A stretch of 64,000 bases of DNA, taken from NCBI RefSeq assembly GCF_036967205.1, contig NZ_CP146022.1, positions 7,378,001-7,442,000 on the forward strand, written 5' to 3'. Source of the stretch: Streptomyces sp. Q6. GTDB lineage: Bacteria; Actinomycetota; Actinomycetes; Streptomycetales; Streptomycetaceae. The position numbers and the translations under genes were made by a program. The notes under the pieces were generated by a model that was given only the letters and a program-made list of their open reading frames with translations, ran no database searches and was not told the origin of the DNA. Numbering within the stretch: position 1 is the stretch's first letter; each line of letters starts with the position of its first letter. Positions 1 to 64,000 of the stretch are shown here, piece by piece.

Positions 1-1884
1 CCCGTACGCGTTCCACGCCGCCTCGTGCCGGAAGCCGCCCGTCACGAAGTGCGCGTACATCGTGTCGAGGGTGTATCGCGCGGCCCGGTCCACCTCGTCG
101 CCGAGCTTGCTGCCCATGTGCAGCCGCAGCGGATGGAAGTACGCCGCCGCGCCGATCATCGTCGAGTCGAGCCGCCCCACGTCACCGGGCCCTGTCGGGA
201 TGTACGTCTCCCAGGCCCCGCGCCGTGCCTGCTCCCCGAGCACCCACCGCACGGACGCGGCCGTGGCGGCCTTCAGGTCGTCGAAGGCGCCCCACAGTTC
301 GGACACCTCGGGCGCGCCGATCCGCTCCGCGAGCCGCGCCGCCTCGTACAGCCCGGCCAGGCCCCACAGATCGTCCCAGTAGTGCGGCTTGTCGCGCTCG
401 CCCAGGTGCTCGGCGCTCCACCCGCTGTGCAGCAGCCCGTACCCGTCGCGGTTGTCCCGCAGCCACCGCGCCCCGTCCAGGACGTACGGCTGGTACAGCT
501 TCGCGCCGAAGGCGGTCGCGGGCCCGCGCGTACGGTCGTAGCGCCCGATCGCCCACAGCGCCTGCCCGTTGCTGTCCCACTCCCGGTCGTCCTTCTCGTG
601 CGGCCCGCCGTAGAACCCGTACTCGGCGCACGGGCCGATCCGTCCGCCGCCCCGGTTGAACTTCAGCGGATAGTGCGTCCCCAGCTGATGCTCGGCGAGG
701 GTGGAGTCGCCCACCAGCGAGCACGCCGTGGCCTCCACCGACGAGTCCCTGATCCAGAACGAGTCGTAGACCGTGGGTCCCGGATGGATCTCCCCGAGGT
801 CCGAGAGGATCAGCAGCTGCGAGCGGGCCTCGCGGAACATGTCCGCCAAGTGGGCCACCGGGCGCGGCAGTTCGGGCTGCACCCCCTGGCAGGTCAGCTT
901 CCGCGTCCAGAACTCCCGGTTCGCGGCCTCCAGTTCGTCGGCCGGCGTCGCCCGCAGCTCGGCCAGGTCGTCGGCGCCCGCGTACAGGTCCACCGGCAGC
1001 CGGACGTCGACCTCCATCACCTCGTCCTCGGTGATCCGGTACGGCCAGCTGAACACCGCGCTGCACAACCCGGCCACCTGGTCCTGCGCCTGCGGCGACC
1101 CGTTGAGCTTGCCGCCCATCACCAGGTCCCGGAACGGACTGTGGTGCAGGTACGTGTCCGGGTCCGCGCTGAACTCCGGGTTGCCGTACACCCCGTACTG
1201 CTGGGGCGCCGTGTCGAACACCGGACCCCAGCCGCTGTTGGTCTCCACCCGCTGCTCGGCGGGCAGATACCGCAGGAACGTCAGCCGCCGGTCCGTGATC
1301 TCGCGCCCATTGCGGTCGTGCCGCTGGAAGCCGCTCGGCCCGGCCGCGAGCAGCGCCGCGCACAGCAGCCCCTCCCGGGCCTGCCCGGTCGGCGAGCCCA
1401 CGGTCAGCCGGGTGACGACGGCGTCCCGCTGCCGCGCCCCGACCGGCACGGCGAACGTCCGCTGCACGAACTCGACCCCGTCCGCCGTACGGAACGTGGT
1501 CAGCGCCACCGGCAGATGCGGCGCCTCCCTCCGCTGCTCCACCGTCCCGCCGTCGGTCAGCTGCGGCAGGTGCAACGCACCCGTCGCCGGGTCGAACAGG
1601 AAGAACGACAGGCAGTACTTGTCGTAGACCGGCTCGATCTCCCCGGCCTGCCCGATCAGCGACTCCTGCCGGTGGTCCTTCACACCGACCATGCCCCAGT
1701 ACCGGTACAGCGCGTTCGAGGCGAACGCCGCCTCCTTCGAGTCGTACGACCCCGCGTCGTAGTCGTCGCTCCACCGCCGGAACGCCTGCTGCGCCCACCA
1801 CGGCACGGGATACGGCACCTGCGCCCGCCCGGCCCAGCTGCGCCACATGACCTCGTAGAACATCCACTCGTGCGTCTGCGCCAT
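1..1884 (-). CDS. (alpha/alpha)6-barrel glycosidase-like protein, 3' end cut by window
   Basis: The frame is open without interruption from an ATG at 1884 to the left edge, giving 628 codons and no stop, so the C-terminus is missing. A purine-rich site (AGGGGG) sits about 8 bases upstream of the ATG. The N-terminal half is beta-rich and may be a supersandwich domain. The second half has six-hairpin glycosidase features: aromatic patches, WIRDSSVEA near residue 375, EWDSNGQALWAIGRY near residue 440 and HYWDDLWGLAGLYEAA near residue 505. These resemble glucoamylase, amylo-glucosidase and mannosylglycerate-hydrolase-like families, where acidic residues beside aromatics act on sugars. No signal peptide is visible, so it is probably cytoplasmic. 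Substrate and catalytic residues cannot be assigned. It diverges from the next gene across 110 bp. Confidence 0.7.
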   Translation of the reverse strand, partial: MAQTHEWMFYEVMWRSWAGRAQVPYPVPWWAQQAFRRWSDDYDAGSYDSKEAAFASNALYRYWGMVGVKDHRQESLIGQAGEIEPVYDKYCLSFFLFDPATGALHLPQLTDGGTVEQRREAPHLPVALTTFRTADGVEFVQRTFAVPVGARQRDAVVTRLTVGSPTGQAREGLLCAALLAAGPSGFQRHDRNGREITDRRLTFLRYLPAEQRVETNSGWGPVFDTAPQQYGVYGNPEFSADPDTYLHHSPFRDLVMGGKLNGSPQAQDQVAGLCSAVFSWPYRITEDEVMEVDVRLPVDLYAGADDLAELRATPADELEAANREFWTRKLTCQGVQPELPRPVAHLADMFREARSQLLILSDLGEIHPGPTVYDSFWIRDSSVEATACSLVGDSTLAEHQLGTHYPLKFNRGGGRIGPCAEYGFYGGPHEKDDREWDSNGQALWAIGRYDRTRGPATAFGAKLYQPYVLDGARWLRDNRDGYGLLHSGWSAEHLGERDKPHYWDDLWGLAGLYEAARLAERIGAPEVSELWGAFDDLKAATAASVRWVLGEQARRGAWETYIPTGPGDVGRLDSTMIGAAAYFHPLRLHMGSKLGDEVDRAARYTLDTMYAHFVTGGFRHEAAWNAYG

Positions 1885-1994
1885 GGAGTTCACCCCCTGT
1901 GCGCACCGTGGCACCGCGGCGGCGACCCCGCCAGAGCCCGCGGCCGCCCCCTTATTCGCTGGGCCCGGCAGCGCGGTCCGGGCACACTTCTCCC

Positions 1995-4900
1995 ATGTCC
2001 GACGCGCGCACCACCCCTGCCACCCGTCTGCTCGCCGACCTCGATCACCTCTCCCACCCGCAGCGCACCCGGCGCATCGCGCGCCACGCCGGGGAGCGGG
2101 CCGGCTCGGACGAACTCGCCGCACTCATAGCCGTGTTGGACGGCGGCAGCCCCTACGAGCGAGGTGTCGCCACGCTCCTGGCCTGTGCCGGCGGCGACGC
2201 CGCGTGGGTCGCGGGGCGGCTCGGCGACCCGGACCCGTTCGTCCGCGGACACGCGCTGCGCGCCGCGAAGGGACTCGGCGTGCCGGACGCGGCGTTCGAG
2301 GACGCGCTGCGCGACGCGCCGACCGCCGTGCGCGGCAGGCTGCTGCGGGTGATCGTCACCGACCGCCGCACCGCCCTCGCCGACCGCCTCGTGGACCGCG
2401 TCCGCGCCGACTGGGGCGACGCCGAGGCCGCGCGCCTGCTGCCCGCCTGCTCCCCGCGGACCGTCGCCCGGCTCCTCCCCGAGGTCCTGCCCGCCGTACG
2501 CGGATGGACCGGGCTCGCCAGGCGCCACCCGGCGATCGTCCTCGACGTCGCGGAGCGGAGCTCGCCGACCTGCCCGAATCCGCCCGTGACGGCTGGTGGT
2601 TCCACTACGGCCGGGCCCTCGCCGCCGTCGCGCGGACCGCGCCGCCGCGCGTCCTCGACCTGCTCGACGCGTACCCGCCGTCGCGCTTCCCGCGGTCGCT
2701 CGACGGGGCGCTCGGCGTCCTCGCCGAAGCCGACCCCGCCCGGCTCCTGCGCTACCTCGCCGGACCCTGGCGGCAGGGACTGAGCGGCTGCCTCACCCCG
2801 GCCGTCCTGCGCACGCTCGCACGCAGCGGCGCCCCCGAACTCGCCGCGTACGCCCGCGGCGCCGCCGAGCGGCCCCGCGAACTGGCCGCCCTGCTCGCCG
2901 CGCAGGCCCCCGCCGACCGACCGGCCACGTACGAGACGGCCGTGGCCGGTCGCGGCGCCGCCCACCATGGCGTCGACCCGCTGGTGCTCGACGTCCTGCC
3001 GCGCCGCTACGTCACCGATGTGGCCCGCCGCGCGGCCGCCGCGGCCCGTGCGCGGGGTGCCGCCTGGAGCACCGTGCTGTTCAGCGCCTCCTACCTGCCG
3101 CCCGCCGAGATCCGCAAGACGCTGCTCGACGCCACGCGCCGCCCGGCCGCCGAGGACCGCGCCTTCGGCTGGCAGCAGTACCTCCGCAACGCGGCCCGTA
3201 CCGGTGACCCCGCCCAGGTCACCGAAGCGGCCGCCGAATCGGCCCGGCGGCTGCGCAACGAACAGGACCCGGTCCGCGGGCAGGCCGTGCGCGCCCTCGC
3301 CGACGACGTACGCCCGGCGCTGTGGCGGACCGCGAGCCTGCCGCACCTGAGCCGGATCGTGCGGGACGCCGTCGACGCCCGCGACTGCTCGCACGAGACG
3401 CGCTCCGCCCTCACCCGGCTCGCCCTCGGCGTCCTGCGCGCGCACGCGGCGGGCCCGGACCGCGAACCCGTCGACTGGGGCCTCGCCACCCTCGTCGCCC
3501 TCCACGGCCACACCGGCGCCGTCGACCTCGGCCGCCTCGACCGGACCCTGCGCCGCGGCCAGGAACACCAGGTCCACGCGGCGCTGCGGCGCCACATCCA
3601 CGCCGAGGCGGAGAAGAACGACTACCGGCTGCTCCTCGGCCTGGCCCGCGCCGTCGGCCGCCGCGCCGACGCCATGACGGAGCTCCAGGACATGCTCCGC
3701 ACCGCCGCCGAGCACGGCGACGACTCCACGGCGCGCGAGGCGATCCGGCTCTGGCTGGAGCCCCGCGCGACCCGCGCCGAGCGCGTCGAGCAGATCCTCA
3801 CCATCGAACCGTCCGCCGCCGCCCTCCCGTGTGTGGCCGAGGCGGTGGCCGTCCACCGCACCGACCTGCTCGACCTTCTGCTCACCGGGCGGCCGCCGTA
3901 CGGACGGTTCCTGCGGGACAAGAGCCCCTGGGTGTTCCCGGTCGGCGGACCGGTCGTCCGGCGCTGGCTGCCGCGCCAACAGCGGGCATATCTCCAGCAG
4001 TTGAAGAGCTGCGCCGACGACGCGGGCCTCGACACCTGGCGCCGCGCCGAAGCGATCCGGTGCGCCGCGTTCGTCCCCGAGGGCGGCCTCGCGCTCGTAC
4101 GCCGCTGGGTCGACGCCCCCGACGTCGCCCTCGCCGAAGCGGCCCTCGGCGCACTGGGCCGCACCGGCGACGACCTCCCACTGCTCCTCGGCCACGCGGG
4201 CGGCGACCGTGCCCGCGTCGCCGTGTACACCGCGACGCAGGCCACCCGCCACGTCCGCCCCTCCCGACTGGAGCCACTGCTCGCCGAGTTGCTGACCGGC
4301 CCCGGCAAGAAGGTCACCAGCCGCAAGGAAGCCGCACGCCTCACCGCGACCCGGCTGCCCGCGCCGATGGCCGCGCCCCTGCTGGCCCGCGCGTTCGCCG
4401 CGCCGGACGCCCACCGCGACGTGCGGGCCGCCTGTGTCGCGTTCGCCGCGTACGGCCTGCTCGGTGAGGACGCGGCCTGGGAGATCCTCGCCGCGGCGGC
4501 CGGCGACAGCGAGTCCGTCCTGCGCGGTGCGGCGCTGCGACTGGCGCCCCTCGACCTTCCGCGGGCCCACCGCGTCCGCTACGCCGCCCTGGTCGCGGCC
4601 GTCGCCGACACGGACGACGACGAACTCGCCGCCCTCGCCCTCACCGAACTGGCCTCCTGGGCCCCGTGGTCGCCCGAGGCGCCCGCGCTCCTGTCCCGGG
4701 CCCTGACCGACGTGGAACGCCTCGACACGGCCCGATGGCAGGCGGCGGCCTCCGGGCTGGTCCGGGCGGCGACGCGGTCGGACGCGGGAACCGACACGCT
4801 GTGTGCCGCGCTGACCACTCTCATGGACCACGGGGCCGCGCCCGACGCGGGCAAGGAGCGGGACCGCCCCGCGTACCGGCGTGTCGAGCACGTCGCCGGG

Positions 4901-5337
4901 CTGCTCGCCGCGCACACACCACGGGCGAAGCTCCAGCGCACGGTGGCCCTCGCGGTGGCCCGACTGCTCGCCGCGCGCGACCCCTTCGTCGTGCGGGCCG
5001 CGGAGATCCTCGTCGGCGCGGTCGACCTCACCGAACAGGGGCTGCGGGAACTGGCCGCGCTGCACGCCGACCGCCCCGCGCTCGCCTCGCGCGTCGCCGG
5101 CCGGCTGCGCGAGCGGCTCCGCCGCGAGGCCGAGGGGGCGACGACCGCAAGGCCCTGGCCGACGCCCTCACCGCGACAGGGACCTACCCGGAGGGCATGT
5201 TCGCGTGGTCGGTGACCGTGGCCTGCGGCGAGCGGGCGTCGTGGCCCGAGCCGTGGCGCGACCGCCTTGCCGCGCTGCGGGCGCACCCGTGCCCGGAGGT
5301 GCGGGACGCGGCCGCGCAGGTCAGCACGGCGCACTGA
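1995..5337 (+). pseudogene. HEAT-repeat-like alpha-solenoid protein, broken by two -1 frameshifts
   Basis: Three frames join into one protein of about 1,115 residues. It runs from ATG 1995 to about 2558, continues in the second frame to about 5138, and ends in the third frame at TGA 5337. The protein is a long series of Ala/Leu/Arg-rich helical pairs such as DPDPFVRGHALRAAKGLG, typical of HEAT/armadillo scaffolds. It has no catalytic motif, signal peptide or membrane segment. Adding one G in GG at 2557-2558 restores VAERELADLPES. Adding one G to the G5 run at 5134-5138 restores REAEGGDDRKAL. Both breaks therefore fit lost Gs, and the flanking coding sequence shows no other decay. This is more likely sequence error than a dead gene. 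The partner is unknown. A perfect hairpin terminator follows. Confidence 0.75.
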
Positions 5338-5351
5338 CGGGATACGGAAAA

Positions 5352-5396
5352 GCCGCGGTCGCGTCCGCCCGGTGAGGGGGCGGACGCGACCGCGGC
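5352..5396. terminator. Bidirectional intrinsic hairpin
   Basis: A perfect 19-bp inverted repeat (GCCGCGGTCGCGTCCGCCC and its complement, 5352-5370 and 5378-5396) encloses a 7-base loop. It lies between two converging genes and can serve both. No T-tract follows, as is common in streptomycetes. Confidence 0.85.
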
Positions 5397-5416
5397 AGGA
5401 CCGAGGGCCGAGCGGG

Positions 5417-6391
5417 TCAGGAAGCCGCCCGCGCCGCCATCCGGGCCTTGCGCGCGGCGAGCTTCGCGTCGAACTTCGAAGCCTCCTCGTCGAGGCCGTT
5501 CATGAACAGGCCCAGCTCCTCCTGCGCCTTGAGACCCTCGGGGCCGAGCCCGTCGATCTCCAGGACCTTCAGGAAGCGCAGCACCGGCTGGAGCACGTCG
5601 TCGTGGTGGATGCGCATGTTGTAGACCTCGCCGATCGCCATCTGCGCGGCGGCCCGCTCGAAGCCGGGGATGCCGTGGCCGGGCATCCGGAAGTTCACGA
5701 CCACGTCGCGCACGGCGCGCATCGTCAGGTCGGGGGTGAGCTCGAACGCGGCCTTCAGGAGGTTCCGGTAGAAGACCATGTGCAGGTTCTCGTCGGTCGC
5801 GATGCGCGCCAGCATCCGGTCGCAGACCGGGTCACCGGACTGGTGGCCGGTGTTGCGGTGCGAGATGCGCGTGGCCAGCTCCTGGAACGCGACGTACGCG
5901 ATCGAGTGCAGCATCGAGTGGTTGTTGTCCGACTCGTAGCCCTCGCTCATGTGCGACATCCGGAAGGCTTCCAGCTTGTCCGGGTCGACGGCGCGCGACG
6001 CGAGCAGGTAGTCGCGCATCACGATGCCGTGCCGGCCCTCCTCCGCCGTCCAGCGGTGCACCCACGTGCCCCAGGCGCCCTCGCGGCCGAACAGCGTCGC
6101 GATCTCGTGGTGGTAGCTCGGGAGGTTGTCCTCGGTCAGCAGGTTGACGATCAGGGCGGTCCTGCCGACCTCGGTGACCTTCGACTGCTCCTTCTCCCAT
6201 GCCTCGCCGTCCTCGAAGAGGCCGGGGAAGTTACGGGCGTCGGACCAGGGCACGTACTCGTGCGGCATCCAGTCCTTGGCGACCTTCAGATGCCGGTTCA
6301 GCTCCTTCTCGACCACTTCCTCCAGCGCGTACAGAAGGCGGGCGTCGGTCCAACTGGTCGACGAGCCGAGGCGGGGGGAGATGACGGTCAC
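5417..6391 (-). CDS. Acyl-ACP desaturase (ferritin-like di-iron, FAB2/DesA family)
   Basis: The 324-residue protein matches soluble stearoyl-ACP-desaturase-type di-iron enzymes, which use O2 and ferredoxin to insert a double bond into acyl chains on ACP. The two metal-binding helices are visible as EEGRH (residues 117-121) and DENLH (200-204), with additional helix carboxylates near residues 25 and 87. There are no transmembrane segments, unlike the membrane desaturase family. The start is GTG 6391, with AGGAG 6-7 bases upstream. The C-terminus ends in an Ala/Arg-rich tail. The promoter region carries a striking CCTACG/CGTAGG palindrome plus a third half-site, so TetR-type control linked to membrane fatty-acid state is likely. 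The family is clear. The exact chain length and double-bond position are unknown. Confidence 0.92.
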   Translation of the reverse strand: MTVISPRLGSSTSWTDARLLYALEEVVEKELNRHLKVAKDWMPHEYVPWSDARNFPGLFEDGEAWEKEQSKVTEVGRTALIVNLLTEDNLPSYHHEIATLFGREGAWGTWVHRWTAEEGRHGIVMRDYLLASRAVDPDKLEAFRMSHMSEGYESDNNHSMLHSIAYVAFQELATRISHRNTGHQSGDPVCDRMLARIATDENLHMVFYRNLLKAAFELTPDLTMRAVRDVVVNFRMPGHGIPGFERAAAQMAIGEVYNMRIHHDDVLQPVLRFLKVLEIDGLGPEGLKAQEELGLFMNGLDEEASKFDAKLAARKARMAARAAS

Positions 6392-6429
6392 AGGGGCTCC
6401 TGGGGGACGGAGGTACAGCGAGCGGTTTT

Positions 6430-6464
6430 ACCTACGGTGTCGTAGGTTACGTTGCCGTAGGTTA
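6430..6464 (-). promoter_or_regulatory. Palindromic operator upstream of the desaturase
   Basis: ACCTACG (6430-6436) and CGTAGGT (6441-6447) form a 7-bp inverted repeat with a 4-base spacer. A third half-site, CCGTAGGTTA, lies at 6455-6464. The array starts 39 bases upstream of the desaturase GTG. The symmetry suggests a dimeric TetR-type repressor, as for other desaturase genes. The regulator itself is not in the window. Confidence 0.6.
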
Positions 6465-6486
6465 AGCGCCCCATAAAGAGTCACGG

Positions 6487-7263
6487 TTACGCGTACAGGC
6501 TCCGCAGGCGAACTGAGAGGCACGTCACACAGCCTTCGAGCTTCTCGAACTCCGAAATGTCCACCAGAACGGGCTCGTATCCGAGGTCCGCGAAGAGCTC
6601 CGCCGACTTCGGGGCGCTCTCCGCCATGAGCAGCCGGTCACCGCCGAGCAGCACCACGTGAGCCCCCGCCTCCTCCGGCACCGGCAGGAAGCGGGGGAAC
6701 AGCGACGGGGTGTCGACCAGCGGCTCGTGCCCGATGACGGTGCCGTCCGGCAGTGCCGTCACCGCCGACTTCAGATGCAGCACCTTGCTGACGGGAACCG
6801 ACACGACCTGGGCCCCGAGCGGCTCGAAAACGGCCCGCAACTGGCGCACCCCGGCCGCGTTCGTCCGGCCGCCGCGGCCCACGTAGAGCGTGTCGCCCAC
6901 CTTCAGTACGTCGCCCCCGTCCAGCGTGCCCGGTTCCCACACCCAGTTGACGGAGGCACCGAGCCGCGCGACGGCCTCCTCGACCCCCGCGATCTCGCCG
7001 CGCCGCTGCTCGGCCCCCGGGCGGGTGATCAGCGCGACGTTGCGGAAAACGACGACCGTGTCCTCCACGAACACCGCGTCCGGGCAGTCGTCGGCCGGCT
7101 CCACCAGGAACGTCTCCCAGCCGTGCGCCTCCAGCGCGTCGACATAGCCCTGCCACTGCGACAGGGCCTTGTCGACGTCGACGGGCGTGCGCTCCAGGTG
7201 GGTGACGAGCCCGTCGGCGATGCGCGGTCCCGGACGGCGGACGAGGGCCTTCTTGCTGGGCAC
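6487..7263 (-). CDS. ddaH: N(G),N(G)-dimethylarginine dimethylaminohydrolase
   Basis: This 258-residue guanidino-modifying enzyme hydrolyses methylated arginines to citrulline plus a methylamine. The fold and active site of the DDAH/amidinotransferase superfamily are evident: acidic LDGGDVLKVG near residue 115, the catalytic histidine in LHLKSAV (H163), and the nucleophilic cysteine in TCLSVR near the C-terminus (C248). The GTG start at 7263 is preferred because GGAG lies 8 bases upstream and the length then matches the family. Longer in-frame extensions add an unconserved Pro/Ser-rich leader. It is transcribed toward the desaturase but separated by that gene's own operator region. Arginine deiminase is an alternative but is usually about 400 residues, so DDAH is favoured. 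Confidence 0.88.
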   Translation of the reverse strand: MPSKKALVRRPGPRIADGLVTHLERTPVDVDKALSQWQGYVDALEAHGWETFLVEPADDCPDAVFVEDTVVVFRNVALITRPGAEQRRGEIAGVEEAVARLGASVNWVWEPGTLDGGDVLKVGDTLYVGRGGRTNAAGVRQLRAVFEPLGAQVVSVPVSKVLHLKSAVTALPDGTVIGHEPLVDTPSLFPRFLPVPEEAGAHVVLLGGDRLLMAESAPKSAELFADLGYEPVLVDISEFEKLEGCVTCLSVRLRSLYA

Positions 7264-7382
7264 GGGTGAACTCCATGGCGATCGCGGGTGCTGCGGGAGG
7301 CCCCGACACGTGAGGACGCGCACATCATGCACAGCAGGACGGGCCGGGCGGAATCCCCCGTTACCCGGCTGTCACCTCCCCC

Positions 7383-8987
7383 TCACATGTGCAGCCACCG
7401 CGTCACCCCGATCGACTCCAGGAACGGCATGTCGTGGCCGGCCACGATCAGGGCCCCCTCGTACGACTCCAGCGCCGACGTCAGCTGGGCCACGCTCGCC
7501 ATGTCCAGGTTGTTCGTCGGCTCGTCGAGGAGGAGCAGCTGCGGCGCGGGCTCGGCGAGCATCAGCGCGGCCAGCGCCGCCCGGAACCGCTCGCCGCCGG
7601 ACAGCGTCGCCGCCGGCTGGTCGGCCCGCGCCCCCTTGAACAGGAAGCGCGCGAGCCGCGCCCGGATCCGGTTGTTCGTGGCGTCGGGCGCGAACCGGGC
7701 CACGTTCTCCGCGACGCTCAGCCCGTCGTCCAGTACGTCGAGGCGCTGCGGCAGAAAGCGCAGCGGTACGTGCGCGATCGCCTCGCCCTCGACCGGCGCG
7801 AGCTCCCCGGCGATCGTGCGCAGCAGGGTCGTCTTGCCGGCGCCGTTGCGTCCGACGAGCGCGACCCGCTCGGGCCCGCGCAGCTCGAACTGGCCCGGCA
7901 GGCCCGCCCCGTGGGCGAGCCGGAGCCCGCGCAGGGTGAGCACCTCACGGCCCGGCGGCACCGCGGTGAACGGCAGGTCGACGCGGATCTCGTCGTCGTC
8001 GCGCACCAGCTCCACGGCCTCGTCGAGGCGCTCCTTCGCCTCGGCGAGCTTCTCCTCGTGCAGGATGCGGTGCTTGCCCGCGGAGACCTGGGCGGCGCGC
8101 TTGCGGGCGCCCATCACGATCTTCGGTTCGCGCTTGGAGTCCCACATCTTCTGCCCGTAGCGCCTCCGCCGCGCCAACGTGACCTGGGCGTCGGCCAGTT
8201 GGCGCTTCTGCTTCTTCAGATCGGTCTCGGCGACCCGCACCATCCGCTCGGCCGCCTCCTGTTCGGCGGCGAGGGCCTGCTCGTAGGCGGAGAAGTTCCC
8301 GCCGTACCAGGTGACCTCGCCGCCGCGCAGATCGGCGATCTGGTCGACGTGGTCGAGGAGTTCACGGTCGTGGCTGACGACGACCATCACTCCGGACCAC
8401 CCGTCGACGGCGGTGTACAGGCGCTGCCGCGCGTGCAGGTCGAGGTTGTTGGTGGGCTCGTCGAGCAGCAGCACGTCCGGGCGGCGCAGCAGCAGCGCGG
8501 CGAGCCGCAGCAGGACGGACTCGCCGCCGGACACCTCGCCGATGGTGCGGTCCAGGTCGATGTCGCCCAGGCCGAGTGCGGAGAGGGTGGCGAGCGCCCG
8601 CTCCTCGACGTCCCAGTCGTCGCCTACGGTGGTGAAGTGCTCCTCGCGCGCGTCTCCGGCCTCGATGGCGTGCAGCGCGGCGCGGACCGCGTCGATGCCG
8701 AGGGTCTCGTCGACGCGGAGCGCGGTGTCGAGCGTGATGTTCTGCGGCAGGTAGCCGATCTCGCCGCTGACCCGCACGGTGCCGTCGCCGGGCGTCAGCT
8801 CACCGGCGATCAGTTTCAACAGGGTCGATTTCCCTGACCCGTTGACGCCGATCAGGCCGGTGCGGCCGGGCCCGAAGGCGACCTGGAGGCCGTCGAAGAC
8901 GCCGGTGCCGTCCGGCCAGACGTAGGACAGGCCGGTGCAGGCGACGGACGCGGGGGCGGAGCGGGGGTGACGTGTGGACGATGACAT
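7383..8987 (-). CDS. ABC-F family ATPase (duplicated ATP-binding cassettes)
   Basis: The 534-residue protein has two ABC cassettes and no membrane domain, which defines ABC-F proteins that act on ribosomes. Cassette 1 has Walker A GVNGSGKST, signature VSGGES and Walker B LLLDEPTNNLD. Cassette 2 has GRNGAGKTT, LSGGE and a second LLLDEPTNNLD. They are joined by a charged linker of about 80 residues (KKQKRQLADAQ onward) in the position of the P-site tRNA interaction motif. The ATG at 8987 is favoured by GAGG 7 bases upstream. Members include housekeeping translation factors and ribosome-protection resistance proteins. Sequence alone does not settle which this is, but the unusual leader hints at regulated expression. 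Confidence 0.9.
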   Translation of the reverse strand: MSSSTRHPRSAPASVACTGLSYVWPDGTGVFDGLQVAFGPGRTGLIGVNGSGKSTLLKLIAGELTPGDGTVRVSGEIGYLPQNITLDTALRVDETLGIDAVRAALHAIEAGDAREEHFTTVGDDWDVEERALATLSALGLGDIDLDRTIGEVSGGESVLLRLAALLLRRPDVLLLDEPTNNLDLHARQRLYTAVDGWSGVMVVVSHDRELLDHVDQIADLRGGEVTWYGGNFSAYEQALAAEQEAAERMVRVAETDLKKQKRQLADAQVTLARRRRYGQKMWDSKREPKIVMGARKRAAQVSAGKHRILHEEKLAEAKERLDEAVELVRDDDEIRVDLPFTAVPPGREVLTLRGLRLAHGAGLPGQFELRGPERVALVGRNGAGKTTLLRTIAGELAPVEGEAIAHVPLRFLPQRLDVLDDGLSVAENVARFAPDATNNRIRARLARFLFKGARADQPAATLSGGERFRAALAALMLAEPAPQLLLLDEPTNNLDMASVAQLTSALESYEGALIVAGHDMPFLESIGVTRWLHM

Positions 8988-9299
8988 ACAGGCCTCGCGG
9001 TTGCTCGATGGCGGCACGGTGACAGGGGTGCGACGCGTTCGAGACACCGCGGGGCCATGGGCAACAAAAAAGGCCTGTACCGGCGGGGAGGACGGCTCGG
9101 GATGCCGAGGTCTCACACGACGACATGTCCGTGCACGCGCGGCGAAGGCGCGGCGTGACATGCGCGGTGTCTCAAGACCTCAGACGAGCAACGTCCTTCT
9201 CCGATCGACGGCAACAGAACCACGTACACGGTAAAAAGGCGCGGCCGTCACGGTCAAGGCATTTAAATCCCGTTGCCCGTGGGGAGCGGGACGGATCCA
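8988..9299. other. 312-bp divergent region with a possible ABC-F leader structure
   Basis: This region separates the leftward ABC-F gene from the rightward binding-protein gene. On the ABC-F transcript, ACAGGCCT (9078-9071) is followed directly by a T6 run. It is exactly complementary to AGGCCTGT (8995-8988), which contains the ABC-F ribosome-binding site and abuts its ATG. A small CTCGG/CCGAG hairpin lies upstream. Pairing could hide the ribosome-binding site. No convincing gene was found here. Confidence 0.3.
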
Positions 9300-10393
9300 A
9301 TGAACAGCATGAACACGCCATCGCTGCCGCCCGTCCGTGTGGGTGCGCTCGTCCCGCTGTCACCGCCCGGCTGGGTGGAGGCGGGCCGGCACCTGCTCGC
9401 CGGGCTCGAACTGGCCGTCGACGAGGTCAACGCCTCCGGCGGGATCGCCGGGCGCCCCCTCGCACTGGCCGTCAGGGACACCGCGGCCGACCCGGGACGG
9501 GCCGCGACGGCCGTGGACGAACTGGCGGGCCTGGGCGTCGCCGCCGTCGTGGGGAGTACCACAGCGTCGTCGCCCGTGCCGCCGCCGCGCGTGCCGAAGC
9601 GGTCGGCGTGCCGTTCCTCTGCTCGTCCGCCGTGCTCGACGCGCTCACCGACGCACCGGCGCGGTGGGTGGCGCGGCTGGCTCCGGCGCAGTCCCGCGGC
9701 TGGCGGATCTTCGCGGACTTCCTGCTCGCCGAGGGCCGTCGCCGCATCGCCGTGGCGGCTCAGCCGAGCGTCTACTGGGCGGCGGGGACGGACATCCTGC
9801 GGGACCACGTCACGGCCCGCGGCGGCAGCGTGGTCGTCCTCGACGCGCACGCGCTGACCCCCGCGGCCCTGTGCGACGCGCTCGCCGCCGACGGCGCGAC
9901 GGCGCTCCTGCTCCTGGTCGGCGCGCCGGACCCGGCGGTCCCCCTCGTCAAGGCGATCCGGGCGGACCCGCGGCTCACCGAGATCCTGATCGGCGCGCCC
10001 GCCGGACAGCCGGAGTTCCCCGGATGGGCGGCGGCGCTCGGCGCCGACGGCGCCGGCATCCCGTTCCTGCGCTACCTGCCCGAACGCCTCGGCCCGCTGG
10101 GCGAGCGCGTCGACCGGCTCCTTCGCCACCGGCTGGGCGAGCCGCCCTCCTTCGTCGCGCACGAGGGCTGGGACACGATCACCGTCCTGGCCGAGTCGCT
10201 GCGCGCGCACGGCACCGACCGCGCGGCGACGGCCGCTTCCTGGCCGCACCTGACGGTCGAGGGTACCCGGGGTCCGATCCGCTTCTCGCGCACGCCGGGC
10301 ATCACCGTGGCGCAGTGGACCTGGCCGCCCGTCCAGGTGGCCGACCGGTCCCCGTCCGACCCCGGCGCCTTCCGGACGCGCTGGACGGGCTGA
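9300..10393 (+). pseudogene. Branched-chain amino acid/amide-type periplasmic-binding-fold protein, one -1 frameshift
   Basis: Translation begins at ATG 9300 and continues into a second frame after a G4 run at 9551-9554. Adding one G gives VVGEYHSVVARA and a continuous 364-residue protein. The fold is the Leu/Ile/Val-binding type: VRVGALVPLSPPG at the start, then ELAVDEVNASGGIAGRPL, which is typical of strand-helix-strand ligand-binding lobe 1. There is no signal peptide or lipobox, so it may be a cytoplasmic sensor-like relative rather than a transporter subunit. No permease or ATPase gene is adjacent. The reading frame is otherwise intact, so the break is probably a homopolymer sequencing error. 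Ligand unknown. Confidence 0.7.
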
Positions 10394-10412
10394 CGGGCGG
10401 GGCCGCAAACGC

Positions 10413-10832
10413 TCAGTAGGCGTCCCGCATCAGCTCCACCAGATCACTGTCCATGTCCATGTGCAGGGCCTCGGCGCCGGCCGGGACCAGCTCCGCCGTG
10501 TCCGTCAGGAAGCGCTCCAGCTCGCCGGTGCGGACGTGCACGATCGCGGTGCCCTCCACGGCGTGGAACTCCAGGACCGTCCGGTCGTAGCCGTAGGGCC
10601 GCACCCGCACGTCACCGGTGCCCGCGGACTCCGCCACCCCGGTGGACAGCAGCTCACGGGCGAAGGTCCAGCACACCTCGACGCCTTCGAGCGTCGCGGG
10701 GGCCGGGAAGGACATACGGACCGCGAACGGGTCCCGTACGTCGTAGCGAAGGGTCGCGGGGATGCTCGCCATCCGCGGTGCGGCGGCGACGAGACGGGCC
10801 TCTACGGCTTGCTCGATGACGGTGGACGACAA
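10413..10832 (-). CDS. SsgA-like sporulation/cell-division protein (possibly SsgD)
   Basis: The 139-residue protein belongs to the SsgA-like proteins, which are unique to morphologically complex actinomycetes and guide septum and wall events in sporulation. Family signatures are IPATLRYDVRDPFAVRMSF near residue 25, CWTFARELLSTG near residue 54 and the GTGDVRVRP core near residue 72. A TTG start at 10832 is chosen because AGGGAG lies 8 bases upstream and the length then equals the family norm of about 135-145 residues. Gene order relative to the hopanoid operon fits ssgD of S. coelicolor, but the paralogue identity rests on remembered synteny. The gene converges with the binding-protein gene. 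Confidence 0.8.
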   Translation of the reverse strand: MSSTVIEQAVEARLVAAAPRMASIPATLRYDVRDPFAVRMSFPAPATLEGVEVCWTFARELLSTGVAESAGTGDVRVRPYGYDRTVLEFHAVEGTAIVHVRTGELERFLTDTAELVPAGAEALHMDMDSDLVELMRDAY

Positions 10833-10996
10833 CGCCTGCTCCCTAGTGACGGACGATCTGAAGGCCTTACCTGAATAGACGACGGAACGATGTAATCCGT
10901 GCACCTCACGTCAGGTGAAATGCGAGTGACCTCTGTCACCGGTTTCAACCATGGTGCTCTGGACGCAGCCGGGACAGTGGACTAGCTTCGCGCGCC

Positions 10997-12091
10997 ATGA
11001 GGCGACTGAGCACGTGGGGCACACGGGGCACGCTGAGGAAACTGATGGCTCTGGTCGCGGTGGTGCTGGCGGTCTCCGCCTCCGTACCGGCCGCCGCACA
11101 GACGTCCGGCACGGGGAAGGATCCCCTCTGGGAACTGAGACCCACGAACAAGGACGTTCGGTTCCGCGGTCTCGCCGCCGTCGACCGCGACACGGCGTGG
11201 GTCGCGGGCTCGAAGGGCACCGTCCTGCGCACCACCGACGGCGGGACGCGCTGGAGCGACGTGTCGCCGCCCGCCGCGGCCGGACTCGAACTGCGGGACA
11301 TCGAGGCGTTCGACGCACGTCGCGCCGTGGCCCTAGCGATCGGCGAGGGCGAGGACTCCCGGATCTTCCGTACGGACGACGGCGGCGCGACCTGGACCGA
11401 GTCGTTCCGAAACCCCGACCCGAAGGCGTTCTACGACTGCGTCACGTTCTTCGACCACCGGCACGGGCTCGCGATGAGCGACCCGGTGGACGGCACGTAC
11501 CGCATCCTGTCGACCCGCGACGGCGGCCGATCCTGGACGGTCCTGCCGAGTGCCGGCATGCCGCCCGCGCAGACCGGCGAGGCGGGCTTCGCGGCGTCCG
11601 GCCAGTGCCTGGTGGCGTCGGGCCCGAAGGACGTCTGGCTGGCCACCGGCGGCGGCGCGACCGCCCGCGTGCTGCACTCCGCGGACCGGGGTCTGACGTG
11701 GACGGCGACCGATACGCCGATCCCGGCGGGCGACTCCGCGCGCGGTGTCTTCGGCCTCGCCTTCCGTGACCGTACGCACGGCATCGCCGTCGGCGGCGAC
11801 TACCGCGCCGACCAGCCCTCGCCGCGGGCGGCCGCGGTCACCGGCGACGCGGGCCGCACCTGGACCGGATCGGCGCAGCCGCCGCCCGCGTACCGCTCGG
11901 GTGTCGCCTGGCTCCCGCGCACGCACTCCGGGGCCCTCGCGGTCGGCCCCACCGGAACCGACCTCACCACGGACGGCGGCCGCACCTGGCGCACCGTGGA
12001 CACGGGCTCGTACGACACGGTCGACTGCACCCGGGACGGGGCCTGCTGGGCGTCCGGCGAGAAGGGGCGGGTGGCGCGCCTGCGGCGTTAG
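10997..12091 (+). CDS. Secreted Asp-box (BNR) beta-propeller protein, YCF48/HCF136-like
   Basis: The 364-residue protein starts with a classic secretion signal: RR near the N-terminus, a hydrophobic run of about 17 residues and an AxA site near residue 35. The mature part is a propeller built from repeats of about 45 residues, each with an Asp-box such as TTDGGTRW, RTDDGGATW, TRDGGRSW, SADRGLTW and TTDGGRTW. Similar propellers occur in sialidases and in photosystem-assembly factor YCF48. The catalytic residues of sialidases are not apparent, so a binding or assembly role outside the membrane is more likely. Its stop codon overlaps the stop of the converging YciI gene by three bases. Confidence 0.82.
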   Translation: MRRLSTWGTRGTLRKLMALVAVVLAVSASVPAAAQTSGTGKDPLWELRPTNKDVRFRGLAAVDRDTAWVAGSKGTVLRTTDGGTRWSDVSPPAAAGLELRDIEAFDARRAVALAIGEGEDSRIFRTDDGGATWTESFRNPDPKAFYDCVTFFDHRHGLAMSDPVDGTYRILSTRDGGRSWTVLPSAGMPPAQTGEAGFAASGQCLVASGPKDVWLATGGGATARVLHSADRGLTWTATDTPIPAGDSARGVFGLAFRDRTHGIAVGGDYRADQPSPRAAAVTGDAGRTWTGSAQPPPAYRSGVAWLPRTHSGALAVGPTGTDLTTDGGRTWRTVDTGSYDTVDCTRDGACWASGEKGRVARLRR

Positions 12092-12390
12092 CCGGCGGGC
12101 GACTCCTGCCGGAAGGTGGCCAGTTCGGGGGCGGTCCGCGCCGCGATGAACTCGGTGATCCCGTACGCGCACACCCCGCCGGTCACGAAGGGGTCGGTCG
12201 CCGCGAGCTGTTCGACGGCCCGGCGATCGTCCCCCGCGGCGATGATGATGCCGCCGTCGCGCGGCTCCTTGCGGCCCGCCGCGAGGAAGGTCCCCGCGGC
12301 GAAGTGCCCGTCGAGCCAGGCGCGGTGCGCCTCCAGGAGGGCGTCCACGCGCTCGATCGGTGCCGTGTATGTCAATTCCAGTACGAACAT
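12088..12390 (-). CDS. YciI family protein
   Basis: This 100-residue protein has a ferredoxin-like alpha/beta fold. It starts MFVLELTYTAPIERVDALLEAH and contains the conserved HRAWLDGHFAAGTFLAAG segment with the family His/Asp pair, then GGIIIAAGDDRRAVEQLAATDPF. YciI proteins are small dimeric enzymes or accessory proteins of mostly unknown function. ATG 12390 is the natural start. The stop (TAA on this strand, 12090-12088) interleaves with the TAG of the propeller gene. Confidence 0.85.
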   Translation of the reverse strand: MFVLELTYTAPIERVDALLEAHRAWLDGHFAAGTFLAAGRKEPRDGGIIIAAGDDRRAVEQLAATDPFVTGGVCAYGITEFIAARTAPELATFRQESPAG

Positions 12391-12454
12391 GATCGTCAGG
12401 GTACGCGCGGTCTTGTGGCGTGCGTTGAAGTGTGCGTGATCTACGCATAGGGCG

Positions 12455-12641
12455 ATGCCCGGAGCCACCCCCGCGATCGCCCTGCGCGAGGCGTACGGCG
12501 AGGTGCACGCCGTCGACGGCATCCAACTCGACGTCGCCGAGGGCGAGTCCGGGCACGTGCGAAGAGGTCCCGCCGCCTGTGATCCCGGTGTACGCGGCCC
12601 AGCGCCTGTCGTCCGACACGACGGCGGGCGGCAGGCTCTGA
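12455..12641 (+). pseudogene. Remnant of an ABC transporter ATPase N-terminus
   Basis: The first 32 codons from ATG 12455 read like the start of a drug-export-type ATPase: AIALREAYGEVHAVDGIQL followed by DVAEGES. This matches the usual strand before Walker A. The Walker A sequence never appears, and from about 12550 the reading frame becomes unrelated low-complexity sequence. The frame has no stop until well inside the next gene. The 187 bases to 12641 otherwise hold no recognisable gene. It is best read as a decayed fragment. The neighbourhood has no permease. Confidence 0.4.
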
Positions 12642-12655
12642 CCGTCCGACGCGCC

Positions 12656-13123
12656 CTAGGCGCCCGTCATCAGCCGGGACATGCCCACCGACCCGTACGA
12701 CGAGGTCTCGACGAACCCGAACTTCTCGTAGAGGAACTTCGCGGGGCCGTCCGCGATGAGCGACACGTACGCCGTCGCGGGCGCGCGCCGCTCCAGCTCC
12801 TGCGTGAGCGCGGCCATGATGCGCTTGCCGAGGCCCGCGCCCTGGTGGTCGGGGTGCACGCAGATGTCGACGATCAGGAACGCCGTGCCGCCGTCCCCGA
12901 CGATCCGGCCCATCCCGATCGGCTCGCCCTCGTGCCGCAGCACGACGCCGTACCAGGTGTGGGGCAGGGCGAGGGCGGCCGCCTCGGGGGACTTGTCGGA
13001 CAGGCCCGCGTCCGTGCGCAGCCGCCGGTACACCTCGACGGACGGAACCCCGGGCTCCAATACGTAAGGGGCCGCGTGAGGGTCCACGTCAACACCTTCG
13101 TAAGGGTCGATGGAGTCATTCAT
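12656..13123 (-). CDS. GNAT family N-acetyltransferase
   Basis: The 155-residue protein has the GCN5 acetyltransferase fold. The acetyl-CoA pyrophosphate-binding loop is visible as VHPDHQGAGLGKRIMAAL (motif A, V-x-x-x-x-Q/R-G-x-G-x-G/A), preceded by IVDICV. LYEKFGFVE near the end is the usual motif B. Expected reaction: transfer of an acetyl group to an amine. The substrate is unknown. ATG 13123 is preceded by TAAGG and by a promoter shared back-to-back with the endonuclease V gene. Confidence 0.88.
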   Translation of the reverse strand: MNDSIDPYEGVDVDPHAAPYVLEPGVPSVEVYRRLRTDAGLSDKSPEAAALALPHTWYGVVLRHEGEPIGMGRIVGDGGTAFLIVDICVHPDHQGAGLGKRIMAALTQELERRAPATAYVSLIADGPAKFLYEKFGFVETSSYGSVGMSRLMTGA

Positions 13124-13130
13124 GCCTTAC

Positions 13131-13161
13131 ATCATACGAGGGTGCGGGGCGCCGCTGTCTA
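13131..13161 (-). promoter_or_regulatory. Sigma-70-type promoter for the GNAT gene
   Basis: On the minus strand, TAGACA (13161-13156) and TATGAT (13136-13131) are separated by 19 bases. The -10 hexamer lies 7 bases from the ATG, so the transcript would be leaderless or have a very short leader. The hexamers are good but the spacer is longer than the optimum. Confidence 0.45.
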
Positions 13162-13171
13162 GGGTGTGGGC

Positions 13172-13876
13172 ATGCTCACGACCACGGGGATCCCTGACGG
13201 CTGGCCGACGGACGAGGCCGCGGCGCGCGCGGTGCAGGACGCGCTGCGCGACCGCGTCGCCCTGGACGAGGCCGGCCCGCCGCCGGGGACCGGCACCGTC
13301 ACCGGCATCGACGTCGCGTACGACGACGAGCACGACGTCGTCGCCGCGGCCGCCGTCGTCCTGGACGCGGCCACGCTCGACGTGCTCGAAGAGGCGACGG
13401 CCGTCGGGCACGTCGCCTTCCCCTACGTTCCCGGGCTGTTGGCGTTCCGCGAGATCCCGGCCGTCCTCGGTGCCCTGGAGGCGCTGCGCACCGATCCCGG
13501 GCTCGTGGTCTGCGACGGCTACGGCCGCGCGCATCCGCGCCGCTTCGGCCTGGCGAGCCACCTCGGCGTGCTCACCGGGCTGCCGACGATGGGCGTCGCG
13601 AAGAACCCGTTCGCCTTCGCGCACGGCGAGTTGGGCCGGGCGCGGGGGAGCACGGCCGCCCTCCTGGACGGCGCCGAGGAGGTCGGCCGCGCGCTGCGCA
13701 CCCGCGACGGCGTGAAGCCGGTCTACGTGTCCGTGGGCCACCGGATCTCCCTGGACAACGCGTGCGCGCACGCGCTGTCCCTGACCCCGGCCTATCGCGT
13801 CCCGGAGACCACGCGACGGGCCGACCGGCTGTGCAGGGACGCCCTGGTCAGCGCTCGGCGGCGACCCGGAACGTGA
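13172..13876 (+). CDS. nfi: Endonuclease V (deoxyinosine repair)
   Basis: The 234-residue protein matches endonuclease V, which nicks DNA one base 3' of deoxyinosine to start repair of deaminated adenine. Catalytic motifs are present: GIDVAY (Asp 47), YVPGLLAFREIP (Glu 94) and CDGYGRAHPRRFGLASHLGV (Asp 115), with GVAKNPF near residue 141. ATG 13172 is preferred to the in-frame GTG six bases earlier because a GGGTG site sits at suitable distance. The gene is divergent from the GNAT gene. Its last 29 bases overlap the end of the convergent reductase gene. Confidence 0.92.
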   Translation: MLTTTGIPDGWPTDEAAARAVQDALRDRVALDEAGPPPGTGTVTGIDVAYDDEHDVVAAAAVVLDAATLDVLEEATAVGHVAFPYVPGLLAFREIPAVLGALEALRTDPGLVVCDGYGRAHPRRFGLASHLGVLTGLPTMGVAKNPFAFAHGELGRARGSTAALLDGAEEVGRALRTRDGVKPVYVSVGHRISLDNACAHALSLTPAYRVPETTRRADRLCRDALVSARRRPGT

Positions 13877-15050
13877 TCCCGGCCGCCCGCAGCCGCTCGA
13901 TCAGCGCGTCGCCCATCGCCACGACCGTCGTCACCTGCCCTGCGGTGTCCGGAAGTTCGTCCTGCGCGAGACACATCGCGGACTCGGCGAGCATCTTCGC
14001 CGTCTCGTCGTACCCGGGGTCGCCGCCGGCCACCTCGGTGAACACCCGGCGCCCGCCGCCCTCGCCGACGAACCGCACCGAGAACCAGCTCTTCGCCCGG
14101 CGCTCCCGGCCCGGCCCGTCGCCGGGCAGCAGCCGCCCGCCCAGCCACCGCCGTGCGGGCGGCACCTGGGCCGCCGCGAACAGGGCACCGGCCGCCGCGA
14201 CCCCGCCCACCGCGACCGGCAGCGACTTCACGGCCGCGTAGTGCCGGTAGCGGAAGTCGGGCCCGTAGGACTCCAGGGCGCGCGCCGAGCGCTGCACCAC
14301 CTGCGGGTCGATCGTGGGCAGCGGCACCGCCCACGCCCCGACCTCCTTGGCGAAACGCGGGGTCCCGGTCGGCGCGTACGCGGTGCGGCCCACGAGCCGC
14401 GGCTGGTGGCGCCGCCGGTCCTGGTGCGCGGCGACCATCTGCCGGGCCCGCCCGAACTGGTTCAGGGCGGAGGCGAACGTGCCGCCCGAGAACGTCGCGT
14501 TCGACCGTACGAAACCGTCGACCCGCAGCGGCACGCCCTTGGGCAGCTGCCGCACCGTGAAGTACGCGCCCAGGTCGTGCGGGATCGAGTCGAAGCCACA
14601 GGCGTGCACCAGCCGGGCGCCCGTCTCGCGCGCGCGGGCGTCGTGGCGCACATACATGAGGTCCACGAACTCCGGCTCGCCCGTGAGGTCCACATAGTCG
14701 GTGCCCGCGTCGGCGCAGGCCGCGACGAGCCCTTCGCCGTACTCCAGGTACGGGCCCACGGTCGTGGCCACCACGCGCGCGCGGGCGGCCAGTTCGCGCA
14801 GACTCGCCCGGTCGGCGACGTCCGCGCGCACCAGCGGGAGCACCGCGCACGACGGATCGATCCCGGTGAGCCGCTCGCGCAGCCGCTCCAGCTTCGCCGT
14901 GTCCCGGCCCGCGATCGCCCAGCGCAACCCCTCGGGGGCGTGCGCCGCGAGGTATTCGGCGGTGAGCACCCCGACGAAGCCCGTCGCCCCGAACAGCACC
15001 ACGTCGTACGGCCTGTCCGCCCTGCCGTCTGTCGTACCCGACTCGTTCAT
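13848..15050 (-). CDS. Saccharopine-dehydrogenase-like / trans-acting enoyl reductase family protein
   Basis: The 400-residue protein opens with an NAD(P)-binding Rossmann motif, VVLFGATGFVGVLTAEYL, followed by the AGRD segment that usually selects NADP(H). The core TVGPYLEYGEGLVAACADAG and CGFDSIPHDLGAYF are hallmarks of the saccharopine dehydrogenase-like oxidoreductases and the mycobacterial trans-acting enoyl reductase group (Rv2449c/Rv2953 type). It probably reduces a lipid or polyketide intermediate, although no polyketide synthase is nearby. ATG 15050 has GAGGGA at good spacing. The gene converges with endonuclease V with a 29-bp overlap. Confidence 0.85.
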   Translation of the reverse strand: MNESGTTDGRADRPYDVVLFGATGFVGVLTAEYLAAHAPEGLRWAIAGRDTAKLERLRERLTGIDPSCAVLPLVRADVADRASLRELAARARVVATTVGPYLEYGEGLVAACADAGTDYVDLTGEPEFVDLMYVRHDARARETGARLVHACGFDSIPHDLGAYFTVRQLPKGVPLRVDGFVRSNATFSGGTFASALNQFGRARQMVAAHQDRRRHQPRLVGRTAYAPTGTPRFAKEVGAWAVPLPTIDPQVVQRSARALESYGPDFRYRHYAAVKSLPVAVGGVAAAGALFAAAQVPPARRWLGGRLLPGDGPGRERRAKSWFSVRFVGEGGGRRVFTEVAGGDPGYDETAKMLAESAMCLAQDELPDTAGQVTTVVAMGDALIERLRAAGITFRVAAER

Positions 15051-15150
15051 GACATCCCTCACCGTGCGTCGCGCGCCGTTGTCGGTGGCCGAGGCTAGCG
15101 TGGACGGGGAGCGGGGCCGCACGGGCCCCTGCCCGGAAGCGGAGGCCGCC

Positions 15151-15549
15151 GTGACCGAACCGAGGAAACCGTCGCAGCGGGCCCTGCGCACGTGGGCCCG
15201 GGTGCGGGAGTTCGCGCTCGGGCTGCCCGGCGCCACCGAGGAGTTCCCCTGGGGCGAGACGGTGGCGAAGGTGAACAAGAAGGTGTTCGTCTTCATGGGC
15301 GTCGACGACGGCACCTACCCGATGGGCCTGACCGTCAAGCTCACGGACGAGGAGGCCCATGCCCACGCCCTGACGGCGCCCGGTGCCGAGCCCGCCGGGT
15401 ACGGGCTCGGCAAGGCGGGCTGGGTGCGCGTCCCGCTGGACGAGAAGGGCGCACCGGCCGCGGACCTGCTGTGCGACTGGGTGGAGGAGAGCTACCGGAC
15501 GATCGCGCCCAAGAGGCTCATCGCCGAGCTGGACGGCGCGGGGGAGTGA
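15151..15549 (+). CDS. MmcQ/YjbR family protein
   Basis: The 132-residue protein has the double-wing CyaY-like fold of the YjbR family. Signatures are FALGLPGATEEFPWGETVAKV near the N-terminus, KVFVFMG and MGLTVKLT, then GLGKAGWVRVPL and the C-terminal SYRTIAPKRL. Family members are described as DNA-binding-like, but their molecular role is not established. GTG 15151 is chosen because GGAGG is 7 bases upstream. It is divergent from the reductase gene. Confidence 0.85.
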   Translation: MTEPRKPSQRALRTWARVREFALGLPGATEEFPWGETVAKVNKKVFVFMGVDDGTYPMGLTVKLTDEEAHAHALTAPGAEPAGYGLGKAGWVRVPLDEKGAPAADLLCDWVEESYRTIAPKRLIAELDGAGE

Positions 15550-15586
15550 TCCTCGGTCGCGTCCGCCGGGATCGCGTCGGCCGGGG

Positions 15587-16336
15587 TCACGTCCGCTGGG
15601 ACGCGGCCGCCAGCGCCTTGAGGTCGACGGTCTCGTCGGCCGAGGGCTCCTGCGGTTCGACCGCCTTGCCGTAGTCGCTGAAGGTCGCCGTGTTGGGGCT
15701 CTCGCCGCCGCTCGACGTGGTGCGCAGGATGTACGGCTTGCCCTCGGTGGCGACGTAGAGCGTCAGCGTCTCGCCGCCGGACGCCTTCTTCGTGAGCTTG
15801 ATCGCCTCCTTGCCGTCGACGGTGGTCGTGCCTGCCTTCTTGAGCCCCTTGCGCTCGGACTTGTCCTCGTCCATCGACGCCACGAGCCCCTGCTTGTCGC
15901 ACAGGCCCTGCGTCATGGAGTCGTCCGCCGGTGTCTTGACCCACTTGTCCTTGACCTTCGGCACGATCTTCCCGGCCCCGGGCTGCTCCTTCAGGGCGGT
16001 CTGCCAGTACTTCTCGTCGCCCCGCAGATAGAGCGTGCCGTCGAGGTGGCGCACGTCGGCGGTCGTGCCCGCCGTCTTGATGGTGCCGTCGCAGTTCTTG
16101 CGCTGGTCCACCGCCAGATCCACGGTGAGTTCCTCGCCGCCGGACTGCCGCATCCTGCCCTTCACGTGCATCGAGTCGGCCTGTTCCGTGGCCTTGACCG
16201 CGTCGGCCGCTATCCGGTCGGCGCTCGTTCCCTTGAAGGCCTCGCCACCTTCGTCACTGTCACCACCGCACCCCACGAGCCCCAGTAACGACATTCCGGC
16301 GACGGCGGTCAGTGTCAGCACACGACTCCCGTGCAT
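15587..16336 (-). CDS. LppX/LprAFG-like lipoprotein
   Basis: The 249-residue precursor has a lipoprotein signal ending in the lipobox LVGC near residue 23, so it should be diacylglyceryl-modified and anchored on the outer face of the membrane. The mature domain shows the LppX/LprG-type pattern: LAVDQRKNCDGTI, DVRHLDGTLYLRGDEKYWQTAL and GKPYILRTTSSGGES. Such proteins form a half-barrel that carries lipids. Two cysteines (near residues 82 and 144) may form a disulfide. A terminal segment PSADETVDLKAL closes the protein. The cargo is unknown. Confidence 0.8.
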   Translation of the reverse strand: MHGSRVLTLTAVAGMSLLGLVGCGGDSDEGGEAFKGTSADRIAADAVKATEQADSMHVKGRMRQSGGEELTVDLAVDQRKNCDGTIKTAGTTADVRHLDGTLYLRGDEKYWQTALKEQPGAGKIVPKVKDKWVKTPADDSMTQGLCDKQGLVASMDEDKSERKGLKKAGTTTVDGKEAIKLTKKASGGETLTLYVATEGKPYILRTTSSGGESPNTATFSDYGKAVEPQEPSADETVDLKALAAASQRT

Positions 16337-16470
16337 CTCTTGGTCTCCCTTCCGAGGAACTTACGGACGAAATCCCCGAATACCCCACGAGTCCGGGTGG
16401 TCACCGGAAGGCAGGTGTCCACTTTGCGCGGCGAGGGAGGGCGCGCGGAGCGTGAGCCCGTAAATTGGCT

Positions 16471-16478
16471 AAGCGCTT
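16471..16478 (+). promoter_or_regulatory. Candidate TetR-type half-palindrome before the beta-oxidation genes
   Basis: The perfect 8-bp palindrome AAGCGCTT lies in GCTAAGCGCTTGCT, 87 bases upstream of the racemase ATG. This resembles TAAGC/GCTTGCT elements used by TetR repressors of acyl-CoA catabolic genes. It is short, so confidence is low. Confidence 0.3.
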
Positions 16479-16564
16479 GCTCGTTCGGGGCTTGTGCTCA
16501 CCGGAACGTGTTCTTAGCATCACTGGTGTTACATCAGTTGTGTCACAGACTAGGGACGTGACGG

Positions 16565-17722
16565 ATGGCAGTGGCAGGCACCGAAACCCGCGACCGGCAG
16601 GGCGGCCCGCTCACCGGGGTGCGCGTCGTCGAGCTCGCCGGCATCGGCCCCGGACCGTTCGCCGCGATGCTCCTCGCCGACCTGGGCGCCGACGTCGTAC
16701 GCGTCGACCGGCCCGGCGGCTCCGGCCTCGCGATCGACCCCGCGTACGACATCACCAACCGCAACAAGCGCTCCGTCCTCGTCGACCTGAAGGCCGAGGG
16801 CGGCTCCGAGCAGGTGCTCCAACTCGTCGAGCGCGCCGACGTGCTGATCGAGGGCTACCGCCCCGGCGTCGCCGAGCGCCTCGGCGTCGGACCCGAGGAG
16901 TGCCGCGCCCGCAACCCGAAACTGGTCTACGGCCGGATGACCGGCTGGGGCCAGGAGGGCCCCCTCGCGCAGCGCGCCGGGCACGACATCGCCTACATCG
17001 CGCTCACCGGCACCCTCGGCATGATCGGCAAGCCCGGCGAACCCCCGACCGTCCCCGCCAACCTCGTCGGGGACTACGCGGGCGGCTCGCTGTACCTGGT
17101 CGTCGGCATCCTCGCCGCCCTCCACCACGCGCGCGACACCGGGGCGGGCCAGGTCGTCGACGCCGCCATCGTCGACGGCGCGTCCCACCTCGCCGCGATG
17201 ATCCACGGCATGCTCGCGGCCGGCGGCTGGCAGGACCGGCGCGGCGCCAACCTGCTCGACGGCGGCTGTCCGTTCTACGGCACGTACGAGACCGCCGACG
17301 GCCGGTACATGGCGGTCGGCGCCCTGGAGCAGCAGTTCTACGACGAGTTCATCGCACTCATGGGCCTCGCGGACATCGCTCCCGCACGCAAGGACCTCAC
17401 ACGCTGGGACGAGCTGCGCGACGCCGTCGCCGCCCGCTTCAAGGACCGTACGAGAGACGAGTGGACGGCCGTCTTCGAGGGCTCGGACGCCTGCGTCGCC
17501 CCCGTGCTCTCGCTGCGCGAGGCGCCCGCCCACCCGCACCTCGCCGCCCGCGGCACCTTCGTCGAGCACGGCGGCATCACCCAGCCCGCCCCCGCGCCCC
17601 GCTTCTCGGCCACCCCCGCCACCGTCCGCTCGGGCCCCGCCCGGCCGGGCGCCGACACCGCCGACGTCGCCCGCGACTGGGGCGTACCGGCGCTGCACGA
17701 GCCCACGAAGAAAGGCAGTTGA
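16565..17722 (+). CDS. CaiB/BaiF CoA-transferase family, alpha-methylacyl-CoA racemase type
   Basis: The 385-residue protein belongs to the family III CoA-transferase fold. The racemase subgroup is indicated by GHDIAYIALTG (His), LVGDYAGGS (Asp) and ALEQQFYDEFI (Glu), the positions used for proton transfer in mycobacterial MCR. It would invert the 2-methyl centre of branched acyl-CoAs so that acyl-CoA dehydrogenase can act. It is the first gene of a beta-oxidation run, and its stop overlaps a possible TTG start of the next gene (TTGA), so the two are probably co-translated. ATG 16565 follows a 228-bp promoter region. Confidence 0.88.
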   Translation: MAVAGTETRDRQGGPLTGVRVVELAGIGPGPFAAMLLADLGADVVRVDRPGGSGLAIDPAYDITNRNKRSVLVDLKAEGGSEQVLQLVERADVLIEGYRPGVAERLGVGPEECRARNPKLVYGRMTGWGQEGPLAQRAGHDIAYIALTGTLGMIGKPGEPPTVPANLVGDYAGGSLYLVVGILAALHHARDTGAGQVVDAAIVDGASHLAAMIHGMLAAGGWQDRRGANLLDGGCPFYGTYETADGRYMAVGALEQQFYDEFIALMGLADIAPARKDLTRWDELRDAVAARFKDRTRDEWTAVFEGSDACVAPVLSLREAPAHPHLAARGTFVEHGGITQPAPAPRFSATPATVRSGPARPGADTADVARDWGVPALHEPTKKGS

Positions 17723-17730
17723 TCGCGAGC

Positions 17731-18873
17731 ATGGAACGACGCCTGTTCAGCGCCGAGCACGAGGCGTTCCGCGAGACCGTCCGCACCTTCCTCGCCAAGG
17801 AGGTGACCCCGCACCACGAGCGGTGGGAGAAGGACGGCATCGTCGCGCGCGAGGCCTGGCTCGCCGCCGGACGCCAGGGCCTGCTCGGACTCGCCGTGCC
17901 CGAGGAGTACGGGGGCGGCGGCAACCCTGACTTCCGCTACAGCGCCGTGCTCGCCGAGGAGTTCACCCGCGCGGGCGCCTCCGGCCTCGCCGTCGGACTG
18001 CACAACGACATCATCGGCCCGTACCTCACCTCGCTCGCCACCGAGGAGCAGAAGCGCCGCTGGCTGCCCGGCTTCTGCGACGGCTCGCTGATCACCGCGA
18101 TCGCCATGACCGAACCCGGCGCCGGATCCGACCTCCAGGGCATCCGCACCACCGCCGAGGACAAGGGCGACCACTGGCTGCTCAACGGCTCCAAGACCTT
18201 CATCTCGAACGGCATCCTCGCCGACCTCGTCATCGTCGTCGCGAAGACCACCCCCGAGGGCGGCGCGCGCGGGCTCTCCCTCCTCGTCGTCGAGCGCGGC
18301 ACGGCGGGCTTCGAGCGCGGCCGCAACCTCGACAAGATCGGCCAGAAGGCCCAGGACACCGCGGAGTTGTTCTTCCACGACGTACGCGTCCCGAAGGAGA
18401 ACCTGCTCGGCGAGCGCGACGGCGCCTTCGTCCACCTGATGACGAACCTCGCCCAGGAGCGCATGGGCATCGCGGTCGCCGCCATCGCGGCCGCCGAGCA
18501 CCTCCTGGAGATCACCACGAGCTACGTGAAGGAGCGCGAGGCCTTCGGACGGCCGCTCGCCAAGCTCCAGCACATCCGGTTCGAGATAGCGGAGATGGCC
18601 ACCGAGTGCGCCGTCACGCGGACGTTCCTCGACCGCTGCATCGAGGACCACTGCGCGGGCACCCTCGACGCCGTGCACGCCTCCATGGCCAAGTGGTGGG
18701 CCACCGAACTCCAGAAGCGCGTCGCCGACCGCTGCCTCCAACTGCACGGCGGATACGGCTACATGACCGAGTACCGCGTCGCGAAGGCCTTCACCGACGG
18801 ACGCATCCAGACCATCTACGGCGGCACCACCGAGATCATGAAGGAGATCATCGGACGCTCGCTGCTGTCCTGA
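17731..18873 (+). CDS. Acyl-CoA dehydrogenase
   Basis: The 380-residue FAD enzyme has the three-domain acyl-CoA dehydrogenase layout. Signatures are AMTEPGAGSDLQGIRTTA near residue 126, the middle beta domain, and the C-terminal CLQLHGGYGYMTEYRVAKAF and YGGTTEIMKEIIGR. The Glu in GGTTEIM is near the C-terminus where some family members place the catalytic base. It introduces the trans-2 double bond in acyl-CoA. ATG 17731 lacks a strong ribosome site. A TTG at 17719 has GAAAGG at ideal spacing and overlaps the previous stop, so the true start may be four codons earlier. It acts between the racemase and thiolase/FadB genes. Confidence 0.92.
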   Translation: MERRLFSAEHEAFRETVRTFLAKEVTPHHERWEKDGIVAREAWLAAGRQGLLGLAVPEEYGGGGNPDFRYSAVLAEEFTRAGASGLAVGLHNDIIGPYLTSLATEEQKRRWLPGFCDGSLITAIAMTEPGAGSDLQGIRTTAEDKGDHWLLNGSKTFISNGILADLVIVVAKTTPEGGARGLSLLVVERGTAGFERGRNLDKIGQKAQDTAELFFHDVRVPKENLLGERDGAFVHLMTNLAQERMGIAVAAIAAAEHLLEITTSYVKEREAFGRPLAKLQHIRFEIAEMATECAVTRTFLDRCIEDHCAGTLDAVHASMAKWWATELQKRVADRCLQLHGGYGYMTEYRVAKAFTDGRIQTIYGGTTEIMKEIIGRSLLS

Positions 18874-18909
18874 CCCGACCCTCGTTCCGCTGCTCCGAAA
18901 GGCACCTCC

Positions 18910-20124
18910 GTGACCACTGACGCGTACGTCTACGACGCGATCCGCACCCCGCGCGGCCGGGGCAAGGCCACCGGCTCCCTGCACGGCACCAAGCCGATCG
19001 ACCTCGTCGTCGGCCTCATCCACGAGATCAGGGCCCGCTTCCCCGGCCTCGACCCCGCCGCCATCGACGACATCGTCCTCGGCGTCGTCGGACCCGTCGG
19101 CGACCAGGGCTCCGACATCGCCCGCATCGCCGCCATCGCGGCCGGACTGCCCGACACGGTCGCGGGCGTCCAGGAGAACCGCTTCTGTGCGTCGGGCCTC
19201 GAAGCGGTCAACCTGGCCGCGATGAAGGTGCGTTCGGGCTGGGAGGACCTCGTCCTCGCCGGTGGTGTCGAGTCCATGTCGCGGGTGCCGATGGCCTCCG
19301 ACGGCGGTGCCTGGTTCGCCGACCCGATGACCAACTTCGACACCGGGTTCGTCCCGCAGGGCATCGGCGCCGACCTCATCGCCACCATCGAGGGCTTCTC
19401 CCGACGCGACGTCGACGAGTACGCGGCGCTCTCCCAGGAGCGGGCGGCCGCCGCCGTGAAGGACGGGCGCTTCGAGCGGTCCGTCGTCCCGGTCAAGGAC
19501 CGCAGTGGACTCACGGTCCTCGACCACGACGAGTTCCTGCGCCCGGGGACCACCGCCGACTCGCTGGCGAAGCTGAAGCCGTCGTTCGCCGACATCGGCG
19601 ACCTGGGCGGCTTCGACGCGGTCGCGCTCCAGAAGTACCACTGGGTCGAGAAGATCGACCACGTCCACCACGCGGGCAACTCCTCGGGCATCGTCGACGG
19701 CGCCTCGCTCGTCGCCATCGGCTCGCGCGAGGTCGGCGAGCGGTACGACCTGACGCCGCGCGCCCGTGTCGTCTCGGTCGCCGTCTCCGGCTCCGAGCCG
19801 ACCATCATGCTGACCGGGCCCGCGCCCGCCACCCGCAAGGCCCTCGCCAAGGCGGGCCTGACCATCGACGACATCGACCTCGTCGAGATCAACGAGGCCT
19901 TCGCGGCGGTCGTGCTCCGCTTCGTGCGGGACATGGGCCTCTCCCTGGACAAGGTCAACGTCAACGGCGGCGCGATCGCTCTCGGCCACCCGCTGGGCGC
20001 GACCGGGGCGATGATCCTGGGCACGCTCGTCGACGAACTCGAGCGCAGGGACCTCCGGTACGGGCTCGCCACGTTGTGCGTCGGCGGCGGGATGGGGATC
20101 GCGACGATCGTGGAGCGGGTGTAG
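18910..20124 (+). CDS. fadA: Acetyl-CoA C-acyltransferase (thiolase, FadA type)
   Basis: The 404-residue thiolase carries the nucleophilic cysteine in [12 protein letters not shown] near residue 94, the catalytic histidine in [14 protein letters not shown] and the second cysteine in [19 protein letters not shown] is the usual N-E-A-F segment. It cleaves 3-ketoacyl-CoA with CoA in the last step of beta-oxidation. GTG 18910 follows AAAGGCACCTCC. The gene sits 36 bp after the dehydrogenase and is separated from the FadB-type gene by an inverted-repeat element. Confidence 0.93.
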
Positions 20125-20143
20125 CGCCGCAGGGAGCGTTTTC

Positions 20144-20308
20144 CGTCGCCCGGTGCGGGTGCGCCGTGGGCTGGTCGCGCGGTTCCCTCAGCCCCTGAAA
20201 CGCAGGTGCCGCGCGCCGCATTTCCCCGAGGAGATGCCGCACGAAGTGCGCGTCTCGGGGGCGCGGGGAACCACGCGACCAGCCACGAACCTCCCGCACC
20301 CGGCGACG
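20144..20308. repeat. Long inverted intergenic repeat (Streptomyces-type element)
   Basis: Two arms of about 45 bp, 20144-20188 and 20261-20308, are near-perfect inverted complements sharing GGCTGGTCGCG, GGTTCCC and terminal CGTCGCC. The interior holds a second, weaker palindrome. The same sequence family recurs at 26946-26995 and 38968-39008. It lies after the thiolase stop and may act as a terminator or RNA-stabilising hairpin while the downstream fadB-type gene is still read. Confidence 0.7.
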
Positions 20309-20375
20309 AAGAACACGCCCCTCCCTCCCCCCTAGCCGCCGACCCCGCCGCACCGAACATCACGGAGACACGAAT

Positions 20376-22565
20376 ATGACCGCCAGCTCCACCATCCGCT
20401 GGGAACAGGACGAGACCGGCATCGTCACCCTCGTCCTCGACGACCCCCGCCAGTCCGCGAACACCATGAACCAGGCGTTCAAGGAATCCATCGCCGCGAC
20501 CGCCGACCGCGCCCAGGCCGAGCTCGCCGCCAACCCCGACGCGATCCGCGGTTTCATCTACACCTCCGCCAAGAAGACCTTCTTCGCGGGCGGCGACCTC
20601 AAGGACATGATGAAGGCCGGGCCCGAGGACGCCCAGGCCGTCTTCGAGGCCGGCCTCGGCATCAAGAACGCGCTGCGCCGCATCGAGACCCTCGGCAAGC
20701 CGGTCGTCGCCGCGATCAACGGCGCGGCCCTGGGCGGCGGTTACGAGATCGCGCTCGCCAGCCACCACCGCGTCGCCCTCGACGCCCCCGGCTCCAAGAT
20801 CGGCCTGCCCGAGGTCACGCTCGGCCTGCTCCCGGCCGGCGGCGGCGTCACTCGCACCGTCCGCCTGATGGGCATCGCCGACGCGCTCCTCAAGGTGCTG
20901 CTCCAGGGCACCCAGTACAACCCGCGGCGCGCCCTGGAGAACGGCCTGGTCCACGAAGTGGCCGCCACCCGCGAGGAGATGATCGAGAAGGCCCGCGCCT
21001 TCATCGACGCGAACCCCGAGTCGGCGCAGCCCTGGGACAAGCCCGGCTACCGCATTCCCGGCGGCACGCCGGCCAACCCGAAGTTCGCCGCGAACCTCCC
21101 CGCCTTCCCGGCCAACCTCAAGAAGCAGCTGGGCGGCGCCCCCTACCCCGCTCCCCGCAACATCCTGGCCGCCGCCGTCGAGGGCTCCCAGGTCGACTTC
21201 GAGACCGCCCTGGTCATCGAGGCCCGCTACTTCACCGAGCTGGTCACCGGCCAGACCGCGAAGAACATGATCCAGGCGTTCTTCTTCGACCTCCAGGCCG
21301 TCAACTCGGGCGCCAACCGCCCCCAGGGCATCGAGCCCCGCGAGGTCAGGAAGGTCGCCGTCCTCGGCGCCGGGATGATGGGCGCGGGCATCGCCTACTC
21401 GTGCGCCCGCGCCGGGATCGAGGTCGTCCTCAAGGACGTCTCCGCCGAGTCCGCCGCCAAGGGCAAGGCCTACTCGGAGAACCTCTGCGCCAAGGCCGTG
21501 AAGCGCGGCCGCACCACGCAGGAGAAGGCGGACGCGCTCCTCGCCCGCATCACGCCCACCGCGGACCCGCAGGACGTGGCCGGCTGCGACGCCGTCATCG
21601 AGGCCGTCTTCGAGGACCCGTCGCTCAAGCACAAGGTGTTCCAGGAGATCCAGCACATCGTCGCGCCGGACGCGCTGCTGTGCTCGAACACCTCGACGCT
21701 CCCCATCACCGTCCTCGCCGAGGGCGTCGAGCGCCGGGCCGACTTCATCGGTCTGCACTTCTTCTCGCCCGTCGACAAGATGCCGCTCGTGGAGATCATC
21801 AAGGGCGAGGCGACCGGTGACGAGGCGCTGGCCCGCGCCTTCGACCTCGTACGGCAGATCAGCAAGACGCCGATCGTCGTCAACGACAGCCGCGGCTTCT
21901 TCACGTCCCGCGTCATCGGCCACTTCATCAACGAGGGCGTCGCCATGGTCGGCGAGGGCATCGAGCCCGCGTCGGTCGAGCAGGCCGCGGGCCAGGCGGG
22001 CTACCCGGCCAAGGTCCTCTCCCTGATGGACGAGCTGACCCTGACCCTGCCCCGCAAGATCCGCCAGGAGACGCGGGCGGCCGTCGAGGCGGCGGGCGGC
22101 ACCTGGACCGAGCACCCGTCGGAAGCCGTCATCGACCGCATGGTCGACGAGTTCGGGCGCACGGGCCGCAGCGGCGGCGCGGGCTTCTACGAGTACGGCG
22201 AGGACGGCAGGCGCGCCGGTCTGTGGCCGGGCCTGCGCGAGCACTTCACGAAGCCGGGCACGGAGATCCCGTTCGCCGACATGCAGGAGCGCATGCTCTT
22301 CTCCGAGGCGCTGGACACCGTCCGGCTCCTGGAGGAGGGGGTCCTCACCTCCGTCGCCGACGCCAACATCGGCTCCATCTTCGGGATCGGCTTCCCGGGC
22401 TGGACCGGCGGCGTGCTCCAGTACATCAACGGCTACGAGGGCGGCCTGCCCGGTTTCGTGGCCCGCGCGCGGGAGCTGGCCGAGCGCTACGGCGACCGCT
22501 TCCTGCCGCCGGCGCTGCTGGTGGAGAAGGCGGAGAAGGGCGAGACGTTCACCGACGCTCGCTGA
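20376..22565 (+). CDS. fadB: Bifunctional enoyl-CoA hydratase / 3-hydroxyacyl-CoA dehydrogenase
   Basis: The 729-residue fusion has a crotonase domain (residues 1 to about 190, oxyanion-hole AAINGAALGGGYEIALA) and an NAD-binding Rossmann domain (VAVLGAGMMGAGIAYSCARAG near residue 328). The catalytic HFFSPVDKMPLVEII segment is near residue 465, followed by the C-terminal 3-hydroxyacyl-CoA dehydrogenase helices. It hydrates trans-2-enoyl-CoA and oxidises the 3-hydroxy product. With the preceding thiolase it would form a trifunctional-type complex. ATG 20376 is preceded by GGAGACACGA. Its 3' end overlaps the convergent MerR gene by 17 bp. Confidence 0.94.
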   Translation: MTASSTIRWEQDETGIVTLVLDDPRQSANTMNQAFKESIAATADRAQAELAANPDAIRGFIYTSAKKTFFAGGDLKDMMKAGPEDAQAVFEAGLGIKNALRRIETLGKPVVAAINGAALGGGYEIALASHHRVALDAPGSKIGLPEVTLGLLPAGGGVTRTVRLMGIADALLKVLLQGTQYNPRRALENGLVHEVAATREEMIEKARAFIDANPESAQPWDKPGYRIPGGTPANPKFAANLPAFPANLKKQLGGAPYPAPRNILAAAVEGSQVDFETALVIEARYFTELVTGQTAKNMIQAFFFDLQAVNSGANRPQGIEPREVRKVAVLGAGMMGAGIAYSCARAGIEVVLKDVSAESAAKGKAYSENLCAKAVKRGRTTQEKADALLARITPTADPQDVAGCDAVIEAVFEDPSLKHKVFQEIQHIVAPDALLCSNTSTLPITVLAEGVERRADFIGLHFFSPVDKMPLVEIIKGEATGDEALARAFDLVRQISKTPIVVNDSRGFFTSRVIGHFINEGVAMVGEGIEPASVEQAAGQAGYPAKVLSLMDELTLTLPRKIRQETRAAVEAAGGTWTEHPSEAVIDRMVDEFGRTGRSGGAGFYEYGEDGRRAGLWPGLREHFTKPGTEIPFADMQERMLFSEALDTVRLLEEGVLTSVADANIGSIFGIGFPGWTGGVLQYINGYEGGLPGFVARARELAERYGDRFLPPALLVEKAEKGETFTDAR

Positions 22566-23337
22566 CGTCCTGCCGACTCGTGGGGGCGGGGACACCGTCC
22601 TCGTCCCCACGAGGTGCGGGGGAGGCGGTGAGCCATTCGCCGAGCGACTCCTTCAGGGACCGCTGGAACGTGGTGAGCAGTGCCTGCACCACCAGCGGCT
22701 GCATATGGGCCGACAGCGACTTCACGTCCTGCGCGGCCCGCTGCGCCACCTCGTCCTGGAACAGCCGGGACAGCTCCTGGGCCGCCGCGCGCGAGTGCTC
22801 CACGAGAATGTCGCGGGCCCCGAGGATCGACGGCAGTGACAGCGGTACGTCGAGGAGCTGGACACCGAGGCGCAGCAGTCCCGCGTCGCAGCGGAAGGTG
22901 TCGGCGCCGTCCTCGATGCCCACGATGTCCATGGCCGCGAGCCGCGCCAGATCCTCGTCGTCCAGCGCCCGCCCGGCCCGCCGCTCCAGCTCCCGGCGCG
23001 ACACCGTCTCCCTGGTGTCCGGGGCCCAACTCGCCACCACCGCGCGGTGGATGGCCAGGTCGTGCGCGCTCAGGTCCGCCGGGAGCTGCTCGAGGTACCG
23101 CTCGATCGCCGCGAGGGTCATGCCCTGGTGCTGGAGCTCCTCGATCAGGGCGAGCCGCGAGAGGTGGTCCTGTCCGTAGTGGCCGACCCGGCGCGGCCCG
23201 ATCACCGGCGGCGGCAGCAGGCCGCGCGTGCTGTAGAAGCGGATCGTGCGCACGGTGACGCCCGCCCGCGCCGCCAGTTCGTCGACGGTCAGCGTCGGGA
23301 CGTCCTCGGTGGAGGCGTCCTCGGTGTGCGTCGTCAT
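22549..23337 (-). CDS. MerR family transcriptional regulator
   Basis: The 262-residue protein has a MerR winged-helix N-terminus: LTVDELAARAGVTVRTIRFY (residues 16-35), then RRVGHYGQDHLSRLALIEEL and the helix MTLAAIERYLEQL. The long C-terminal region, about 180 residues, is helical and lacks the metal-binding cysteines of MerR/SoxR, so it probably binds an organic ligand or acyl-CoA. The gene converges with the fadB-type gene (17-bp overlap). A palindrome in its own promoter suggests autoregulation. Control of the adjacent beta-oxidation genes is inferred from position only. Confidence 0.85.
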   Translation of the reverse strand: MTTHTEDASTEDVPTLTVDELAARAGVTVRTIRFYSTRGLLPPPVIGPRRVGHYGQDHLSRLALIEELQHQGMTLAAIERYLEQLPADLSAHDLAIHRAVVASWAPDTRETVSRRELERRAGRALDDEDLARLAAMDIVGIEDGADTFRCDAGLLRLGVQLLDVPLSLPSILGARDILVEHSRAAAQELSRLFQDEVAQRAAQDVKSLSAHMQPLVVQALLTTFQRSLKESLGEWLTASPAPRGDEDGVPAPTSRQDVSERR

Positions 23338-23376
23338 GTCCGCCTCGCGGGTCGCTCGCGTACTGGTACCCAACAG

Positions 23377-23394
23377 GTTCACCACAGGTTGAAC
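23377..23394 (-). promoter_or_regulatory. Palindromic operator in the MerR gene promoter
   Basis: GTTCA (23377-23381) and TGAAC (23390-23394) form an inverted repeat around CCACAGGT, 40 bases upstream of the MerR ATG. The geometry fits a dimeric regulator. MerR proteins usually bind such repeats between the -35 and -10 boxes of their own promoter. Confidence 0.5.
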
Positions 23395-23661
23395 AGTATT
23401 GCTGACACACCGATGTTGTGAAAGTGTCCGGCGCCGAGATCGCCGAACGCGACGCCTTATACGCCTGATTCGAGAGCCTGTACAGAGGCGTCCTGCCATG
23501 TGAGAAGAACCGCTATGTGATCTCTGCCACCGCGTGCGAGGTGATCTCTGGGGGAAGGTGCACCGTCGGTCCGCGCGCTGTCAGGGGTGTCGCGGGCCGG
23601 AGCACTTTCCGGACCCCGGTGACCTGCGTGTCTCCGGGCACCACAGAGTGGACACCCCCAC
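23395..23661. other. Intergenic region upstream of the amino acid permease
   Basis: With the MerR promoter, this makes a 324-bp gap. The decamer GTGATCTCTG occurs twice, near 23517 and 23539, in direct orientation, and may be a binding site or a short duplication. No gene or strong hairpin was found. Confidence 0.35.
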
Positions 23662-25134
23662 GTGAGCAAGGACGCCGTCAACACGGCTCTGGACGCATCC
23701 CGCACAGATGCGGCCCAGGCGCCCGCCGACGCGGGCGATGCCGGCTACAGCAAGGACCTCAAGAGCCGCCACGTCAACATGATCGCGATCGGCGGCGCGA
23801 TCGGCACGGGACTCTTCCTCGGTGCCGGCGGCCGCCTGCACGACGCGGGCCCGGCCCTCGTCTTCGCGTACCTCGTCTGCGGAGTCTTCGCGTACTTCGT
23901 CGTGCGCGCCCTCGGTGAGATGGTCGTCTACCGGCCCTCTTCCGGTTCCTTCGTGTCGTACGCGCGCGAGTTCCTCGGCGAGAAGGGCGCCTACGTCGCC
24001 GGCTGGATGTACTTCCTGAACTGGTCGATGACGGGCATCGCCGACATCACCGCGATCGCCCTGTACACGCAGTACTGGAGCGCCTTCACGACCATCCCCC
24101 AGTGGGTGCTGGCGCTGATCGCCCTCGCGGTGGTCCTCGGCGTGAACCTCATCTCCGTGAAGTACTTCGGCGAGATGGAGTTCTGGTTCTCGATCATCAA
24201 GGTGGCCACGCTCGTCGCCTTCTTGCTCGTCGGCATCTTCCTGTTGGCCACGCAGCACCCGATCGACGGGCAGACGCCGGGCCTGAGCATGATCACTGAC
24301 CACGGCGGCATCATGCCCAGCGGTCTGATGTCGGTCGTCCTCGTCATGCAGGGCGTCGTCTTCGCGTACGCCGCCCTGGAGCTCGTCGGCGTCGCGGCCG
24401 GCGAGACCGCCGAGCCGCAGAAGATCGTCCCGCGCGCGGTCAACTCGATCATGTGGCGCGTCGGCATCTTCTACTGCGGTTCGGTGCTGCTCCTCGCGCT
24501 GCTGCTCCCGGCGACCTCTTACTCGTCGAACGAGAGCCCGTTCGTGACGCTCTTCAGCAAGCTGGGCGTCGGCGGCATCGGCGACATCATGAACCTGGTC
24601 GTGCTGACCGCGGCCATGTCGTCGCTCAACTCCGGCTTGTACTCCACCGGCCGCATCCTGCGCTCCATGGCCATGTCGGGCTCCGCCCCGAAGTTCACCG
24701 CCCGGATGAACCGCAGCCAGGTGCCCTACGGCGGCATCCTGCTCACCGCGGGCGTCGGCGTCCTCGGCGTGGGCCTCAACTACCTGCTGCCGCACGACGC
24801 CTTCGAGATCGTCATCGAGGTCTCCTCGATCGGCATCATCGGCACCTGGATCATGATCATGGTCGCGCACCTGGCGTTCGTCCGCCGGGCCAAGGAGGGC
24901 CTCGTCGAGCGCCCGTCGTTCCGGCTGCCGTGGTCCCCGGTGACGGAGATCGTCACGATCGTCTTCCTGGTGCTGGTCCTCGGTCTCATGTGGAACGACG
25001 AGGAGACCGGCCGCAAGACCCTCATGCTGATCCCGATCGTCGCCGTGGCCCTCGTCATCGGCTGGTTCGGCGCCCGACGCCGCATCGACCGGCTCGCGAC
25101 GGACGAGCTGACGAAGGTGGCGGACGGGAAGTAG
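23662..25134 (+). CDS. Amino acid permease of the APC superfamily (AnsP/GABA-permease-like)
   Basis: The 490-residue protein has about 12 hydrophobic segments between residue 38 and residue 470. The N-terminal [20 protein letters not shown] is the diagnostic first helix of the amino acid transporter family AAT, and the conserved GEMVVYRP and [15 protein letters not shown] motifs follow. It imports amino acids with protons. Family members include L-asparagine and GABA permeases, and the closest substrate cannot be fixed. The start is GTG 23662. A hydrophilic N-terminal tail of about 30 residues precedes the first helix. No catabolic gene is adjacent. Confidence 0.92.
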
Positions 25135-25174
25135 CACCCGCCGTGTTGTCAGTGGCAGCCCCTACGGTGGCGTC

Positions 25175-25654
25175 ATGTCGGAGATCACGTATGTCCGGGG
25201 TGACGCCACCGTGCCGTGGGGCAAGGGCCCGCGACTGATCGTCCATGTCTGCAACGACATCGGGGGCTGGGGGAGAGGCTTCGTCCTGGCCCTCTCGCGG
25301 CGCTGGCCCGAGCCGGAGAAGGCGTACCGCCGCTGGCACCGCGAGCGCGCGGCGAACGACTTCGGCCTGGGAGCCGTCCAGTTCGTCCGGGTCGAGCCGC
25401 ACCTGTGGGTCGCCAACCTGATCGGGCAGCGCGGGATCCGCACCGGTAGCCAGGGCGCACCCGTGCGCTACGAGGCGATCGCCGAGGGCTTGGGCGCCGT
25501 CGCCGAGCAGGCGACCGCTCTGGGCGCCTCCGTGCACATGCCGCGCATCGGGTGCGGGCTCGCCGGCGGGACGTGGGAGCGGGTCGAGCCGCTGGTCGTC
25601 GAGCGGGTGGCTGCGCGGGGGATACCCGTGACGGTCTACGACCACGACAGGTGA
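25175..25654 (+). CDS. Macro domain protein (TARG1-like, ADP-ribose binding)
   Basis: The 159-residue protein is a single macro domain. It has the ligand-binding start EITYVRGDATVP, LIVHVCNDIGGWGRGFVLAL and the phosphate loop MPRIGCGLAGGTWERVEPLV. These match the TARG1/C6orf130 branch, which removes ADP-ribose from glutamate or hydrolyses O-acetyl-ADP-ribose. In human TARG1 the loop reads IGCGLD with a catalytic Asp; here that position is Ala. The catalytic Lys is also not obvious. It may bind ADP-ribose or use a different mechanism. ATG 25175 has a weak ribosome-binding site. Confidence 0.85.
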   Translation: MSEITYVRGDATVPWGKGPRLIVHVCNDIGGWGRGFVLALSRRWPEPEKAYRRWHRERAANDFGLGAVQFVRVEPHLWVANLIGQRGIRTGSQGAPVRYEAIAEGLGAVAEQATALGASVHMPRIGCGLAGGTWERVEPLVVERVAARGIPVTVYDHDR

Positions 25655-25713
25655 ACCGACGGCGGTCGCGGCGTCCGCGTTGGGGCCGCGTGCCGTACGG
25701 GTAGGACACAGGC

Positions 25714-26004
25714 ATGCCCCTGGTTCCGTGGGACGTTCACCACAAGGCAGGTCAACTGGTCGTGCTGGTGGCCGTGTTGGCGACGGCGCTGGTCACCTCC
25801 ACGCGGCGCCGGCTGCGACCCCGGCCCGTGGCCACCGCGGCCCCGCCGCCCCCGTCCCCACGGCTGACCCCTCCGGTCGTCCCGTGCCACACGATCACCG
25901 CCGACGCCCCGCACGCCGAAGCCGTCGCCGACCTGTGCACCTGTGTCTCCGAACTCGCCTCGGACCTCGCCAAACGGTTCGGCGGTGAGGCCGGCGAGAG
26001 GTAA
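25714..26004 (+). CDS. Hypothetical 96-residue protein with one N-terminal hydrophobic segment
   Basis: The frame opens at ATG 25714. It encodes a hydrophobic stretch, QLVVLVAVLATALVTS, followed by Arg, a Pro-rich linker and a C-terminal segment HAEAVADLCTCVSELASDL with a Cys-x-Cys pair. It could be a small anchored membrane protein. Codon bias is consistent with a coding region. No family is recognised, and overlapping reverse-strand frames are not better. Confidence 0.45.
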   Translation: MPLVPWDVHHKAGQLVVLVAVLATALVTSTRRRLRPRPVATAAPPPPSPRLTPPVVPCHTITADAPHAEAVADLCTCVSELASDLAKRFGGEAGER

Positions 26005-26068
26005 GTGCTCCGAGCCGCATACTGGGATCACAGGCAACACCGGCACCACGTGACCCACAGGACGCGGC

Positions 26069-26923
26069 ATGAAGCAGCACGACCCGGATCCGCCGCCGCC
26101 CCCGCCCGGCGGGATCCTCTGGGACACCGCGGGCGACATCCGCTCGCTGCTCGCCCTGCCCGCTGCGTTCGTCCTCCAGGTCGCCCACCCCGCCGTCGGC
26201 GCCGGCGTCGACGACCACTCCGTCTTCCGCACCGACCCCTGGGGCCGCGGCCGCCGCTCCCTCACCTCGCTCCTGCTCTGGGTCTACGGGGGCGAGGCCG
26301 CCGCCGAGGAAGGGCGCCGCCTGCGCCGCGTGCACCGCGACATCCAGGGCACGGACCCGCACGGCCGCCGCTACCACGCCCTGACGCCCGCCTTCTACGC
26401 CTGGGTGCACGCCACCGGCTACCCCGTGGCCCGCTACGCCCGCCGCTACTTCGCCCGCCCCTTCACGCCCGAGGAGGACGAGCGGTTCTACGCGGAGTGG
26501 CTCATGGTCGGCCGGATCCTCGGCATCCACGACCGGGACATGCCGCGGACGACCGAGGAGTTCTGGCCGTACTACCACGAGGCGCTCGCGCGGGAGATCG
26601 GCCGGAACACGGTCGTCGACGAGCTGACGTCGGCCACCCGCGCGATCCCCGCCCCCGACCACGCGGTCCTGCGCCCGCTCTGGCCGGTCCTGCGCCCCGC
26701 GCTGGCCCGCACCCTGCGCTTCCTGTCGATCGGCCTGCTCCCGCCCGAGGCACGGGAGGCGCTCGGCCTCCCGTGGACGGCACGCCAGGAGCGGGTGCTG
26801 CGGCGCGTCGCCGTCCCGGTGAGATGGCTCGTCCCGCGCCTGCCGGAACGCCTCAGGTACCTCCCGCAGGCGCGGCGGGCGCGGGCCGCTGAGGGGCGGC
26901 CGCGCCGTTCTCCGCGCCTCTGA
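26069..26923 (+). CDS. Oxygenase MpaB family protein (DUF2236)
   Basis: The 284-residue protein has the ER-bound-oxygenase/rubber-oxygenase catalytic fold. Signatures are an N-terminal HPAVGAGVDDHSVFRTDPWGR near residue 50, RRVHRDIQG near residue 90, WVHATGYPVARYARRY near residue 112 and EEFWPYY near residue 170. Characterised relatives (MpaB and latex-clearing protein Lcp) are heme-binding or di-iron oxygenases. The His of HPAV and the R..H pair are candidates for cofactor ligation. There is no signal peptide. The Pro-rich N-terminus is unusual. Substrate unknown. Confidence 0.85.
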   Translation: MKQHDPDPPPPPPGGILWDTAGDIRSLLALPAAFVLQVAHPAVGAGVDDHSVFRTDPWGRGRRSLTSLLLWVYGGEAAAEEGRRLRRVHRDIQGTDPHGRRYHALTPAFYAWVHATGYPVARYARRYFARPFTPEEDERFYAEWLMVGRILGIHDRDMPRTTEEFWPYYHEALAREIGRNTVVDELTSATRAIPAPDHAVLRPLWPVLRPALARTLRFLSIGLLPPEAREALGLPWTARQERVLRRVAVPVRWLVPRLPERLRYLPQARRARAAEGRPRRSPRL

Positions 26924-26940
26924 GGCGGCGCTTTGCCGCC
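26924..26940. terminator. Short intrinsic hairpin after the oxygenase gene
   Basis: GGCGGC and GCCGCC (26924-26929 and 26935-26940) enclose a 5-base loop directly after the TGA. The convergent peptidase gene ends at 26999, so the hairpin can serve the oxygenase gene. Confidence 0.5.
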
Positions 26941-26945
26941 CGCCC

Positions 26946-26995
26946 TGCGGCGGGGAACCCCGCGAGCGCCCCACCGGCCCGCACTCGGCGACGCA
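26946..26995. repeat. Partial copy of the intergenic repeat
   Basis: CGGGGAACC, CGCGA and the terminal CCCGCAC-CGGCGACG match the right arm of the element at 20261-20308 with a few changes in the middle. Only one arm is present here. Confidence 0.5.
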
Positions 26996-26998
26996 CCC

Positions 26999-28474
26999 TC
27001 AGCCCTGCGCGTGCACCCCGTTCGTCGCGGCGATCGCCCGCCACGACGCGGGCTGCTCCGCCACCCCCGCGGAGCGCAGCGCCGGGGACGCCGGCTTCGA
27101 CGGCTGGTACAGCCACGTGTCGAACAGCGACGCCAGCGGCTTGTGCGACACCGACTCGGCGTACCGCACGAAGTCGGAGACCTTCGCGTTCCCGTACGCG
27201 TGCCGCTGCGGCCACCCCTTCAGGATCGCGAAGAAGTCCTTCTCGCCGACCGCGTTGCGCAGCGCCTGGATCGCCAGCGCCCCCCGGTCGTACACCGCGA
27301 TGTCGAACTGGTTCTCCGCGCCCGGGTCGCCCGGCTTCACCGTCCAGAACGCGTCGTCCGCCGGGTGCTGCGCGTACACGTAGTCCGCGAGCTCCTGCGC
27401 GGTGCCCTCGCCCTCCTTCTCCGACCACAGCCACTGGCTGTAGCGGGCGAAGCCCTCGTTGATCCAGATGTCCTTCCAGTGGTCGACGGAGACGCTGTCG
27501 CCGTACCACTGGTGCGCCAGCTCATGGACGACGACCGAGACGTTCGAGCCGTTCGCGAACTGCTTCGGGGAGTAGAAGGGCCGCGTCTGCGTCTCCAGGG
27601 CGAACGAGGACGGCACGTTCGGCACGTAGCCGCCGAGCGCCTCGAACGGGTACGGGCCGTACAGCGACTCCAGCCACTCCGCGACCTCGGTCGTGCGCTC
27701 CACGCTCGCCTTCGCGGCGCCCTCGTTCGCGCCGAGGTCCTTGCTGTACGCGTTGACCACCGGCAGCCCGGACGCGGTGCGGTCCGTCGTGATGTCGAAC
27801 TTGCCGACCGCGAGCGTGGTCAGATAGGTCGCCTGCGGCTTGCTGGAGCGCCAGTTGAAGCGGGTCCAGCCCAGCTTCGAACTCTGCGACTGGAGCGTGC
27901 CGTTGGAGATCGCCTGCGTGCCGTCGGGCACGGAGACCGACACGTCGTACGTGGCCTTGTCGAGCGGGTGGTCGTTCGAGGGGAACCACCAGGCCGCCGA
28001 CTCCGGCTCGTTGGCGAAGACGGCGCCGTCGGGGGTGCGCTGCGGGGAGGTGAAGCCCCACAGCTTCACGTCGGTGGGCTTGCCCGCGTACTTCACCACG
28101 ACGGTGAAGGACGTGCCCTTCGGCAGGCCCGCCGGCGGGGTCACCTCCAGCTCCTGCACCCCGGACTTCGTGAACGACGCCTTCTTGCCGTTCACCCGGA
28201 CCTCGCTCGCCGTGAGGCCGAAGTCGAGGTTGAAGCGCGAGAGGTCCTGCGTGGAGGAGGCGAGGATCGTCGCCGTGCCCTCCAACAGGTCCGTCTTCGG
28301 CTGGTACTTCAGCCGCAGGTCGTAGTGGGAGACGTCGTAGCCGCCGTTCCCGTACGTCGGGTAGTAGGGATCGCCGATGCCCGAGGCCCCGGGCGTGTAG
28401 TCAGCGGCCGATGCCGGGATCGCCAGCAGGAGGGAGGCCACGAGTGCGCCGGGGGCGATGAGTCTGCGGTACAC
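26999..28474 (-). CDS. Secreted M1 family metallopeptidase
   Basis: The 491-residue precursor has a signal peptide (RR, a hydrophobic run, ASA cleavage site near residue 24). The gluzincin zinc site is complete: HELAHQW (two His and catalytic Glu) followed 18 residues later by NEGFA (third ligand). The exopeptidase motif appears as SSFALETQT (G-x-M-E-N equivalent altered). It is shorter than full-length aminopeptidase N, keeping the N-terminal beta and catalytic domains only. GTG 28474 is favoured by GGAG 5 bases upstream; a start 8 codons earlier would precede this site. It is divergent from the S15 gene and is one of three exported peptidases here. Confidence 0.9.
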   Translation of the reverse strand: MYRRLIAPGALVASLLLAIPASAADYTPGASGIGDPYYPTYGNGGYDVSHYDLRLKYQPKTDLLEGTATILASSTQDLSRFNLDFGLTASEVRVNGKKASFTKSGVQELEVTPPAGLPKGTSFTVVVKYAGKPTDVKLWGFTSPQRTPDGAVFANEPESAAWWFPSNDHPLDKATYDVSVSVPDGTQAISNGTLQSQSSKLGWTRFNWRSSKPQATYLTTLAVGKFDITTDRTASGLPVVNAYSKDLGANEGAAKASVERTTEVAEWLESLYGPYPFEALGGYVPNVPSSFALETQTRPFYSPKQFANGSNVSVVVHELAHQWYGDSVSVDHWKDIWINEGFARYSQWLWSEKEGEGTAQELADYVYAQHPADDAFWTVKPGDPGAENQFDIAVYDRGALAIQALRNAVGEKDFFAILKGWPQRHAYGNAKVSDFVRYAESVSHKPLASLFDTWLYQPSKPASPALRSAGVAEQPASWRAIAATNGVHAQG

Positions 28475-28733
28475 GAGAACTCCAAGTCGTAGGAACACGC
28501 CGAGGGCTGTGCGCGAGGCACAGAGCGCAGGTCACAGTGCGCACGCGGACGGAACCGGCCCCGCGTGATCACTGCCGCGAGCCTATTCAGCACCTCTCAC
28601 CCCCGTCATGTCCATGGCCGCCGCTGTCACACGATCGCCATTCGGCCGACATGTGCCAATCCGGCCCACACGCCTGTCCTGTCCCGCTACTGCCCTCTGT
28701 CGCGCGCGAGTTGACCCGTGTACCTTCCGCGCC

Positions 28734-30701
28734 ATGCCGATACCTGCCAGACGCACCCACCGCCTCTGGAGAACGTTCGCCGCCGCGGCCACCGCCGCGC
28801 TGCTCGCCGTTCTCGTCGCACCCGGCGCCGCCGTGCACGCGGCCACGCCCACCGAGTCGCAGCCCGTCTACTCGTACGAGAAAGCGATCCGTGAGTCCGT
28901 CTGGGTCGACACCCGGCTCGACGGGGACGGCGACGGGAAGACCGACCGGGTCGCCGTCGACATCGTCCGCCCGCGCGAACTCGCCGCCAAGGGCCGCAAG
29001 GTACCCGTGATCATGGACGCCAGCCCGTACTACTCCTGCTGCGGGCGTGGCAACGAGAGCCAGAAGAAGACGTACGACGCGAACGGCGACGTCGTCCAGA
29101 TGCCGCTCTTCTACGACAACTACTTCGTGCCCCGCGGCTACGCCTTCGTCGGCGTCGACCTGCTCGGCACCAACCGCTCCGACGGCTGTGTGGACGTCGG
29201 CGGCGCCTACGACATCGGCTCCGCCAAGGCCGTCGTCGACTGGCTCAACGGCCGCGGCACGGGCTACACGACCCGTACCGGCACCGAACGCGCCAAGGCC
29301 GGCTGGACCAACGGCCGCACCGGCATGATCGGCAAGAGCTACGACGCCACCGTCGCCAACGGGGTCGCCGCCACCGGTGTCGAGGGACTGGAGACCATCG
29401 TCCCGATCGGTGGCATCTCCTCCTGGTACGACTACTACTTCCAGCAGGGCGCCCCGCTCTACGACTCCGGCCCCGACTGGCTGTCCGACTACGTCGAGAG
29501 CCCCGACGCCCGCGCCCGCTGCGCCGCCGTCCAGCAGCAACTCGTCGACGAGGCCCCGCGCACCGGAGACCGGACCCCCCTCTGGGAGAAGCGTGACTAC
29601 GTCAAGGACGCCGGCAAGGTCCGTGCCAGCGTCTTCGTCGTGCACGGCATGCAGGACCTGAACGTCCGCGCCAAGCACTTCGGCCAGTGGTGGGAGGCGC
29701 TCGCCAAGAACGGCGTCGACCGCAAGATCTGGCTGTCGCAGACCGGCCACGTCGACCCGTTCGACTTCCGCCGCACCGCCTGGGTCGACACCCTGCACCG
29801 CTGGTTCGACCACGAACTCCTCGGCTATGACAACGGCGTCGACCGCGAGCCGATGGCGGACATCGAGCGCACCCCCGACCACTGGACCACCGACAGGGTC
29901 TGGCCGCCGCGCGCCACCGGGACCACCACCCTGCGCCCCGGCAAGGGCAGCGCGGCGGGCGTCGGCACCCTGGGCCTGAAGACCGGCTCGGGCACCGAGA
30001 CGTTCACCGACGACCCCGCCCTGAGCGAGACCGACTGGGCCGACCGGATCGACAGCCCCACCCCCGAGAAGGCCGGATTCATCAGCCGCCCGCTCGGCAA
30101 GGACCTGCGCCTGTCCGGCTCCTCCAAGGTCACCGTCACCGCCACACCGACCACGTCGAGCGCGCACCTCAGTGCCGTCCTCGTCGACCTCGGCCCGGCC
30201 ACCGTCCGCGACTACGCGGGCGCCGGCGAAGGCATCACGACGCTGACCGACCGCAGCTGCTGGGGACCGAGCACGACCGGCGACAGCTCCTGCTTCCTGA
30301 ACACGCGGACGGCGACCGCCGACGTCAACTCCACCGTCTTCAGCCGCGGGTGGGCCGACCTCGGCACGTACGCCGACCCGGACAAGGGCACCGCCCTGAC
30401 CCCGGGCAAGCCCTACACGCTCACCATCTCGCTCGCCTCCAGCGACCACGTCGTGCCCAAGGGGCACCGTCTCGCGCTGATCGTCGCGGGCACCGACAAG
30501 GACCTCATCGACCCTCCGGCGAGCAAGCCCACCCTGACGCTCGACCTGGCGCGCACCGCGGCCCGCGTCCCCGTCGTCGGCGGCGCCGACGCGTTCGCGG
30601 CCGCCACCTCCGGCTCCGCCGCCGCCACCCCGCACTCGTCGTCGGCCGACGGCGTGAGCACGTTCCGCCAGGACCGGCCCGTCCCGGGAGGAGCCCGCTG
30701 A
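28734..30701 (+). CDS. Secreted Xaa-Pro dipeptidyl-peptidase (S15 family)
   Basis: The 655-residue precursor has a signal peptide (hydrophobic run residues 12-32, AxA near residue 35). The alpha/beta-hydrolase core carries the nucleophile elbow GKSYDATV near residue 205. Relatives usually have S-Y-x-G, so Ala replaces the second Gly. The acid is in VVHGMQDLN and the base His in QTGHVDPF. The C-terminal beta-sandwich (from about residue 430) is the XPP/CocE lid domain. It cleaves Xaa-Pro dipeptides from peptide N-termini outside the cell. ATG 28734 fits the signal peptide. It is coupled by a TGATG overlap to the M14 gene. Confidence 0.9.
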
Positions 30702-31975
30702 TGCGCCTGCACCCCCGCACGCTCGTCCTCGCGGCCTCCGTCGTCGCCCTCTCGGTCACCGCACCGGCACAGGCGACCGCCACCACACCGCCCCGCACCG
30801 GCTTCGAGCGGACCGAAGGCGCCCGCTGGACCACCCAGCCCGAGGAGCAGGAACTCCTCGCCACCGTCGACAAGGCGTCCGACCAGGTCTCCGTCTCCCG
30901 GATCGGGACGACCAAGCAGGGCCGGCCGCTCCAACTCGTCCGGATCGGCGCGCACCGCACCGCCGACACGGTGCTCCTCGTGTGCAGCCAGCACGGCGAC
31001 GAACCGTCCGGGCGCGAGGCGTGCCTCACCAAGATCCGCGACCTCGCGTACGCCAAGGACGCGGCGACCCAGCGCTTCCTGTCCCGCACGACCCTCCTGG
31101 TCGTGCCCACCGCCAACCCCGACGGACGCGCCGCCGACACCCGCGGCAACTCCGACGGCGTCGACATCAACCGCGACCACCTCGCGCTCCGGACCGCGGA
31201 GGCACGGGCCATGGCGGCCGTCATCCGCGACCGGGCGCCCGACGTCATCTACGACCTGCACGAGTACGGGGCCACCCCCCAGTACTACGACAAGGACCTC
31301 TTCGACCTCTGGCCGCGCAACCTCAACACCGACGCGGCCGTCCACGACGAGGCCCGGAAACTATCCCTGGACTACGTCCGTCCGGCCGCGAACGCCTCCG
31401 GGTACTCCACGGGCACGTACGGCATCTGGACCGACCCCGTCACCGGCGATCCGATCAAGCAGACCGCGGGCGACGGACAGGAGCGCATCCTGCGCAACAT
31501 GTCCGGCGTGAAGCACGCCCTCGGGCTGCTCATCGAGAGCCGCGTCGACCCCGGCACCCCGGCCGAGGCGGCCGACGAGTCGCTCAACAACCGGCGCCGC
31601 CGTGACTCCCAACTGGCGGCGCTCGGCGGCCTGTTCACCTTCACCGGTGAGCGGCTCGGCCGGATCGAGGCGGCGACCGGCGCGGCCCGCGTGGCCGGGT
31701 TCGGCGACAGGGGGCCGATCTACGTCGGCGGCGCGGACAACGACCCGGCCGAACCCGCCGAGATCATCCAGGATCCGCCCTGCGGCTACCGCCTCACCGA
31801 GGCGCAGTACGACGCGCTCAAGGACGAGTTGGCGCTGCACGGCATCACCGTGCGGACCTCGGGCAGCGAAGCCTACGTACCGCTGCGGCAGTCGCAGCGG
31901 GCACTGGTCGCGCTGCTGCTCGACGCCCGTGCCCCCTACCACTTGACGGAAGGGGAGCCCGACACCAGCTGCTGA
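30701..31975 (+). CDS. Secreted M14 family zinc carboxypeptidase
   Basis: The 424-residue precursor starts with a signal peptide ending AQATA near residue 25. The zinc-binding H-x-x-E is [10 protein letters not shown] near residue 105, and the third ligand His is in YDLHEYG near residue 187. The catalytic Glu lies in LLIESRVD near residue 273. Substrate-binding NPDGR and INRDH segments are present. A C-terminal extension of about 150 residues follows the catalytic domain and has no clear match. The ATG shares an A with the preceding TGA. With M1 and S15 partners, it would trim extracellular peptides from both ends. Confidence 0.9.
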
Positions 31976-32014
31976 AGAGGTGTCAGGAGCGTCGCGTGTG
32001 GTAGGCCCTAAAGG

Positions 32015-33823
32015 GTGACAACCCCTCAGAAACCTCCCACCGACGCTCCCGTCCCCGACGCGGGGGCGACAGGCGGCCGGAGCCCCGCCACCGACCGGAT
32101 CGTGTTCGGCGTCACCGCCGTGCTCACCCTGGCCTTCGTGGTCTGGGGCTCCGTCGCCACCGACAGCCTGGAGAGCGTCTCCACGCGCCTCCTCAACGGC
32201 CTGATCCACAACGGCGGTTGGGCGTTCATGCTCGCCGCCTCCGGCTTCGTCGTGTTCGCCCTGTGGCTCGCGATCAGCCGCTACGGGAAGATCACCCTCG
32301 GCAAGGAGGGCGAGGAGCCGGAGTTCCGCACCGTCTCCTGGGTCGCCATGATGTTCAGCGCCGGCATGGGCATCGGCCTCATGTTCTACGGCGTGAGCGA
32401 GCCCCTCGCGCACTTCACGACCCCGCCGCCGGGCACCGACCCGGCCGACGCCGCCGAGGCCATGGAGACCGCCATGGCGACGACGCTCTTCCACTGGACG
32501 CTGCACCCGTGGGCGATCTACGCGGTGGTCGGACTCGCCATCGCCTACAGCACGTTCCGGCGGCGCAGGCGGCAGACCATCTCCTCGGTCTTCGTCCCGC
32601 TCATCGGTGAGAAGCGCGCCCACGGGGCGTGGGGCCGGGTCATCGACATCATCGCGATCTTCGCGACGCTCTTCGGCTCGGCGGCGTCCCTCGGGCTCGG
32701 CGCGCTCCAGATCGGCTCCGGCTTCGAGGTCCTGGACTGGATGGACAACGCGAGCACCGGCCTGCTGGTGGCCATCATCGCCGTCCTGACAGTCGCGTTC
32801 GTCGCCTCCGCCGTCTCCGGTGTGGAGAAGGGCATCCAGTGGCTGTCGAACATCAACATGGTCCTGGCGCTCATCCTCGCGGTCTTCGTCTTCATCGCGG
32901 GCCCCACGATCATCGTCCTCGACCTCCTGCCGACCTCGCTCGGCGCGTACCTCGGCGACCTGCCCCAGCTCATCGGCCGCACCGAGGCGTCCAGCGGCAA
33001 GGGCGTCGCCGACTGGCTCGGCAGCTGGACGGTCTTCTACTGGGCGTGGTGGATCTCCTGGACGCCCTTCGTCGGGATGTTCATCGCGCGCATCAGCCGG
33101 GGCCGCACCATCCGCCAGTTCGTCGGCGGCGTGATCCTGGTCCCCTCCACGGTCAGCCTGCTCTGGTTCGCCATCTTCGGCGGTACGGCGATGAAGATGA
33201 AGGAGCACGGGCAGCTCGGCGGCGCCAGCACTCCGGAGGCCCAACTCTTCGGCGTCCTGCACGAGTTCCCGCTCGCCACGGCGACGAGCCTGCTCGTCAT
33301 GATCCTCGTCGGCATCTTCTTCGTGTCGGGCGCCGACGCGGCCTCGATCGTCATGGGCACCCTGTCGCAGAAGGGCGCGCTCGAACCCGGCCGGTTCGTC
33401 GTCATCTTCTGGGGCGTGGTGACCGGAGCCGTGGCCGCGGTCATGCTCCTCATCGGCGACGGCTCGGACAACGCGCTCACCGGCCTGCAGAACCTCACGA
33501 TCCTCGTGGCGGCCCCGTTCACCCTCGTCATGATCGGCATGTGCGTGTCCCTCATGCGCGACCTGCGCAAAGACCCGCTCATCGTCCGCGGCACGATGGG
33601 CACCGAGGTCGTCGAGGCGGCGGTGGTCGCCGGACACGAGCAGTACGGCGGCGAGTTCGAGATCCGCATCGGCCCCGGCGACAGCCTGGAGACGGAGGGC
33701 GACCCCATCGGCAGACACCTGGCGGACGACGCGCCGGACGACGGCCTGGACACCGACGTCAAGACGGACCTCAGGTCCGCCACCGACAGAACCGCCCTCG
33801 GCAAGGACACCGACCAGGACTGA
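32015..33823 (+). CDS. BCCT family transporter (betaine/choline/carnitine)
   Basis: The 602-residue protein has about 12 membrane spans from residue 30 to 525. The family signature is seen as FYWAWWISWTPFVGMFIARI and SRGRTIRQF near residue 340, with glycine-rich SAGMGIGLMFYGVSEP near residue 110. Trp and aromatic residues in the signature bind the quaternary ammonium. It imports glycine betaine, choline or carnitine with Na+ or H+ for osmoprotection. The acidic C-terminal tail of about 75 residues may be an osmosensing element. GTG 32015 is the only sensible start. No betaine biosynthesis gene is beside it. Confidence 0.93.
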   Translation: MTTPQKPPTDAPVPDAGATGGRSPATDRIVFGVTAVLTLAFVVWGSVATDSLESVSTRLLNGLIHNGGWAFMLAASGFVVFALWLAISRYGKITLGKEGEEPEFRTVSWVAMMFSAGMGIGLMFYGVSEPLAHFTTPPPGTDPADAAEAMETAMATTLFHWTLHPWAIYAVVGLAIAYSTFRRRRRQTISSVFVPLIGEKRAHGAWGRVIDIIAIFATLFGSAASLGLGALQIGSGFEVLDWMDNASTGLLVAIIAVLTVAFVASAVSGVEKGIQWLSNINMVLALILAVFVFIAGPTIIVLDLLPTSLGAYLGDLPQLIGRTEASSGKGVADWLGSWTVFYWAWWISWTPFVGMFIARISRGRTIRQFVGGVILVPSTVSLLWFAIFGGTAMKMKEHGQLGGASTPEAQLFGVLHEFPLATATSLLVMILVGIFFVSGADAASIVMGTLSQKGALEPGRFVVIFWGVVTGAVAAVMLLIGDGSDNALTGLQNLTILVAAPFTLVMIGMCVSLMRDLRKDPLIVRGTMGTEVVEAAVVAGHEQYGGEFEIRIGPGDSLETEGDPIGRHLADDAPDDGLDTDVKTDLRSATDRTALGKDTDQD

Positions 33824-33864
33824 CGTCACGCGGGGCCGGGCCGGGACGTGGTCCACTCCCGGCC

Positions 33865-34509
33865 ATGCCCCTGCTGATGCTGGACCTCGACAACACCCTG
33901 GTCGACCGGGACGCCGCGTTCCGCTCCGCGCTGGCGGAGTTCCTGACCGACCACGGGCTCCCGCCGACGGACGTGTCCTGGCTGACGGCCCTCGACGGCG
34001 ACGGGTACACCCCACGGGCCGAGGTCGCCGCGGCGATGACGGCACGCTACGGACCCCGCGTCCCCGCGCGCGCCATCCACGCCGTCCTCGACCACGGCGC
34101 GGCGGACCGCGTCGCACTGCCGCCCCTGACCCGCGCGGCGCTCGTACGGGCCAGGGAGGCGGGCCTGACACCGCTCGTCGTCACCAACGGCCGCACCGCC
34201 CAGCAGACCGAGAAGCTCCGCCGCACCGGCCTCACCGCGCTCGTCGACGGCTGGGCGATCTCGGAGGCCGTGGGCCACCGGAAGCCCGACCCCGGCATCT
34301 TCCACGCGGCGGCCGCGGGCCGTTCCCTGCACGACGCCTGGATGATCGGCGACGCGCCCCGCGCCGACATCGGGGGAGCGCAGGCACTCGGCCTGCGGAC
34401 GGTGTGGGTGACCCGCGGCCGTACCTGGCGCGAACCGGACTTCGCGCCGACGCTGACCGCCGACGACGTGGTGGAGGCGATCGACGCGGTGCTGCGCGCA
34501 CAGCCGTGA
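33865..34509 (+). CDS. HAD family hydrolase
   Basis: The 214-residue protein has all four HAD motifs: LDLDNTLVD (nucleophile Asp), LVVTNGR (Thr), HRKPDP (Lys) and MIGDAPRADIGGA (metal Asp). It is a small phosphatase with an alpha-helical C1 cap. HAD members act on sugar phosphates, nucleotides or phosphoglycolate; the substrate is unknown. ATG 33865 sits 41 bp after the transporter. Confidence 0.9.
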   Translation: MPLLMLDLDNTLVDRDAAFRSALAEFLTDHGLPPTDVSWLTALDGDGYTPRAEVAAAMTARYGPRVPARAIHAVLDHGAADRVALPPLTRAALVRAREAGLTPLVVTNGRTAQQTEKLRRTGLTALVDGWAISEAVGHRKPDPGIFHAAAAGRSLHDAWMIGDAPRADIGGAQALGLRTVWVTRGRTWREPDFAPTLTADDVVEAIDAVLRAQP

Positions 34510-34555
34510 CGGCCGTGCCCTGTCGCCCGGCGCGCCACGGTGTTTCAATCCCCGC

Positions 34556-35194
34556 ATGACAGAGATCAAGGAGCCCTGGGGCCTCAGCGTCTTCGGGACG
34601 GGCAGCGTGTCGGCGGAGCCGCGCGTGGCCCACCTGAAGCTGGCCGTCGACCACCTCTCACCGACGCCCAGGGAAGCCTTCGCCCAGGCGGGCGCGGCGG
34701 TGTCCCGGCTGCGGACCGTGCTGCGCGAGCACGGCGTGCCCGACTCCGAGGTGTCCGGATCGCGCCTCTCGCTCGCGTCCGAGTTCAAGGGGTACGGCGG
34801 CGAGCGGACGTTCCTCGGCTACCGCTGCGAAGCGACGTACACGGTGCGCACCGAGCAGCTCGACCGCCTCCAGGACCTGATCCAGGACGCCGTGGAGGCC
34901 GGCGCCAACCGCGTCGACGAGGTCCGCTTCGACGTCCTCGGCAAACCGACCATGCGCGACGAGGCGCGCCGCCGCGCCGTCGCGGCCGCCCGCCGCAAGG
35001 CCGAGGTGTACGCCGAAGCGTGCGGGGTCAGGCTCGGCCGCGTCGTGCACATCCAGGACGTCGACCCGGAATCGGTGGGCCTGCGCAGCCACGGCGGCCG
35101 CCTGGGCGGCGACCCCGAGTCCGACGGTGTCCTCGCGCCCGGCGCGGTGAAGGTCGAGGCGGCGGTCCTCCTCGGCTACGGCCTGCTGCCGTGA
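34556..35194 (+). CDS. SIMPL domain-containing protein (DUF541)
   Basis: The 212-residue protein has the SIMPL fold: LSVFGTGSVSAEPRVAHLKLAVDH at the start, then TFLGYRCEATYTVRTEQLDRLQDLIQDAVEAG and the Arg/Lys-rich helix RRRAVAAARRKAEVYAEACG. Unlike most members, it has no signal peptide, so it should be cytoplasmic. Family function is uncertain, with links to oxidative stress and signalling. A terminator hairpin follows at once. It converges with the D-amino-acid oxidase gene. Confidence 0.85.
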   Translation: MTEIKEPWGLSVFGTGSVSAEPRVAHLKLAVDHLSPTPREAFAQAGAAVSRLRTVLREHGVPDSEVSGSRLSLASEFKGYGGERTFLGYRCEATYTVRTEQLDRLQDLIQDAVEAGANRVDEVRFDVLGKPTMRDEARRRAVAAARRKAEVYAEACGVRLGRVVHIQDVDPESVGLRSHGGRLGGDPESDGVLAPGAVKVEAAVLLGYGLLP

Positions 35195-35199
35195 CGCGG

Positions 35200-35231
35200 G
35201 CCGGGCCGCGCCCACCCGGGCGCGGCCCGGC
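35200..35231. terminator. Strong GC hairpin between converging genes
   Basis: GCCGGGCCGCGCCC (35200-35213) and its exact complement (35218-35231) form a 14-bp stem with a 4-base loop. It can terminate both the SIMPL and oxidase genes. Confidence 0.85.
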
Positions 35232-35234
35232 GCC

Positions 35235-36161
35235 TCACACCAGATCCGCCGCTTCCTCCGCGCATCCCCAGGCCACGGTCACCCCGGCCCCGCCGTGCCC
35301 GTAGTTGTGCACCAACACCCGCCCGGACGCGGTCACTTCACGGTCGATGCGCACGGCGAGCCGCGCGGGCCGCAGCCCCACGCGGTGCCCGATCACGCGC
35401 GCCCCGGCGATCTCCGGCCGCACCGCCGCGCACCGCTTCACGATCGCCCGCGCCACCGCGGGCTCCGGAGCGAGGGACCACGCGTCCTCCTCGGCCGTGC
35501 CGCCCAGGATCAGTCCGCCGGGCTGCGGGAAGAAGTACGTCGTGGTGTCGGAAGCGGCGTCCGCGGCGGTGAACCAGGTGCGGACACCGGGGTTCTCCAC
35601 CACCACCAACTGCCCGCGCACCGGCCGCACCGACGCGTCGGGGACCAGCTCCCGCGCCCCGAGCCCGGCACAGTTCACGACCACCGGCGCGGGCACGTCC
35701 CGCAGCGAGGTCACCGACCGCTCCTCCACGGCCACGCCCGCGGCCGCCAACTCCCCGCGCAGCCACGCCAGATGCGCCGGCATGTCGATCAGCGGAAGCC
35801 GCGCCGCAAGGCCCGCGTCCGTGTCGCGCAGCCCCGCCACCTCGCCCGCCCACACGCCGAGCCCGGCGAGCCGCGTGTCGGCGTGCACCCCGTCGACCAT
35901 CCGCACGCCGGTCGTCTCCGGCCGCCTTGCCCACTCCTCGTAGCGCCGCAGCGAACGGACCGACCACGCGCCCACCCGCTCCACCGGATCGATCCGGTAG
36001 GGCCACCACAGCGCACCCGCGACGGCCGAGGTGGTCCGCCCGGCCGGCTCCCGCGACCACACCCGCACCCGGTGCCCGCGCCGGGCGAGAACCAGGGCGG
36101 TGGCCATCCCGATGACCCCGCCGCCGACCACGATCACATCACCGCTCAGCTCACTCTCCAC
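35235..36161 (-). CDS. D-amino-acid oxidase (FAD-dependent)
   Basis: The 308-residue protein starts with an FAD-binding Rossmann motif VIVVGGGVIGMATALVLARRG. It ends with HNYGHGGAGVTVAWGCAEEA, the DAO signature at the active site. The substrate Arg is likely in the HRVGLRPARLAVR segment near residue 264. VVNCAGLGARELVPD is also typical. It deaminates D-amino acids to 2-oxo acids with H2O2 formation, or belongs to the closely related D-aspartate oxidases. ATG 36161 follows a purine-rich stretch. It diverges from the next gene across 66 bp. Confidence 0.9.
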   Translation of the reverse strand: MESELSGDVIVVGGGVIGMATALVLARRGHRVRVWSREPAGRTTSAVAGALWWPYRIDPVERVGAWSVRSLRRYEEWARRPETTGVRMVDGVHADTRLAGLGVWAGEVAGLRDTDAGLAARLPLIDMPAHLAWLRGELAAAGVAVEERSVTSLRDVPAPVVVNCAGLGARELVPDASVRPVRGQLVVVENPGVRTWFTAADAASDTTTYFFPQPGGLILGGTAEEDAWSLAPEPAVARAIVKRCAAVRPEIAGARVIGHRVGLRPARLAVRIDREVTASGRVLVHNYGHGGAGVTVAWGCAEEAADLV

Positions 36162-36227
36162 GCCGGGACGGTAGCGGAATGTGCCATGCCGTGCTCACAT
36201 CAGGTGTCAGGTGGGGATACTCACCTC

Positions 36228-37262
36228 ATGTCTGCCGAGTACGCGACCTTCGGCCTGGCACCGGCGATGCGCGCCGGTGGAGTTCTCGCCAACGGTGACT
36301 ACCAAGTCCACCGGGACTTCGTGGACTTCATCGTCGACGGGCGCCCGCTGCTGTTCCAGCTCTCCGACCTCGACGCCGTCTCTCCCCTGGCCGCCGACAT
36401 CCCGCCCGCCATCTTCACCCACCACGTCAAGAGCCTGCTCCTGGAGGCCGAGGCACCGCTCGCCGAGGGCCGCTACATCATCTACGGCTGCCCCGAGTGC
36501 GAGGGCCTGGAATGCGGCGCGGTGACCGCCGTCATCGAGCACACCGGCGACGACGGCGACGACTACGTATGGCGCGACTTCGCCTGGCAGACCGAGGAGC
36601 ACGCCGATCTGGAGCTCAACGGCTACCACGGCATCGGCCCGTTCCGCTTCCGCGGCGCCGCCTACCGCGCCGCCCTCGGCCAACTGCTCGCCGACCCCGT
36701 CGCACCGGCCGCCCGACGCCGGGTGCTGCTCATCGGCGCCCGGGTCGCCGTCCTCGCCAAACTCGCCGCCGCCCTGCGCACCATCGGTATCGGCGCCGAC
36801 ATCACCCAGGACGCGACGGGAGTCCCGCCCGAGGAACTGCGCGCCTACGGTGCCGTCGCCTTCGGCCGGGCGGTCGAGGAGCGCCAACGGGACGCAGTAC
36901 GAAGGGAGTTCGAGCGCGCGGGCGCCGACGTGGCCTACGTGGACGGGCTCGCGCCGATCATCCCCCTCCTGGTCGCCCAGATCGAGAGCGCCCTCGACCG
37001 CGGGCCCGAGGAACAGCGCCGCCTCACCCGCCTGGTCGCCGCCGACGGCGAGGCGGGCCTCGAAGTCACCTCCACCTGCCGTGTCCGGATCACCGCGTAC
37101 CGCCTCGACCGGCTCTACCGCACCCACGTCCACGAGGTCTTCGACGACGTCCTCGAACCGGGCCGGCACCGCGTCCCCCTCGATCCCCGGGCGACCAAGG
37201 GGGAGTCCTTCCTCGTGGCCCGCGCCACGGGAGGTGTGCTGGTGGCGCCCATGGCCCGCTGA
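36228..37262 (+). CDS. Two-domain protein with a conserved cysteine cluster, unknown function
   Basis: The 344-residue protein has an N-terminal alpha/beta domain (about 1-155) with a CPECEGLECG cluster near residue 88, three cysteines that could bind a metal. YVWRDFAWQTE and the DVLEPGRHRVPLD segment near the C-terminus look conserved. The central region (RRVLLIGARVAVLAKLAAAL) is Rossmann-like, but lacks a clear G-x-G-x-x-G. Streptomyces databases often call such proteins oxidoreductases, which I do not adopt. The ATG at 36228 follows a GGTGGGGA stretch. It is divergent from the oxidase gene. Confidence 0.6.
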   Translation: MSAEYATFGLAPAMRAGGVLANGDYQVHRDFVDFIVDGRPLLFQLSDLDAVSPLAADIPPAIFTHHVKSLLLEAEAPLAEGRYIIYGCPECEGLECGAVTAVIEHTGDDGDDYVWRDFAWQTEEHADLELNGYHGIGPFRFRGAAYRAALGQLLADPVAPAARRRVLLIGARVAVLAKLAAALRTIGIGADITQDATGVPPEELRAYGAVAFGRAVEERQRDAVRREFERAGADVAYVDGLAPIIPLLVAQIESALDRGPEEQRRLTRLVAADGEAGLEVTSTCRVRITAYRLDRLYRTHVHEVFDDVLEPGRHRVPLDPRATKGESFLVARATGGVLVAPMAR

Positions 37263-37322
37263 CCTGCCCGCAGGGTGCCGACGGCGCGGCGGCCCCGCGC
37301 TCCGATTAGGATCGGCGCCCTG

Positions 37323-38960
37323 ATGACTGCCACCCTCGTAGCCAAGAATCTCGCCGCGGGACACGGCGACCGCTCCCTGTTCTCCGGGCTCGACCTCGTG
37401 GTCGCGCCCGGCGACGTGATCGGCCTCGTCGGCGCCAACGGCGCCGGAAAGTCCACCCTGCTCAAGCTCCTCGCGGGCCTCGCCGTGCCGGAGGAGGGCG
37501 AGCTGCGGCTCTCCCCGCCGACCGCGGCCGTCGGCCACCTGCCGCAGGAGCCGGAGCGCCGCCCCGGCGAGACGATCCGGGAGTTCCTCGCCCGCCGCAC
37601 CGGCGTCGCCGACGCCCAGCGCGCCATGGACGAGGCCACCCAGGGCCTGGTCGACGGTACGCCCGGCGCCGACGACGCGTACGCCACGACCCTGGACCGC
37701 TGGCTGAACCTCGGCGGCGCGGACCTCGACGAGCGCGCCGAGGACGTCGCCGGACAGCTCGGCCTGCGCGTCGGCCTCGACCAGACGATGACGTCCCTCT
37801 CCGGCGGCCAGGCCGCCCGCGCGGGCCTCGCCTCGCTGCTGCTCTCCCGCTACGACGTCTTCCTCCTGGACGAGCCGACCAACGACCTCGACCTGGACGG
37901 TCTGGAGCGCCTGGAGTCCTTCGTGCGGGGCCTGCGCGCCGGCACCGTCGTCGTCAGCCACGACCGCGAGTTCCTCACCCGCACGGTCACCAAGGTGCTC
38001 GAACTCGATCTCGCGCAGCAGCAGATCAACCTGTACGGCGGTGGCTACGACGCCTATCTGGAGGAGCGCGACGTCGCCCGGCGGCACGCCCGCGAGGAGT
38101 ACGAGGAGTTCGCCGACAAGCGGTCCGCCCTCGAAGGCCGCGCCCAGATGCAGCGGGGCTGGATGGACAAGGGCGTCAAGAACGCCCGGCGCAAGGCGAC
38201 CGACAACGACAAGATCGGCCGCAAGTTCCGCAGCGAGGCCAGCGAGAAACAGGCCGCCAAGGCCCGCCAGACCCAGCGCATGATCGAGCGTCTGGACGTC
38301 GTCGACGAGCCCCGCAAGGAGTGGGAGCTGCGCATGGAGATCGCGGCGGCGCCCCGCTCGGGCTCCGTCGTGGCCTCGCTCCGCGACGCCCGGCTGCGGC
38401 GCGGCGACTTCGACTTCGGCCCGGTCACGCTCCAGATCGACTGGGCCGACCGCGTCGCGATCACCGGGGCGAACGGCTCGGGGAAGTCCACCCTGCTCGC
38501 CGCCCTGCTCGGCCGCGTCCCGCTCGACTCCGGGCACGCGACGCTCGGCTCGGGTGTCGTGGTCGGCGAGGTCGACCAGGCCCGCGCGCTTTTCCACGGC
38601 CAGGAGGCGCTGCTCGACGCGTTCTGCGCGGCCGTCCCGGAGACCGAGCCGGCCGAAGTCCGCACGCTGCTCGCCAAGTTCGGCCTGAAGGCCGACCATG
38701 TGCTGCGCCCGGCGGCGACCCTCTCACCCGGCGAGCGCACCCGCGCCGCCCTCGCCCTGCTCCAGGGCAGGGGCGTCAATCTCCTGGTCCTGGACGAGCC
38801 CACGAACCACCTCGACCTCCCGGCGATCGAACAGCTGGAGTCGGCCCTGGCGTCGTACGAGGGCACGCTCCTGCTCGTCACGCACGACCGCCGCATGCTG
38901 GACGCCGTCCAGACGACGAGGCGCCTCGAGGTGGCCGACGGCAAGCTGAGCGAGGTCTAG
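37323..38960 (+). CDS. ABC-F family ATPase (second copy in window)
   Basis: The 545-residue protein has two ABC cassettes: Walker A GANGAGKST with LSGGQ and LLDEPTNDLD, then GANGSGKST with LSPGE and VLDEPTNHLD. The inter-cassette linker (EEYEEFADKRSALEGRAQM onward) is long and Lys/Arg-rich, as in ABC-F proteins that act on the ribosome. It is only moderately like the ABC-F at 7.4 kb, so the two are not recent duplicates. ATG 37323 follows AGGA at 11 bases. A terminator separates it from tex. Whether it confers resistance or aids translation is unknown. Confidence 0.9.
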   Translation: MTATLVAKNLAAGHGDRSLFSGLDLVVAPGDVIGLVGANGAGKSTLLKLLAGLAVPEEGELRLSPPTAAVGHLPQEPERRPGETIREFLARRTGVADAQRAMDEATQGLVDGTPGADDAYATTLDRWLNLGGADLDERAEDVAGQLGLRVGLDQTMTSLSGGQAARAGLASLLLSRYDVFLLDEPTNDLDLDGLERLESFVRGLRAGTVVVSHDREFLTRTVTKVLELDLAQQQINLYGGGYDAYLEERDVARRHAREEYEEFADKRSALEGRAQMQRGWMDKGVKNARRKATDNDKIGRKFRSEASEKQAAKARQTQRMIERLDVVDEPRKEWELRMEIAAAPRSGSVVASLRDARLRRGDFDFGPVTLQIDWADRVAITGANGSGKSTLLAALLGRVPLDSGHATLGSGVVVGEVDQARALFHGQEALLDAFCAAVPETEPAEVRTLLAKFGLKADHVLRPAATLSPGERTRAALALLQGRGVNLLVLDEPTNHLDLPAIEQLESALASYEGTLLLVTHDRRMLDAVQTTRRLEVADGKLSEV

Positions 38961-38967
38961 CCAGGAC

Positions 38968-39008
38968 GGGGAACCGCGCGACCGGCCACCACGGGCCCGC
39001 GGTTCCCC
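38968..39008. terminator. Hairpin terminator made from the intergenic repeat
   Basis: GGGGAACCGCG (38968-38978) and its exact complement (38998-39008) form an 11-bp stem with a 19-base loop between two convergent genes. The arm sequence matches the repeat element at 20.1 kb, so the element seems to have been reused as a terminator. Confidence 0.75.
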
Positions 39009-39022
39009 ACCCGCACAGGCCC

Positions 39023-41437
39023 CTAGGCCAGCCCGGCCTTCCGCAGGGCATCGGCCATCGCGGAGTTCGCGGCGGCGGGAGCGCCGCCCTGCCGCCCCTT
39101 GCCGCCACCGGAGCCCTGGCCCCCGGCACCCCGGCCGCCGGAACCGCGGGCACCCTGCCGGGACTGCTGCTGCGGCGGCTTGCGGTCACGGTCACGCGCA
39201 CCGCGCTGACCGCCCCGCTCCCCGCCACCCCCGCCGGAGCCACTGGCGTCGTCGTCGAGCCGCAGCGTGAGCGAGATCCGCTTGCGCGGCACGTCCACGT
39301 CGAGGACCTTCACCTTGACGATGTCACCGGGCTTCACGACGTCGCGCGGGTCCTTGACGAACGTACGGGACAGGGCCGACACATGCGCGAGCCCGTCCTG
39401 GTGCACGCCGATGTCGATGAAGGCGCCGAACGCCGCGACGTTCGTCACGACCCCCTCGAGCACCATCCCCGGCTCCAGGTCGGAGATCTTCTCGACGCCC
39501 TCCTTGAAGGTGGCCGTCTTGAAGGCGGGCCGCGGGTCGCGCCCCGGCTTCTCCAGCTCCTTCAGGATGTCCGTCACCGTCGGCAGACCGAACGTGTCGT
39601 CCACGAAGTCGGCCGGCCTGAGCGAGCGCAGCGTCCCCGTGTCGCCGATCAGCGAACCGACCTCGCCGCCGGTCGACTTCGCCATCCGCCGCACCACCGG
39701 GTACGCCTCGGGGTGCACGGACGACGCGTCCAGCGGGTCGTCGCCGCCACGGATCCGCAGGAAGCCCGCGCACTGCTCGTACGCCTTGGGGCCGAGCCGC
39801 GCCACGGACTTCAGGGCCTTGCGGTTGCCGAAGGGGCCGTGCGCGTCGCGGTGCGCCACGATGTTCTCGGCGAGGCCGGAGCCGATGCCCGAGACGCGCG
39901 CGAGCAGCGGCGCGGACGCCGTGTTCACGTCCACCCCGACACCGTTCACACAGTCCTCCACGACGGCGTCGAGCGAGCGGGACAGCTTCACCTCACTGAG
40001 GTCGTGCTGGTACTGCCCGACACCGATCGACTTCGGGTCGATCTTCACGAGCTCGGCCAGCGGGTCCTGGAGGCGCCGTGCGATCGAGACGGCGCCGCGC
40101 AGCGACACGTCCATGTCCGGAAGTTCCTGGGAGGCGAAGGCGGAGGCCGAGTACACCGAGGCGCCCGCCTCCGACACCATCACCTTCGTGAGGTTCAACT
40201 CCGGGTGCTTGGTGATGAGTTCACCCGCGAGCTTGTCGGTCTCGCGCGACGCCGTGCCGTTGCCGATCGCGATCAGGTCGACCGCGTGCTCCTGGGAGAG
40301 CCTGGCCAGCTTGGCGATGGCCTCGTCCCAGCGGTTGGCCGGGACGTGCGGGTGGATGACGTCCGTTGCCACGACCTTGCCCGTCGCGTCGACGACCGCG
40401 ACCTTCACACCGGTACGGAAACCGGGGTCGAGCCCCAGCGTCGCGCGCGTGCCCGCCGGGGCGGCGAGCAGCAGGTCACGGAGGTTCGCCGCGAACACCT
40501 TGACCGCCTCGTCCTCGGCGGCGGTCCGCAGCCGCATCCGCAGGTCGAGACCGAGGTGCACCAGGACGCGCGTGCGCCAGGCCCAACGGACCGTGTCCTG
40601 GAGCCATTTGTCGCCGGGCCGCCCCTGGTTCCTGATCCCGAACCGGTCGGCGATGATCGGCTCGTACGAGGACGTGGCTCCGGGGGCGTCGTCGAGCGGC
40701 TCCTCCGGCTCCAGGACGAGTTCGAGCACGTCCTCCTTCTCGCCGCGCAGCATCGCGAGGACGCGGTGCGAGGGGAGGTCCTTGAAGGGCTCCGCGAAGT
40801 CGAAGTAGTCGGCGAACTTGGCGCCCGCCTCCTCCTTGCCCTTCTTCACCTTCGCCGCGAGCCGCCCGCGCGCCCACATGCGCTCGCGCAACTCGCCGAT
40901 CAGGTCGGCGTCCTCGGAGAACCGCTCGGTGAGGATCGCGCGGGCGCCGTCGAGCGCGGCCTGCGCGTCCGCGACCCCCTTGTCGGCGTCCACGAACGCG
41001 GCGGCCGCGGCCACCGGATCCACCGACGGGTCGCCCAGCAGGCCCTGCGCCAGCGGTTCGAGCCCCGCCTCGCGGGCGATCTGCGCCTTCGTCCGCCGCT
41101 TCGGCTTGAACGGCAGGTAGATGTCCTCCAGGCGCGCCTTGGTGTCGGCGGCGCGGATCTGCGCCTCCAGCTCGTCGGTCAGCTTGCCCTGCTCGCGCAC
41201 CGAGTCCAGGACGGCGGCGCGCCGCTCCTCCAGCTCGCGCAGATACCGCAGCCGCTCCTCGAGCGTGCGCAGCTGCGCGTCGTCGAGGGACTCCGTCGCC
41301 TCCTTGCGGTAGCGGGCGATGAACGGCACCGTCGAGCCGCCGTCAAGCAGCTCGACGGCGGCCTTCACCTGCCGCTCCCGTACGCCGAGTTCCTCGGCAA
41401 TCCTGCCTTCGATGGACCCAACAGTGGGTGTCGCCAC
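39023..41437 (-). CDS. tex: RNA-binding transcriptional accessory protein Tex
   Basis: The 804-residue protein has the Tex layout: helical N-terminal domain with [20 protein letters not shown], a YqgF/RNase-H-like domain with [17 protein letters not shown] near residue 345, and helix-hairpin-helix motifs ending in [14 protein letters not shown]. An S1 domain follows with [21 protein letters not shown] near residue 655. The last 80 residues are Gly/Arg/Gln-rich, a disordered tail common in Streptomyces RNA-binding proteins. It binds nucleic acid and affects transcription and RNA turnover. GTG 41437 gives the conserved [18 protein letters not shown] start. Confidence 0.94.
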
Positions 41438-41532
41438 GATCCCGTACCGCCTATGTCGACTGAGGTTGCGCGGCAATTGTGGCAGGTGACACCGACATCG
41501 GGGGATCAGGGCGCCGACCTGGAGAGCCTGTC

Positions 41533-41667
41533 TCACGCACGGCGCGCGCCGCCCCCGGAGCGCGACGCCCCGCCGAACAGCCGGGCGAGCGCGCGGAACG
41601 GCAGCGTCACCACGGTGGCGACGGCGCCGGCGATCTGACGCAGTACGTCGGCGATGGCACGGAACAT
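41533..41667 (-). CDS. LPFR-motif small protein (44 residues)
   Basis: An excellent ribosome-binding site (AAGGAG, 7 bases from ATG 41667) precedes a 44-codon frame. The peptide is amphipathic, beginning [20 protein letters not shown] and continuing [15 protein letters not shown] with an Arg-rich tail. The LPFR core matches a class of Streptomyces small proteins known only by this motif. It could be a membrane-associated peptide. It sits between the tex and SCO6745-like genes, all on the same strand, with a hairpin upstream. Function unknown. Confidence 0.75.
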
Positions 41668-41686
41668 GAAGGCTCTCCTTTCACGG

Positions 41687-41707
41687 CCCCGGCTCTGGTG
41701 GCCGGGG
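41687..41707 (-). terminator. Hairpin between the SCO6745-like gene and the LPFR gene
   Basis: CCCCGGC (41687-41693) and GCCGGGG (41701-41707) form a 7-bp stem with a 7-base loop, 20 bases upstream of the LPFR start. It could terminate or attenuate the upstream gene's transcript. Confidence 0.4.
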
Positions 41708-41750
41708 TGCTTCGAGGAGACCGGGTACCGCGTACGGCGCCGCTCAGACG

Positions 41751-42626
41751 TCAGGCGGCCTTGCCGATCAGATCGGCGGGGAACGCGCCGTTCTCGAGCG
41801 CCGCGCCCATGAAGCCGGCGGCGAGCTCGGAGAGCCGGGCCACACCGTCGTCGCCGAGGTGCGCGTAGGGCGCGCGGTCCAGCTCGTCCGTGCGCAGCTC
41901 GATCGCGGACCGCAGCGCCACGCCCTCCTCGGTGAGCGTCAACTCCTCGTCGGCGGTGAGCAGTCCGCGGGCCCGCAGCCGTCCGGCGGCCTCGTCGAAC
42001 TGGGCACGGCTCCAGCCGCGCGTGGCGAGCAGCCACTTCGGGGCCATGCCCTTACCGGTCGCGACATGGCTGACGAGCGCCTCGACCGGGTCGAGGCCGG
42101 CGGCGAGCAGCGCGGCGAGGTGCCCGTCGCCGCGGTGCTCGCGCAGCAGCGTCGCCGCGTGCCAGTACGCCATGTGCGGCGCCTCGGGCACCGGGAGGTC
42201 GGCGTGGGCCGCGTACAGGGGACGCGCGTGGCGGGTGCACGCCTCGGTGGCGCGCAGGGCGAGCTCGGCGGCCTCGGCCATCTCCTTGGAGGCGAGCACC
42301 TCCGCGCCCAGCAGTCGGCGCAGCGTCGCGTCCACGGCACGCGCGCGTGCGGCGAGCACGGTCGCCGGGGACGCGGTCTTCCACACCTCGGGGACGTGCC
42401 GCGCCACGAGCTCGTGGTTGAAGTTGTAGAACGTCGCGCTCACCGTCCCGGCGCAGACCTCACCCATCGCCGCGGAGCGCACCGCGAAGTAGGCGGCACT
42501 GCGGTCGGTTACCCCGATCGCGGCCAGCTCCTTGCCGAGGTCGGGCGAGAAGTAGTGCGTGGAGTGGAACGGATTGACCACGTTGTGACAGCGGCGGGCG
42601 GCACGAAGGCGCGGGTCAGGAGTCAT
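41751..42626 (-). CDS. SCO6745 family protein
   Basis: The 291-residue protein is alpha-helical. It contains RAARRCHNVVNPFHSTHYFSP, MGEVCAGTVSATFYNFNHEL, and a C-terminal winged-helix-like part: ARGLLTADEELTLTEEGVALR near residue 230. It corresponds to the Streptomyces family named after SCO6745, of unknown function. The pattern RLRARGLL-TADEEL-LTEEG is that of MarR-type wings, so DNA binding is possible. ATG 42626 is preceded by GGGG. A perfect 16-bp palindrome lies 11 bp upstream. Confidence 0.8.
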   Translation of the reverse strand: MTPDPRLRAARRCHNVVNPFHSTHYFSPDLGKELAAIGVTDRSAAYFAVRSAAMGEVCAGTVSATFYNFNHELVARHVPEVWKTASPATVLAARARAVDATLRRLLGAEVLASKEMAEAAELALRATEACTRHARPLYAAHADLPVPEAPHMAYWHAATLLREHRGDGHLAALLAAGLDPVEALVSHVATGKGMAPKWLLATRGWSRAQFDEAAGRLRARGLLTADEELTLTEEGVALRSAIELRTDELDRAPYAHLGDDGVARLSELAAGFMGAALENGAFPADLIGKAA

Positions 42627-42637
42627 GCCCCGTACGT

Positions 42638-42653
42638 TACCGACCGGTCGGTA
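42638..42653 (-). promoter_or_regulatory. Perfect 16-bp palindrome, TetR-type operator
   Basis: TACCGACCGGTCGGTA is fully self-complementary and lies 12-27 bases upstream of the SCO6745-like ATG. It matches the ACCGACCGGTCGGT form often bound by TetR/AcrR repressors. No TetR gene is present in the window, so the regulator is distant or is the SCO6745-like protein itself. Confidence 0.65.
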
Positions 42654-42741
42654 CGTATGGCGACGAGGGGGAGTCCAGGAAGGCAGGAAAGGTGGGCTGC
42701 TCGTCATTGCGGCCATCGGGAGGGGCTCGAAGAATGGGGAC

Positions 42742-43794
42742 ATGCCGCAACGCACCGTCCTGGTCCCCCTCTTCGACAAGGTCCAGAGCCTCGATGTCAC
42801 GGGCCCCGTCGAGGTCTTCTCCGGCGCCGCGCTCGCCGTCGGATCCGCCGACGACGGCTACCGGGTCCGCACGGCCTCCCTCGACGGAGCGCCGGTCCGT
42901 ACGTCGAGCGGCCTCACCCTGGTCCCGGACGGCACGCTCGCGGACGCCCCTACCCCGCACACCCTGCTCGTCCCCGGCGGCCAGGGCACCCGCCACCCCG
43001 ACCCGCACCTGATCGACTGGCTCCGGGAGACCGCCCCGCACGCCGAGCGGATCGTCTCGGTCTGCACCGGCGCGATCCTGCTCGCCCGCGCGGGCCTGCT
43101 GGACGGCCGCAGGGCCACGACCCACTGGGCCTACTGCGACACCCTCGCCCGCGACCACCCGGAGGTCGAGGTCGACCCGGACCCCATCTACGTACGCGAC
43201 GGCAACGTGGCGACCTCCGCGGGCGTCACCGCCGGCATCGATCTCGCCCTCGCCCTGGTCGAGGAGGACCACGGCCGGCGGACGGCTCTGACGATCGCCC
43301 GCCACCTCGTCGTCTTCCTGCGACGGCCGGGCAACCAGGCCCAGTTCAGCGCCCAGCTCGCCGCGCAGACCGCCCGCCGCGAACCGCTGCGAGAGGTCCA
43401 GCAGTGGATCACCGAGCACCCCGACGACGACCTGTCCGTGGACTCCCTCGCCACCCGCGCCCGCCTCTCGCCCCGCCACTTCGCCCGCGCCTTCCAGGCG
43501 GAGACCGGCCTCACCCCCGGCAAGTACGTCGACCGCGTCCGCGTGGAACACGCCCGCCGCCTCCTGGAGGACACCCCCGACGGGGTGGAGGAGATCTCCC
43601 GGTCCAGCGGCTACGGCACACCGGAGGCGATGCGCCGCGCCTTCCTGAAGACCCTCGGCACGCCCCCGGCGGAGTACCGCCGCCGCTTCCACGCCCCGCA
43701 CCCCGTGCACCCACACCCACCCGCAGAGCAGAAAGGCACCTCGTGCAGATCGCCGTCGTCCTCTTCGACCGCTTCACCGCCCTCGACGCCGTAG
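42742..43794 (+). CDS. GlxA-type transcriptional regulator (DJ-1/PfpI domain plus AraC helix-turn-helix)
   Basis: The 350-residue protein has an N-terminal class I glutamine amidotransferase-like domain: VLVPLFDKVQSLDVTGPVEVF, LVPGGQGTR and the nucleophile-elbow Cys in SVCTGAILLARAG near residue 110. The C-terminal AraC domain is LATRARLSPRHFARAFQAET, then GYGTPEAMRRAFLKTLG. Such regulators control local catabolic genes in response to small ligands. ATG 42742 is the start. The last 52 bases overlap the start of the DJ-1 gene and encode a Ser/Pro/His-rich tail that may be a run-on after a lost stop. Confidence 0.9.
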   Translation: MPQRTVLVPLFDKVQSLDVTGPVEVFSGAALAVGSADDGYRVRTASLDGAPVRTSSGLTLVPDGTLADAPTPHTLLVPGGQGTRHPDPHLIDWLRETAPHAERIVSVCTGAILLARAGLLDGRRATTHWAYCDTLARDHPEVEVDPDPIYVRDGNVATSAGVTAGIDLALALVEEDHGRRTALTIARHLVVFLRRPGNQAQFSAQLAAQTARREPLREVQQWITEHPDDDLSVDSLATRARLSPRHFARAFQAETGLTPGKYVDRVRVEHARRLLEDTPDGVEEISRSSGYGTPEAMRRAFLKTLGTPPAEYRRRFHAPHPVHPHPPAEQKGTSCRSPSSSSTASPPSTP

Positions 43795-44378
43795 GCCCCT
43801 ACGAGACCCTCGGCCGCCTCCCCGACGCCGAACTCGTCTTCGTCGCGGAGCGGCGCGGCCCGGTGCGCAGCGACACCGGAACCCTCGCCCTCGTCGCCGA
43901 CAAGACCTTCGCCGACGTGCCGCACCCGGACATCGTGATCGTCCCCGGCGGCCCGGGACAGACCCCGCAGATGGAGAACGAGACCCTCCTCGCCTGGCTG
44001 CGCGCGGCCGACGCCACCAGCACGTGGACGACCTCCGTCTGCACCGGATCCCTGCTCCTCGCGGCCGCGGGCCTGCTCAAGGGAAGGCGGGCCACCTCGC
44101 ACTGGCTCGCTCTCGACTTCCTCGAGCGGTTCGGCGCCGAACCGACCGGCGAGCGCGTCGTCGTCGAGGGCAAGTACGTCACCGCCGCCGGGGTGTCCTC
44201 CGGCATCGACATGGGCCTGACGCTGCTGGGCAGGATCGCGGGCGACGAACACGCCCAGGCCGTACAACTGCTCACCGAGTACGACCCGCAACCGCCCTAC
44301 GACGCGGGCTCCCCGCAGAAAGCGCCCGCGCACCTCGTCGAGGAGTTCCGCTCCAAGAGCCGCTTCATCCTCACCTAG
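43743..44378 (+). CDS. DJ-1/PfpI family protein (isonitrile hydratase-like)
   Basis: The 211-residue protein is a single DJ-1 domain that mirrors the N-terminal domain of the preceding regulator: AVVLFDRFTALDAVGPYETL, IVPGGPGQTP and SVCTGSLLLAAAGLLKGRRATSHW. The Cys of VCTGS and nearby Asp/Glu would form the active site. Isonitrile hydratases and DJ-1-like enzymes share this pattern. GTG 43743 has AAAGG 7 bases upstream. Its start lies inside the regulator gene, so the pair is translationally coupled and may have arisen by duplication. The TAG stop lies within the left end of a palindromic element. Confidence 0.85.
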   Translation: MQIAVVLFDRFTALDAVGPYETLGRLPDAELVFVAERRGPVRSDTGTLALVADKTFADVPHPDIVIVPGGPGQTPQMENETLLAWLRAADATSTWTTSVCTGSLLLAAAGLLKGRRATSHWLALDFLERFGAEPTGERVVVEGKYVTAAGVSSGIDMGLTLLGRIAGDEHAQAVQLLTEYDPQPPYDAGSPQKAPAHLVEEFRSKSRFILT

Positions 44379-44556
44379 GGCCTGTCTCCCGGATCCCTCC
44401 TGCCCCGCGACGCCTGGCACGCGCTCTCGCCGCACCGGGCCCAAGGCCAAGTACATCCAGTACGAGGCCCTGCACCCGGCACGCCGAGAGCACGCACCGG
44501 ACGCCGCAGGGCCCACTCTTCGGGCGGACGGAGGGATCTGGGAGGCAGGCCCTAAG
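44375..44556. mobile_element. MITE-like palindrome of about 182 bp
   Basis: The ends are near-perfect inverted repeats of about 27 bp: CCTAGGGCCTGTCTCCC at the left and, on the opposite strand, CTTAGGGCCTGCCTCCC at the right. The whole interior is also an imperfect palindrome centred on GTACATCCAGTAC near 44458. There is no open reading frame or transposase. This is the profile of a non-autonomous transposable element mobilised in trans. The left end supplies the stop codon TAG of the DJ-1 gene. The right end stops 10 bp before the hydratase stop. Confidence 0.7.
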
Positions 44557-44565
44557 ACGCGGTCG

Positions 44566-45315
44566 TCACACGGTCCACTCGAAGCGCGGCGCCCGCCGCT
44601 CCAGGAACGCGGCGACACCCTCCGCGGTGTCGCCGCTGCCGCGCGCCTGCGCCGCCCAGTGCGCGTCCCGGTCCGTGCGCCCCGCCGCGAACTCCTTCGC
44701 CGCGGCCTGCGTGAGGAGGGAGCGGCCGACCAGGACTCGGGTGAACTCGGCCACCCTCTTGTCCAGGTCCGCCCCGTCCCACACCTCGTCGACGAGCCCG
44801 GTCCGCAGCGCCCGCTCCGTGCCGATCAACTCGCCCGAGAACAAGAGGTACTTGGCGGTCGCGGGCCCGACCAGCGCGGTGAGGCGGCGCGTCGACGACG
44901 CCGGGTAGACGATCCCGAGCTTCGCCGGTGTCACCCCGAACAGCGCGCCCTCGGCCGCGAACCGCAGATCGCACGCCGCCGCCAACTGACTGCCGCCGCC
45001 CACGCAGTAGCCCCGTACGACGGCCAGCGTCGGCTTCGGGAACGCGGCGAGCGCCTCCTCGGCCGCGACCGCGAGCCCCTGCGCGGCGCCGTTGCCCAGC
45101 GTCGAGATGTCGGCGCCCGCGCAGAACGTCCCGCCCGCTCCCGTCAGCACCACGGCACGGACCGCCGGGTCCGTCGCGAGCCCGTCGAGCAGCGGGGGCA
45201 GCGCGGCCCACATGCCGTCCGTCATGGCGTTGCGCTTCGCCGGATGGTCGATGACGACGGTCGCGACCCCGCCGGTGACGGAGTGGGTGAGCCGCGGCGC
45301 GGAGACGGGAGCCAT
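44566..45315 (-). CDS. Enoyl-CoA hydratase/isomerase family protein
   Basis: The 249-residue crotonase-fold protein has the oxyanion-hole segments AGGTFCAGADISTL near residue 65 and VRGYCVGGGSQLAAACDLRFA near residue 98, plus FGVTPAKLGIVYP near residue 125. The glutamates used by hydratases are not clearly conserved, so it might instead be an isomerase or hydrolase of the family. ATG 45315 gives a normal N-terminus. It is separate from the beta-oxidation island and is monocistronic, divergent from the HdeD gene. The MITE-like element ends just beyond its stop. Confidence 0.88.
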   Translation of the reverse strand: MAPVSAPRLTHSVTGGVATVVIDHPAKRNAMTDGMWAALPPLLDGLATDPAVRAVVLTGAGGTFCAGADISTLGNGAAQGLAVAAEEALAAFPKPTLAVVRGYCVGGGSQLAAACDLRFAAEGALFGVTPAKLGIVYPASSTRRLTALVGPATAKYLLFSGELIGTERALRTGLVDEVWDGADLDKRVAEFTRVLVGRSLLTQAAAKEFAAGRTDRDAHWAAQARGSGDTAEGVAAFLERRAPRFEWTV

Positions 45316-45379
45316 GCGCCGGATGCTATCCGCCGCGGGCGAACGTACGATCGGAAGGGGGTGCCGACAGGAGGCGCCG

Positions 45380-46057
45380 ATGGCTGAACCGCAGGACCAG
45401 GAAGCGGCCGGAGCGCCGCTGACCGGAAAGGCCACCACCGCCGACGAGCGCGGCCCGATCGGTCGGCGGCGGAAACTGCGCCGCGGTCTCGGCTGGCTCG
45501 CCGTTCTTGGCGGCGTTCTCGTCCTCGCGGGCCTCGTCGGCCTCGCCTACACCGCCTTCGCCACGCTCACCTCGATGCTGCTCTTCGGCTGGCTGCTGCT
45601 GCTCGGCGGCGTCATCGGCCTGCTGCACGCGATCCAGTCCCGCGGCACCCCCTTCTTCTGGCTCGGCGTCGTGGTCGCCGCGCTCAACCTCGCGGCCGGC
45701 GTCGTCGTCATCCGCCACCCCGAGGGCACCGCGGAGGCGCTGACCATGTTCGCCGCGCTGCTCTTCCTCACCGGCGGTGTCTTCCGGCTCGTCGGCGGGC
45801 TCGTGGTGCGGGGGCAGCACCTCGGCTGGACCCTGGTGCAGGGGGCGTTCGGCATCCTGCTCGGCGTGCTGGTCCTCGCCAACTGGCCGGAGAGCAGCCG
45901 CTACGTCCTCGGCTGCTTCTTCTCCCTCGCCCTGCTCTTCGACGGACTCGGGCTGCTGGCGACGGGTCTGGGCGGCCGGCGCATCGTCAGTCTCGTACAA
46001 CAAGCTGAAGAGCCCCTGAAAGAGGACTCATTGGGGCGGGATCGATCGCAGAACTGA
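45380..46057 (+). CDS. HdeD family membrane protein (DUF308)
   Basis: The 225-residue protein has six predicted transmembrane segments between residue 35 and 200, including LGWLAVLGGVLVLAGLVG and GVVVAALNLAAGVVVI. Short Gly-rich loops separate them, as in E. coli HdeD, which affects acid resistance by an unclear mechanism. The C-terminal tail is hydrophilic and acidic. ATG 45380 is preceded by AGGAGG at good spacing. Confidence 0.82.
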   Translation: MAEPQDQEAAGAPLTGKATTADERGPIGRRRKLRRGLGWLAVLGGVLVLAGLVGLAYTAFATLTSMLLFGWLLLLGGVIGLLHAIQSRGTPFFWLGVVVAALNLAAGVVVIRHPEGTAEALTMFAALLFLTGGVFRLVGGLVVRGQHLGWTLVQGAFGILLGVLVLANWPESSRYVLGCFFSLALLFDGLGLLATGLGGRRIVSLVQQAEEPLKEDSLGRDRSQN

Positions 46058-46150
46058 CCCTGTCGTACGCCAGCGGTCAGATTCCGTCGATACGCGCTGA
46101 CTTCTGGTCAGTCATCCGGTCCGGACCAGCCGATTCTCAACACTCGAAGG

Positions 46151-46693
46151 GTGGTGACTATCGAGCGCAAGGGCGGCGACGGGACGATGAGCGACCACGG
46201 ATGGGGGTCCCGCCCAAGTCCTCAAGGCAGTGGGCACGTACCCCTCGACCGGCCGGCGGGCGAGGCGCTGCCGTACGAGGGGGTCTGGCGCTTCACCGCC
46301 GAGGCGGTCGACGCCTCCGTGCCGCAGGCCCGCCGCGCGGTGCGTGAACTGCTCGCCCGACAGGGCGTGCCCGCCTCCGACGAGCTGGTGCACGGGCTGC
46401 TCGTGATCGTCTCCGAGCTCGTGACGAACGCGGTGAAGCACGCCGCGCTGCTCTCCCCGATGCTCGCCGTGGAGGTGGCCGTCGGCGCGGAGTGGGTGCG
46501 CGTCTCCGTCGAGGACGAACACCCCTATCGCCCCACGGCGCTGGAGGCCACCAGCGGCCAGACCGGCGGCCGCGGACTGCTGCTCGTACGGGAGATCACC
46601 GCGGAGGCCGGCGGCGTCTGCGACGTCGCGCACACCGCGAGCGGGGGCAAGGTCATCTGGGCCGCCCTGCCCCTCAAGCCCCCGTACGCCTGA
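46151..46693 (+). CDS. Serine-kinase-like ATP-binding protein (anti-sigma factor type)
   Basis: The 180-residue protein has a GHKL/HATPase domain: N-box VSELVTNAVKHA, G1 VEDEHPYRP and G2 GQTGGRGLLLVREI. This is the RsbW/SpoIIAB-like single-domain class abundant in Streptomyces, where kinases bind sigma factors or antagonist proteins. The start is uncertain: GTG 46151 or 46154 (AAGG upstream) or ATG 46187; the domain begins well after all of them. No sigma or antagonist gene is adjacent. Confidence 0.85.
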   Translation: MVTIERKGGDGTMSDHGWGSRPSPQGSGHVPLDRPAGEALPYEGVWRFTAEAVDASVPQARRAVRELLARQGVPASDELVHGLLVIVSELVTNAVKHAALLSPMLAVEVAVGAEWVRVSVEDEHPYRPTALEATSGQTGGRGLLLVREITAEAGGVCDVAHTASGGKVIWAALPLKPPYA

Positions 46694-46696
46694 GCG

Positions 46697-47290
46697 TCAC
46701 CAGCCGGCCGTCGGACCCGTCAGCTCCCTGACCGCCGGGCGCGCCGCGTCGAGCACGGTCATGAACCACGCGGAGAACGGGTCCTTCGCGTGCCGCTCGG
46801 CCAGCTCGTCGGCCGTCACGAACGCCGTCGCCCCGACCTCCTCGGGGTCCGGAACGAGCGGCGCCTGCACCATCCCCACGAAGAGGTGGTTGAACTCCTG
46901 CTCCACCAGGCCCGACTCCGGGTCCGGGTGGTTGTAGCGCACGGTTCCGGCCTCCGCCATCAGCGACGGCGAGACGCCGAGCTCCTCGAACGTACGGCGG
47001 GCGGCCGCCGCGAACGGGGCCTCGCCCGGGTACGGGTGCCCGCAGCAGGTGTTCGACCACACGCCGGGGGAGTGGTACTTGCCGAGCGCCCGCTGCTGGA
47101 GCAGCAGCCGCCCCTGCTCGTCGAAGAGGAACACGGAGAACGCTCTGTGCAGCTGCCCCGGCGCCTGATGCGCGGCGAGCTTCTCCGCCGTGCCGATCGT
47201 CCTGCCGTCCTCGTCGACGAGTTCCAGCAAGATCGCTTCTCCGGTGCCGTTCGACGAGCTGTTCGCCGCGGTGGCAGGTGTGATCGGCAT
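46697..47290 (-). CDS. idi: Isopentenyl-diphosphate delta-isomerase, type I
   Basis: The 197-residue Nudix-fold enzyme interconverts IPP and DMAPP. Active-site residues are the Cys in SNTCCGHPYPGE near residue 82, His in APGQLHRAFSVF and the glutamates of RRTFEELG near residue 102 and EQEFNHLF near residue 145. ATG 47290 has AAGG 8 bases upstream; an in-frame ATG lies 6 bases earlier. It supplies the isoprenoid units used by the hopanoid genes 10 kb downstream, although it is not in that operon. Confidence 0.94.
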   Translation of the reverse strand: MPITPATAANSSSNGTGEAILLELVDEDGRTIGTAEKLAAHQAPGQLHRAFSVFLFDEQGRLLLQQRALGKYHSPGVWSNTCCGHPYPGEAPFAAAARRTFEELGVSPSLMAEAGTVRYNHPDPESGLVEQEFNHLFVGMVQAPLVPDPEEVGATAFVTADELAERHAKDPFSAWFMTVLDAARPAVRELTGPTAGW

Positions 47291-47368
47291 ACCCATCCTT
47301 CGCTTCGGTTTTCCGGACCAAGTCTGCCGTACGGGACGGAGACTCCCGGGCCATACCGTTCCCCGCAT

Positions 47369-47398
47369 GTCCCGCCCGGCCGCGCGACCGGGCGGGAC
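47369..47398 (-). terminator. Hairpin after the second GNAT gene
   Basis: GTCCCGCCCGG (47369-47379) and its complement (47388-47398) form an 11-bp stem with an 8-base loop, in the gap between the GNAT stop and idi start. Confidence 0.75.
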
Positions 47399-47413
47399 CA
47401 CCGTAGGGCCCGC

Positions 47414-47941
47414 TCAGACGCCGAAAGCGGCCGGGTAGGTGATCGTGCCCCGCGGGACCTGCCCGGAATCGGGTCCACCGTCGAGGATCAGCGCCATCAT
47501 CGCCTCGTCGGGCACGTCGAAGCCGGGCCTGATGCCGTACGTCGACGCGGGCACGAAGCCGAACCGCGGGTAGTACTCGGGGTGTCCGAGAACGAGCACG
47601 ATCCGCTCCCCACGCGCGCGTGCCGCCTCCAGCACCGCGCGTACGACGGCCGAACCGGCCCCCGTGCGCTGGTCCTGCGGCCGTACGGCCACCGGCGCGA
47701 GGGCCGCCGCCGGTGCCCCGTCCACGGTGCAGCGGGTGATCAGCGCGTGCGCGGCGACCGTGCCGTCCGGCGCCTCGGCGACGTACGACAGTCCGTCGAG
47801 CCACGCGTCCTCGTCGGCACGCAGCGCGTCGACGAGATCGGCCTCGGCGGGGGTCGGGAACGCCGCGACGTTGACGGCGTGCACCGCCGCCCGGTCGGCG
47901 TCGGTCTCGGGGCGGGTGGACCAGGTACCGGTGTCGGTCAA
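47414..47941 (-). CDS. GNAT family N-acetyltransferase
   Basis: The 175-residue protein resembles YhbS-type acetyltransferases. It begins with RPETDADRAAVHAVNVAAF, has LAPVAVRPQDQRTGAGSAVVRAVLEAAR as the acetyl-CoA loop (R-T-G-A-G-S) near residue 92, and VLVLGHPEYYPRFGFVPAS near residue 118. The start is TTG 47941. Substrate unknown. It lies downstream of the CDF transporter gene but is separated from it by a hairpin. Confidence 0.87.
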   Translation of the reverse strand: MTDTGTWSTRPETDADRAAVHAVNVAAFPTPAEADLVDALRADEDAWLDGLSYVAEAPDGTVAAHALITRCTVDGAPAAALAPVAVRPQDQRTGAGSAVVRAVLEAARARGERIVLVLGHPEYYPRFGFVPASTYGIRPGFDVPDEAMMALILDGGPDSGQVPRGTITYPAAFGV

Positions 47942-47962
47942 CGGAGGAACCTTCGGGTGAAG

Positions 47963-47987
47963 GGGCCCGCTCGGTGGAGGCGGGCCC
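47963..47987 (-). terminator. Hairpin after the CDF transporter gene
   Basis: GGGCCCGC (47963-47970) and GCGGGCCC (47980-47987) form an 8-bp stem with a 9-base loop, between the transporter stop and the GNAT start. Confidence 0.55.
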
Positions 47988-48034
47988 GACGGGGTGCGGC
48001 GACAGGGTTCAGCGGGGGAGCGCGGTGGCGGCGT

Positions 48035-48976
48035 TCAGTGGCAGAGCTTCGCCTCGTGCTCGGCGTGCCCGGTGGGCTCCAGCTGGAACGTGCAGTGCTC
48101 CACGTCGAAGTGGTCGCCGAGGCAGCCCTGCAACTCGTGCAGCATCTTCTCGTTGCCGATCGCGCTCAGCACGTCGGGACTGACGACCACGTGCGCGGAG
48201 AGGACCGGCATCCCCGAGGTGATCGTCCAGGCGTGCAGATCGTGGACGTCCTCGACGCCGGGCAGCGCCAGTATGTGCGCCCTGACCTCCGCCATGTCGA
48301 CGCCCCTCGGGGCCGATTCGAGCAGCACGTTCAGGGTCTCGCGCAGCAGCTTCACCGTACGCGGGACGATCATGAGTCCGATGACGATCGACGCGATCGG
48401 GTCGGCCGCCTGCCAGCCCGTCGTGAGGATGATCACGGCCGAGATCAGCACCGCCAGCGAGCCCAGCGCGTCGGCGGCCACCTCCAGGAACGCCCCGCGC
48501 ACGTTCAGGCTCTCCTGCTGCCCCTTGACGAGCAGCGACAGCGAGATCATGTTCGCCGTCAGACCGATCAGGCCGTAGACGATCGTCAGGCCGCCCGCCG
48601 TCTCGGCCGGCTCCATGAAGCGCTGGACCGCCTCGTACAGGACGTAGCCGCCGACGCCGAGCAGCAGCAGACAGTTGGCGAGCGCGGCGAGGATCTCGGC
48701 CCGCGCGTAACCGAACGTCCGCTGCTCGCTCGCCGGACGGTTCGCGAAGTGGATCGCGATCAGGGCCATCGCGAGGCCGAGCGCGTCCGTCGCCATGTGG
48801 GCCGCGTCCGCGATCAGCGCGAGCGAGTCGGCCATGACGCCGCCGACGATCTCCACCACCATCACGGTCAGCGTGATCGACAGCGCGATGCGCAGCCGGC
48901 CCCGGTGGGCGGCGGCGGCCGTCCCCGTCGTGGGTCCATGGCTGTGCCCGTGGTCGTGGCTGTGCCCGACGCCCAT
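48035..48976 (-). CDS. Cation diffusion facilitator transporter (CzcD/ZitB-like)
   Basis: The 313-residue protein starts with a His-rich metal motif HSHDHGHSHG, then six membrane spans. The metal site is formed by DAAHMATDALG (helix 2) and EVAADALGS (helix 5). The cytoplasmic C-terminal domain (residues about 210-300) has the EDVHDLHAWTITSGMPVLSAHV pattern, which binds metal and regulates transport. It exports Zn2+, Co2+ or Cd2+ with proton exchange. ATG 48976 is well placed. No metal-sensing regulator is close. Confidence 0.93.
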   Translation of the reverse strand: MGVGHSHDHGHSHGPTTGTAAAAHRGRLRIALSITLTVMVVEIVGGVMADSLALIADAAHMATDALGLAMALIAIHFANRPASEQRTFGYARAEILAALANCLLLLGVGGYVLYEAVQRFMEPAETAGGLTIVYGLIGLTANMISLSLLVKGQQESLNVRGAFLEVAADALGSLAVLISAVIILTTGWQAADPIASIVIGLMIVPRTVKLLRETLNVLLESAPRGVDMAEVRAHILALPGVEDVHDLHAWTITSGMPVLSAHVVVSPDVLSAIGNEKMLHELQGCLGDHFDVEHCTFQLEPTGHAEHEAKLCH

Positions 48977-49154
48977 CGAAACCGCCCTCCGTATCGGTTC
49001 GCGTGCCGCCCTGGTCGGGGGCGGCGATCACAGTGAACTACGGGGAGGGGGTATCCGCAAACACTGCACTGAACACCGTTGTCATATGCCCTGACCTGCG
49101 GAAACGCCCCTCGCGGGAATCTTCGTATGTACGCAGGTCAGGGCGCTGAGGAGA

Positions 49155-50137
49155 TCACTTCGCGGTCGCCCCGGGGTGCCGCAGGCACCAGCCCGCCCAG
49201 GCCGACTCCACCATCTCGCGTACCCCGCGCGACGCCGCCCAGCCGAGCTCCTTCTCGGCGAGGGCCGAGGAGCCGACCGCGCGCGGCGCGTCCCCGGGCG
49301 GCGCGGCTCGACGAGCGCGGGCCTGCGGTCGCCGGAGACGTCCGCGATCACGTCCACGAGTTCGCGGACGGAGACGCCCTGCCCGGTGCCGATGTTCAGG
49401 GTCAGGTCGCCGCTCGCCCCGGGGCGCAGCAGCCGGCGCGCGGCGGCGAGGTGCGCCTCGGCCAGGTCGGCGACGTGGATGTAGTCGCGTACGCAGGTGC
49501 CGTCCGGGGTCGGGTAGTCGTCGCCGAAGATCCGCGGCGACTCCCCGCGCGTCAGGCGGTCGAAGACCATCGGGATCACGTTGTAGACGCCGATGTCGGC
49601 GAGCGCGGGCTCGGCGGCCCCGGCCACGTTGAAGTAGCGAAGGCAGACGGTCGCCATGCCGTGAGCCTGCCCCGCCGCCCGCACCAGCCACTCGCCGGCC
49701 AGCTTCGTCTCGCCGTACGGGTTCACGGGTGCACACGGTGTCGACTCGGTGATGAGGTCGGTGTCGGGGTTGCCGTAGACCGCGGCCGACGAGGAGAAGA
49801 CGAAGCGGCGCACGCCCGCGGCGGCGACCGTCTCCAGGAGCGTGGCGAGCCCGCCGACGTTGTCCCGGTAGTAGAGCTCGGGCTTCTCGACCGATTCGCC
49901 GACCTGCTTGTGCGCCGCGAGATGCACGACGCCCGTGACCCCGTGCTCGGCGCAGACCCGGGCCACGAGATCCGCGTCCTGGGCGGAGCCGCGCACCAGC
50001 GGCAGCTCGGGGGGCAGCCGGTCGGGGACGCCCGACGTCACGTTGTCGAGGACCACGACGCGCTCCCCGGCGCTCGTCATCGCCCGTGCCACATGTGCCC
50101 CGATGTATCCGGCTCCGCCGGTGATCAGCCACGTCAT
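49155..50137 (-). pseudogene. galE: UDP-glucose 4-epimerase, one -1 frameshift near the 3' end
   Basis: The SDR-type epimerase starts ATG 50137 with LITGGAGYIGAHVARAM. It carries the catalytic FSSSAAVYG with the Y-x-x-x-K partner NPYGETKLAGEWL, then NVAGA and DYIHVADLAEAHL. After VEPRRPG the frame breaks; adding one G to a G4 run (C4 at 49292-49295 on the + strand) gives GDAPRAVGSSALAEKELGW and ends at 49155, restoring a 327-residue protein. The break is probably a sequencing error. It interconverts UDP-glucose and UDP-galactose and may supply sugar nucleotides for the divergent polymer genes. Confidence 0.82.
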
Positions 50138-50412
50138 GACGCACCACCCTAAGCGGGACCGCCACCGGTCGCGGGCGCCGGCGGGTTTGTCGCCCGGGGC
50201 CTTGATCGACAATGATGAACGGGCGGCCTGGCCTACGCAGACCGTGTGGGACAGGGGCCAATCGGGCCGTAAACGGGCGGTGAACGTCCACTTCTCATCA
50301 TCCGATAGCCTCTGCCGACATGCCGCCCGGCCCCCGGAAATATCGGGGCTCAGGGCGCCCCTTCGTGCATGAGCCCGGCGCGCTCGCGTCGGCACCCAAG
50401 GAGTGAGTTCGT

Positions 50413-52170
50413 CTGTCGACCGCCATCGTCACCGGTCAGCCGGTCCCCGGGTCGTCCCTGGAGGGCGATCTGCGGGCGCTCGGCTTCGACGTTCGGCTCG
50501 CCCCGGACGCCGCGGACGCCGAAGCGGCGCTCGCGACCGTCCCCGGCGGCCAGCGGGTCGCGGTCGTGGACGCGGGATTCGTGGGCCATGTCCACGCCCT
50601 GCGCCTCGGCCTCACCGACCCTCGCTTCAACGCCTCGGCGATCCCCGGCGCCCTCGCGGTGCTGCCCTCCACCCGGCAGGCCCTGAACCGGGCCGTCACG
50701 GAGAGCGGCATGCACCCCGACGCCGTCGCCAAGTCCCTGGAGGCGGCCGGCACCGACGTGCACCGCCCCGAGCTCGGTGACCTCGTCGCCGCGGTGCCCA
50801 CCGACCCGCAGGCCCGCAACGAGGTCCGCCAGTCCGTCGCCGCCGTCGACGACGAGGCGATCCGGCTGCGCACCGCCGTCAAGGCGCGGGACGGCTTCTT
50901 CACCACGTACTGCGTCAGCCCGTACTCCCGCTACCTCGCGCGGTGGTGCGCACGCCGCGGCCTGACCCCCAACCAGGTCACCACCGCGTCGCTGCTCACC
51001 GCGCTGATCGCGGCGGGCTGCGCGGCGACCGGCACGCGCCCCGGCTTCGTCGCCGCGGGCCTGCTCCTCCTCTTCTCCTTCGTCCTGGACTGCACGGACG
51101 GGCAGCTCGCCCGCTACTCGTTGCAGTACTCGACGCTCGGCGCCTGGCTCGACGCGACCTTCGACCGCGCCAAGGAGTACGCCTACTACGCGGGCCTCGC
51201 GCTCGGCGCGGCCAACGCCGACGGCGACGACGTGTGGGCCCTGGCCCTCGGCGCGATGGTGTTGCAGACCTGCCGGCACGTCGTCGACTTCTCCTTCAAC
51301 GAGGCGAACCACGACGCCGCGGCCAACACCAGCCCCACCGCCGCCCTCTCCGACAAGCTCGACAGCGTCGGCTGGACGGTCTGGGTGCGCCGGATGATAG
51401 TGCTGCCGATCGGCGAACGCTGGGCGCTGATCGCGATCCTCACCGCACTGACCACCCCGCGCATCACCTTCGTCGTCCTCCTCGTCGGCTGCGCGCTCGC
51501 CGCCTGCTACACGACCGCCGGGCGCCTCCTGCGCTCGCTCACCCGCAAGGCCCGCCGCACCGACCGCGCCGCACAGGCCCTCGCCGATCTCGCCGACTCG
51601 GGGCCGCTCGCGCGGCTGTTCAGCAAGGTGAAGGTGCCCGCCCCCGCCCCTGTGATCGCCGCTCTCGGCGGCGTGGCCGTCGTCACGGTGAGTGCGCTCA
51701 CGGATGTCGGCGGCACCTGGCCGATCGTCGTCGCCGCCGTGTACTGCGTCACGTCGGGCCTGGCCGTCGCCCGACCCCTCAAGGGCACCCTCGACTGGCT
51801 CGTGCCCCCGATTTTCCGGGCCTCCGAGTACCTGACCGTCCTGGTCCTCGCGGCCCGCTCGGAGGTGAACGGTGCCCTGCCCGCGGCTTTCGGGCTGGTG
51901 GCGGCGGTCGCCTACCATCACTACGACACGGTGTACCGCATTCGCGGCGGCACCGGGGCGCCCCCGCACTGGCTGGTGCGGGCGATCGGCGGGCACGAAG
52001 GCAGAACGCTGGTGGTCACGATCCTGGCCGCGCTGTTCACAACCACAGATTTCACCGTCGCGCTCACGGTCTGCGCCGTGTTCGTGGCACTCGTGGTGCT
52101 CGCCGAGAGCATCCGCTTCTGGGTCTCTGCTGGAGCACCCGCCGTACACGATGAAGGAGAACCCGCATGA
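50413..52170 (+). CDS. CDP-alcohol phosphatidyltransferase with N-terminal extension (DUF5941-type)
   Basis: The 585-residue protein has an N-terminal domain of about 150 residues (from ALGFDVRLAPDAADAEAAL) that may be a degenerate nucleotidyltransferase. The central CDP-alcohol transferase carries the complete D-x2-DG-x2-AR-x8-G-x3-D-x3-D motif (DCTDGQLARYSLQ onward, ending DATFD). A C-terminal multi-span domain of DUF5941 type follows. ATG, GTG and TTG are absent between the in-frame TGA at 50404 and GTG 50566, yet the intervening sequence is conserved-looking and AAGGAG sits 9 bases before CTG 50413. CTG is therefore proposed as the start. The gene is the first of a coupled operon divergent to galE. 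Confidence 0.78.
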   Translation: MSTAIVTGQPVPGSSLEGDLRALGFDVRLAPDAADAEAALATVPGGQRVAVVDAGFVGHVHALRLGLTDPRFNASAIPGALAVLPSTRQALNRAVTESGMHPDAVAKSLEAAGTDVHRPELGDLVAAVPTDPQARNEVRQSVAAVDDEAIRLRTAVKARDGFFTTYCVSPYSRYLARWCARRGLTPNQVTTASLLTALIAAGCAATGTRPGFVAAGLLLLFSFVLDCTDGQLARYSLQYSTLGAWLDATFDRAKEYAYYAGLALGAANADGDDVWALALGAMVLQTCRHVVDFSFNEANHDAAANTSPTAALSDKLDSVGWTVWVRRMIVLPIGERWALIAILTALTTPRITFVVLLVGCALAACYTTAGRLLRSLTRKARRTDRAAQALADLADSGPLARLFSKVKVPAPAPVIAALGGVAVVTVSALTDVGGTWPIVVAAVYCVTSGLAVARPLKGTLDWLVPPIFRASEYLTVLVLAARSEVNGALPAAFGLVAAVAYHHYDTVYRIRGGTGAPPHWLVRAIGGHEGRTLVVTILAALFTTTDFTVALTVCAVFVALVVLAESIRFWVSAGAPAVHDEGEPA

Positions 52171-52919
52171 TCGGCCTCGTCCTGGCCGCCGGCGCCGGCA
52201 GCCGGCTCCGCCCCTACACCGAGACGCTTCCCAAGGCGCTCGTGCCCGTCGTGGGCGAGGGAACCGAGAACGAGCTCTCCGTCCTCGACCTCACCCTGAA
52301 GAACTTCGCCGAGATCGGCCTCACCGAGGTCGGCATCATCGTCGGCTACCGCAAGGAGGTCGTCTACGAGCGCAAGGCAGCGCTCGAGGCGAAGTACGGC
52401 CTGAAGCTGACGCTCATCGAGAACGACGTCGCCGAGAAGTGGAACAACGCCTACTCCCTGTGGTGCGGCCGTGACGCCATCAAGCACTCGGTGATCCTCG
52501 CCAACGGCGACACCGTGCACCCGGTCTCCGTGGAGAAGACGCTGCTCGCCGCCCGCGGCGACGGCAAGAAGATCATCCTCGCCCTGGACACGGTGAAGAC
52601 CCTCGGCGAAGAGGAGATGAAGGTCGTCGTGGACCCCGACAAGGGCGTCCAGAAGATCACGAAGCTGATGGACCCCTCCGAGGCCACCGGCGAGTACATC
52701 GGCGTCACCCTCATCGAGGGCGAGGCCGCCGACGAGCTGGCCGACGCCCTGAAGGCCACGTACGAGCGTGACCCGCAGCTGTACTACGAGGACGGCTACC
52801 AGGAGCTCGTGAACCGCGGCTTCAAGGTCGACGTCGCGCCCATCGGCGATGTCCCGTGGGTCGAGATCGACAACCACGAGGACCTGGCCAAGGGGCGGGA
52901 GATCGCGTGCCAGTACTGA
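52167..52919 (+). CDS. LicC-like sugar/polyol-phosphate nucleotidyltransferase
   Basis: The 250-residue protein has the nucleotidyltransferase start GLVLAAGAGSRLRPYTETLPKAL with the G-x-G-x-R loop and Lys. ILANGDTVHP is the metal-binding Asp motif near residue 112. KWNNAYSLWCGRDA resembles phosphocholine cytidylyltransferases (LicC type). It probably joins CTP to a polyol- or choline-phosphate to make a CDP-alcohol for the transferases beside it. The ATG overlaps the previous TGA (ATGA). Confidence 0.85.
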   Translation: MIGLVLAAGAGSRLRPYTETLPKALVPVVGEGTENELSVLDLTLKNFAEIGLTEVGIIVGYRKEVVYERKAALEAKYGLKLTLIENDVAEKWNNAYSLWCGRDAIKHSVILANGDTVHPVSVEKTLLAARGDGKKIILALDTVKTLGEEEMKVVVDPDKGVQKITKLMDPSEATGEYIGVTLIEGEAADELADALKATYERDPQLYYEDGYQELVNRGFKVDVAPIGDVPWVEIDNHEDLAKGREIACQY

Positions 52920-53974
52920 CGAGGCTCATCCCCTCGCCGGTCGTCGTCGACATCCGGCCGGGAGCGCTCGACGACCTGGCCAAGGTCCTCGCCGACCAGA
53001 GGATCTCGTCGTCCACGGGGCGCCTGGCCATCGCGATCAGCGGTGGCTCGGGCGCTGCCCTGCGCACCCGCCTCGCGCCCTCGCTGCCCCGCGCCGAGTG
53101 GTTCGAGGTCGGGGGCGGCACCCTCGACGACGCCATCCAGCTCGCCGACGACATCAAGAAGGCGGGCCGTTTCGACGCCGTCGTCGGCCTCGGTGGCGGC
53201 AAGATCATCGACTGCGGCAAGTTCGCCGCGGCGCGCGTGGGCCTGCCGCTGGTCGCCGTCGCGACGAACCTGTCGCACGACGGCCTGTGCTCGCCGGTCG
53301 CGACCCTCGACAACGACGCGGGCCGCGGCAGCTACGGCGTGCCGAACCCGATCGCCGTCGTCATCGACCTCGACATCATCCGTGAGGCCCCGGCGCGCTT
53401 CGTGCGCTCCGGCATCGGTGACGCCCTGTCCAACATCTCCGCGGTCGCGGACTGGGAGCTCGCGGCCCGTGAGCGCGGCGAGGACATCGACGGTCTCGCG
53501 GCCGCCATGGCCCGCCAGGCCGGCGAGGCCGTGCTCCGGCACCCGGGCGGCGTCGGCGACGACGGCTTCCTCCAGGTGCTCGCCGAGGGCCTGGTCCTCA
53601 CCGGCATCGCCATGTCCGTGTCGGGCGACTCCCGTCCGGCGTCCGGCGCCTGCCACGAGATCAACCACGCCTTCGACCTCCTCCACCCCAAGCGCGCCGC
53701 CAGCCACGGCGAGCAGTGCGGCCTGGGCGCGGCCTTCGCGATGCACCTGCGCGGTGCTCACGAGGAGTCCCGCTACATGGCCGAGGTGCTGCGCCGCCAC
53801 GGCCTGCCCGTGCTGCCCGAGGAGATCGGCTTCACCGTGGACGAGTTCGTCAAGGTCGTGGAGTTCGCTCCGCAGACCCGGCCGGGCCGCTACACGATCC
53901 TCGAACACCTCGACCTCTCCACCGACCAGATCAGGGACGCCTACGCCGACTATGCAAAAGCCATCGGTAGCTGA
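52907..53974 (+). CDS. sn-glycerol-1-phosphate dehydrogenase-like enzyme
   Basis: The 355-residue protein belongs to the iron-containing alcohol dehydrogenase superfamily, in the AraM/EgsA-like branch. It shows VVGLGGGKIIDCGKFAAARV near residue 95, ATNLSHDGLCSPVATLDND near residue 120, and metal-binding His/Asp candidates in SGIGDALSNIS, GACHEINHAFD and ASHGEQCGLG. It likely reduces dihydroxyacetone phosphate, or a longer ketose phosphate, to the polyol phosphate. GTG 52907 has GGGAG upstream and overlaps the preceding gene by 13 bases. In archaea this enzyme sets lipid stereochemistry; here the product is unknown. Confidence 0.85.
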   Translation: MPVLTRLIPSPVVVDIRPGALDDLAKVLADQRISSSTGRLAIAISGGSGAALRTRLAPSLPRAEWFEVGGGTLDDAIQLADDIKKAGRFDAVVGLGGGKIIDCGKFAAARVGLPLVAVATNLSHDGLCSPVATLDNDAGRGSYGVPNPIAVVIDLDIIREAPARFVRSGIGDALSNISAVADWELAARERGEDIDGLAAAMARQAGEAVLRHPGGVGDDGFLQVLAEGLVLTGIAMSVSGDSRPASGACHEINHAFDLLHPKRAASHGEQCGLGAAFAMHLRGAHEESRYMAEVLRRHGLPVLPEEIGFTVDEFVKVVEFAPQTRPGRYTILEHLDLSTDQIRDAYADYAKAIGS

Positions 53975-54731
53975 GCTCCGCCCGGTCGTTCACCCCGCGG
54001 GCGTGAAGGACCGCCGGAGCGGTGAGCACTGGATGGGCCGGCTCTACATGCGCGAGATCTCGCTGCGTGTCGACCGGCACCTGGTGAACACCAAGGTCAC
54101 GCCCAACCAGCTGACCTACCTGATGACCGTCTGCGGTGTCCTCGCGGCTCCCGCGCTCCTCGTCCCGGGCATCTGGGGCGCGGTCCTCGGCGTTGTCGCG
54201 GTGCAGCTCTACCTGCTGCTCGACTGCGTCGACGGCGAGATCGCGCGGTGGCGCAAGCAGTACTCGCTCACCGGCGTCTGGATGGACCGCGTCGGCGCGT
54301 ACCTCACCGACGCCGCCGTCCTCGTCGGCTTCGGCCTGCGTGCCGCGGACCTGTGGGGCGGCGGCCGGATCGACTGGCTGTGGGCCTTCCTCGGCACGCT
54401 CGCCGCGCTCGGCGCCATCCTGATCAAGTCCGAGACGGACCTGGTCGCCGTGGCCCGCGCGCAGAGCGGCAAGGAGCAGGTCAAGGAGGCCGCGTCCGAG
54501 ATGCGCTCCTCGGGCATGGCGCTGGCCCGCAGGGCCGCCGCGATGCTCAACTTCCACCGGCTCATCCTCGGCATCGAGGCGACCCTGCTCATCCTGGTCC
54601 TCGCGATCGTGGACCAGATGCGGGGCGACCTGTTCTTCACGCGCCTCGGTGTGGCCGTCCTCGCGGGCATCGCGCTCCTCCAGACGCTGCTCCACCTCGT
54701 GTCCATCCTCGCTTCGAGCAGGCTGAAGTGA
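53952..54731 (+). CDS. Second CDP-alcohol phosphatidyltransferase
   Basis: The 259-residue membrane protein has six or so hydrophobic spans. The catalytic motif reads LDCVDGEIARWRKQ, then LTGVWMDRVGAYL. The first three Asp are in register, but the fourth Asp (D-x3-D, the general base) is replaced by Ala in DRVGA. Either this subfamily uses another residue or the enzyme differs mechanistically. It would transfer a phosphoalcohol from CDP to an alcohol acceptor. ATG 53952 overlaps the upstream gene by 23 bases. Confidence 0.82.
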   Translation: MQKPSVAELRPVVHPAGVKDRRSGEHWMGRLYMREISLRVDRHLVNTKVTPNQLTYLMTVCGVLAAPALLVPGIWGAVLGVVAVQLYLLLDCVDGEIARWRKQYSLTGVWMDRVGAYLTDAAVLVGFGLRAADLWGGGRIDWLWAFLGTLAALGAILIKSETDLVAVARAQSGKEQVKEAASEMRSSGMALARRAAAMLNFHRLILGIEATLLILVLAIVDQMRGDLFFTRLGVAVLAGIALLQTLLHLVSILASSRLK

Positions 54732-55621
54732 GCACGCCGGCACGGCAGGCGAAGGTCGGCGCGGTTGTCATCACCATGGGCAACCGGCCGGCCGAGCTGC
54801 GCGCCCTCCTCGACTCGGTCGCCAAGCAGGACGGCGCCCCGGTCGAGCTGGTCGTGGTCGGCAACGGATCACCCGTCCCGGACGTCCCCGAAGGCGTACG
54901 GACCGTCGAGCTGCCCGAGAACCTGGGCATCCCCGGCGGCCGCAACGTCGGCATCGAGGCGTTCGGCCCGTCCGGATCCGACGTCGACATCCTCATGTTC
55001 CTCGACGACGACGGCCTGCTGCCGCTCACCGACACGGCCGAGCTGTGCCGCGAGGCCTTCGCCGCCGACCCGAAGCTCGGCATCATCAGCTTCCGCATCG
55101 CCGACCCGGACACCGGCGAGACCCAGCGCCGCCACGTCCCGCGGCTGCGCGCCGCCGACCCGATGCGCTCCTCGCGCGTGACCACGTTCCTCGGCGGCGC
55201 CAACGCCGTCCGTACGCGCGTGATCGCCGAGGCCGGACCGCTGCCCGCCGAGTTCTTCTACGCCCATGAGGAGACCGATCTCGCCTGGCGTGCCCTCGAC
55301 GCGGGCTGGATGATCGACTACCGCGCCGACATGGTCCTGCACCACCCGACCACGGCCCCCTCCCGGCACGCGGTCTACCACCGCATGGTGGCCCGCAACC
55401 GGGTCTGGCTGGCCCGCCGCAACCTGCCCGCGCCGCTGATCCCCGTGTACCTCGGCGTGTGGCTGCTCCTGACCTTGGCCCGCCGTCCCTCGGGCCCGGC
55501 CCTGAAGGCCTGGCTGGGCGGTTTCAAGGAAGGCTGGACGACGCCGTGCGGCCCTCGGCGTCCGATGAAGTGGCGTACGGTGTGGCGCCTGACCCGACTG
55601 GGCCGACCTCCTGTCATCTGA
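54728..55621 (+). CDS. Glycosyltransferase family 2
   Basis: The 297-residue protein has the GT-A fold: VGAVVITMGNRPAELRALLD at the start, VVGNGSPVPDVP, the metal-binding FLDDDGLLPLT near residue 97, LGGANAVR and the catalytic-base segment YAHEETDLAWR near residue 180. A hydrophobic stretch near residue 238 may attach it to the membrane. It would add a sugar to the product of the CDP-alcohol branch. GTG 54728 overlaps the previous TGA. Confidence 0.9.
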   Translation: MSTPARQAKVGAVVITMGNRPAELRALLDSVAKQDGAPVELVVVGNGSPVPDVPEGVRTVELPENLGIPGGRNVGIEAFGPSGSDVDILMFLDDDGLLPLTDTAELCREAFAADPKLGIISFRIADPDTGETQRRHVPRLRAADPMRSSRVTTFLGGANAVRTRVIAEAGPLPAEFFYAHEETDLAWRALDAGWMIDYRADMVLHHPTTAPSRHAVYHRMVARNRVWLARRNLPAPLIPVYLGVWLLLTLARRPSGPALKAWLGGFKEGWTTPCGPRRPMKWRTVWRLTRLGRPPVI

Positions 55622-55716
55622 CAAGCTCATGTCTGAGAGCATTCGGGCCGTACCCGGTCCCTGGCTCCTCGCCTATGCCCGACCAGGCTGTGCTTTTGAA
55701 GACGAAAGTTCCCCTT

Positions 55717-56646
55717 GTGAGTGAGACAACGCATGACGGCGGTGTCGCGGTGAGCGCCGCCCCGTCGCCCGACGACGGGCTCTCCCCGGCCGAGCTCGCC
55801 GCCAAGTACGGCTTGTCCGTCAGCGGAGCGCGGCCCGGCCTGTCCGAGTACGTACGGCAGCTGTGGGGCCGACGGCACTTCATCCTCGCCTTCTCGCAGG
55901 CGAAGCTGACGGCCCAGTACAGCCAGGCCAAGCTCGGCCAGGTCTGGCAGGTGGCGACCCCCCTCCTGAACGCCCTCGTCTACTACCTGATCTTCGGCCT
56001 GATCCTGGGCGCGAACCGGGGCATGGACAAGGAGGTCTACATCCCGTTCCTGGTGACGGGTGTCTTCGTCTTCACCTTCACGCAGTCGTCCGTCATGGCG
56101 GGCGTACGCGCGATCTCCGGCAACCTGGGCCTGGTGCGCGCCCTGCACTTCCCGCGCGCCTCGCTGCCCGTCTCCTTCGCGCTCCAGCAGCTCCAGCAGC
56201 TGCTGTTCTCGATGATCGTGCTGTTCATCGTGGCGTGCGCCTTCGGCAGCTTCCCGTCCCTGTCGTGGCTGCTGATCGTTCCGGTCCTCGCGTTGCAGTT
56301 CCTCTTCAACACCGGACTCGCGCTGATCATGGCCAGGGCGGGCGCGAAGACCCCGGACCTCGCGCAGCTCATGCCGTTCGTGATGCGTACGTGGATGTAC
56401 GCGTCCGGCGTCATGTTCTCCATCCCGATCATGCTGGAGGGCAAGCCGACCTGGATCGCCGACGTCCTCCAGTGGAACCCGGCGGCGATCTACATGGACC
56501 TGATGCGGTTCGCGCTGATCGACGGCTACGGCTCCGAGAACCTGCCGCCGCACGTCTGGGCGGTCGCCCTCGGCTGGGCCGTACTGGTCGCCGTCGGCGG
56601 CTTCGTCTACTTCTGGAAGTCCGAGGAGCGGTACGGCCGTGGCTGA
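55717..56646 (+). CDS. ABC-2 type transporter permease (Wzm/TagG-like)
   Basis: The 309-residue protein has about six membrane spans in the polysaccharide-export ABC-2 fold, with LTAQYSQAKLGQVWQVATPLL near residue 68 and LQWNPAAIYMDLMRFALI near the end. It carries lipid-linked glycans or teichoic acids across the membrane. Start uncertain: GTG 55717 is chosen, but ATG 55675 would add 14 residues. It is co-transcribed with the ATPase gene, which starts 8 bases before its stop. A 95-bp gap separates it from the glycosyltransferase. Confidence 0.87.
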   Translation: MSETTHDGGVAVSAAPSPDDGLSPAELAAKYGLSVSGARPGLSEYVRQLWGRRHFILAFSQAKLTAQYSQAKLGQVWQVATPLLNALVYYLIFGLILGANRGMDKEVYIPFLVTGVFVFTFTQSSVMAGVRAISGNLGLVRALHFPRASLPVSFALQQLQQLLFSMIVLFIVACAFGSFPSLSWLLIVPVLALQFLFNTGLALIMARAGAKTPDLAQLMPFVMRTWMYASGVMFSIPIMLEGKPTWIADVLQWNPAAIYMDLMRFALIDGYGSENLPPHVWAVALGWAVLVAVGGFVYFWKSEERYGRG

Positions 56647-57427
56647 TCTCGACAAGAACCCCTCCGACGCCCGCGTTCCCACGGTCATCGCCGACGAGCT
56701 GCACATCGTGTACCGCGTCAACGGCGCCAAGACCGGCAAGGGCAGCGCGACGTCGGCACTGAGCCGCATACTCAAGCGCGGCGAGGAGCGCGGCGTGCGC
56801 AAGGTGCACGCGGTCAAGGGCGTCTCCTTCACGTCCTACCGGGGCGAGGCCATCGGCCTCATCGGCTCGAACGGCTCCGGCAAGTCGACGCTGCTGCGCG
56901 CCATCGCCGGCCTGCTCCCCGCCGAGAAGGGCAAGGTCTACACCGACGGCCAGCCCTCGCTGCTCGGTGTGAACGCGGCCCTCATGAACGACCTCACGGG
57001 CGAGCGCAACGTGATCCTCGGTGGCCTCGCCATGGGCATGTCCCGCGAGGAGATCAAGGCGCGCTACCAGGACATCGTCGACTTCTCCGGGATCAACGAG
57101 AAGGGTGACTTCATCACCCTGCCGATGCGCACCTACTCGTCCGGCATGGCGGCCCGCCTGCGGTTCTCCATCGCGGCCGCCAAGGACCACGACGTGCTGA
57201 TGATCGACGAGGCCCTGGCGACGGGTGACCGCAAGTTCCAGAAGCGCTCCGAGGCCCGCATCCGCGAGCTGCGCAAGGAGGCCGGCACGGTCTTCCTGGT
57301 GAGCCACAACAACAAGTCCATTCGCGACACCTGTGACCGCGTTCTGTGGCTGGAGCGCGGGGAACTGCGTATGGACGGTCCGACGGGCGAGGTACTCAAG
57401 GAGTACGAGAAGTTCACGGGCAAGTAA
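56639..57427 (+). CDS. ABC transporter ATPase (Wzt/TagH-like)
   Basis: The 262-residue protein has Walker A IGSNGSGKSTLLRA near residue 79, the family-typical YSSGMAARLRFSIA signature (replacing LSGGQ) near residue 165, Walker B VLMIDEALATGD near residue 188 and switch His in LVSHNNK. The RVKHAV-type N-terminus and short C-terminus match capsule or teichoic acid exporters without a carbohydrate-binding tail. It powers the permease encoded upstream. GTG 56639 overlaps by 8 bases. A strong terminator follows. Confidence 0.93.
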   Translation: MADLDKNPSDARVPTVIADELHIVYRVNGAKTGKGSATSALSRILKRGEERGVRKVHAVKGVSFTSYRGEAIGLIGSNGSGKSTLLRAIAGLLPAEKGKVYTDGQPSLLGVNAALMNDLTGERNVILGGLAMGMSREEIKARYQDIVDFSGINEKGDFITLPMRTYSSGMAARLRFSIAAAKDHDVLMIDEALATGDRKFQKRSEARIRELRKEAGTVFLVSHNNKSIRDTCDRVLWLERGELRMDGPTGEVLKEYEKFTGK

Positions 57428-57454
57428 CCGCCCGGCTCCGCCCCGCGTCATAGG

Positions 57455-57484
57455 AGGCTCCACCGACTCGTATCGGTGGAGCCT
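57455..57484 (+). terminator. Perfect intrinsic terminator after the exporter operon
   Basis: AGGCTCCACCGA (57455-57466) and its exact complement (57473-57484) form a 12-bp stem with a 6-base loop, followed by TTCC. It ends the galE-divergent operon cleanly. Confidence 0.9.
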
Positions 57485-57777
57485 TCCATGTGCTTGCATC
57501 GGCCAACTGTTTTCCGATCACGGTCAAGGACCGGTCAACTTCCTTGCCCTGAAGGAATCTTGGCGTCAATCGGTGTGTTGTTGTGATGTGCGGAACACCC
57601 CGCCGCGGCGAGCATCGTTGTACAACGTAAGCTGTACCGGTGCCTATTCGCGGCAAGTGGGGCGATAATGCGCGACACTCGGCCCGGCAGGGGTTGGGTC
57701 ACCGCGCGGAAGTCCGGGCGGCGTGTCCGAAATAGGATGTATTGGGTCAGCAGTGTAGAACGGGAGACGTGACGGCA
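57485..57777. other. Regulatory region of the hopanoid operon
   Basis: Together with the terminator, this fills a 415-bp gap without a large gene. It contains an inverted repeat TTCCTT-N6-AAGGAA (57540-57557), a perfect palindrome at 57616-57627, and a -10-like TAGGAT at 57733-57738. It is AT-richer than its surroundings, as expected for a promoter. No non-coding RNA gene could be defined. Confidence 0.5.
57616..57627. promoter_or_regulatory. Perfect 12-bp palindrome, candidate hopanoid operator
   Basis: CGTTGTACAACG reads the same on both strands and lies about 215 bp before hpnC. Such symmetrical sites usually bind dimeric repressors of TetR or LacI type. The cognate regulator is not obvious. 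Confidence 0.45.
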
Positions 57778-57846
57778 ATGGCTACGGAAACTCTCCAGGT
57801 CCACGGGGCTTTTGCCGTCGTTCCGGAAGCGGACCGCACGCGGTGA
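57778..57846 (+). CDS. Candidate 22-residue leader peptide coupled to hpnC
   Basis: ATG 57778 (GGGAG 10 bases upstream) opens a frame MATETLQVHGAFAVVPEADR followed by TR and a TGA at 57844-57846. This stop overlaps the GTG start of hpnC (57843-57845) in a GTGA, the same coupling used between most later genes. A GTG at 57769 is also possible. It may be a translational-coupling leader or a true microprotein. Confidence 0.4.
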   Translation: MATETLQVHGAFAVVPEADRTR

Positions 57847-58742
57847 CCGCATCCCGCCCGCGCCCCGGTACCCCGGAGAGCGCCACCCTGGACAAGGCCG
57901 CCGACGAGAACTTCCCGGTGGCCCCCTTCTTCCTGCCGCGCGCCTGGCGCGACGACCTGATGGCCGTGTACGGGTACGCGCGCCTCGTCGACGACATCGG
58001 TGACGGCGACCTCGCGCCCGGCGGCGCGGACGCCCGTTTCCTCGGTGTCTCACCCGATCGGGCCGACGACCGGCTCGCGATGCTGGACGCCTTCGAAGCG
58101 GATCTGCGCCGGGTCTTCGACTCGACCCCCAGACATCCGCTCCTGAAGGCCTTGCAGCCCACCGTCCGCCGCCGCTCCCTGACCCCCGAGCCGTTCCTCG
58201 GCCTCATCCAGGCCAACCGCCAGGACCAGCTCGTCGCGCGCTACGAGACGTACGACGACCTCCTCGCGTACTGCGAGCTCTCCGCCAACCCGGTCGGCCG
58301 CCTCGTCCTCGCCATCACCGGCACCGCGACCCCCGAGCGGATCCGCCGCTCGGACGCCGTCTGCACGGGCCTCCAGATCGTCGAGCACCTCCAGGACGTG
58401 GCCGAGGACCTGGGGCGGGACCGCGTCTACCTGCCCGCCGAGGACATGAAAGAGTTCCACGTGCAGGAGTCCGATCTCGCCCTGGCGACGGCGGGCGCGT
58501 CGGTGCGCGCCCTGGTCGCGTTCGAAGCGGAACGCGCCCTCGGGCTCCTGAATGAAGGCACCCCCCTCGTGGGTAGCGTCCACGGCAGGTTGAAGCTGCT
58601 GCTGGCCGGGTTCGTGGCAGGGGGGAAGGCGGCGGTGCACGCGATCACCGCCGTTTCGTACGACGTCCTTCCTGGACCACCCAAACCCACCAAGCTCCGG
58701 CTATTGCGCGAGGTGGGAGCGACTCTGCGAGGAGAGGGGTGA
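57843..58742 (+). CDS. hpnC: Squalene synthase HpnC
   Basis: The 299-residue prenyl-transferase-like protein has the Asp-rich first motif ARLVDDIGD (residues 47-54) and the second motif HLQDVAEDLGRDRVYLP near residue 182. In the three-step hopanoid route, HpnC converts presqualene diphosphate, made by HpnD, to hydroxysqualene. It lacks a membrane anchor. The start is GTG 57843. HpnC is the first structural gene of the operon and overlaps HpnD by 4 bases. Confidence 0.93.
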   Translation: MTASRPRPGTPESATLDKAADENFPVAPFFLPRAWRDDLMAVYGYARLVDDIGDGDLAPGGADARFLGVSPDRADDRLAMLDAFEADLRRVFDSTPRHPLLKALQPTVRRRSLTPEPFLGLIQANRQDQLVARYETYDDLLAYCELSANPVGRLVLAITGTATPERIRRSDAVCTGLQIVEHLQDVAEDLGRDRVYLPAEDMKEFHVQESDLALATAGASVRALVAFEAERALGLLNEGTPLVGSVHGRLKLLLAGFVAGGKAAVHAITAVSYDVLPGPPKPTKLRLLREVGATLRGEG

Positions 58743-59689
58743 GCAGAACCGTGGAGTCTGACCAGCAGATGTCGGCACCGGTGCTCGCCGCATACAGCTA
58801 CTGCGAGACGGTCACCGGCCAGCAGGCACGGAACTTCGCCTACGGGATCCGGCTGCTGCCGACCGCCAAGCGGCGGGCCATGTCGGCGGTGTACGCGTTC
58901 TCGCGCCGTGTCGACGACATCGGTGACGGCACGCTGGCGCCCGACGTCAAGGCGCTGCGGCTCGACGAGACCCGGGCGCTGCTCGCGCGGGTCCAGAACG
59001 GCAAGGTCGAGGAGGACGACACCGATCCGGTGGCCGTCGCGCTCGCCCATGCCGCCGACCGCTTCCCGATCCCGCTCGGCGGGCTCGACGAACTCATCGA
59101 CGGGGTCCTGATGGACCTGCGCGGCGAGACGTACGAGACCTGGGACGACCTGAAGGTGTACTGCCGCTGTGTCGCGGGAGCCATCGGACGGGTCTCCCTG
59201 GGCGTGTTCGGCGCGGAACCGGGGGCGCGCGGCGCCGACCGTGCGCCCGAGTACGCGGACACACTCGGGCTCGCGCTCCAACTGACCAACATCCTCCGGG
59301 ACGTGCGCGAGGACGCCGCCGACGGTCGCACCTACCTGCCCGCTGACGACCTCGCCAAGTTCGGCTGCTCGGCCGGGTTCGACGGGCCGACACCGCCGCC
59401 CGGCTCGGACTTCGCCGGCCTCGTGCACTTCGAAGTGCGGCGCGCCCGCGCGCTGTTCGCCGAGGGGTACAAGCTGCTACCCCTGCTCGACCGGCGTTCC
59501 GGCGCCTGCGTCGCCGCCATGGCCGGCATCTACCGCCGCCTGCTCGACCGCATCGAGCGCGAGCCGGAGGCCGTGCTCCGCGGCCGCGTCTCGCTGCCCG
59601 GACACGAGAAGGCGTACGTCGCCGTGCGCGGCCTGTCCGGGCTCGACGCGCGCACGGTCTCCCGCACCGCCCTCAGGAGGCGCGCCTGA
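58739..59689 (+). CDS. hpnD: Presqualene diphosphate synthase HpnD
   Basis: The 316-residue protein has FSRRVDDIGDG (residues 55-64) as the first Asp motif and the second motif LTNILRDVREDAADGRTYLP near residue 182. It condenses two farnesyl diphosphates to presqualene diphosphate. The sequence is related to HpnC but keeps a longer C-terminus ending with Arg-rich ALRRRA. GTG 58739 overlaps the HpnC stop. Its own TGA overlaps the next gene's ATG. Confidence 0.94.
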   Translation: MSRTVESDQQMSAPVLAAYSYCETVTGQQARNFAYGIRLLPTAKRRAMSAVYAFSRRVDDIGDGTLAPDVKALRLDETRALLARVQNGKVEEDDTDPVAVALAHAADRFPIPLGGLDELIDGVLMDLRGETYETWDDLKVYCRCVAGAIGRVSLGVFGAEPGARGADRAPEYADTLGLALQLTNILRDVREDAADGRTYLPADDLAKFGCSAGFDGPTPPPGSDFAGLVHFEVRRARALFAEGYKLLPLLDRRSGACVAAMAGIYRRLLDRIEREPEAVLRGRVSLPGHEKAYVAVRGLSGLDARTVSRTALRRRA

Positions 59690-59859
59690 TGGGCACCACC
59701 GGTCTCGGTGCAGCGAGGAACGCGAAGCGGCGGGCAACCCTCCGGCGCGACGCGGCGTCCCTGCATGCAACGGTCGGCCGCGTGTTCGTCACTTCTGTCG
59801 AACCCCGCCGCACCCCGGCCGTACGCACCATCGGCACCGCCTCGGGGGAGGGCGCATGA
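59689..59859 (+). CDS. Small DUF6380-like protein within the hopanoid operon
   Basis: ATG 59689 shares one base with the hpnD stop and is preceded by AGGAGG. The 56-residue peptide is Arg-rich, with RNAKRRATLRRDAASLHATVG near residue 10. The TGA at 59857 overlaps the ATG of hpnE (ATGA). The double coupling and strong ribosome site suggest a real gene. It resembles the DUF6380 small proteins of Streptomyces. Function is unknown; basic residues could contact phospholipid or RNA. Confidence 0.7.
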   Translation: MGTTGLGAARNAKRRATLRRDAASLHATVGRVFVTSVEPRRTPAVRTIGTASGEGA

Positions 59860-61337
59860 GCAACGGGAACACGGGACCCGAGGGACCCGACGCGGACGAC
59901 GCCGCGGCCCGACAACGGCCCACCGCGGTGGTCATCGGCGGTGGGCTCGCGGGTATCACCGCCGCGCTCTCGCTCGCCGACGGCGGCGTCGACGTCACGC
60001 TCCTGGAGGGCAGGCCCCGGCTGGGCGGGCTCGCCTTCTCCTTCAAGCGCGGCGACCTCACCGTCGACAACGGCCAGCACGTGTACCTGCGCTGCTGCAC
60101 CGCCTACCGCTGGTTCCTGGACCGCGTCGACGGGGCGTCGCTCGCCCCCTTGCAGGAACGTCTCGACGTGCCGGTGCTCGACGCGGAGAAGAACCGCCTC
60201 GGGCGACTGCGGCGCACGGCGCTGCCCGTACCGCTGCACCTGGCGAAGAGCCTGGCGACCTACCCGCATCTGTCGCTGGCCGAGCGGGCTAACGTCGGCC
60301 GTGCCGCGCTCGCCCTCAAGGGCCTCGACCTCACCGATCCGGCGCTCGACGAGCGGGACTTCGGCTCCTGGCTGGCCGAGCACGGTCAGTCGCAGCGGGC
60401 CATCGAGGCGCTGTGGGACCTGGTCGGTGTCGCGACCCTGAACGCGGTGGCGGGGGAGGCCTCACTGGGCCTGGCCGCCATGGTCTTCAAGACCGGGCTG
60501 CTGTCCGACCCCGGTGCCGCCGACATCGGCTGGGCCCAGGTGCCCCTCGGTGATCTCCATGACACTCTCGCCCGCAAGGCGCTCGACTCCGCGGGCGTAC
60601 GCATCGGACTCCGTACACGCGTCACCTCCATCTCCCGTACGGAGAACGGGCGTTGGGCCGTCGAGGTTCCCGAGGGTTCCGACACTTCCGGCCAGATCCT
60701 CACCGCCGACACCGTCGTACTCGCGGTGGCGCAGCGCGAGGCGCACGACCTGTTGCCCGACGGCGCGCTCGACGACAAGGGGCGGCTGCTCGACATCGGG
60801 ACCGCGCCGATCCTGAACCTGCACGTCGTCTACGACCGCAAGGTCCTCAAGCGGCCCTTCTTCACGGCGCTCGGCTCCCCGGTGCAGTGGGTCTTCGACC
60901 GCACCGACGCGTCGGGCCTGTTGAGAGGCGGGCCCGAAGGGCCTGCGAACAAGGACGGTGGCGCGCGACAGGCGGGGCAGTACCTGGCGGTGTCGCAGTC
61001 GGCCGCCCAGGACGAGATCGACGCCCCCGTCGCCGTTCTGCGGGAGCGCTACCTCCCCGAGCTGGAGCGGCTGCTGCCCGCCGCGCGCGGCGCCGGTGTC
61101 CGCGACTTCTTCGTCACCCGGGAGCGGACGGCGACGTTCGCGCCGACCCCGGGCGTCGGCGCCCTGCGGCCGTCCGCCCGCACCAATGCCCCCGGCCTCT
61201 ACCTGGCCGGCGCGTGGACCGCCACCGGGTGGCCCGCGACCATGGAAAGCGCCGTGCGCAGCGGTGCGTCCGCGGCGGACGCGGCGCTCGCCGCACTCGG
61301 CCGCCCGCGCGGCCATCTGTACCGGGAGGCGGCGTGA
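59856..61337 (+). CDS. hpnE: Hydroxysqualene dehydroxylase HpnE
   Basis: The 493-residue FAD enzyme begins with VVIGGGLAGITAALSLADGG near residue 25, the dinucleotide-binding motif, then RLGGLAFSF and DNGQHVYLRCCTAYRWFL. It ends with APGLYLAGAWTATGWPATMESAVRSG. It reduces hydroxysqualene to squalene in the last step of the HpnCDE route. Residues 1-22 form a hydrophilic leader. ATG 59856 overlaps the microprotein gene, and its stop overlaps a GTG of the next gene. Confidence 0.93.
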   Translation: MSNGNTGPEGPDADDAAARQRPTAVVIGGGLAGITAALSLADGGVDVTLLEGRPRLGGLAFSFKRGDLTVDNGQHVYLRCCTAYRWFLDRVDGASLAPLQERLDVPVLDAEKNRLGRLRRTALPVPLHLAKSLATYPHLSLAERANVGRAALALKGLDLTDPALDERDFGSWLAEHGQSQRAIEALWDLVGVATLNAVAGEASLGLAAMVFKTGLLSDPGAADIGWAQVPLGDLHDTLARKALDSAGVRIGLRTRVTSISRTENGRWAVEVPEGSDTSGQILTADTVVLAVAQREAHDLLPDGALDDKGRLLDIGTAPILNLHVVYDRKVLKRPFFTALGSPVQWVFDRTDASGLLRGGPEGPANKDGGARQAGQYLAVSQSAAQDEIDAPVAVLRERYLPELERLLPAARGAGVRDFFVTRERTATFAPTPGVGALRPSARTNAPGLYLAGAWTATGWPATMESAVRSGASAADAALAALGRPRGHLYREAA

Positions 61338-61408
61338 GCCTCGAACTTCCCACGGTAGGAACACCGACATCGAAGACATCGGTGTATCCGGTTAAACAAG
61401 GAGAGACT

Positions 61409-62476
61409 GTGCCACCTGTGCCCTCGGCCGAAAAGGCTGCCGACGCGGTGGACGTGACCGCGCTTCTGGAGCGCGGCCGAACCCTGGCCACTCCGGTGCT
61501 CAAGAAGGCGGTCGACCGCCTCGCACCACCCATGAACACCGTCGCCGCCTACCACTTCGGGTGGATCGACGCCGAAGGGAACCCGTCCGACGGTGACGGC
61601 GGCAAGGCTGTACGGCCCGCCCTCGCCGTGCTGTCCGCACAGGCCGCGGGCGCCGCGCCCGAGGTCGGCGTCCCGGGCGCCGTCGCGGTCGAGCTCGTGC
61701 ACAACTTTTCGCTGCTGCACGACGACCTGATGGACGGCGACGAGCAGCGCCGCCACCGCGACACCGTGTGGAAGGTGCACGGTCCCGCCCAGGCGATCCT
61801 CGTCGGCGACGCCCTGTTCGCCCTCGGCAACGAGGTGCTGCTCGAACTGGAGACGGTCGACGCCGGCCGCGCCACGCGCCGCCTCACCACCGCCACCCGC
61901 GCCCTGATCGACGGTCAGGCGCAGGACATCTCCTACGAGCACCGCGAGCGCGTCAGCGTCGAGGAGTGCCTGGAGATGGAGGGCAACAAGACCGGCGCGC
62001 TGCTGGCCTGCGCCTCCTCCATCGGCGCGGTCCTCGGCGGCGCCGACGACGCCACCGCCGACGCCCTGGAGACGTACGGCTACCACCTGGGCCTCGCCTT
62101 CCAGGCCGTCGACGACCTGCTCGGCATCTGGGGTGACCCGCAGTCCACCGGCAAGCAGACGTGGAGCGACCTGCGCCAGCGCAAGAAGTCACTGCCCGTC
62201 GTCGCCGCGCTCGCCGCGGGCGGCCCGGCCTCCGAGCGGCTCGGCGACCTCCTCGCCGCCGACGCCAAGAACAACGACTTCGACAACTTCTCCGAGGCGG
62301 AGTTCGCCGCCCGCGCCGCCCTCATCGAAGAGGCCGGCGGGCGCGAGTGGACGGCCCAGGAAGCCCGGCGCCAGCACACGATCGCCATCGAAGCCCTGGA
62401 CACCGTCCAGATGCCAGACCAGGTGCGGGCCCAGTTCGTGGCGCTCGCCGACTTCGTCGTCGTACGAAAGAGATGA
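61409..62476 (+). CDS. Polyprenyl synthetase family protein (farnesyl/geranylgeranyl diphosphate synthase type)
   Basis: The protein has about 355 residues from GTG 61409. The first Asp-rich motif is NFSLLHDDLMDGDEQRRH and the second FQAVDDLLGIWGDPQSTG, as in trans-prenyltransferases. The residues before the first Asp motif are mainly small, which favours a product longer than C15, but the chain length is not determined. It likely supplies FPP/GGPP for hopanoids. Two starts compete: GTG 61409 with AAGGAG 5 bases before it, and GTG 61334 coupled to hpnE with GGGAGG. The first gives a more family-like N-terminus. Confidence 0.88.
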   Translation: MPPVPSAEKAADAVDVTALLERGRTLATPVLKKAVDRLAPPMNTVAAYHFGWIDAEGNPSDGDGGKAVRPALAVLSAQAAGAAPEVGVPGAVAVELVHNFSLLHDDLMDGDEQRRHRDTVWKVHGPAQAILVGDALFALGNEVLLELETVDAGRATRRLTTATRALIDGQAQDISYEHRERVSVEECLEMEGNKTGALLACASSIGAVLGGADDATADALETYGYHLGLAFQAVDDLLGIWGDPQSTGKQTWSDLRQRKKSLPVVAALAAGGPASERLGDLLAADAKNNDFDNFSEAEFAARAALIEEAGGREWTAQEARRQHTIAIEALDTVQMPDQVRAQFVALADFVVVRKR

Positions 62477-62579
62477 TCACTATCGGCCGCATATGACTCG
62501 CAGTCGCCGGCCGATGTCCATCCAGGGCATCGGCCGACGGTTACCCAGCAGAGATGATCCACTGCATGAAGGGATAGCC

Positions 62580-64000
62580 ATGACAGCGACGACCGACGGA
62601 AGCTCCGGGGCCCCGGCCCCACAGGCGACCTCGGCCACCACTGCCCCACCGACCGACACGACCCCGCAGGCGGCCGGGACGCACGGCGCCGCCGGCCGAG
62701 CCATACACCGCGCCACGGACTTCCTGCTCGCCCGGCAGGACTCCGAGGGCTGGTGGAAGGGCGACCTCGACACGAACGTGACGATGGATGCCGAGGATCT
62801 GCTGCTGCGCCAGTTCCTGGGCATCCGCGATCAGGCGACCACCGACGCCTCCGCCCTGTTCATCAGGGGGGAGCAGCGCGAGGACGGCACCTGGGCCACC
62901 TTCTACGGCGGACCGGGCGAACTCTCCACGACCATCGAGGCGTACGTCGCCCTGCGGCTGGCCGGCGACGCCCCGGACGCTCCGCACATGGCCAGGGCCT
63001 CCGCGTGGATCCGTGAACGCGGCGGCATCGCCGAGGCGCGGGTCTTCACCCGGATCTGGCTTGCCCTGTTCGGCTGGTGGAAGTGGGACGACCTTCCCGA
63101 ACTCCCGCCCGAGCTCATCTACTTCCCCAAGTGGATGCCGCTCAACATCTACGACTTCGGATGCTGGGCGCGGCAGACCATCGTGCCGCTCACCATCGTG
63201 TCCGCGAAACGACCGGTGCGGCCCGCGCCGTTCCCGCTCGACGAGCTGCACACTGACGCCAGGAACCCCAACCCCGCCAAACCCCTTGCCCCGGTGGCGA
63301 GTTGGGACGGCGCGTTCCAGCGGCTCGACAAGATCATGCACGGCTACCACCGGATGGCCCTGAAGCCGCTGCGCAAGGCCGCCATCAACTCGGCCGCGCG
63401 CTGGATCATCGAGCGGCAGGAGAACGACGGCTGCTGGGGCGGCATCCAGCCGCCCGCCGTGTACTCCGTCATCGCCCTGCACCTGCTCGGCTACGACCTC
63501 CAACACCCGGTCCTCAAGGCCGGGTTGGAGTCCCTCGACCGGTTCGCCGTGTGGCGCGAGGACGGGGCCCGGATGATCGAGGCCTGTCAGTCCCCCGTGT
63601 GGGACACCTGCCTGGCGATCATCGCGCTGGCCGACGCGGGGGTGCCCGGCGACCACCCCGCGCTGGTGAAGGCCGCCGACTGGATGATCACCGAGCAGAT
63701 CGACCGGCCCGGCGACTGGTCGGTGCGCAAGCCCCGCCTGGAGCCCGGCGGTTGGGCGTTCGAGTTCCACAACGACAACTACCCCGACATCGACGACACC
63801 GCCGAGGTCGTGCTCGCGCTGCGCCGTGTGCGGCACCCCGACACGGCACGCCTGGAGAGGGCCATCGACCGGGGCGTGCGCTGGAACCTCGGTATGCAGT
63901 CGAAGAACGGCGCGTGGGCCGCCTTCGACGTCGACAACACCAGCCCGTTCCCCAACCGGCTGCCGTTCTGTGACTTCGGCGAGGTCATCGACCCACCGTC
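62580..64000 (+). CDS. shc: Squalene-hopene cyclase, 3' end cut by window
   Basis: 473 codons of the enzyme are present. QW repeats are seen, for example DSEGWWKGDLDTN, REDGTWATFYGG, QENDGCWGGIQPP and KNGAWAAFDVDN. The DxDDTA catalytic motif, which protonates squalene, is DIDDTAEVVLALRRV near residue 403. The N-terminal 40 residues are Thr/Pro-rich and not conserved. The enzyme cyclises squalene to hopene and diplopterol at the membrane. ATG 62580 has GGGATA upstream. The C-terminal part lies outside the window. Confidence 0.95.
   Translation, partial: MTATTDGSSGAPAPQATSATTAPPTDTTPQAAGTHGAAGRAIHRATDFLLARQDSEGWWKGDLDTNVTMDAEDLLLRQFLGIRDQATTDASALFIRGEQREDGTWATFYGGPGELSTTIEAYVALRLAGDAPDAPHMARASAWIRERGGIAEARVFTRIWLALFGWWKWDDLPELPPELIYFPKWMPLNIYDFGCWARQTIVPLTIVSAKRPVRPAPFPLDELHTDARNPNPAKPLAPVASWDGAFQRLDKIMHGYHRMALKPLRKAAINSAARWIIERQENDGCWGGIQPPAVYSVIALHLLGYDLQHPVLKAGLESLDRFAVWREDGARMIEACQSPVWDTCLAIIALADAGVPGDHPALVKAADWMITEQIDRPGDWSVRKPRLEPGGWAFEFHNDNYPDIDDTAEVVLALRRVRHPDTARLERAIDRGVRWNLGMQSKNGAWAAFDVDNTSPFPNRLPFCDFGEVIDPP

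Follow-up and report, generated by a model that had tools for sequence, protein, structure and literature searches.

A Streptomyces operon that may provide an unusual CDP-glycerol for a teichoic-acid-like surface molecule

Seven genes, here called g1 to g7, lie on the plus strand of Streptomyces sp. Q6 at positions 50413–57427 of the window, i.e. the whole 64,000-nucleotide stretch of DNA that was analyzed. Neighboring genes overlap by 4 (g1/g2), 13 (g2/g3), 23 (g3/g4), 4 (g4/g5) and 8 bases (g6/g7), and the sole intergenic gap, of about 95 bases, separates g5 from g6. The Pfam families from g1 to g7 are CDP-OH_P_transf with DUF5941, NTP_transferase, Fe-ADH_2, CDP-OH_P_transf, Glycos_transf_2, ABC2_membrane and ABC_tran. 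These coordinates and families bear out the gene assignments of a preliminary description of the locus, which had reported a seven-gene, largely overlapping cluster. Its start at position 50413 did not hold up in the same way: the codon there is CTG, so that the start of g1 is inferred, and the earliest ATG, GTG or TTG start for g1 among the listed open reading frames is at 50566.

The third gene (52907–53974; Pfam, NCBIfam) encodes a relative of glycerol-1-phosphate (G1P) dehydrogenases of the AraM/EgsA type, as had been proposed. Similarity backs this assignment, with 229 bits to the G1P dehydrogenase model NF002022, under its 413-bit equivalog cut-off; the runners-up are glycerol dehydrogenase at 90 bits and then three further models at 67, 53 and 42 bits. 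Among 15 sequences, the metal-site type residues His240, His244 and His256 never vary, while 14 sequences have Asp162 (Glu in L075); we take these conserved residues to be metal ligands. The protein also carries RPxSG...HG(E/D) motifs, in a stretch that aligns with structure 4rgq. Upstream, g2 (52167–52919; Pfam, NCBIfam, motifs) encodes a cytidylyltransferase-type nucleotidyltransferase (LicC/IPCT-like) in which the motifs GAGxRLxP...PK, NGD and WxExD are invariant across 19 sequences. It directly precedes g3 in 80 of 80 named loci, which are the best 80 of 579 matches and therefore lean toward relatives of the query, and the two genes are neighbors in 18 of the 21 loci of the class sample, the exceptions being L075, L076 (contig edge) and L092 (second copy). 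The pair also occurs with neither g4 nor g5 labelled alongside, e.g. in L083, L085 and L093.

CDP-alcohol phosphotransferases carry a four-Asp motif. The first gene (50413–52170; Pfam, NCBIfam) comprises an N-terminal part (residues about 1–150), an intact CDP-alcohol phosphotransferase core (about 160–380) and DUF5941 (384–585; positions 51559–52170). Its match to PF01066 is above the cut-off, and all 17 sequences with a length of 380 amino acids or more, the window's g1 included and shorter pieces dropped, have the motif intact. The second phosphotransferase, g4 (53952–54731; Pfam), also scores above the PF01066 cut-off, and its fourth Asp is replaced in all 31 sequences, by His in 24 and by Ala in 7, among them the window's own. 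Among NCBIfam models, g1 scores highest on archaetidylinositol phosphate synthase (64.5 bits, short of the cut-off of 180), whose family members take a CDP-lipid as donor, and g1 and g4 reach 42–49 bits on the PIPS model, again below cut-off. Compared by sequence with solved structures, both g1 and g4 are nearer to AF2299 (E values of 3e-8 and 3e-13) than to PIPS (3e-5 and 2e-3). We know of no polymerising CDP-alcohol phosphotransferase. According to its predicted model, DUF5941 has a cryptic CDP-alcohol phosphotransferase fold in which the catalytic Asp motif is absent; the predicted models of DUF5941 and g1 also match PIP synthases. In most named Streptosporangiales-type loci DUF5941 is a separate gene. 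The N-terminal part of g1 was suspected to be a degenerate cytidylyltransferase, an idea that was dropped because the evidence was weak: Pfam NTP_transf_3 matched one relative at E 1e-4, below cut-off, profile comparison with g2 gave a probability of 1.4%, and the model has a pLDDT of about 40 in this region.

The family 2 glycosyltransferase g5 (54728–55621; Pfam, gene order) comes after g4 in 76 of the same best 80 named loci and adjoins it in 23 of 31 class-sample loci, as counted from the locus listing. The last two genes encode a Wzm/TagG-type ABC exporter permease (g6, about 55717–56646, alternative start 55675) and a Wzt/TagH-type ATPase (g7, 56639–57427), both assigned from Pfam, NCBIfam and a paralogue. 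The best of 181 NCBIfam matches for g7 is the TagH model (182 bits, below the cut-off of 320), and g6 scores highest, at 52 bits, on the galactan exporter permease model, again below cut-off. The paralogous exporter, encoded elsewhere in the genome and 69% and 80% identical to g6 and g7, adjoins two TagF proteins. Second copies of the permease are present in 12 of 13 genus genomes, and 11 of these 12 lie within 8 kb of a TagF match.

A search for the gene set across actinomycetes, as the preliminary description had suggested, indicated that the cluster is more than a chance arrangement, since g3 and g4 occur together in 13 of 13 same-genus genomes sampled and the order g1 to g5 is retained in several other families. 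In 15 of 47 genomes g4 is found without g3, implying that the donor of g4 need not be CDP-glycerol. Three remoter g3 homologues from another class (L193–L195) have neither g4 nor g5 next to them, and L195 alone shows a weak g2-like match.

The usual CDP-glycerol maker is TagD. In the source genome, TagD (TIGR01518) had no match at E≤1e-5, and eight matches to TagF/TagB-type polymerases (PF04464) were found, all outside the operon, within which Pfam detected no TagF. Across 148 genomes of the class Actinomycetes no TagD match exceeded the cut-off of 165.4 bits, and among the 35 with g3 none reached 100 bits; in the genus, 7 of 13 genomes have TagD matches, which at best reach 65.6 bits versus 165.4 and may be other nucleotidyltransferases. 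A strong TagF match (E<1e-60) was present in 34 of 35 class genomes with g3, compared to 17 of 113 without (p 1e-19, uncorrected for kinship); counted by genus, the proportions were 15 of 16 and 11 of 54 (p 1e-7). Among genomes bearing g4, all 32 with g3 have TagF, compared to 5 of the 15 without, indicating that TagF tracks g3 rather than g4. In L085, g2 and g3 belong to one same-strand run that also includes Wzm, Wzt and a TagF-type polymerase, and g2–g3 lie close to TagF in L073, G223 and G295. The g3–TagF distance is 7.1 kb or less in six cases, in two of which (G208, G252) the TagF match is weak or partial; TagF positions were entered for 13 of the 35 genomes, and the rest were assessed by eye, being on other contigs or far off. 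Many upstream genes of the named loci had also been called TagF. These calls were rejected, as a query restricted to the glycerophosphotransferase domain matched nothing in the 80 loci (best 80 of 579); they arose because the GT2 half of the longer query matched.

Taken from gene order, families, co-occurrence, exporter paralogy and the DUF5941 fold, our preferred reading, to which we assign a probability of roughly 0.55, is that the operon provides an unusual CDP-glycerol route for a teichoic-acid-like surface molecule and that TagF, too, draws on this CDP-glycerol in the class Actinomycetes, with the operon replacing TagD. From sequence, the joint product of g3 and g2 is probably the sn-1 enantiomer of CDP-glycerol. 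As its family suggests, g3 would reduce dihydroxyacetone phosphate to sn-glycerol-1-phosphate, which g2, judging from the fixed g2–g3 pairing, would convert with CTP into CDP-1-glycerol, whose enantiomer CDP-3-glycerol is the usual form. Two membrane enzymes, g1 and g4, would then move glycerol phosphate from CDP-1-glycerol onto a lipid-linked acceptor, a sugar would be added by g5 and the product would be exported by g6/g7, while TagF polymerases encoded elsewhere would be supplied with the same CDP-glycerol in TagD's stead. The families, the synteny and the TagF-linked exporter paralogue support the earlier scheme, in which a polyol phosphate is built, activated with CDP, transferred, glycosylated and exported. 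Features that count against the pathway are the CDP-lipid donor of the best g1 model, the replaced fourth Asp of g4, the lack of a known polymerising enzyme in the family of g1 and g4, the location of TagF outside the operon and outside all of the best 80 named loci, the occurrence of g4 without g3, and the 11 TagF genomes of the class that lack both g3 and a clear TagD. Outside the class the link to TagF is not observed: among genomes there with g3-like matches (E≤1e-20), only 2 of 28 have TagF (G117, G173), and of the 4 with close orthologues, 1 has it.

A self-contained operon, in which the CDP-glycerol or another CDP-polyol made by g2 and g3 would serve only g1 and g4 to decorate a membrane glycolipid or short glycan exported by g6/g7, with TagF using a different donor, appears unlikely. 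In its favor, all four loci with close g3 orthologues in other classes of the phylum have g4 and g5 alongside, three of the four also have g2, and only one of the four genomes has TagF. Furthermore, g1 and g4 resemble AF2299 and IPCT-DIPPS, the latter yielding a small phosphodiester. However, the strong g3–TagF link within the class, the proximity of g2–g3 to TagF in the four cases above and the source genome's lack of a TagD match argue against it.

We regard it as improbable that g3 or g2 acts on another polyol phosphate, e.g. inositol or pentitol phosphate, to give a different CDP-alcohol polymer or a phosphoinositol-type compound. The sub-cut-off score of g3 on NF002022 would allow this, as would the matches of g2, g1 and g4 to the IPCT/DIPPS model NF041135 (48–55 bits each, cut-off 580), but among dehydrogenases g3 is by far the nearest to the G1P type, and TagF-type glycerophosphate polymerases co-occur, although PF04464 also includes polymerases for other polyols. 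Slightly less credible still is the use of CDP-diacylglycerol by g1 and g4 to form a phospholipid headgroup as PI-phosphate synthase does; it would fit the top model of g1, the PIPS scores and the matches of the predicted models to PIP synthases, whereas the cytidylyltransferase is always present and AF2299 is the closer of the solved structures. An archaeal-type ether lipid made from G1P via G1PDH, GGGPS and DGGGPS homologues, the role to which the preliminary description had alluded and which has been proposed for Streptomyces, a genus that includes species with all three archaeal genes according to PMC6431249, is very improbable, because PcrB/GGGPS (PF01884) matched 0 of 41 genus genomes versus 7 of 14 controls and the operon of g3 holds CDP-alcohol enzymes and an exporter, with no prenyl ether enzymes; the AraM–PcrB pathway of Bacillus subtilis shares the bacterial G1P dehydrogenase and differs in PcrB.

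Of the known systems, the B. subtilis tag pathway (TagD, TagB/TagF, TagGH), which makes poly(glycerol-3-phosphate) wall teichoic acid, resembles the proposed route in its CDP-glycerol donor, cytoplasmic assembly and two-component ABC exporter, with the operon's exporter paralogue adjoining TagF. In contrast to it, the operon would replace TagD by a dehydrogenase and a cytidylyltransferase of another family, contains CDP-alcohol phosphotransferases and is expected to yield sn-1 units. The Archaeoglobus IPCT-DIPPS system combines a cytidylyltransferase and a CDP-alcohol phosphotransferase of the same families; it has no exporter or GT2, its product is a solute, and the N-terminal part of g1, unlike IPCT-DIPPS, shows no nucleotide-binding GxGxR loop. 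LtaS-type lipoteichoic acid (LTA) is likewise an sn-1 glycerol-phosphate surface polymer, as described in PMC7086022, but its unit derives from phosphatidylglycerol outside the cell, whereas the operon would use CDP-1-glycerol inside. According to the same paper, the stereospecific enzyme GlpQ cleaves sn-3 units and leaves sn-1 units uncut.

A broader version of the preferred reading, which we hold tentatively and at somewhat less than even odds, is that many actinomycetes build cytoplasmic glycerol teichoic acids from CDP-1-glycerol, so that wall and lipid teichoic acids would both be mirror images of the Bacillus wall polymer, that g1 and g4 prime or extend a teichoic-acid-type chain, and that DUF5941 is a built-in, non-catalytic partner domain. 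Going by the excerpts of the literature consulted, g2 would be the first gene identified for a G1P-preferring cytidylyltransferase. PMC8262930 states that CDP-1-glycerol is needed for archaeal glycerophosphoinositol and is likely absent from bacteria, and that, of two TagF-like capsule polymerases offered G1P in vitro, Cps7D made polymer and Cps3D did not. Glycerol-phosphate LTA without a clear LtaS is described for S. hygroscopicus and, as a preliminary result, for S. coelicolor in PMC3196553, which also reports that no LTA was found in S. verticillus. The latter counts against the pathway, as g3 is present in all 13 genus genomes, a sample that excludes S. verticillus.

The proposed route is a specific hypothesis, open to experiment, for the TagD-independent activation of glycerol in actinomycete poly(glycerol phosphate) synthesis, and it may also explain actinomycete LTA without LtaS, a point left open in PMC3196553. 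An sn-1 enantiomer would make a large actinomycete group an exception to the rule of sn-3 configuration in cytoplasmic wall polymers. Bacterial G1P dehydrogenases would gain a role beyond archaeal-type lipids, and DUF5941 gains a predicted fold.

Of the 51 TagF genomes in the class sample, 11 lack both g3 and a clear TagD, implying that other sources of CDP-polyols exist. We scanned these 11 genomes and five others for ribitol supply (PF01128). In the 11, there was no match within 100 kb of TagF on the same contig; among the other five, G232 and G244 each have a partial match and a weak TagF match no more than about 2 kb apart.

The window covers positions 7378001-7442000 of an 8.95 Mb genome. 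The operon (50413-57427) comprises seven genes, g1 to g7, on one strand, with overlaps at five of the six junctions and an opposite-strand epimerase (galE-like) gene upstream. Pfam and NCBIfam assign g1 to the CDP-alcohol phosphotransferases with an additional DUF5941 domain, g2 to the nucleotidyltransferases, g4 to the CDP-alcohol phosphotransferases, g5 to GT2, g6 to the ABC-2 permeases and g7 to the ATPases, with TagH as its top NCBIfam model, while g3 is an iron-containing alcohol dehydrogenase nearest to G1P dehydrogenase (229 bits vs 90 for glycerol dehydrogenase). None of the seven proteins reached the cut-off of any NCBIfam model listed, the list for g7 comprising the best 25 of 181. 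Among solved structures, the relatives of g3 are G1P dehydrogenases (E 2e-42), that of g2 is the CTP:phosphocholine cytidylyltransferase LicC (E 4e-11), and those of g4 and g1 are AF2299 and IPCT-DIPPS. Together, g3 and g2 would supply CDP-glycerol, which is the best-supported part of the proposed pathway; the sn-1 configuration is predicted because g3 belongs to the G1P family.

TagF-type polymerase genes near g2-g3 or g1/g4/g5 in three loci (L085, L073 and L074) led us to a census of 148 genomes of the Actinomycetes, with thresholds of E<1e-60 for strong TagF, E<=1e-20 for g3 and at least 100 bits for TagD, the usual CDP-glycerol maker. Strong TagF was present in 51 genomes, g3 in 35 and TagD in 11, none of the latter reaching the curated cut-off of 165.4 bits. 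TagF accompanied g3 in 34/35 genomes vs 17/113 without g3, in 15/16 vs 11/54 when counted by genus, and, as an internal control restricted to genomes with g4, in 32/32 if g3 was present and 5/15 if absent, all three statistics ignoring kinship. No genome of the 148 combined g3 with TagD at this threshold, and the 51 TagF genomes split into 34 with g3 only, 6 with TagD only and 11 with neither. The window genome has 8 TagF matches and no TagD match. Outside the class the link fails: g3-like matches occurred in 28 genomes and strong TagF in 6, with both in 2. Support for TagF drawing on the predicted g2/g3 CDP-glycerol is confined to the Actinomycetes. At L188:6635-10356, from a different class, a g3 homologue accompanied by a weak g2-like stretch has an opposite-strand TagF gene <1 kb away.

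Within the window's own genus, g3 and g4 were each found in 13/13 genomes, g4 reaching 47/148 in the class; DUF5941 was found in 12/197 genomes of the phylum, among them the 8 from the genus. A single scan gave 579 matches, and the named loci are the 80 that scored best (Nocardiopsis, Streptomonospora, Actinomadura, Nonomuraea, Streptosporangium and others). In these, g2 lay immediately 5' of g3 in 80/80 loci, g2-g3-g4-g5 were contiguous in 76, and DUF5941 was labelled 71 times as a separate gene. Four genomes of other classes of the phylum with close g3 orthologues grouped g3-g4-g5 in every case, with g2 present in three, g1 with DUF5941 in two and an exporter nearby in two; g4 and g5 were missing beside three remoter g3 homologues of another class. 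In other families g4 occurs without g2-g3, frequently accompanied by g5 and the exporter, and the operon therefore seems to consist of two modules, g2-g3 and g1/g4/g5/exporter. One cluster of the latter kind without g2-g3 (L057:12853-15209) has in their place one protein each of the NTP_transf_3 and Stealth families, hinting at a different activated phosphate. Clusters of g1, g4 and exporter without g3 at L070 and L071 have one or two NTP_transf_3 proteins close by, possibly alternative cytidylyltransferases. Some genus genomes carry further copies adjoining an RNase E/G gene: a second g3 about 7 kb from TagF matches (L092) or a second g2-g3 pair (L093).

The window genome encodes a second teichoic-acid-type exporter (L179:5920-15222), whose Wzm and Wzt paralogues share 69% identity with g6 and 80% with g7, respectively, and adjoin two PF04464 (TagF) proteins and a GT2, with no g2/g3 homologue labelled alongside. 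The second permease occurs in 12/13 genus genomes; compared by eye, a TagF match is at most 8 kb away in 11, and in G313 the sole TagF match is on a different contig. Because the operon's predicted exporter is so similar to this TagF-side one, the g1/g4/g5 product may be a teichoic-acid-like or glycerol-phosphate-bearing glycolipid.

Archaeal-like lipids, put forward in a passage of PMC6431249 as possible for Streptomyces, are another, unlikely reading here: the ether-lipid enzyme GGGPS matched 0/41 genus genomes, which does not fit the listing there for the whole genus. Published excerpts place the operon's synteny in Streptomyces among clusters linked to teichoic acid biosynthesis (PMC13118837). 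PMC3196553 describes S. hygroscopicus, and on preliminary data also S. coelicolor, as having poly(glycerol phosphate) LTA, with no clear LtaS and a proposed overlap with wall polymer synthesis via tagB/tagF orthologues. In B. subtilis, the relevant section of PMC7086022 gives sn-3 for the wall polymer and sn-1 for LTA. Sections of PMC8262930 deem CDP-1-glycerol likely absent from bacteria, cite a G1P-preferring Archaeoglobus activity whose enzyme is unidentified, and describe polymer from G1P with Cps7D and none with Cps3D alone. The literature outside subscription journals yielded no paper on DUF5941 and, in the portions of text covered, no description of the proposed pathway.

Downstream of the operon (57843-61337) lie genes which we take to be putative hpnC, hpnD and hpnE. 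They follow immediately 3', and the same arrangement recurs by similarity in L089-L091. The portion of PMC13118837 on this synteny names crtB within it. At the 5' end of g1 (50413-50566), the probable start is a CTG codon 9 bases past AAGGAG. The relatives L089 and L091 have Leu as first residue at the aligned position, for which the gene caller permits only TTG, so that g1 likely begins at a rare start codon.
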